A stretch of DNA of 23,851 bases from positions 1 to 23,851 of IMG/VR virus record IMGVR_UViG_3300001450_000311; one strand, 5' to 3'. Below the pieces are notes generated by a model. It had not been told where the DNA came from and did not search any database. It saw only the letters and a program-made list of their open reading frames with translations. Shown here one piece after another: positions 1-23,851 of the stretch (within the stretch, counting starts at the first letter, position 1; each line of letters opens with the position of its first letter). The stretch is from a virus. Position numbers and translations under genes: made by a program.

Positions 1-1734
1 TTCTTTAACGGATACATCTTTAATTTCAAACGTACTACCTACTTCACCGCCGAAATTTATTTTATCATACGAACCCCCTACTGTATAAAGAGGTTGATAA
101 TAAGTGTAGGTAACAAAATCAGATGTAATCACTTGGCTGAATGGTTGTGAGTACATTAAACCGCTATGTAATTTACCTGTTCCAGCTGTCTTCTTGGCTG
201 TAAAAGTTACTTTATACGCTTTTGCTGCTGATAATGTTGATGATATAGTTTGGAAAACAGCCCAGTTATTTCCTGACGATGACAGAGTCCCCATTCCCAC
301 AACAGTAGCATATCCATCACTCAATGTGGAACTCCCTTGTATATTCCACGATGATGTCCCATTGGGAAAAGAGCCATCAGTTACTAACTCGTCACCCGTA
401 GCACTAAAGTTTCCATTCTTCAACAGCTCAACTCCATTTTCAAGTTCTTCAAAATCTTGTCCTTTTCCTGTTAGGTATGGGCTTACCTTTCTTAAGTCTT
501 CTAAATAAAGGCCTCTATCTGGGAAAACTTCATATCCAACATCTATACCTTCATTTACTGTTGAAATATTCTGTTGATTATTCCATGTATTTATATTAAA
601 TTGAGAAAAGTAATCTCCCTCTCCGACAATGTCTACGATTTTAGCTTGCATCGGTATATAGCTCTTTTGCAACCTATTTTTAAGACCATATAATTTAATT
701 AAAACCTCATCGGGTGAAAAGTCGAGTGCCTCTTTAACCTTAGGGATGTCCCATTCATCGTACTCTCCAGTAGCATTATTTAGCCTATATACTAATGAAA
801 ATCTCGAAGTCTTTTTTAGATTCGAGTTTGGAAGTTGGCTTGTTGAATTTTTAGCGGCTAAGAATCCTTTAACATCTTGATTTGGAATAGCAACTGCTTT
901 TAATTTACCGAAGTTTTCAGCAGTTTCATTTATGTTCAACCAATATTCAGTAAGAGTTATATTCTCGTAACCAAAATATTTTATAGCATTTAAAAGAGCC
1001 TTATACGTACCAATAAATGGTTTAATATTTGCAGCCTCTAAAAGAAGTTCTCTTCTCTTTCTATTTATAAGTTTCCAATCTGGACTTGACTCTCTAATAT
1101 CAGCATCTTCAAATACAAAGTGATCAGTCGGCGAAAGCGACATGCCAATATTTGAAAGTAATGTCTCTAATCTCTCGTCTTCTCCAACAGTTTCACCGTA
1201 TACTCTAATTGTAGCAATATTGTCTACTATTGTGCCAGCAGCATTTATCTCATTTATTAGTAATGTCCTTTTATGATATGTCTCTTCATCAGATTTTAAG
1301 GCAACATTTATTTGGATTGGCTCGCTCTTTAAAGAGCTTGAAACTATACGAAAACCATCTCCATCCTCTGAAGTCGATGTCCCTGTCGCTAATCTTGTTT
1401 TAAGTTGAGACTTATCCGTTTTGATATATAGTTCTCCATCCTCCATGGTTGAACTATATAGTATTATATTTTCGCTAGAATCATATTCATTTTGAAAGCT
1501 AACCTGAATATTATCATTAGTAGAGGATGCCTCAGCGAGAGGAGTAACATATTTGGTTTCACCTAAGCTACCAATAGTTTCTTGCAATATATAAACCGTT
1601 AAGGTTTCATAAAGACCTGTAGAAACTTCAGGTAAATATACAATACCCTGCCATGTCTCTTCAGTAGAGTCATATGTTAGATTCAGCTCATCTGAATTAC
1701 TATCAAAGAATTTAAGATTCGAATACTTAGCCAT
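1..1734 (-). CDS. Baseplate/tail protein in gpI/gp7 position with C-terminal carbohydrate-binding-like domain (3' end outside window)
   Basis: An open frame of 578 codons runs from ATG at 1734 to the window edge without a stop, so the C-terminus is missing. Residues ~1-190 are beta-rich. The middle (~205-250) contains PDWKLINRKRRELLLEAANI followed by an FIGTYKALLNAIKYFGYENI-like segment, which resembles baseplate proteins of the P2 gpI type. From about residue 410 it changes to ELLKNGNF...ELVTDGSFPNG with conserved Trp/Gly/Ser spacing, the usual look of a galactose-binding/CBM-like beta sandwich in phage tail proteins. Its ATG overlaps the preceding stop by one base (TAATG). The order gp25, gp6/J, small protein, this gene matches the P2 W-J-I order. 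It probably links the wedge to tail fibres or to host glycans. The structural role is likely; the exact homologue is inferred. Confidence 0.7.
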   Translation of the reverse strand, partial: MAKYSNLKFFDSNSDELNLTYDSTEETWQGIVYLPEVSTGLYETLTVYILQETIGSLGETKYVTPLAEASSTNDNIQVSFQNEYDSSENIILYSSTMEDGELYIKTDKSQLKTRLATGTSTSEDGDGFRIVSSSLKSEPIQINVALKSDEETYHKRTLLINEINAAGTIVDNIATIRVYGETVGEDERLETLLSNIGMSLSPTDHFVFEDADIRESSPDWKLINRKRRELLLEAANIKPFIGTYKALLNAIKYFGYENITLTEYWLNINETAENFGKLKAVAIPNQDVKGFLAAKNSTSQLPNSNLKKTSRFSLVYRLNNATGEYDEWDIPKVKEALDFSPDEVLIKLYGLKNRLQKSYIPMQAKIVDIVGEGDYFSQFNINTWNNQQNISTVNEGIDVGYEVFPDRGLYLEDLRKVSPYLTGKGQDFEELENGVELLKNGNFSATGDELVTDGSFPNGTSSWNIQGSSTLSDGYATVVGMGTLSSSGNNWAVFQTISSTLSAAKAYKVTFTAKKTAGTGKLHSGLMYSQPFSQVITSDFVTYTYYQPLYTVGGSYDKINFGGEVGSTFEIKDVSVKE

Positions 1735-2006
1735 TATCTAACGTTTTTATAGTCTTTTTTTACAGTGAAAGATTTGAACACCTTTACTGAATTTACTCCG
1801 TCGACCCAGTTAGCAACAACAAACTGAATATAAGATATGAAATCAAACATCTGATTGTTTCTAAAAATATGCGACGATAATGCATTCTTAAGTATATTTG
1901 TTCTGTAATTATTAGGAAGATGCTTCCTGTTATCAGCAACGGTATCAGTTATTTGGTATACTTTTGAACGCCTACTCTTAAATAAATTATCGGTTAACTT
2001 AGCCAT
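1734..2006 (-). CDS. Small conserved-position baseplate-cluster protein, unknown
   Basis: A 90-aa basic protein starting MAKLTDNLFKSRR and rich in Lys, Arg, Asn and Phe. No domain is recognised. It sits between the gp6/J-like wedge gene and the gpI/gp7-position gene, with TAATG one-base overlaps at both ends, so translation is probably coupled to both. The downstream protein also starts with MAK. Position suggests a baseplate accessory or assembly protein, but nothing in the sequence proves it. Confidence 0.65.
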   Translation of the reverse strand: MAKLTDNLFKSRRSKVYQITDTVADNRKHLPNNYRTNILKNALSSHIFRNNQMFDFISYIQFVVANWVDGVNSVKVFKSFTVKKDYKNVR

Positions 2007-3826
2007 TATATGCTTTTTCTATTTTTTGACTGTATCTTTCGGAATGTTGTATTAGGTACAGAAGGCTCATCAAAGTAAACTGAAAGAGCTCCCATTTCTC
2101 CAAGAACTGCTTTATCATCCACCATAATACCATCCCTATCTAACCAGCCGCCTCTAAACAGGGCGACCTCGTCTTTTTCTAATAGAATATCTCCAAATGA
2201 ATCTAAGTTTATAACATTTTCTGGTAGTGCAGCTCCAGGTTCAAAATTAATAATTCTTGAACTGACCGTTCTTTTAAAGAATACAAACTTTTGTTTTCCA
2301 TTACCTATGTCTTCAAGGACTGGGGTTGACGGAGTAACTGTAACAGTTTCAGAAGTATAATATCCGTTTCTCCTAACCTCTTCTTCAGCCTTACTTGTAA
2401 ATCTGACGTTTACAGAATCTATACCCTCAACACCCTCTAAAATAGCAACAATGTCGGATTTTGGTAATCTATCTCTTCTAGTTATATTAATCAAGTAATC
2501 AGAAATGCTAGATCTTATATTGTTAAAAATAGTATGCTTGTCATATCCTTCAAAATACCTTACCTTAATATCCATTCTAAAATATTGAGGAGATGGTTGA
2601 ACAATCTTAACCTCAGAAGTAAGCATTTGTCTGCCTGAATTTTCAAGTAAGGTCAATATTGAATTGTTTTCCTCTGCACTAAAGAAGAATTCATCTGGTT
2701 CAAAACTAAAATAATCCTTGTTTCCACTTATCTTACGCTTAACATCAGGTAACATAAACAGGTATATTACATTGTCATCATCTAAATAGCCATCATCTGT
2801 AGTATTGTACGCGTCTAAATAAGAGAACATACCATACTTGGCTAAAAATGCCTCATAATTATCAGGTGTTGCTAATACAAAAGAGTGTGATTGTAGTGGT
2901 GCGATAAGTTTTGTAAGCTCTATACTTTCTGGATTTGAACCCAGCATAGGAGCAACAGATACATCAGCAACCATAAGCTCATTTAGGTCATATGAGTTTC
3001 CAACGCTATCAAATCCTTCCTCAACAAACTTAAACGTCAAGTTTTTATGATTAACTAGATTGCCATTAGCTCCTTCAGTTGTAACATAAGTTATCTCTAT
3101 AGAACTTCCAGAAGGCGGAACGTTACCAAAGCTTCCATTTCCAAAATAAATATCCAATCCACCAGTTATACCAGTTTTAACTATAAAGCCGTTAGTACTT
3201 ACCTTCATATCATATATAGAATCAAACTTCTCCCAAGGCAGAGCGTTTACCGAAACCTTTACTGCGTTATGATCTGTATTTCCCTTTGTTATAATGTTAA
3301 ATGATTGAAACTTTTCACCGGTACCGGTTACTGTCTGTGATTCCATAGTTCCTTGTATTATAGGAATTCTTATTTCTGTGTTTGAATCTTTCGCTATTCT
3401 AAATTTATCTGAGTTTGTTAGCATTGTATATTTTAAACCGTTAGCCTCCATCTTAATCATAGAATTTGGTAATATATTTATAGCATCACCAGCAACCTCA
3501 TCGAGCGATGATGGATTTAATCTAATTTTGATTTCTCCAGTAGCTGAAGAACCTCTAAACGGATCATGTCCAGCCAGCCTAGATAAACCATAAACAGATT
3601 CCTTATGCTGTGCCGTTAATATGTTTTGCTCTACCATAGCATTTTCAATATAGTAGAAAATAAATGTTGTAAGTTCGTTTAACACGTTTAGTATCTGTGC
3701 AAACGGAGATGCTGAGGTAAATAGAGTGCCTGCTCTATCATACACCCTACTGATAAATGATTGCGTATCATCTATCATTTCAACTGTCTTGATTCTAGAC
3801 TTTTCTAAAAATTTGAATTCTGCCAT
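2006..3826 (-). CDS. Baseplate wedge protein, T4 gp6 / P2 gpJ (Baseplate_J) family
   Basis: A 606-aa protein. Residues ~217-260 contain the family signature: GGLDIYFGNGSFGNVPPSG, then SIEITYVTTEGANGNLVN. This is the FGdG-x-G-x-P-x-G ... Y-x-T-x-G-x-x-GN pattern of gp6/J proteins. The N-terminus (~40-90) has a helical segment and LSRLAGHDPFRG, also typical. The C-terminal half has the FRMDIKVRYFEGYD and IRSSISDYLINI segments of the wedge dimerisation region. In T4, gp6 forms the inner ring of the baseplate and triggers sheath contraction. It follows the gp25 gene by 17 nt, as in P2 (W then J), and overlaps the next gene by one base. The sequence TATATAAATT at ~3844-3853, near the end of the gp25 gene, might serve as an extra promoter. 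Confidence 0.9.
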   Translation of the reverse strand: MAEFKFLEKSRIKTVEMIDDTQSFISRVYDRAGTLFTSASPFAQILNVLNELTTFIFYYIENAMVEQNILTAQHKESVYGLSRLAGHDPFRGSSATGEIKIRLNPSSLDEVAGDAINILPNSMIKMEANGLKYTMLTNSDKFRIAKDSNTEIRIPIIQGTMESQTVTGTGEKFQSFNIITKGNTDHNAVKVSVNALPWEKFDSIYDMKVSTNGFIVKTGITGGLDIYFGNGSFGNVPPSGSSIEITYVTTEGANGNLVNHKNLTFKFVEEGFDSVGNSYDLNELMVADVSVAPMLGSNPESIELTKLIAPLQSHSFVLATPDNYEAFLAKYGMFSYLDAYNTTDDGYLDDDNVIYLFMLPDVKRKISGNKDYFSFEPDEFFFSAEENNSILTLLENSGRQMLTSEVKIVQPSPQYFRMDIKVRYFEGYDKHTIFNNIRSSISDYLINITRRDRLPKSDIVAILEGVEGIDSVNVRFTSKAEEEVRRNGYYTSETVTVTPSTPVLEDIGNGKQKFVFFKRTVSSRIINFEPGAALPENVINLDSFGDILLEKDEVALFRGGWLDRDGIMVDDKAVLGEMGALSVYFDEPSVPNTTFRKIQSKNRKSI

Positions 3827-3843
3827 TTTAATTTCTTAATAAT

Positions 3844-4197
3844 TTATATATAGAGGCCAACTTGATATCTAGAATCAACTACGATACTAATAAATACTAA
3901 GTGCCTGTCAACCTCATCAGTAAAATCAACAGTTACATCTACTTTATATTTTTTTGATAGTGGTACAAATCTTGAGATAGCATCCTTAATCACACCCACT
4001 AGCATATTGTCATTATATCTAAACGAATATACATAATCATCTAAATTTAAACCAAAGTCAGGATCTCCAAGAACCGAACCCTTTGTTGTAAATAATAAAG
4101 TCTCTATTTGAATCAATATCTCCGAAATATCTCCATCAATTTCCATCTGACTTATATCAAACCTAGGGTCTCCATCTTTCTTTATGTAAAATTCCAT
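3844..4197 (-). CDS. Baseplate wedge protein gp25 (GPW_gp25 family)
   Basis: A 117-aa protein, normal for the family. It has the gp25/gpW signature around residues 33-52: LLFTTKGSVLGDPDFGLNLD, the usual T-x-x-G-x-x-x-x-x-P-x-F-G pattern, followed by IKDAISRFVP. gp25 is a lysozyme-like-fold wedge subunit that nucleates the sheath in T4, P2 and contractile injection systems. The gp6/J gene follows 17 nt downstream. The ATG lies only 5 nt after a GGATATATA motif (4203-4211), so the mRNA could be nearly leaderless if that is the promoter. Confidence 0.88.
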   Translation of the reverse strand: MEFYIKKDGDPRFDISQMEIDGDISEILIQIETLLFTTKGSVLGDPDFGLNLDDYVYSFRYNDNMLVGVIKDAISRFVPLSKKYKVDVTVDFTDEVDRHLVFISIVVDSRYQVGLYI

Positions 4198-4202
4198 ATA
4201 AC

Positions 4203-4211
4203 TATATATCC
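4203..4211 (-). promoter_or_regulatory. Candidate late promoter motif upstream of gp25
   Basis: Minus-strand TAGGATATATAGTTATATG, with the motif ending 5 nt before the ATG of the gp25 gene. It is one of nine matches to a (A/G)GATATATA / AGAATATATA family found between genes. The role is inferred from recurrence and position. Confidence 0.45.
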
Positions 4212-4214
4212 TAT

Positions 4215-5021
4215 TTATGAGTGCATCATCCAGTCAGTTCCTTCATCAAATGCTATTTCTTCTATTATTGTTTCAAGTTCAGACTCTCCAAGACTTTGGA
4301 TAGCATCTGCGTTTACAGAAACATTACCTGGTAATTGAAACTCAAAAATATTTAATTTATTACCTAAAGAAATCTTAACTTTTGCAGCAACGTATCTAAA
4401 GAATAGCTCATCTTCATATAATGCACAGTCTGGAATAGTTTCATAAACCTCTAAAATAACATCTGTCGTTGGTGTTTCACCAGTAAACCTTAAAGCTCTA
4501 TTAAGTCTATTATAATCGAAGCTATATGGGTTATTTAATATTTGTCTAGCCAAATCAAAGAATTTCTGGTTAATGACGTAATATTCTAAAGCCTCAGCAG
4601 ATCCTGCAGTTCCAGAATTACCATACATATTTGCCGCAAACATTCTTTCTACTGAAAAATCTCCTTCAGTAAAATTAATGTCTCCGCTTAAACTGCTTGC
4701 ATTTGTCTTATGGACTCCAAATATAGAATATATGCCTTCTGGCATATTTATAGTTCTTGATGCTTTAAAATATGCTGTACTGAAGGCAGCCTTAGGAATT
4801 ACAAGGAAATTCTCTTGAACAGAGTACTCATATTTTTTATAGAACCATTTTCTAGCTCTTTTAATTATGTTTGTAACCTCTGCAGTAGGAAGATGCATAG
4901 GAATCATGCACGACCCTGTGATTTCATCAGCCAACTCCTTTACAAAGTCACCCTCACATGTACTTCCGAAATCATGTTCAGTTACCATACCTGTATCACC
5001 TCCTAAAAATATATTACTCAT
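4215..5021 (-). CDS. Uncharacterised virion-cluster protein
   Basis: A 268-aa acidic protein with no recognised domain. Residues ~40-66 (MIPMHLPTAEVTNIIKRARK, then WFYKKYEY) form an amphipathic helix with aromatic residues, and the C-terminus is acidic (IIEEIAFDEGTDWMMHS). It lies directly upstream of gp25 in the wedge cluster, so a baseplate or neck role is plausible but unproven. The start is uncertain. Codons 6-10 contain a perfect AGGAGGTGAT (4995-5004), followed after 6 nt by an in-frame ATG (codon 12, at 4988), which could be the true start and would give 257 aa. Confidence 0.7.
   Translation of the reverse strand: MSNIFLGGDTGMVTEHDFGSTCEGDFVKELADEITGSCMIPMHLPTAEVTNIIKRARKWFYKKYEYSVQENFLVIPKAAFSTAYFKASRTINMPEGIYSIFGVHKTNASSLSGDINFTEGDFSVERMFAANMYGNSGTAGSAEALEYYVINQKFFDLARQILNNPYSFDYNRLNRALRFTGETPTTDVILEVYETIPDCALYEDELFFRYVAAKVKISLGNKLNIFEFQLPGNVSVNADAIQSLGESELETIIEEIAFDEGTDWMMHS
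4995..5004 (-). promoter_or_regulatory. Perfect Shine-Dalgarno sequence inside the 5' end of a gene
   Basis: Minus-strand AGGAGGTGAT is fully complementary to the canonical anti-SD ATCACCTCCT. It stands 6 nt before an in-frame ATG at 4986-4988 (10 nt counted from GGAGG). I noticed no other start in the window with such a sequence. It also reads as codons for Gly-Gly-Asp, so coincidence is possible. Confidence 0.4.
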
Positions 5022-5036
5022 CTCTTTTTATTATTT

Positions 5037-6329
5037 TTATACCTCAACATACCTGAGTTTCTCAGTGCCGTCAAATCTTGCTCTTTTTTTATCATAAGTA
5101 CCCTCTCTAAAAATACCATTTATCATTTTACCTTTGAACATTCCTCTACCATATACATAACAGTCTTTAGCTGTCGAATTAACGCTGACATAGCAACTTT
5201 TAAGTTTTGTCGAAGATATTTTGGCGCTATTGTAGAAATTACAACCAAGAACATCTGAGCCATCAAGGTTACCCCCAAATATATCACAGTTTTCTAACTC
5301 TCCGCGAATATCACAATTAATAAAATCATAACCATCAAGACTAACACAATAGGAAAGTTCTCCTTCATTGACTTGAACCCTACCAGTATCAGTGTCATAG
5401 TTTATATGTCCCTTTTTAAGAGCTCCATGAGTAAACAATCTTAGTACTCTTTTTTGGATATTAGCCCAATGAAGGTCTATTATCTGTTTATCCTTATGCA
5501 AGTCTACTGTGAAATTAACATTCTTCCATTTCTTCTCTATGACGCTGCTATCAAGCCTAGCATCTATAATTCTTCTATTATTCGATAAAATCCTTTTAAG
5601 TTCTATCGCATTAGAACCGCTAAACCATTTATCCTCAGTACTTTTCCATAATTGAACTAAGAACGAATCTAATAAATGCAATACCTTAGCTGTTTTCTTT
5701 TCCCAATCCTTACCGCCAATATATCTAAACTCAAGATAATTGCTTGTTCTTTTCTCAAAGTTTACACCATAGTATTTTGAATTAGGGAATGTGAAATTAT
5801 TTTCGTCAATTAAATCACCATCAATATTAAATGTTTCAGAATTTGGAATTACAAACTTAATTGATTTAGCGTATGCTGAATTTTCTCTTTTTGGAAATAA
5901 ATCAAATACAACGTCTTCATCAAAGTCTAATATAAACTTAAGAACATTCATGTTAATAATTCTCCTGCTATTGTTTGTTTTGTCAGGATCAAATGAAAGA
6001 TTTAAGTGGATTGATGACATGTCGTTTGTAAAGCCATTATCTTTAATCCATTGACAAACTCGTATAATCATAAGTCTAGCAGTCTTATAATCCTGGGCAC
6101 CGGTGACAAGCTCCATAAGCTTCTCTCCTCCACTCATATCAGGTTCTATCTTAAACTCTTCTTCAGTAGGAACAAAATCGCTATGCGCCTTATCCTCAAC
6201 TCTAATCTTTTTAGAAAGTAGGGTTGCAAGTTCTCTTGCTGTAGTTTTAATGTCCTTGTTCGAATAAAATTCAAACTCTACACCAACCATACATTTGGAT
6301 AATATTTCAGCGTCTTTAAATCGATTCAT
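5037..6329 (-). CDS. Amidoligase-like enzyme fused to C-terminal pentapeptide-like beta-helix
   Basis: A 430-aa protein. The N-terminal ~230 residues carry the spaced motifs of the glutamine-synthetase-fold amidoligase superfamily (Amidoligase_2): VGVEFEFYS (15-23), EPDMSGGEKLMELVTG (62-77), SSIHLNLSFD (105-114) and NYLEFRYIGG (197-206). Members join a carboxylate to an amine using ATP, forming peptide or amide bonds. Residues ~334-412 are a run of roughly five-residue repeats (INCDIRGELENCDIFGGNLD, GSDVLGCNFYNS and so on), as in right-handed beta-helices of the pentapeptide type. The long KR-rich linker (240-300) is unassigned. The gene sits among baseplate genes, has its own promoter-like motif and follows a terminator. 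The substrate is unknown: a virion protein, a cell-wall peptide or a small metabolite are all possible. Confidence 0.65.
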   Translation of the reverse strand: MNRFKDAEILSKCMVGVEFEFYSNKDIKTTARELATLLSKKIRVEDKAHSDFVPTEEEFKIEPDMSGGEKLMELVTGAQDYKTARLMIIRVCQWIKDNGFTNDMSSIHLNLSFDPDKTNNSRRIINMNVLKFILDFDEDVVFDLFPKRENSAYAKSIKFVIPNSETFNIDGDLIDENNFTFPNSKYYGVNFEKRTSNYLEFRYIGGKDWEKKTAKVLHLLDSFLVQLWKSTEDKWFSGSNAIELKRILSNNRRIIDARLDSSVIEKKWKNVNFTVDLHKDKQIIDLHWANIQKRVLRLFTHGALKKGHINYDTDTGRVQVNEGELSYCVSLDGYDFINCDIRGELENCDIFGGNLDGSDVLGCNFYNSAKISSTKLKSCYVSVNSTAKDCYVYGRGMFKGKMINGIFREGTYDKKRARFDGTEKLRYVEV

Positions 6330-6355
6330 TTGAGTTTATATAACTTGAGTTGATT

Positions 6356-6364
6356 TATATATCT
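6356..6364 (-). promoter_or_regulatory. Candidate late promoter for the amidoligase gene
   Basis: Minus-strand CTAAGATATATAAATC, 26 nt upstream of the ATG at 6329 and directly after the terminator at 6379-6406. That arrangement, terminator then motif then gene, is the best support in the window for this motif being a promoter. Confidence 0.55.
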
Positions 6365-6378
6365 TAGTTTTTGAACAT

Positions 6379-6406
6379 AAAAAATCCCGCTCTTTCGAAC
6401 GGGATT
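6379..6406 (-). terminator. Rho-independent terminator
   Basis: On the minus strand AATCCCG, a 10-nt loop, CGGGATT, then a run of T: a perfect 7-bp stem with four G/C pairs in a very AT-rich background and six consecutive T from 6384 to 6379 (overlapping the stem end). It lies 31 nt after the stop of the 121-aa gene and just before the amidoligase promoter motif. Confidence 0.85.
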
Positions 6407-6437
6407 AAATTATTATAAGACGAAGTGTATACTATAA

Positions 6438-6803
6438 CTACTTGCCTGCTCCAGCAACCTTCTTAGCAATAGCATCCTTTGCAGCATCAGTAGCAACATC
6501 AGTAGCAATTTTAGCCAGTGCATTTTCAACTAATTCTTTAGCAGCTCCCATAAACCCTTCAGAAGTATGTGAATCATCGTCATCTGCATGATATACTTCA
6601 GCAGAAGCTGAAATCAAATTAACTAATTCTTTAGGCTCGGGAACTAAACCCTCGTTATACTTTTCAGATACCTTACTGGCAATTGCCGAAGCCGCCGCTT
6701 GTCTTGCCGCCATCGCTACTAGTGGAGCTATTTCATCTACCTTATCGGTTGATTTAAGCTCTTCTCTAATGATTTCTCTTAATTTTTGTTCTGTTAGTTT
6801 CAT
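6438..6803 (-). CDS. Small Ala-rich protein with KLREIIREEL-type N-terminal peptide
   Basis: A 121-aa protein. It begins MKLTEQKLREIIREELK, an amphipathic helix of a kind I recall at the N-termini of many unrelated marine phage proteins. The remainder is Ala-, Lys- and Glu-rich and helical (AARQAAASAIASKVSEK, ALAKIATDVATDAAKDAIAK), with an acidic HADDDDSH patch near residue 72. No catalytic motif is seen. The gene is a single transcription unit with a promoter-like motif 33 nt upstream and a terminator downstream. It may be an internal or scaffold-like virion protein whose N-terminal peptide is a targeting tag. That is an inference from the peptide and composition. Confidence 0.75.
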   Translation of the reverse strand: MKLTEQKLREIIREELKSTDKVDEIAPLVAMAARQAAASAIASKVSEKYNEGLVPEPKELVNLISASAEVYHADDDDSHTSEGFMGAAKELVENALAKIATDVATDAAKDAIAKKVAGAGK

Positions 6804-6836
6804 GTTTTAATAATTTTGTTTTGTTTATTGTTAATC

Positions 6837-6845
6837 TATATATCT
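6837..6845 (-). promoter_or_regulatory. Candidate late promoter for the 121-aa gene
   Basis: Minus-strand ATAGATATATAGATTAAC directly after the stop of the S1-like gene, 33 nt before the ATG at 6803. The leader is A-rich and has no Shine-Dalgarno sequence. Confidence 0.5.
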
Positions 6846-6846
6846 A

Positions 6847-8040
6847 TTATAATTCCATAAAAACTTTACGAGTCTCCTCATCGATTCTCGTGACTGTGAC
6901 TGTGATGTCTTCTCCTTTATTTAAACTATTCAAATCAAATCCTTCAGGGAATTCAGACACATGCAGTAAACCTACAAGGCCTTCTCCAATATCAACAAAG
7001 GCGCCATAATCTTTTACAGATCTGATCTTTCCAGTTATGTCAATTGGCGTTTTAAACCTCTCTGAAGCGTTGTACCATGGATCGCTAACAGGCTCCACTG
7101 GTTTTTGAGACAGTGTAATCTTATTTTCAGATATAATTTTCTTAATGAAGAATTCAATCTCTTCTCCAGGCTTAACATCTCTAGAACGATGTCTCTTTGT
7201 TGTTTCCTCATCTAAATCGTTTATGTGAATCATACCAGTTAAGCACTCGTTAAACTCACAGAATACTCCAAACTTAGCAGATCCAGTAACAATACCTCTA
7301 ACAACCACACCATTTTCATATTCTTGTATTTCAGCAATTTTAGTAGGAATCATAGCCTTTAAATACTCTCTATGAGAAACAACAATAGTCCCTCTTTCTG
7401 GAGAGTAGTTCATGGGAACGACATACATTTCAGTGTCCAGTATAGACTCAAAGTCATGTAGTTTATTGATTCCAGCCAAAGAACCTGGCATAAAGCACTC
7501 TATACCCTGTATCTCTACAATATAACCTCCACCTGGAATCAAGCTTTTTACAGTAGCATTATACGCAGTTTTAGAATTCTCTACGCTATCAAGTATCTCA
7601 TCAAATATAGCTCGTTTAAAACCAGCTTCAATAGAACCCAATATGTACTTTTTCTGTTTAGAACCACTAGACTCTATGATTTGCACGTTAACCTTCTCGC
7701 CAACTTTGAGTAATTCCTTGTACTCTTCTGATTCTTTTGCCATATCAATATATACGTCATCTCTAGCCCCAATGTTAATTCTACACCACTCAACATCAAT
7801 AGAACTTACGGTTCCTTCATACGACTTGTTTAGTCGAACGTCGATTACTCTGTTGTGCTCACTAAAATCTTGGTCATACAACTTTGCGGCTTCTTTGGCG
7901 TATGGTTCGGTACAATATAACTTTATACCATTATTTGCTTTTGCATTGCTACGCCTTACTGATGGACAATCTGCTTCGTGCGCTGCCCAGTCGAAGTCTG
8001 GGTCGGGTGTGTTGTAATCTACAACGGTTTCCTTTGACAT
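6847..8040 (-). CDS. Ribosomal protein S1-like protein with four S1 domains
   Basis: A 397-aa protein. After a unique ~65-residue N-terminus come four OB-fold S1 repeats: ~72-137, ~157-224 (with IECFMPGSLAG, like domain 2 of bacterial S1), ~243-312 (RGIVTGSAKFGVFCEF...LTGMIHINDL) and ~332-397 (GKIRSVKDYGAFVDIGEGLV, then GLLHVSEF). It ends at the last strand of domain 4, so it looks like S1 domains 1-4 without the final two domains of the usual ~6-domain protein. S1 binds A/U-rich leaders and brings mRNA to the 30S subunit. Domains 1-2 anchor S1 to the ribosome in E. coli. Located between tail genes with its own promoter-like motif 43 nt upstream, it may redirect host ribosomes to phage mRNA. 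It could instead serve RNA processing, since S1 assists T4 RegB. Confidence 0.88.
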   Translation of the reverse strand: MSKETVVDYNTPDPDFDWAAHEADCPSVRRSNAKANNGIKLYCTEPYAKEAAKLYDQDFSEHNRVIDVRLNKSYEGTVSSIDVEWCRINIGARDDVYIDMAKESEEYKELLKVGEKVNVQIIESSGSKQKKYILGSIEAGFKRAIFDEILDSVENSKTAYNATVKSLIPGGGYIVEIQGIECFMPGSLAGINKLHDFESILDTEMYVVPMNYSPERGTIVVSHREYLKAMIPTKIAEIQEYENGVVVRGIVTGSAKFGVFCEFNECLTGMIHINDLDEETTKRHRSRDVKPGEEIEFFIKKIISENKITLSQKPVEPVSDPWYNASERFKTPIDITGKIRSVKDYGAFVDIGEGLVGLLHVSEFPEGFDLNSLNKGEDITVTVTRIDEETRKVFMEL

Positions 8041-8083
8041 TTTTTGTTTTTTTAAGGGTTATTTAATTTGTAATATCGTAGTA

Positions 8084-8092
8084 TATATATCT
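8084..8092 (-). promoter_or_regulatory. Candidate late promoter for the S1-like gene
   Basis: Minus-strand TTAGATATATATACTACG directly after the stop of the 511-aa gene, 43 nt before the ATG at 8040. The leader ends AAAAAAACAAAAAATG. Confidence 0.5.
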
Positions 8093-8097
8093 AATTT

Positions 8098-9633
8098 TTA
8101 GAAGACATTTGGCACAAAACCAATCATAGGTATATATGGAACGAATGGAACTGGAATACCTCCTAAGTAAATAAACTTGAGAGACATTAGGTGTCTGGCG
8201 TATGCTAATGAAAGAGCAGTAGCAACCATCTGTCCAGCCTCTCGTTTATTATTAGAATCTTTACCCGCGTTTAATGCCTTTCTAATCCCCTCCGCCAACT
8301 TCTTTTTATTACCCAAGTAGACTGGGATATATTTACCGCCTAATGGACTTGATGATATGCAAGGTGGGGCTGGCGGCATAGTAGATAGCGGCTGTGCAGC
8401 AGTAGACTTCCAATAATCTATAGTAGCAGCAGCAAGTAATTCATATGGATCCTCTCCAGTTTCTCCAGCTTCGATATCTGCAAGAGCGTCTACGGTTCTC
8501 TGTCTAGTAAACATATAAGGCGCTCCTCTATTTTTTTTACTAACAACGTCGTCAGCGCTTTGAACATCTTCAATCTTGCCCCACTTATTTTTAAGTTCAG
8601 CATTAATATACCGACTCTTGACTAAGTCCTCACCCCAATCCGAAGATGTTTTTAAACCAGACCTACCTGAAAAATATGTTATAAATTCTTTTGTCATAAT
8701 GGGAGAAACATTATAGTCATCAGAATCGTTATCTTCGTCAAACTCCTCCTGCACAACTCTAATTCTAAAATCTTTTGCACCTATATTATATTCCATGTTA
8801 GGTGGTAGTCCATTAGCAGCACCAAATATTTCAGCAACTGTTTCTAATTCATATGATACTCTAAGTTTTTCAAGCGTTTTCGACTTTACGCTATCAATAA
8901 GAAATTCTGCATCATACCCATTAGCAGTAATAGATTCTAACAAGCTATCCTTAAAAGCTAATCTTCTATTATTAAGACTTGTGTCCTGTGTAGATGTTTG
9001 CCAAGAATTAAAGCTGGAAATCCATAGATACATATCTTCACGTTTACTTCCGCTGCCTTCTAAGAGAAAAGAGAATAAAATCCTATTTGATATTATATTA
9101 GATAGCTCCTCTATTGTTTCACCTCCATATAAACGAAACTCAAAATATTTATATGTATATAAATCATAAGTAGAACCATATTCATTTAAAAATATAGCCA
9201 TTTCTTCAGGGTCTATTACAGGTTCAGGTACTTCAGTAGTATCAGGATCTGCATACTCTGGATCTGGTTCAGCTGGGCTTGGATTATTTGGATCGCTTTT
9301 CTTGCCGCTAAACGCTATTTCTTTTCCAGAAGAATCTACTTGATTATTATTTGGAATATCTGGCTGTGTATCACGTGCGCCATCTCCTGTTGTGTCTTCA
9401 CCAAGAAGTCTTTTAAATTGTGCCTTATATGAATCAACTAGCGGGTTTATGAGTCCAGCTTCGTGAGATTGTCCATATACTGTTGTTGAGGTTCCTACTG
9501 CAGAAAAATATTCATTAGCTACGAATTCTCCAAATGCTTCTGCTCCCGCATCTGCAGTCGGTTCATTAGAAGCAACTTCGTCAACTATAAAATCAGTGAC
9601 ATTTGTTATAAATGTTGACCAGTTTGCGGGCAT
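8098..9633 (-). CDS. Uncharacterised tail/baseplate structural protein
   Basis: A 511-aa protein. The N-terminus (1-75) is helical, with NWSTFITNVTDFIVDEVASN, EAFGEFVANEYFSAV and FKRLLG. Residues ~85-140 are a low-complexity Pro/Asp/Glu linker (PSPAEPDPEYADPDTTEVPE). The body is mixed, and the C-terminal ~90 residues contain PPAPPCISSSPLGG and a hydrophobic, Pro-rich end (YLGGIPVPFVPYIPMIGFVP). I recognise no family. Its start overlaps the stop of the gp5-like gene by one base (TAATG), so it is probably made together with the hub and spike proteins. A role in hub assembly or as an internal tail protein is inferred from position only. It ends just before the S1 gene promoter motif. Confidence 0.75.
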   Translation of the reverse strand: MPANWSTFITNVTDFIVDEVASNEPTADAGAEAFGEFVANEYFSAVGTSTTVYGQSHEAGLINPLVDSYKAQFKRLLGEDTTGDGARDTQPDIPNNNQVDSSGKEIAFSGKKSDPNNPSPAEPDPEYADPDTTEVPEPVIDPEEMAIFLNEYGSTYDLYTYKYFEFRLYGGETIEELSNIISNRILFSFLLEGSGSKREDMYLWISSFNSWQTSTQDTSLNNRRLAFKDSLLESITANGYDAEFLIDSVKSKTLEKLRVSYELETVAEIFGAANGLPPNMEYNIGAKDFRIRVVQEEFDEDNDSDDYNVSPIMTKEFITYFSGRSGLKTSSDWGEDLVKSRYINAELKNKWGKIEDVQSADDVVSKKNRGAPYMFTRQRTVDALADIEAGETGEDPYELLAAATIDYWKSTAAQPLSTMPPAPPCISSSPLGGKYIPVYLGNKKKLAEGIRKALNAGKDSNNKREAGQMVATALSLAYARHLMSLKFIYLGGIPVPFVPYIPMIGFVPNVF

Positions 9634-10349
9634 TATTCGTTAGCATTTGTAGACTTACTGTCTTGTTGATAATTTCTATGTTTTGAAGTGCTTGATGCCT
9701 TAAACGATATGGCTTCAGTTGATGGACTTGAAGGTCCTGTTCCTGTCGGATGGATGTGTTTTGCATAATCATCTATAAAATCAGTAAGAAACTTTTCTAA
9801 ACTTCCACCGCGCACTGCAGGTTGACTAGTATTACCCATATCATTGAAGTCATCTCCTTCTGGGGTTGCTATATAAATGTTAGCGCCATATAAAAATATC
9901 TTACCGTCATCAGATAATCTAATAAGTGGCTCAGAATTTTTACCGTCCTTTCCATGTGCTATAACTAAGCCATCAACATCTGATTGATATATCCTAATAT
10001 TTCGCTTAGCATCATATACCAGGGAAACTACATTTTCAGGTTCTCCTGAAGAATCTAGCACCTCACCCTTAAGTTCTTTATTTTGATTGATTTGAAACCA
10101 ATATTCTGGGTGGTATATATTTCCGTTGTCGAACCTAACAGCAACGACGTCGCCTATATTGGGAGCGTGGTGAGAGCCTACATTATCTCTATTCATAGGA
10201 GTTGCCCATGGGATATTATCAGTTTCTAATAAGTCAAACTTACCAAACACCCTTACTCTGCATCTTCCAAGATTATCAGGGTCGACGTTATCTACGACTT
10301 CACCAAGCCAATGAGTATCTCTTAAATTATCTTTATATAGTTCATTCAT
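9633..10349 (-). CDS. Baseplate spike/hub protein with gp5-type OB-fold domain
   Basis: A 238-aa protein. Residues ~10-105 (WLGEVVDNVDPDNLGRCRVR, then VFGKFD, IPWATPMN and GDVVAVRFDNGNIYHPEYWF) match the OB domain of T4 gp5/VgrG/gpV spikes: G-x-V-x-x-x-x-D-P-x-x-x-G-R-x-R-V, P-W-A and G-D-x-V. The middle resembles the start of a beta-helix (IRIYQSDVDGLVIAHGKDGK), and a His/Pro/Ser tail follows. It lacks the lysozyme domain of T4 gp5. It would cap the hub and help pierce the host envelope. I place the start at ATG 10349, where TGATG overlaps the previous stop by one base; a GTG one codon upstream is the alternative. It follows the gp27-like hub gene with one gene between. Confidence 0.82.
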   Translation of the reverse strand: MNELYKDNLRDTHWLGEVVDNVDPDNLGRCRVRVFGKFDLLETDNIPWATPMNRDNVGSHHAPNIGDVVAVRFDNGNIYHPEYWFQINQNKELKGEVLDSSGEPENVVSLVYDAKRNIRIYQSDVDGLVIAHGKDGKNSEPLIRLSDDGKIFLYGANIYIATPEGDDFNDMGNTSQPAVRGGSLEKFLTDFIDDYAKHIHPTGTGPSSPSTEAISFKASSTSKHRNYQQDSKSTNANE

Positions 10350-11659
10350 CACCCGTGAATATTCCCTAAGTTATTATTACCACCTGTTCCGGAATTATTT
10401 GTATTAGAGTCTGCATTAATGTTTTCACCGACTTTTAAACCAGCTACTGCGCTTTGGTCGAAGGCGTCCTGTACTGTCGCACCTGGAGTAAGTCCAAAAA
10501 TATTTTCTGGAATATTATCTGAAAGAGTACTTATATCAGTGGCGCTGTCGACACCTGCGACCGTATTAGCGTATATGTTCTCAAAGTTTGGAACGTTTGC
10601 CCGGTATATGTCACTGCCTAATTGCCTGACCTGTTGCTTCTTCTTTTCCATAAACAATGCAGCATCATCAGCGAAACGATCGCCCAACTCATCAATCTTA
10701 TTTCCTATCTTATCCCCAATAAGACCGCCAAAATCTTTTGCGTCATATGCTTTTGATTCTTCTGCAGTTGCTGGTGAAAGTCTAGCAGTGTCGTTTTCAG
10801 CTTCGACTATAGTTCCACTAAGAACTCTAGCTGAAACCTTGCCTACGTTCTCATAAGTGAATGCAATCTCAGATGCTGCAAAACCTTCTGGCGATTTCTG
10901 TAGATCTGCAAATTGTGCAGTACCTGTAGTCATATCCCATTCACAGTTACCTAATTCAAACATGAAAAAGGGTCTACTATCGGATCCACTAATATCAGCA
11001 TTTGCATTCTTGACATCAAGTGAAGGGTTAAACGCATCTTTAAGGTTACTTTCTCCTCCTACTGAATCCTTGGCAGCATTTTTATCAAAGCCTAGCGAAG
11101 GTGCAATTTTTGATAGGTTTTTAATTGGCCTAACCTCAGTTACATATACCCAAACTCTAAACTTACGTAAATTGCATGGAAGTATATAAGACCATTTTGC
11201 CTCATCAAAAACAGCAGTTCTATATAGATACATTAAACCCGCAATAGTTAAATCAAGAGATTCTAATGTTCCAATTGTTAGTTTCGATTCATCACCGCCT
11301 CTATATGGTTTGTTTGGGTTGTATTTTTGAAGAGCATCGATTCCAGACAAAGACTGCCAATACCATGGCATCTCTTGATTTATTTTCTTTAAAGTCAATA
11401 TGAAATCATCAAGAGCTTTCAATCTAGGTCCGTAACCGTTGCTGTATTCTGCATGTGACTGAATTGGTGCCTCCTTTCCATCAGCATCTGTGTTTTGCTT
11501 TATAAATGCTCTTGCAGCTCCAGATAAAAGTGGAGAAGAAGAACCGTCCGTGAAATCGAACATAAGAGCAAACGAAAGATACGTTGGATCAGAATATTGA
11601 TTATTCTTACCTAAATTATATCCTTTTCTAAAATCGTTAAATGTGCTAAAGTCTGACAT
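10349..11659 (-). CDS. Uncharacterised baseplate/tail structural protein
   Basis: A 436-aa protein between the gp27-like hub and gp5-like spike genes. The N-terminal two thirds is compact and aromatic (DPTYLSFALMFDFTDGSSSP, NQEMPWYWQSLSGIDAL, LRKFRVWVYVTEVRPI). After ~residue 290 it becomes helical and acidic (IGDKIGNKIDELGDRFADDA). The last ~30 residues are Asn/Gly-rich (NADSNTNNSGTGGNNNLGNI). The segment FMFELGNCEWDMTTGTAQFA suggests a beta-barrel tube-like part. No family is named with confidence; a tube-initiator or hub-accessory role is inferred from context. The ATG is 4 nt from an AGAATATATA motif and the stop overlaps the next start. Confidence 0.75.
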   Translation of the reverse strand: MSDFSTFNDFRKGYNLGKNNQYSDPTYLSFALMFDFTDGSSSPLLSGAARAFIKQNTDADGKEAPIQSHAEYSNGYGPRLKALDDFILTLKKINQEMPWYWQSLSGIDALQKYNPNKPYRGGDESKLTIGTLESLDLTIAGLMYLYRTAVFDEAKWSYILPCNLRKFRVWVYVTEVRPIKNLSKIAPSLGFDKNAAKDSVGGESNLKDAFNPSLDVKNANADISGSDSRPFFMFELGNCEWDMTTGTAQFADLQKSPEGFAASEIAFTYENVGKVSARVLSGTIVEAENDTARLSPATAEESKAYDAKDFGGLIGDKIGNKIDELGDRFADDAALFMEKKKQQVRQLGSDIYRANVPNFENIYANTVAGVDSATDISTLSDNIPENIFGLTPGATVQDAFDQSAVAGLKVGENINADSNTNNSGTGGNNNLGNIHG

Positions 11660-11663
11660 ATAC

Positions 11664-11674
11664 TTATATATTCT
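11664..11674 (-). promoter_or_regulatory. Candidate late promoter, possibly leaderless
   Basis: Minus-strand TAGAATATATAAGTATATG, in the 21-nt gap after the hub gene. The motif ends 4 nt before the ATG at 11659. The arrangement is almost identical to those at 4203 and 20996. Confidence 0.45.
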
Positions 11675-11680
11675 ATTTTA

Positions 11681-13849
11681 TTAGGCTACAAATGCAGCGC
11701 TTCTTATACCTGGATGTGAGGCTTCTAAGTTTAAAAACCCTTCTTCCTTTAACTCATCAATAGAAGAAGCAAAACTAGTTGAGCTTCTACCTATTTCGGT
11801 TCCAGTTTTATAGAATACCACGGTATTCTTCGGGCCTAAAGACTCTACGGTATAAGTGAACTCTGATTGTTCTACAAATATCGTGTCTACTGGTATACGT
11901 ACAGTAGGAGCATCTCCTCCACTGATAATAATATCTCCAATTGCGCCTTCATCAATAGCATCTCCCACATATACTTCAATATCTATATCGATCTCTCCCT
12001 CTGGTAGATCTGGAAATTCAGCGGGTTGAAAGCTCCAGTCTATATTTCCTGTATTTTTATCAGATCCAGGAAGTTGGAAATCGAAATAAATATCAGACCC
12101 AGGCATTCTAACGGTCAATGAGAAAACGCCTAAACCTTTCGCTTTAACATTTATTAATCTTGCATCAGAATCTCCGCCTTCAACTGATTCAAAGCTTAAC
12201 GGCGTGATCGGCGTAACCGTTATTATTGTTTCTTCAACCACTTCTTCAACCACCTCTTCAACCACTTCTTCAACCACTTCTTCAACCACTTCTTCAACCA
12301 CCGGAGGTATTGGTTCTGGAGTTGACGTATCCATTGGCTTTGAGTCTAATAGTGCGCCGTCTAAATTATTAATTCTGCTATCCCACTCTCTTCTGAGCAA
12401 TGTAAGCTTTTGTTTTATAGCACCGTCCTTAGCGTTGTATATGTATTGAATTCCCCCAACGATATAATACCCAGTCAAGAATGAATTTATCTTCTGTTCT
12501 CCGTTTGCTGATTCGCTACCATCAGTATTGCCAGTATTATCAAACCCTTCCTCTTCCTTTTTATCTTCCACTCCATCAGAACTTAATTTTTGATTAATAC
12601 CCTCTGTAAATATTATTATAGGCAATTTTTGGTATCTATATATTGCTGGATTAAAAACTGACAACTCAACCTCCAGTTTTAATTTATCAAGCTCTAACAT
12701 ATTTTGTTTATTATGCAGCTCTGCAAATTTCCAGTTTGGGTGTGTGTTGTTTACGCTAAAACTATTACAAGATCTTCCAGTGTATTTGTATTTAATCTCA
12801 TCAAGGTATCTATCCTCTCCTCTCCTACCCTTTAAAGGTTCTTCAATATCAGATATCGTATCGCTAGAAATAGCCTCGATGTCAGCTCTAATTTCTCCAA
12901 GTCCGCCATTATCATGCATTGGGTTATCTTCATAATATTGCAAAACTCTTTTATATCCATGCGTTCTAGCAACTTTACCAGAACCATACTTAAGCGCAAA
13001 TTTAGATATATGAGTATTTGAACCCTCTGCAGCATCAAGCGTAGTTAATACAAGTGCAGCTGTCATCTCATCATCAGGCTCTCCAGCATTCTCATCGTAT
13101 CTTTCAGCAAAATTGGCAAATGAAATATCTACGCCATCTTCTGCGTTTATAGCCTTGTTTACATCAACATATGTTAAGTAGTAGTATGGATCGATAGAAT
13201 ATGTTTGAAAACTATCATCACTTATATAAGAGTGCTCGACTGTTTCCTTGATGGCTTCAGATATAGTTATAAATGGAACAACAAGCTCCATTAAATCTTC
13301 AGCGTTTGGTGAATCAATGTTAGATGCAAAACCTAAACCAATATCAGTTGCTATCAATTCTAAATGGTCTAATGAACTTCCTTCTTCATATGTTTTACAT
13401 TTTTCAGCAAATAAACCAGGTATTTTCATGACACCGCTAAAGGTATACTTAGCACCACTTTCAGATTGTTCTTTAGCCGGCTTTGGAACGCTTAATACCT
13501 TCTCAATATCGAAATCAATTCTAATATCCTTATATGTCGAGGTCTGCCTTGATGCGATTCTAAGACTTAATACGTCTCCACTTCTTGGGTAATTATCAAC
13601 TATGAAATATCCAGAACTATCAGTGATTGTGACTGTGATTTTAGGCAATACTCCGTTCATGTCGAGAATCATGGTTTTTATGTCAGCTTCTCCGAATACA
13701 TAACCATTTATGTGTACTAAGGGAGCTCTACCTCCCAAGTCTTTAGAAATATTAGCCTTTCCGTCCTCTTCACCGTATGACTTAAATTGCAAATCATCAA
13801 GTGCGATAGTCGGCTCAGTTCTAGTTAAAATTTGCCTATCTAATCCCAT
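11681..13849 (-). CDS. Baseplate hub protein, gp27 / gpD-like, with VVEE repeat and C-terminal beta domains
   Basis: A 722-aa protein. The N-terminal ~500 residues have the layout of gpD/gp27 hub proteins: early beta strands (INGYVFGEADIKTMILDMNG, then TVTITDSSGYFIVDNYPRSG and DVLSLRIAS) and a late FLTGYYIVGGIQYIYNAKDG, then QKLTLLRREWDS, as at the end of late-control-D domains. Residues 517-540 are six VVEE repeats. The last ~180 residues look like one or two Ig-like beta sandwiches (FSLTVRMPGSDIYFDFQLPG; FTYTVESLGPKNTVVFYKTG), which may be a surface decoration. The hub forms the trimeric base that holds the spike and joins it to the tube. The ATG abuts the previous stop with no gap (TAGATG). 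Confidence 0.75.
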   Translation of the reverse strand: MGLDRQILTRTEPTIALDDLQFKSYGEEDGKANISKDLGGRAPLVHINGYVFGEADIKTMILDMNGVLPKITVTITDSSGYFIVDNYPRSGDVLSLRIASRQTSTYKDIRIDFDIEKVLSVPKPAKEQSESGAKYTFSGVMKIPGLFAEKCKTYEEGSSLDHLELIATDIGLGFASNIDSPNAEDLMELVVPFITISEAIKETVEHSYISDDSFQTYSIDPYYYLTYVDVNKAINAEDGVDISFANFAERYDENAGEPDDEMTAALVLTTLDAAEGSNTHISKFALKYGSGKVARTHGYKRVLQYYEDNPMHDNGGLGEIRADIEAISSDTISDIEEPLKGRRGEDRYLDEIKYKYTGRSCNSFSVNNTHPNWKFAELHNKQNMLELDKLKLEVELSVFNPAIYRYQKLPIIIFTEGINQKLSSDGVEDKKEEEGFDNTGNTDGSESANGEQKINSFLTGYYIVGGIQYIYNAKDGAIKQKLTLLRREWDSRINNLDGALLDSKPMDTSTPEPIPPVVEEVVEEVVEEVVEEVVEEVVEETIITVTPITPLSFESVEGGDSDARLINVKAKGLGVFSLTVRMPGSDIYFDFQLPGSDKNTGNIDWSFQPAEFPDLPEGEIDIDIEVYVGDAIDEGAIGDIIISGGDAPTVRIPVDTIFVEQSEFTYTVESLGPKNTVVFYKTGTEIGRSSTSFASSIDELKEEGFLNLEASHPGIRSAAFVA
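12230..12301 (-). repeat. Six in-frame 12-bp tandem repeats encoding VVEE
   Basis: On the minus strand GTGGTTGAAGAA is repeated six times, with one unit (12254-12265) differing by a single base. It encodes (VVEE)x6 at residues 517-540 of the hub protein, between the hub domain and the C-terminal beta domains. Near-perfect DNA identity suggests recent expansion or ongoing slippage. Confidence 0.95.
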
Positions 13850-14428
13850 CTATCGTAAACTTTGCTTATTATCCTGAGTTTTATTATCCTGAGTTTTATT
13901 AACCTTAGCCGCTTTATATTTTTTAAATGCAGTTGGGTTAAGAGATATTTTACCATTTCCAACTGAAATATTACTATCACCAGGTTTTAATATATTAGGT
14001 GGGGCAGGAACGCTTGATCCGGTTGCTTTTTTCTCAGCCTTATCTTTAAGATATTTAACTCTCTTTACGTCTTCCTCAGTAAGTCTTTTGGTTTCTAAGA
14101 ATTGAGCCTTAACTTCATTAAGTTCAGGAATATCGAACCCTACTAGCTCTTTCCAGTTTCTCATACCAATCGATCTGTCTGGAATCATAATTATATCACC
14201 TTCAACAAATGAAAACGGATTTGATATATTATTAAACTTTAATATGACATCTCCCATTGCGTTTGTACCATACTCATGCAGAGATATTAAATCTACTCGA
14301 CATACCTCGTCAGATGTGACATAATGCTCAATGTACTTAGAACCCTCAATCTGGTCAAACAACAAGGAGGGTTTAACAATATTTAGTACACCGTCCGTAG
14401 TCTTTTTATTTAAACTTTTAAAATCCAT
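13850..14428 (-). CDS. LysM-like baseplate protein, T4 gp53 type
   Basis: A 192-aa protein. Residues ~33-85 (EHYVTSDEVCRVDLISLHEY, then MGDVILKFNNISNPF and VEGDIIMIPD) resemble a LysM repeat as found in gp53-type wedge proteins: the hydrophobic I-x-x-x-N-x-I-x-x-P-x-x-x-x-x-G-x-x-I-x-I-P pattern is clear. A charged helix follows (100-135), then a Pro/Gly linker and a Lys-rich tail with a duplicated KTQDN. The start overlaps the previous stop by one base and the stop abuts the hub start, so it is part of one tail operon. LysM modules in tail proteins may touch peptidoglycan or just serve assembly. Confidence 0.7.
   Translation of the reverse strand: MDFKSLNKKTTDGVLNIVKPSLLFDQIEGSKYIEHYVTSDEVCRVDLISLHEYGTNAMGDVILKFNNISNPFSFVEGDIIMIPDRSIGMRNWKELVGFDIPELNEVKAQFLETKRLTEEDVKRVKYLKDKAEKKATGSSVPAPPNILKPGDSNISVGNGKISLNPTAFKKYKAAKVNKTQDNKTQDNKQSLR
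13868..13897 (-). repeat. 15-bp tandem duplication in the gp53-like gene
   Basis: On the plus strand attatcctgagtttt occurs twice in a row with no mismatch, giving the KTQDN duplication near the C-terminus of the gp53-like protein. It looks like a recent in-frame duplication. Confidence 0.9.
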
Positions 14429-16158
14429 TATCCATTTGTAATTTTCATAAACTCTTTAACAGTATTCTTATTACCCATCTCTCTTCCATAAACATCAACA
14501 TCGGTAACCGCATCTGCGTCAACTCCATCAATAGGTTGTAGGTAAAATCTACCCTTGCCACAGTTAAACATTGATTCGATATCAGCCTTGTCTCTAGGTC
14601 TACCTGGTTTTAATGTTACCGTTACCACCATTCTTTCAGGAAAATCTTGTATACCAAGAGGACCTTCAAATGATATATCAGTATTCTCGCAGCAAAGATT
14701 TCCAATAACAGCCATTGGGTTTAGAGGATTTCCGATTGTTAAGTGCCATTGTCCTGTTGGATTTCCGCTTAAAAATGCAGCAACGGCCTGCCCTCCCTGT
14801 GGAGTGTTCATCATCTCCATTAGTTTACCTCCAATTACATTCTTTATTCCCTTACCTACCATTTCACCAAACGACTGTTCACTACTAGCAAACATTCCCT
14901 TCACATCACTAACAACGCTTCCAAAAAATCCTGAAATATCTCCATTCTTGAGTTTATCTAAATCTCCAAGAGGCTGTCCAGTGCTGCCGTCTCCAGTCCA
15001 TCTTGTTGATCCGCCCCAAAACGGAGCATTGTTATAAGTTAGAGCTAATATATTTGATAATTGGTCCATCATCATAATCTTAGGGTTTGCACCACCAAGG
15101 GATCTTAATTCGTATTCAAATTTAAGAGTGAACGAGTGTTCAAACTTTAGACCCTGCTTCCTCATGTTTATATTCTTAATAACATTTAAAGGACCAAATA
15201 CGTGGTTAGGATATGTTTCTTTAAACGAGTCATATCCTGCATTTGCTTTCTGTGAGGCTATATCAACTGAACTTTTACCCTTGACTGCCCCAATTGCGGC
15301 TTTAGCAATAGGACTTTCGTTTATAAATGCGCCAAATGTTCCAGACCTTTCACTGGTTTTAGCTTGCATTTCTTGTACCTTAGACTCTACGTTCTCCCAC
15401 TCAAATCCAAGTTTAAATCCAAGTATTTCATTTATATTATTTCCAGTGTTCTCTCCCATCCATGTAATAGCTCTTGCTATATCGGGCGAAGACAATGTGA
15501 CTACTTTACCATCTTTTGCAAGTTCTTTGGGGGATATAATATCATCTCCACATGGAAATGGAAATCTTCGAAGAGTTAACATTTGGTTATTTGGAATCTT
15601 ACCAAAGTATTTTGTCAGTGCAAAATCACCATAATTGTATCTATAACCTAAATTCGCTGCAGCTCCCTCTCCGCCCATGCTACTTGTCAATTCTATAATT
15701 CTAGTTGCTGTTGGGTTTACTAAAGTGCTCTGGTCTATTTTATTGAATTGTTCTACGGCAACGCCACCTGAATCTGTTGTATGGCCAACCTTACCCTTGA
15801 AGTTCATTAGACTATATTTATTGAATACAGAGTATGGTCGCGCTCCATCAGTTACTATCTCTTCCGTTGGTTTGCCGTCCTTACCCTTCTTCATATAGCT
15901 AACAGATTCAAGTTCTTTTGTGTAATAAATTGGTTTACCAGGCTCAGCAACTGATGTTGGATATGGTCCAATAGCGGCTGTTCTAGATGCTACTTCTCCG
16001 TCTACAGCAGATGCATTATTTTCTGAAGCTGTTGCTTCATTCGTAGAATCATTATCATCATCGGCACCTAATATTTCATCAAACTTATTTTCAATACTCT
16101 CAGCAGCACTCAATGCATTGTCTTCAACACTCGTCAAAAAATCACTAAAAATTCCCAT
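14428..16158 (-). CDS. Probable tail tube/baseplate structural protein
   Basis: A 576-aa protein, first gene of the large tail operon. The N-terminal ~70 residues are acidic and low-complexity (GADDDNDSTNEATASENNAS). The body has Gly/aromatic-rich segments (LGYRYNYGDFALTKYFGKIP; LTLRRFPFPCGDD). Near the C-terminus, GNPLNPMAVIGNLCCENTDI, then FPERMVVTVTLKPGRPRDKA and DIESMFNCGKGRFY resembles the end of baseplate tube/initiator proteins, where an F-P-x-x-M/L ... L-x-x-x-R-P-R-D motif recurs. The segment FGSVVSDVKGMFASSEQSFG is helical. The exact T4 counterpart (gp48/gp54?) is a guess. A promoter-like motif lies 22 nt upstream, and the gene overlaps the gp53-like gene by one base. Confidence 0.72.
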   Translation of the reverse strand: MGIFSDFLTSVEDNALSAAESIENKFDEILGADDDNDSTNEATASENNASAVDGEVASRTAAIGPYPTSVAEPGKPIYYTKELESVSYMKKGKDGKPTEEIVTDGARPYSVFNKYSLMNFKGKVGHTTDSGGVAVEQFNKIDQSTLVNPTATRIIELTSSMGGEGAAANLGYRYNYGDFALTKYFGKIPNNQMLTLRRFPFPCGDDIISPKELAKDGKVVTLSSPDIARAITWMGENTGNNINEILGFKLGFEWENVESKVQEMQAKTSERSGTFGAFINESPIAKAAIGAVKGKSSVDIASQKANAGYDSFKETYPNHVFGPLNVIKNINMRKQGLKFEHSFTLKFEYELRSLGGANPKIMMMDQLSNILALTYNNAPFWGGSTRWTGDGSTGQPLGDLDKLKNGDISGFFGSVVSDVKGMFASSEQSFGEMVGKGIKNVIGGKLMEMMNTPQGGQAVAAFLSGNPTGQWHLTIGNPLNPMAVIGNLCCENTDISFEGPLGIQDFPERMVVTVTLKPGRPRDKADIESMFNCGKGRFYLQPIDGVDADAVTDVDVYGREMGNKNTVKEFMKITNG

Positions 16159-16180
16159 ATAAAACTAACTATCTTTAGTC

Positions 16181-16189
16181 TATATATCT
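16181..16189 (-). promoter_or_regulatory. Candidate late promoter of the large tail operon
   Basis: Minus-strand TTAGATATATAGACTAAAG, 22 nt before the ATG at 16158 and 8 nt after the stop of the preceding gene. It probably drives four tightly joined genes down to 11681. Confidence 0.55.
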
Positions 16190-16197
16190 AATAATCT

Positions 16198-16785
16198 TTA
16201 ATCAATCTTGTCAAGTTCTCTAGAAGTTGCTCGAAATAATATATCGTCAAGGTATTTATCACCATCATAGCCTCTATCTCCTAAAAACTTAAGAAGATGA
16301 GCTTTAAAAACACCTTTACTCTTATAGTAATATACACCATCAGAATATGATGACCTACCACATAGCTCGAAGAGCTCATATATTTTATGTTCAATAAAGA
16401 AGTTATGAATCTTATTAAATAAATCCATCATCTCTATTTTTGTTTTGCATATCATTGGACCATCCACGACAACCTTATATGAATCGCCGCTTCGCACCAT
16501 AAGTTCATCAAAGTCTGATTTCGTTTTATAGTTTTTTCGTAGCAGTTTCCATTTAGTCACTCCACCCCCAAAACCCTTCTTGAATTTTGCTCCAAATAAA
16601 AATCTTTTAAGAAAGTCAAGGTCGTCGAAGAACTGGTCTATTCTAACATGATATTCAGTGATTGTGTCCCCGTGTTTTACATCATGAATCACACATCTTG
16701 TAGGAAATAATACATCATGATTACTGGTGCTTGAAATGAGAGCATACACAATCTCACCCTTAGAATATACCCTATTCCTTATCAA
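16198..16785 (-). CDS. Hypothetical protein
   Basis: A 195-aa basic protein (MIRNRVYSKGEIVYALISST...), rich in Lys, Phe and Tyr, with no recognised domain. The N-terminal segment VYSKGEIVYALISSTSNHDV could be a small SH3-like barrel. No internal Met is near the start, so the TTG at 16785 is the best start. It overlaps the previous gene stop (TTGA). It is the last gene before the tail operon promoter motif. Confidence 0.6.
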   Translation of the reverse strand: MIRNRVYSKGEIVYALISSTSNHDVLFPTRCVIHDVKHGDTITEYHVRIDQFFDDLDFLKRFLFGAKFKKGFGGGVTKWKLLRKNYKTKSDFDELMVRSGDSYKVVVDGPMICKTKIEMMDLFNKIHNFFIEHKIYELFELCGRSSYSDGVYYYKSKGVFKAHLLKFLGDRGYDGDKYLDDILFRATSRELDKID

Positions 16786-17177
16786 AATTGTAGGGTTTCG
16801 TGGTTGTCGAACATATTAATTATATCTTCAGGAACGCCATCCACGTTTATAGTAATTAAGTTAATTTCTTCTAGACCACAGAACATATCGTATGCCAGTT
16901 CTTTAAAGTTATCAATAGTCTCTTCGTCAAGGTTCTTCATAAGATATATTACTCTCTCACTGACCTGTTTTTTACGAATATTATTAAATGCGTTTCTAAT
17001 AGCCATTCCTACAATAAATGGATGCGGTTCGACATCATGAAAATCTGACTTAATAAGCTTTGATGTTATTGAAACATAGTCTACTGCAGACGTGATCTCG
17101 TCCTTCTCGATTCTAACATATTTGTTAAATTTACGGGTAGAATCGCATATAACACAGTCTATTGAAGTCACTTCCAC
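16782..17177 (-). CDS. Hypothetical protein
   Basis: A 131-aa protein with an N-terminal Cys pair (CVIC, residues 8-11) and otherwise helical, acidic sequence ending DNHETLQF. No family is recognised. The start is GTG at 17177, one nt after the previous stop; the next in-frame Met is about 57 residues in, which would remove the Cys pair and the conserved-looking N-terminus. The stop overlaps the next gene. Confidence 0.6.
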   Translation of the reverse strand: MEVTSIDCVICDSTRKFNKYVRIEKDEITSAVDYVSITSKLIKSDFHDVEPHPFIVGMAIRNAFNNIRKKQVSERVIYLMKNLDEETIDNFKELAYDMFCGLEEINLITINVDGVPEDIINMFDNHETLQF

Positions 17178-17178
17178 T

Positions 17179-17493
17179 TTATTTTAATTTATCTTTAAGA
17201 CTTTTGATTTCAAGCTCGAGTTCTTTTATTCTTGAAACTGCCTCAATTTTAGAAGGTTCATAATGTGCTCCCCAAGATTCAGATATCTTGATTTGATTTG
17301 ACTGTCTTGAGTTGCCAAAGTCCATGCCTACGTCGAGGCATATATCTCTCATGAACCTTCTCTTGTGATCAGTTCCGCTGCTCCAATCATAAACCGTAAC
17401 AGTTTCATACGAGTCTCCTCCGGCATTTATGTTGTCATCTTTAATTTCTTTGATGACGCCGTTGTCTGCTATTTTAAGAATTATTTTTTGCAT
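17179..17493 (-). CDS. Hypothetical protein with C-terminal coiled coil
   Basis: A 104-aa protein. The N-terminus is beta-rich (MQKIILKIADNGVIKEIKDD) and the last ~22 residues (IEAVSRIKELELEIKSLKDK) form a heptad coiled coil, suggesting oligomerisation. I use the ATG at 17493; a TTG one codon upstream is also open. It overlaps the end of the previous gene by 20 nt in another frame. The function is unknown. Confidence 0.6.
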   Translation of the reverse strand: MQKIILKIADNGVIKEIKDDNINAGGDSYETVTVYDWSSGTDHKRRFMRDICLDVGMDFGNSRQSNQIKISESWGAHYEPSKIEAVSRIKELELEIKSLKDKLK

Positions 17494-17884
17494 CAAGCCT
17501 TTTCATCCTTAGTTCATTCGCTTCCTTCATTAATCTCTTTGCTTCCTTCTTGTCAGCTCTATATGTTTCTTTATCCTTAACTGTCGTTAAAAGCCATGCT
17601 TCTTCTAATAGTTTAATCTCGTCTTTATTATGCCCAGACGTTTTCCATGATTTTTTAACTGAATCTAATTTTGTTTGAATTTGATCGCTTATAGAATCAT
17701 TAGCTCTGTTTGTATTTAATGCATGGGCATCTTCTCCCTCTTGTCTAAGTCTTCTATATAATTCTCTTCCCTCTTCAGTGTTTCTATTCTTTTTATCTTG
17801 AAGCCCGAATTGAGTGTACATTTTTCTTTTCTGGGGCCTGCTCATTGCAGGCATCTCAGGTTGTTGTTCGTTTTCCTTACTCAT
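17474..17884 (-). CDS. Hypothetical basic helical protein
   Basis: A 136-aa protein, highly charged (Lys/Arg/Glu/Asp) and helical: RPQKRKMYTQFGLQDKKNRN near the N-terminus and YRADKKEAKRLMKEANELRM at the C-terminus. There is no membrane segment or catalytic motif. Composition would suit nucleic-acid binding or a scaffold/assembly role, but the family is not recognised. It overlaps the upstream gene by 8 nt and the downstream gene by 20 nt, so it is cotranscribed. Confidence 0.6.
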   Translation of the reverse strand: MSKENEQQPEMPAMSRPQKRKMYTQFGLQDKKNRNTEEGRELYRRLRQEGEDAHALNTNRANDSISDQIQTKLDSVKKSWKTSGHNKDEIKLLEEAWLLTTVKDKETYRADKKEAKRLMKEANELRMKRLDAKNNS

Positions 17885-18425
17885 AGTATTTGTTTATAAA
17901 GTTAGTAATTTCAATTTGTAAAAACTCTTGTAGTTTATTTATTTCAATTTCTGCGATTGCGTTATTTACCACTGCATTTACTAGTTCTGATTTCTCTTCT
18001 TCAGAATTTTCAACAAGCATATCAATAACTTTCTTTTTCGGAATATTAATATTCAATTTAACATCAACGGCTTCGACGTTTTTCTTAGATATTGTCTTGA
18101 CTAAAACTTGAAGCGGAGAGAATATTGGTTCAACAGGAGCAACCCTTTGAACTTTCTTTTCTTTTGTTTTAGTTATCTCATTAATTATAGATGGTTCAAC
18201 AGGATTCACGGATGGTAACGACATGTCGTTTAGTACTGCACCTGGCAATGGCACTTCTCCATCAATAAATTCAGTTAAAAACTCATGTATTATTTCTGTA
18301 AAAATCTTACTACCGTCTGTAAAATTCGTAAATTCACCAGTGATGTCTTTAACTTCTACTATTTTACCGAAGTTATCGCCTTTGTTCCACTGATATTTTT
18401 TAACATCTTCTTTTGTTTCTGACAT
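17877..18425 (-). CDS. Hypothetical protein
   Basis: A 182-aa protein starting MSETKEDVKKYQWNKGDNFG. The middle is Pro/Val-rich and the C-terminal half charged and helical (VENSEEEKSELVNAVVNNAI). I choose the ATG at 18425: it is preceded by an A-rich leader (AAATAAATAAAATG) and a promoter-like motif 20 nt upstream. A longer reading from 18491 would translate that motif itself as coding and overlap the previous stop, so it is unlikely. The function is unknown. Confidence 0.65.
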   Translation of the reverse strand: MSETKEDVKKYQWNKGDNFGKIVEVKDITGEFTNFTDGSKIFTEIIHEFLTEFIDGEVPLPGAVLNDMSLPSVNPVEPSIINEITKTKEKKVQRVAPVEPIFSPLQVLVKTISKKNVEAVDVKLNINIPKKKVIDMLVENSEEEKSELVNAVVNNAIAEIEINKLQEFLQIEITNFINKYYE

Positions 18426-18445
18426 TTTATTTATTTTTAGTAAGT

Positions 18446-18455
18446 TATATATTCT
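18446..18455 (-). promoter_or_regulatory. Candidate late promoter
   Basis: Minus-strand TAGAATATATAACTTACT, 20 nt upstream of the preferred ATG at 18425 and 14 nt after the stop of the 65-aa gene. Confidence 0.5.
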
Positions 18456-18468
18456 ATTAAGTAGGGAT

Positions 18469-18666
18469 CTACCCAAGATCATAAAACTCATTATCGTCTA
18501 ATTTCCACTTATCCACAAACTCATTTATAAAGTCCATTGATTCAGGAGAACCAATATAAGCATCAACTTTTTTTACATATCCACGATAGAAATTACTGCT
18601 TCCGTTTTCAGATAAAATAGTTATCAATTCCTTTTTGGTTGGTATGTACTTTTTGTTAAAACTCAT
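18469..18666 (-). CDS. Small hypothetical protein
   Basis: A 65-aa protein (MSFNKKYIPTKKELITILSE...), with a basic N-terminus and an acidic C-terminus (KWKLDDNEFYDLG). No domain is seen. Its start overlaps the end of the dCMP deaminase gene by 11 nt, so it is likely translated from the same mRNA. Confidence 0.6.
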   Translation of the reverse strand: MSFNKKYIPTKKELITILSENGSSNFYRGYVKKVDAYIGSPESMDFINEFVDKWKLDDNEFYDLG

Positions 18667-19096
18667 TCCAGACTATTACTTTATTTACGTTAATATTTGC
18701 TTTTTTTAATAATTCAATTCCTTTAGTATCTCGATACTCCTCACTATAGAATACATTTTTAATTCCTGACTGTATAATCAATTTAGAGCATTGAAAACAC
18801 GGACTCATTGTTACATAGAGATCAGCTCCTTTAGAATCTACTGTTGATTTCGCTATTTTTGCAAGAGCGTTAGATTCAGCATGTAAGACTTCAGGCTTTG
18901 TTGTTAATTTTCCAGTCTGTGAATCTATGCTCTCGCACGAGTTATTGAATCCATGTGGAGTTCCATTATATCCAAACGAAACAATTTGAGTATCTTTTAC
19001 AATTACGCTACCTACTTTACGACGTTCAGCATAACTAAGTTTAGCAAATTGATACGCGACCTGCATGTATATTTTATCTATTGGTAATCTTGGCAT
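18656..19096 (-). CDS. Deoxycytidylate (dCMP) deaminase
   Basis: A 146-aa protein of the zinc cytidine/deoxycytidylate deaminase family. The catalytic motif is H72-A-E74 and the zinc cysteines are in PCFQC (C100 and C103), with VGSVIVKDTQIVSFGYNGTP upstream as is usual in dCMP deaminases. It converts dCMP to dUMP, which feeds thymidylate synthesis for phage DNA; T4 gene cd does the same. The allosteric-looking GYNGTPHG segment is present. A strong AT-rich hairpin ends 2 nt before the ATG. Confidence 0.92.
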   Translation of the reverse strand: MPRLPIDKIYMQVAYQFAKLSYAERRKVGSVIVKDTQIVSFGYNGTPHGFNNSCESIDSQTGKLTTKPEVLHAESNALAKIAKSTVDSKGADLYVTMSPCFQCSKLIIQSGIKNVFYSEEYRDTKGIELLKKANINVNKVIVWNEF

Positions 19097-19098
19097 GT

Positions 19099-19130
19099 AA
19101 AAAGTATTCTATATTATATAGATACTTTTT
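19099..19130. promoter_or_regulatory. Long AT-rich hairpin directly upstream of the dCMP deaminase start
   Basis: A perfect 9-bp inverted repeat, AAAAAGTAT/ATACTTTTT, is extended by a 5-bp CTATA/TATAG stem with one bulged T and a 3-nt loop. It fills most of the 47-nt gap between genes and ends 2 nt before the ATG. It could act as a weak terminator, an operator around an embedded TATAATATAG, or a translation-blocking hairpin. Confidence 0.6.
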
Positions 19131-19143
19131 GGATTGTTTAATG

Positions 19144-19473
19144 CTACTTCTCTTCTTCTCCTTTGTTCTCCATCTCTAGAACCTCGTTAAGTTTTTTAGA
19201 GAACGCCTCCTTCATAGCATTTATAGATGCTTCAAATTGCTCTGGCGTATGTTCTTTAGATTCTTTTAAAGCTTTTGCCGCAAGTGTTGCAACTAAAGCT
19301 GCATTTTCTTTCATATATGATTCTTCAGTATGCTCATCGTGTACATCACTAGCCCACTCTTTAGCTTCTCCAACGATTTCTTTATAGCACTCGTTGAGTT
19401 TATCAGCAACCTTGTATTTGTCGTCAGTCGAGACTGAATCTTCCTCACCAACAAACGCCTCGTACATTTTCAT
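19144..19473 (-). CDS. Small acidic helical protein with T4-type capsid-targeting N-terminus
   Basis: A 109-aa protein from the ATG at 19473 (an ATG four codons upstream, at 19485, is also open). With this start it begins MKMYEAFVGEE, which lines up with MKTYQEFIAEA, the capsid-targeting sequence of T4 internal proteins (M-K-x-Y-x-x-F-x-x-E). In T4 the prohead protease gp21 cuts after that Glu. The rest is Ala/Glu/Lys-rich helix (ENAALVATLAAKALKESKEH) ending in charged residues, which suits an internal head or core protein. The leader ATTAATAAAATG matches other starts in the window and favours 19473. The role is inferred. Confidence 0.65.
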   Translation of the reverse strand: MKMYEAFVGEEDSVSTDDKYKVADKLNECYKEIVGEAKEWASDVHDEHTEESYMKENAALVATLAAKALKESKEHTPEQFEASINAMKEAFSKKLNEVLEMENKGEEEK

Positions 19474-19508
19474 TTTATTAATCATAACTTGAATATTTTT
19501 ATTTAGAT

Positions 19509-19517
19509 TATATATCT
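19509..19517 (-). promoter_or_regulatory. Candidate late promoter for the 109-aa gene
   Basis: Minus-strand AAAGATATATAATCTAAA directly after the stop of the hydrolase gene, 23 nt before the ATG at 19485 and 35 nt before the one at 19473. Confidence 0.5.
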
Positions 19518-20360
19518 TTAGTCTTTTTGTATCTTTTTAGAAGTACTTATTGCCCAGTCTACGCCTTCATCTCCTCCCCAAGTAAGCCAAGCAACGTATC
19601 CATTATCCTTCCATGGAGTATCTTTATATTTTGAATCTATCTTACTGTTTTTTCGGTGTCTATTAAACGCTGACATTCGTTTAACGGTATCTGCACTTAA
19701 GTTTTCTCCTTTCGCAAGTTGATGTGCTCTAGCCCAACCAACTCTAGTCGCAGCAGTTACCTCGTCTCTACCATGTTCCTCTTTCCAGTCAATTGCTTGT
19801 TGTGCATTTTTTTTAGCAGCTGCAGGGTAATCAGAATACGTATTTTCTTCTAATATTTTATTATCATGAAACGATTGAAATGAATGTACTTTAGATTCTT
19901 TTATTTTAAGAGTTTCTGAGATTGCACTTTTAAAAACTTCATCTGGAACTCTATGTCCACCTTCATATTGATAATACTTAAAAGAACCTATGCCTTCATT
20001 AGAAAAGTATTTTTTAATTTTAGAACCTTTAATCACGTTATCCTTTCTGCCAAGGTAAACTTTATTTTTACTAGCCTTGGTAGAGACTTCAACAACTGGA
20101 TCAAAATTTCTACTAACTACAGCAGGATTAAACAATAACGTGGGTATGTTTAGGTGTTGTCCTATTAAGTAGGCAAAATAACCTCCCATCGAGGATCCTA
20201 TTATTAAATCTGAACCCTTGCATCCGTTTAAAACTTCAGCAAATATATTACTATCTGTATATTGTATTTTAGGTACGTAAGTATCAAACTTATCATTTAA
20301 CCAATCTACTTTAGGTCCATAGTTTGGACTTTCCAGCCCGTGAAGATAAGATACTTTCAT
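19518..20360 (-). CDS. Alpha/beta-hydrolase (esterase-like) fused to a phage-associated C-terminal module
   Basis: A 280-aa protein from the ATG at 20360 (MKVSYLHGLESPNYGPK is a typical YqiA-like start; a Met seven codons upstream would overlap the previous gene). Residues 1-155 form a small alpha/beta-hydrolase: LHGLESP, nucleophile elbow GSSMGG (S57), NPAV, then D107 in GRKDNVI and H136 in EGGHRVPD, a complete Ser-Asp-His triad. Residues ~177-278 are a different module (SDYPAAAKKNAQQAIDWKEE, then GWARAHQLAKGENLS, RMSAFNRHRKNS and YVAWLTWGGDEG). I recall that module in phage head/protease-associated proteins. It follows the capsid-targeting-like gene by one base (TAATATG). The substrate is unknown. 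Confidence 0.72.
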   Translation of the reverse strand: MKVSYLHGLESPNYGPKVDWLNDKFDTYVPKIQYTDSNIFAEVLNGCKGSDLIIGSSMGGYFAYLIGQHLNIPTLLFNPAVVSRNFDPVVEVSTKASKNKVYLGRKDNVIKGSKIKKYFSNEGIGSFKYYQYEGGHRVPDEVFKSAISETLKIKESKVHSFQSFHDNKILEENTYSDYPAAAKKNAQQAIDWKEEHGRDEVTAATRVGWARAHQLAKGENLSADTVKRMSAFNRHRKNSKIDSKYKDTPWKDNGYVAWLTWGGDEGVDWAISTSKKIQKD

Positions 20361-20361
20361 A

Positions 20362-20991
20362 TTATATTTTTGGTTTTCCAATCATTATTTTAGTGTGCTT
20401 AGTTCCTCCTAAGATTCTAGAGTACCATCCATTTCCGCTTCTATCTGGGTTTGAAGGGTCTTTACCATGCCATTCAATATCTTTTCCTTTTAGTAATTCC
20501 TCAACCTCTTCTTGAGTATCAATTGAAGGAACTCCATATTTATCCAACATAATATCAGCAAGTTTACCGCTAACCTCTCCGTAATATCCAGGCTTTTTTA
20601 ATATATTAGCCTTATGTGTTAAATATTCTCTAGTAGAATCTTTCTTTCCGTCATGTCCTACTCCACTAAACTTAACTCCATATTTCGTGTTCTGGCCCCA
20701 TACTATCAAATCAAGGTCTGGTGATCCGTGAATATCAATACCTTGCCAGAATGTCCAGTCTGGATCAGAAAATACATCATCAGGAGATTTAACTTTTGCG
20801 TGTCCACCTAACGTCGAGTATGCTATATTAATTAAATCAAAGAATTCTCCAGCTAATTCTGGATGTTTTCTTGGTTTAATCTTCATCCACTTACCCTTCT
20901 TTGGTTTTAATAGCTTTCCGCTTACATCATCATATTGATGTCCATCTGCTCTTTCATTAGCGAACTCCTCGTATAACTTAATTTTCTTCAT
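20362..20991 (-). CDS. Protein with capsid-targeting-like N-terminus and uncharacterised phage domain
   Basis: A 209-aa protein. It begins MKKIKLYEEFANERADG; the LYEEFANE core resembles T4 targeting peptide TYQEFIAE. The body (~40-205) is one compact domain with HPELAGEFFDLINIAYSTLG, DWTFWQGIDIHGSPDLDLIV, KKPGYYGEVSGKLADIMLDK and NGWYSRILGGTKHTKIMIGK. The general pattern is one I associate with uncharacterised, possibly acyltransferase-like, phage proteins, but I cannot name a family. The next gene, the hydrolase fusion, starts one base after its stop. Together they may be packaged or ejected proteins. A promoter-like motif is just 4 nt before the ATG. Confidence 0.65.
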   Translation of the reverse strand: MKKIKLYEEFANERADGHQYDDVSGKLLKPKKGKWMKIKPRKHPELAGEFFDLINIAYSTLGGHAKVKSPDDVFSDPDWTFWQGIDIHGSPDLDLIVWGQNTKYGVKFSGVGHDGKKDSTREYLTHKANILKKPGYYGEVSGKLADIMLDKYGVPSIDTQEEVEELLKGKDIEWHGKDPSNPDRSGNGWYSRILGGTKHTKIMIGKPKI

Positions 20992-20995
20992 ATAC

Positions 20996-21004
20996 TATAT
21001 ATCT
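20996..21004 (-). promoter_or_regulatory. Candidate late promoter, possibly leaderless
   Basis: Minus-strand AAAGATATATAGTATATG, filling the 13-nt gap between genes and ending 4 nt before the ATG at 20991. It is the highest-coordinate match to the motif family. Confidence 0.45.
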
Positions 21005-21412
21005 TTAATCCCAGTCCTTTTCAAACCTATACCAGTGATCCGCTTCAGCGCAAGACCTCATAGCATCTAATATAATAGTGTCCATTTCTGAACCACTTAG
21101 ACTGTCAACGAATGACTTGATAATTCCTTCAAGTAGGAGTAACTCATGTTCTTCTCCACTGAAGTTGCTGCACATATGATGTGATATTGCGTTCTTAGTA
21201 AGGGCTGAACATATTCTAGTTGCTATAGAATCATCATCGTTAAATCTGCTACCTGAATAATAATCAAAGTCTCCTTCAAACATATTAAATATTTCGCCTT
21301 CAGTATGTCTCATTCTAAATAAAGATACTGCAAGTTTAATAGTATCTCCGCATGCGTTTTTAGCGGGTTTATTATAGCTAATTCCGTTTGATTTGATGTT
21401 TTCTACTTTCAT
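21005..21412 (-). CDS. Hypothetical protein
   Basis: A 135-aa acidic helical protein (MKVENIKSNGISYNKPAKNA...), with scattered Cys and His in its C-terminal half (ISHHMCSNFSGEEHELL; RSCAEADHWYRFEKDWD). Metal binding is possible but no known motif is clear. Its leader AAATAAAAACTAAAATG is also found at the next gene upstream, and the 8-nt gap implies cotranscription. Confidence 0.6.
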   Translation of the reverse strand: MKVENIKSNGISYNKPAKNACGDTIKLAVSLFRMRHTEGEIFNMFEGDFDYYSGSRFNDDDSIATRICSALTKNAISHHMCSNFSGEEHELLLLEGIIKSFVDSLSGSEMDTIILDAMRSCAEADHWYRFEKDWD

Positions 21413-21420
21413 TTTAGTTT

Positions 21421-21714
21421 TTATTTTAATTGTTTCTTAACTGTTTTAGCCCATGCTGGAATAGTAAAGGCTGTAAATTCTTCACCATCACAGCATATAT
21501 CGTCATTTTCTCCCTCAGCCTCGTTTAGAAGTTCTTGCACTTGCATTGCTCTTACGAAAGAACTATTAGCAAATCCAATAGGAATAGAAGGTCCACTATG
21601 AACAGCATTAAGATTATCTGTGTAGTGTCCTTTGCTCTCGCCGCATTCGCAAGTTTTAGGCTTACGAGTGAGGTTAAAGATTGACATGCAATTTTTGCAA
21701 AGAAGTAATTTCAT
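21421..21714 (-). CDS. Small zinc-ribbon protein
   Basis: A 97-aa protein. The N-terminus holds C6-x-x-C9 and C22-x-C24-G (LLLCKNCMSIFNLTRKPKTC, then ECGESKGHY), a zinc-ribbon pattern that could bind nucleic acid or protein. The middle is acidic with a CC pair (NDDICCDGEE) and the end is basic. It sits between the 144-aa and 135-aa genes with 1- and 8-nt gaps. The target is unknown; a role in early host takeover is possible. Confidence 0.65.
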   Translation of the reverse strand: MKLLLCKNCMSIFNLTRKPKTCECGESKGHYTDNLNAVHSGPSIPIGFANSSFVRAMQVQELLNEAEGENDDICCDGEEFTAFTIPAWAKTVKKQLK

Positions 21715-21715
21715 T

Positions 21716-22150
21716 TTAGTTTTTATTTAAGTGCTTGCTAGCGTAATCATCTGTAATTGTTTTGATGTCGCATAATATATCTAGCTCATCTAATGTACTT
21801 TCAAATCCAGGTATATCTATTTCAGATTTTAGCATTTCATCTACTACTTGATCTAATGCATGGCCATCGTCCCAAGTATCTTCATTTGCTATGCGATTGC
21901 GCAATTTATCTGAACATAACTCTTCAGGCTGTGATGGAGAAACGTCATGAGATAAATACGTGTATTTTCCAAAATCGTTAGATTCTTCTGCAATCATCTC
22001 CGTCAAGATTTTCTCTAGATTATTGCAATACATTAAAATATCGTAAGAAATTTCTACTTGGAATTTAACTTCGCCCTTAGGCTTCCAATGCGGAGTGTCC
22101 GTGTCTGAGTAGTTTTCGTGATACTGAGTTGAGATTGAGATAATAGCCAT
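21716..22150 (-). CDS. Hypothetical early protein
   Basis: A 144-aa acidic protein (MAIISISTQYHENYSDTDTP...) with HWKPKGEVKFQVEIS near the N-terminus and DTWDDGHALDQVVDEMLKSE later. No domain is recognised. It is the first gene after cassette A (22178-22264) and probably heads a three-gene operon with the zinc-ribbon and 135-aa genes. Confidence 0.6.
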   Translation of the reverse strand: MAIISISTQYHENYSDTDTPHWKPKGEVKFQVEISYDILMYCNNLEKILTEMIAEESNDFGKYTYLSHDVSPSQPEELCSDKLRNRIANEDTWDDGHALDQVVDEMLKSEIDIPGFESTLDELDILCDIKTITDDYASKHLNKN

Positions 22151-22177
22151 TGTGTTTGTTTTAAAGGTTTAGTATTA

Positions 22178-22264
22178 GTTTGTTTGTTATAGTATAAATA
22201 TAACACTTTAGGCACGAAATAAAAAATCCGGATGCACTTATTTTCACTAAAGTTATTAACAATT
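22178..22264 (-). promoter_or_regulatory. Early regulatory cassette, copy A
   Basis: One of three copies of an ~85-bp element. Reading the minus strand, it contains TGTTAATAACTTT, TGAAAATAA, GATTTTTTATTTCGTG, GTTATA with a 7-nt spacer then TATAAC, and ACAAACAAAC just before the leader of the 144-aa gene. It starts a few nt after the 3' end of the tRNA-Lys gene. It is nearly identical to copy C. A strong early promoter or operator is inferred; the sigma or regulator is unknown. Confidence 0.75.
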
Positions 22265-22269
22265 TGTTG

Positions 22270-22343
22270 TGATCTCGGTGGGACTCGAACCCACGACTTT
22301 CTCATTAAAAGTGAGAAGCTCTAACCAGCTGAGCTACGAGATC
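22270..22343 (-). tRNA. tRNA-Lys (anticodon TTT)
   Basis: A full cloverleaf: acceptor GATCTCG/CGAGATC (7 perfect pairs), D arm GCTC...GAGC, anticodon stem TCTCA/TGAGA with loop CTTTTAA, T arm GTGGG-TTCGAGT-CCCAC, and discriminator A. CCA is not encoded. It reads AAA/AAG, abundant in AT-rich phage genes. Confidence 0.95.
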
Positions 22344-22349
22344 AATTTG

Positions 22350-22424
22350 GGTGGATAATGGGATTCGAACCCATGGCCCCTGGTACCACAAACCAGCGCT
22401 CTAACCAACTGAGCTATACCCACC
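22350..22424 (-). tRNA. tRNA-His (anticodon GTG)
   Basis: A full cloverleaf: acceptor GTGGGTA/TATCCAC, an extra G(-1) opposite discriminator C as expected for His tRNA, anticodon stem CTGGT/ACCAG with loop TTGTGGT, and T arm ATGGG-TTCGAAT-CCCAT. CCA is not encoded. It is 6 nt from each neighbouring tRNA. Confidence 0.95.
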
Positions 22425-22430
22425 ATATTG

Positions 22431-22504
22431 TGAACCGGGAAGGATTCGAACCTTCGACCGCCTCCTTAGAAGGGAGGTGCTCTATCCAGCTGAGCTACCG
22501 GTCC
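22431..22504 (-). tRNA. tRNA-Arg (anticodon TCT)
   Basis: A full cloverleaf: acceptor GGACCGG/CCGGTTC (one G-T pair), anticodon stem CCTCC/GGAGG with loop CTTCTAA, T arm GAAGG-TTCGAAT-CCTTC, and discriminator A without CCA. It reads AGA/AGG, a common Arg codon in AT-rich phages. It lies 10 nt after the stop of the 113-aa gene. Confidence 0.95.
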
Positions 22505-22514
22505 AGTTGTAGAT

Positions 22515-22856
22515 TTACTTAACTACAAAGGGCTTGTCCCAATCTCCAACACTCAGGTGGAAATACCAACCAACGTCGAAATAATCAGTCATCGAATCTG
22601 AATTATCATGATTACCTCTCATTGCGATACTGGTTATATCCTCGAATAACTCTCGTTCCTTCAGTTCACTTAAGTTATGATGATTGATTTGACTATAGTC
22701 TCCACAATCAAGGTCTCTGGGTGCTTCTAATATTGATATGTCAACGCACCTGTAGTCTCTACCTCTGACTGAAATCTTCCACCCGTCTTTTTTAGAGTAC
22801 TTAGTTCTGATTTCTTTTCTGATTTCTTTTACCTGAGTTGGTGTAATGTAAGCCAT
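22515..22856 (-). CDS. Small early protein, possibly LPD29-like
   Basis: A 113-aa protein. The N-terminus (YITPTQVKEIRKEIRTKYSK, then DGWKISVRGRDYRCVDISIL) resembles polyvalent-protein-associated small domains (LPD29 type) found in phage and plasmid anti-defence proteins, in which an N-terminal helix and VDIS strand recur. The resemblance is by eye and weak. It follows the membrane protein gene with a 4-nt gap and precedes the tRNA cluster in the same probable operon from cassette B. Confidence 0.55.
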   Translation of the reverse strand: MAYITPTQVKEIRKEIRTKYSKKDGWKISVRGRDYRCVDISILEAPRDLDCGDYSQINHHNLSELKERELFEDITSIAMRGNHDNSDSMTDYFDVGWYFHLSVGDWDKPFVVK

Positions 22857-22860
22857 TTTA

Positions 22861-23055
22861 TTATTTTTTAAAAGTTAATGTAGATAATGATAGTATCGCT
22901 GCCATGGCAGAAATCATGAATACTGCTAATTCTCCAAGTGGATCGCTAAAGTCGATGTAATCTAAGATGATTCCCGTACCTGTAAGGTATAATATACAGG
23001 TTGATATCATAAACGTCAGGATGTTTTTGTAGTTACTTGATAGGAAGTAGTTCAT
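22861..23055 (-). CDS. Small two-helix membrane protein
   Basis: A 64-aa protein with two hydrophobic segments, about residues 12-32 (ILTFMISTCILYLTGTGIIL) and 42-60 (ELAVFMISAMAAILSLSTL), joined by a short acidic loop (DYIDFSDPLG). It is probably in the inner membrane. It is the first gene after cassette B, so it is likely early. Small early phage membrane proteins can serve exclusion, lysis control or host takeover; nothing decides between these here. Confidence 0.65.
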   Translation of the reverse strand: MNYFLSSNYKNILTFMISTCILYLTGTGIILDYIDFSDPLGELAVFMISAMAAILSLSTLTFKK

Positions 23056-23064
23056 ATTGTTTTT

Positions 23065-23148
23065 GTTTGTTTGTTATAGTTTAATATAATCAATAAAGCA
23101 CGAAATAAAAAATCTGAGGTGATTATTTTCAAAAAGTTATTAACAGTT
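23065..23148 (-). promoter_or_regulatory. Early regulatory cassette, copy B
   Basis: The most diverged of the three copies, but it keeps TGTTAATAACTTT, TGAAAATAA, GATTTTTTATTTCGTG and ACTATAACAAACAAAC in the same order and nearly the same spacing (18 versus 19 nt between the last two boxes). It lies upstream of the membrane protein gene. Between the last two boxes the sequence differs, which marks what must be conserved. Confidence 0.72.
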
Positions 23149-23165
23149 TAATGTTTAGATTAAGA

Positions 23166-23621
23166 CTAGGCTACTTCTGTAGCCTTAGTCCTACTGTTCA
23201 TTACAAAGGCCATACTTGCCCAAGATGTAGATTTAACAGCGTTATATTGATGTTGGCAATATAGATTTGTTTTGTCGTACATTCCATTGATAGTTCCTAC
23301 TGTTAGATCAGCTAGTATAGACTCGTCGATTAGTTTTACTCTTTTACCAGTTCTACTAAAGATGGTTAACCATATTGATGAACCTTCTGGTTGAAATTGT
23401 ACAGTCTGTAGGGCTCCTCTGTTATATCCACTGATAGCAGATTCTGGATGCTTCATCATTCTTTCATTTTCGAAGCCTCTTGCATCGCAACAAGTCATAC
23501 CTAGTTTGGTCTTAACGATGTGTCTGAATTTACCAGATGTATATTGACTAAGTGCGTCGATTGTGAAGATGTTTTCATCTAAAAGGACGATGTTTTTGTT
23601 TACTAAATTTTGCATTCTCAT
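23166..23621 (-). CDS. Hypothetical early protein
   Basis: A 151-aa basic protein (MRMQNLVNKNIVLLDENIFT...). A beta-rich N-terminus is followed by TVQFQPEGSSIWLTIFSRTG and a Cys/His/Tyr-rich stretch (MYDKTNLYCQHQYNAVKSTS). No family is recognised. The start is ATG 23621 or the second ATG two codons on (23615). It follows cassette C directly. Confidence 0.6.
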   Translation of the reverse strand: MRMQNLVNKNIVLLDENIFTIDALSQYTSGKFRHIVKTKLGMTCCDARGFENERMMKHPESAISGYNRGALQTVQFQPEGSSIWLTIFSRTGKRVKLIDESILADLTVGTINGMYDKTNLYCQHQYNAVKSTSWASMAFVMNSRTKATEVA

Positions 23622-23636
23622 AAGTGTTTATTATTT

Positions 23637-23721
23637 GTTTGTTTGTTATAGTATAAATATAACACTTAACCCACGAAATAAAAAATCTGGATGCACTTAT
23701 TTTCACTAAAGTTATTAACAA
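23637..23721 (-). promoter_or_regulatory. Early regulatory cassette, copy C
   Basis: It matches copy A at nearly every position. The few differences lie just inside the GTTATA inverted repeat and one base in the ATCC(A/G)GAT block. It begins at the stop of the upstream gene and ends 15 nt before the ATG of the 151-aa gene, so the whole intergenic space is the cassette. Confidence 0.75.
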
Positions 23722-23851
23722 TTACTCGTTATCAGCCTTCCACATATCATACCTATTCACGATCTTCTTAAGGATTTCAGCTCGCACGATATCATCTTCA
23801 GTAAACTCAAAGTTCTCTACTCCTTTAATTCCCTCCATCAGCTTAATAAAT
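23722..23851 (-). CDS. C-terminal end of a gene entering the window
   Basis: An open frame on the minus strand runs from the window edge to a TAA at 23722-23724. The visible ~43 residues are charged and helical (GIKGVENFEFTEDDIVRAEI, then LKKIVNRYDMWKADNE). The start lies outside, and the family cannot be told. Codon use and spacing match its neighbours, and cassette C starts right at its stop. Confidence 0.6.
   Translation of the reverse strand, partial: FIKLMEGIKGVENFEFTEDDIVRAEILKKIVNRYDMWKADNE

Follow-up and report, generated by a model that had tools for sequence, protein, structure and literature searches.

The window, by which we mean the whole 23,851-nucleotide stretch of viral DNA analyzed here, encodes a homologue of the bacterial ribosomal protein bS1 that is a core gene of its phage lineage and a fixed part of the baseplate gene block. 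S1 serves the ribosome as an arm that delivers mRNA to it, and in Bacteroidota, the anti-Shine-Dalgarno sequence of the ribosome is hidden. The phages that carry this gene may be adapting the ribosome of the host to the synthesis of late phage proteins.

A Four-Domain bS1 Homologue

The open reading frame starts with the ATG at position 8040 of the minus strand and stops at 6847 (Table 1). Residues 55-395 of its product align with positions 3-340 of the 516-position TIGR00717 model (E 4e-42), PRK00087 matches it with E 3e-47, and among solved structures, E. coli bS1 (6h4n_y, its residues 5-344; E 4e-43) is the nearest in sequence. PF00575, the profile with which the first-pass annotation had proposed to check its claim of four S1 repeats, finds domains 3 and 4 when used alone (two of the four) and misses domains 1 and 2. 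The four-domain register is therefore taken from the rpsA profiles, which align throughout, and by TIGR00717, PRK00087, and E. coli bS1, the four repeats are real. Bacteroidota S1 matches TIGR00717 to approximately position 514, whereas the match of the phage protein ends near 340; domains 5 and 6 are therefore absent, in line with the earlier reading of a domain order 1-4 with the last two missing. The window protein scores 144 bits against the NCBIfam equivalog cutoff of 577 bits for rpsA. Because it falls below this cutoff and lacks domains 5 and 6, we refer to it as a bS1 homologue and not as a cellular rpsA ortholog.

Table 1. Features of the S1 gene and its surroundings in the window
Feature	Position	Strand	Evidence
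Phage bS1 homologue, 397 aa, four S1/OB domains	6847..8040	-	rpsA profiles E 4e-42 to 3e-47; Foldseek; dN/dS
N-terminal extension (residues 15-54), FDW motif at residues 16-18	7879..7998	-	Motif conservation; model has low confidence there
Domain 1, ~residues 70-137, ribosome-anchoring type; R93 = E. coli K43 position	7630..7833	-	R/K in 62/62; rpsA-only matches
Domain 2, ~residues 156-225, GGY and FMPGSLAGINKL; best-conserved domain	7366..7575	-	Alignment of phage S1s
Domain 3, ~residues 240-313, RNA-binding type (F257, F260, H272)	7102..7323	-	Residue conservation
Domain 4, ~residues 329-397, RNA-binding type (Y345, F348, H360)	6850..7056	-	Residue conservation
A-rich, SD-less 5' leader of S1	8041..8083	-	Leader composition
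GATATATA, promoter-like element of S1; also precedes baseplate and other genes	8084..8091	-	TATATA[AT] recurrence
511-aa protein directly upstream of S1	8098..9633	-	Synteny; dN/dS 0.17-0.30
gp5-like baseplate hub OB protein	9633..10352	-	PF04717 3e-8; phrog_430 1e-13
430-aa protein, conserved downstream neighbor of S1	5037..6329	-	Every locus inspected; weak family matches only
Ad2-like neck/head-tail adaptor protein	4215..5021	-	phrog_211 4e-13; "neck protein" in cultured relatives
gp6-like baseplate wedge protein	2006..3826	-	phrog_219 2e-35; S1-independent anchor

S1 domains also occur in PNPase and in RNases, and a better match of domains 1 and 2 to these enzymes had been named as one outcome that would speak against a takeover of translation. 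When domains 1 and 2 are searched as separate pieces, they match 12 and 11 families, respectively, all of which are 30S ribosomal protein S1. PNPase and RNase R match only domains 3 or 4, where they score below the best rpsA model, and these matches are confined to the S1 part of the enzyme models. Domains 1 and 2 are thus nearer to rpsA than to the S1 domains of PNPase or RNase. An origin of the protein from such an enzyme is ruled out because domains 1 and 2 match rpsA models only and the catalytic core is absent. An AlphaFold2 model of the window S1 (pLDDT 76, pTM 0.52) has as its best Foldseek match in the PDB the bS1 of a 30S mRNA-delivery complex (9gut_B, E 4e-26), and a two-domain portion of the model fits 30S-bound bS1 (9guq_B) with a TM score of 0.74 normalized by target. 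Because the pTM of 0.52 is that of a flexible multidomain protein, the arrangement of the domains is left uninterpreted. As judged from these alignments, the window protein is confirmed as a colinear homologue of bS1 domains 1-4.

Conserved and Lost Residues

Residues were counted in 62 distinct phage S1s and, for the host comparison, in 67 Bacteroidota S1s. In the E. coli structure, K43 of bS1 enters the zinc pocket of uS2, on which F5 and F9 stack; K117, F120, and F130 are located at the mRNA (PMC10123108). All 62 phage S1s have R or K at the K43 position, whereas the positions of the F5/F9 stacking pair vary. F79 is missing from the phage proteins and likewise from the Bacteroidota host S1s. 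Among the mRNA contacts, K117 is lost, the F120 position is always Y, and F130 is invariant. Among the four domains, conservation is lowest in domain 1. Domain 2 has a mean pairwise identity of 0.75 among the phage S1s, with GG, Y, F, and PGS invariant in 62/62. Its IECFMPGSLAG stretch, previously described as domain-2-like, is the counterpart of E. coli IRAFLPGSLVD; the F, the PGS, and then a GINKL loop occur in every one of the 62 phage proteins, and the loop is found in 0/67 host S1s. The stacking sites of domain 3 are similarly maintained (F260 in 62/62, H272 in 59/62, and an aromatic residue at 257 in 62/62), as are those of domain 4 (Y345, F348, and H360, each in 62/62). On this reading of the alignment, the residue pattern fits RNA binding well; its fit to uS2 anchoring is looser.

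A Core Gene of the Baseplate Block

Approximately 375 IMG/VR contigs encode a related S1 by alignment query, and 80 of the 375 were retained. A protein query with the window S1 gave 35 viral loci with 44-100% identity. A scan of bacterial genome contigs with the phage sequence patterns returned no S1-encoding contig or relative. The gene had been placed in a tail gene cluster, and this placement holds: gp5-like hub, gp25/sheath-like, gp6-like wedge, and Ad2-like neck genes all lie nearby. At the loci inspected, the order is fixed as gp5-like hub, variable gene, S1, 430-aa protein, neck, small wedge-like protein, and gp6-like wedge. The 462-kb phage LR756500 keeps most of the same baseplate/neck gene order around S1.

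To avoid circularity, loci were gathered by their neck and gp6 proteins, and S1 was not used. S1 is at the expected place in 63 of 63 and, among gp6-anchored loci, 49 of 49 with enough upstream sequence (63 + 49, or 112/112); the two sets have loci in common, both with one another and with the S1 set. Each set was drawn from the best 80 of ~380 relatives, so the fixity is that of this lineage only. The dN/dS of S1 is 0.05-0.13, comparable to the 0.07-0.13 of the gp6 wedge, whereas that of the 511-aa upstream neighbor is 0.17-0.30. S1 is under strong purifying selection.

Several other features of this region were recorded. In some relatives, another gene takes the place of the fast-evolving gene for the 511-aa protein between neighbors that stay fixed. 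Elsewhere on the minus strand, the window encodes three tRNAs in a row, Lys(ttt), His(gtg), and Arg(tct), at 22269-22504, a deoxycytidylate-deaminase-like protein at 18656-19096 (ComEB model, E 2e-28), and a 113-aa protein at 22515-22856 with a weak, below-cutoff match to the large polyvalent protein domain LPD29 (E 6e-5).

Promoter-like Motif and Leaders

The first-pass annotation assigned S1 its own promoter-like motif. The element GATATATA indeed precedes the gene and has seven copies on the window's minus strand (4203, 6356, 6837, 8084, 16181, 19509, and 20996), each of them shortly upstream of a gene start. Its core, TATATA[AT], is found in the 60 nt before S1 in all of 63 distinct relatives, whereas dinucleotide shuffles give 12 on average; it is also present in all 24 representatives under 85% identity. 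The element is likely a phage promoter and possibly a late one.

The final 20 nt before S1 in 63 distinct leaders contain 62% A and 0.8% G, with an SD-like motif in 0/63. Across 24 window genes, the preceding 20 nt contain 56% A versus 36% strand-wide, and no SD-like motif is found in them, in agreement with the earlier description of A-rich, SD-less leaders. However, Bacteroidetes mRNAs likewise lack SD sequences, and A-rich, SD-less leaders are the style of the hosts themselves (PMC6847099). The leaders alone therefore give the phage no advantage, and the earlier suggestion of a direct advantage for phage mRNA is unsupported in the form given. In addition to TATATA, 54 of 63 distinct S1 leaders (L003-L121) contain TTAA[CT] and then an A-rich run immediately ahead of the start codon. 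A strict leader element, TTAACNYTTWAAA, was considered as an S1-specific control element and dropped since it mismatches the S1 leader of the window itself.

Family, Origin, and Host

In a tree of 57 S1 sequences, the phage S1s, including those of LR756500, LR745206, LR756501, and Lak, lie together on one side of a branch that has an SH-aLRT support of 100. This branch, which separates them from Bacteroidota S1, measures 6.8 changes per column; because of its length, long-branch effects are possible, and neither the root nor the donor of the phage S1s can be named. In this tree, the window S1 groups with the S1s of Lak and of phages of 460-735 kb, far from Bacteroidota S1. A recent capture of a host rpsA is unsupported by such a topology. 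S1 matches in records labeled as "phage" from Listeria, Enterococcus, and Acinetobacter were taken to be host DNA. The N-terminal stretch S.E.YAQ occurs in 44/62 phage S1s and in Lak but in no host S1, and the F[DNM]W motif occurs in all 62 phage S1s and in 26/67 Bacteroidota S1s. Three Bacteroidota genomes (G147, G174, and G197) encode a second, shorter S1-like protein (~275-279 bits, TIGR00717 positions 64-431) beside a normal rpsA.

The 21 nearest gp6 relatives in GenBank phages (six huge-phage records and 15 Lak) all come with S1, whereas the next-nearest, from cultured phages, come without it. When the complete genomes of PTm1, pT24, PAU, and MA9V-2 were searched with profiles, neither S1 nor bS21 was detected. 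Since these cultured phages, whose baseplates are related, show neither protein, S1 is not required for infecting Bacteroidota. A single gain of S1 is not resolved by the gp6 tree, in which the S1-free Tenacibaculum, PAU, and Chryseobacterium phages sit in an unresolved backbone; one gain and a loss, or two gains, are possible. Related baseplates occur in phages infecting Tenacibaculum, Chryseobacterium, Flavobacterium, and Prevotella. Together with the F[DN]W motif shared with some Bacteroidota S1s, these hosts make the Bacteroidetes host proposed earlier plausible for the window phage. The lineage of large S1-carrying phages as a whole probably infects Bacteroidota.

The bS21 Partner

In E. 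coli, domain 1 of bS1 touches both uS2 and bS21 (PMC10123108), and phage bS21 is transcribed together with late structural genes (PMC9723584). We found bS21 in 34 of ~70 S1 contigs searched; many contigs end before the expected place. Where positions were compared, it is upstream of S1 and on the same strand at a distance of ~16-23 kb, and in L011 and L013, the two close relatives of the window with enough sequence, the distance is 16-17 kb. With 15.8 kb of sequence upstream of S1, the window is too short to show bS21 at that distance. Four of the six huge/Lak phage genomes scanned also contain bS21. It was unmatched in several contigs of 145-236 kb, in LR756500, and in Lak-B2, so some lineages keep S1 without bS21. 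On the contig upstream of the L011 tail block (L289:3598-16028), genes for a Clp-type AAA protease, thymidylate synthase, an ATP-grasp ligase, a DnaJ-like protein, bS21, and PhoH lie together. The ATP-grasp protein, an "rpS6 glutaminyl transferase" by PHROGs, was set aside as evidence for ribosome modification because Pfam favors D-Ala-D-Ala ligase and other ATP-grasp families.

Proposed Function

The best explanation, and one that we consider fairly probable from the sequences compared here, is that the phage bS1 is expressed late, joins host 30S subunits, and recruits SD-less mRNA. The four-domain protein would be made late from the promoter-like element that it has in common with baseplate genes. 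Domain 1 would dock onto uS2 of host 30S subunits, and the phage protein would replace or top up the loosely held host bS1. Domains 2-4 could then capture A-rich, SD-less mRNA and deliver it to the ribosome, allowing abundant late structural proteins to be made. In many relatives, phage bS21, a neighbor at the mRNA exit, would act at the same site. Added bS1 gave two-fold more initiation on an SD-less mRNA with F. johnsoniae ribosomes (PMC9976891). Conservation across the lineage, the link to the S1s of Lak and huge phages, and the bS21 of relatives are stronger arguments for this role than the leaders. The late timing is suggested by gene position and the shared motif, and ribosome binding and exchange for host bS1 are inferred. 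Any preference for phage over host mRNA is a supposition, because host leaders are SD-less too. Counted against this explanation are the poor conservation of F5/F9 and K117, the low conservation of domain 1, the missing bS21 matches in several long contigs, LR756500, and Lak-B2, the cultured phages with related baseplates that show neither S1 nor bS21, and the position in the baseplate block, which also fits a virion protein.

A virion protein, either an S1-derived OB fold within the baseplate or a protein packed and injected with the genome to act at the start of infection, is an unlikely alternative that draws on the constant location of S1, with the hub gene on one side and the neck/wedge genes on the other, at all 112 loci of the two overlapping sets, on the promoter-like motif common to S1 and baseplate genes, and on the packaging proposed for phage bS21 (PMC9723584). 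However, the RNA-stacking residues of two domains are kept nearly throughout, which is unexpected for a purely structural OB protein, and in Lak, LR745206, and LR756501, no baseplate homologue was detected within ±8 kb of S1, the gp6 relatives being elsewhere in these genomes. The absence of host S1 domains 5 and 6, combined with the kept anchor residue, could also describe a short competitor that occupies uS2, blocks host bS1, and lowers host translation with no help to phage mRNA. We regard this as quite unlikely: a blocker has no need for RNA-binding residues, which domains 3 and 4 retain, phage leaders lack SD sequences just like those reported for the host phylum, so that blocking would harm the phage as well, and a location with late structural genes fits helping rather than early shut-off. 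An RNA binder acting off the ribosome, for example in shielding late mRNA from nucleases or in transcription, would accord with the weak conservation of domain 1 and with the side roles of S1 in trans-translation, RNase E protection, and RegB activity (cited in PMC10123108 and PMC13157829). The ribosome-type domains 1 and 2, with their rpsA-only similarity, and the conserved basic anchor residue make it improbable. Contamination with host DNA or a recent capture of host rpsA can practically be dismissed: although many S1 matches in GenBank phage records resemble host DNA (e.g., Acinetobacter), phage tail genes flank S1 at every locus, the pattern scan of genome contigs yielded none encoding it, and the long branch lies between the phage and Bacteroidota S1s.

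Recruitment of SD-less mRNA by a late phage bS1 thus remains our preferred reading. A tentative extension, possible though doubtful, is that an ancient, phage-only S1 lineage was passed down through a broad clade of large Bacteroidota phages, megaphages included, and that together with phage bS21 it remakes the site where mRNA leaves the host ribosome, giving the ribosome a late form specific to the phage.

Comparison with Known Systems

The first-pass annotation considered a near-complete phage S1 unusual, a view that prior reports do not support: rpS1 with up to six S1 domains is known from a few huge phages (Al-Shayeb et al. 2020, PMC7162821), and bS1 is known from Microcystis phage PhiMa05/MaAM05 (PMC13157829). 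The huge-phage proteins (LR756500, LR756501, LR756502, LR756504, and LR745206) belong to the same family by profile (E 4e-53 to 1e-97) and by tree, and the lineage S1 profile matches all six huge/Lak genomes tested. In contrast to that report, S1 is here a four-domain core gene of a broad lineage, mostly on contigs below 240 kb, within a fixed baseplate block. The S1 of the Lak megaphages (Prevotella phages, MK250015-MK250029) is also of this family (Lak-B2 profile E 2e-47) and has the FDW start and the S.E.YAQ stretch in common with it, but its similarity covers only domains 1-3 (profile positions 9-312), and no baseplate homologue was detected within 8 kb. PhiMa05 bS1 is phage-encoded too, but it adjoins ispH, rplU, and rpmA and is separate from the window family in the tree. 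The bS21-encoding Bacteroidetes phages (Chen et al. 2022, PMC9723584) share with L011 the theme and the gene types bS21, Clp-type protease, PhoH, and thymidylate synthase; that paper makes no mention of S1, and bS21 lies by terminase/capsid genes there as opposed to DnaJ-like/PhoH genes in L011. Cellular Bacteroidota bS1 is colinear over domains 1-4 and carries F[DN]W in part of the phylum, but it has six domains, ~27-30% identity to the phage protein, and no GINKL loop. Mizuno et al. set aside the S1 domain as functionally ambiguous (PMC6375957). The literature searched, with few subscription journals and hence as weak evidence, describes no phage-specific S1 family, baseplate-block place, or bS21 pairing.

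Phage S1 as such was therefore already known; what is new is S1 as a lineage core gene in the baseplate block. Ribosomal proteins of phages have for the most part been regarded as isolated additions, whereas here bS1 is fixed in a widespread lineage and held in common with much larger phages. Its frequent pairing with bS21, which contacts bS1 in E. coli, makes the idea of a phage-remodeled ribosome directly testable in Bacteroidota.
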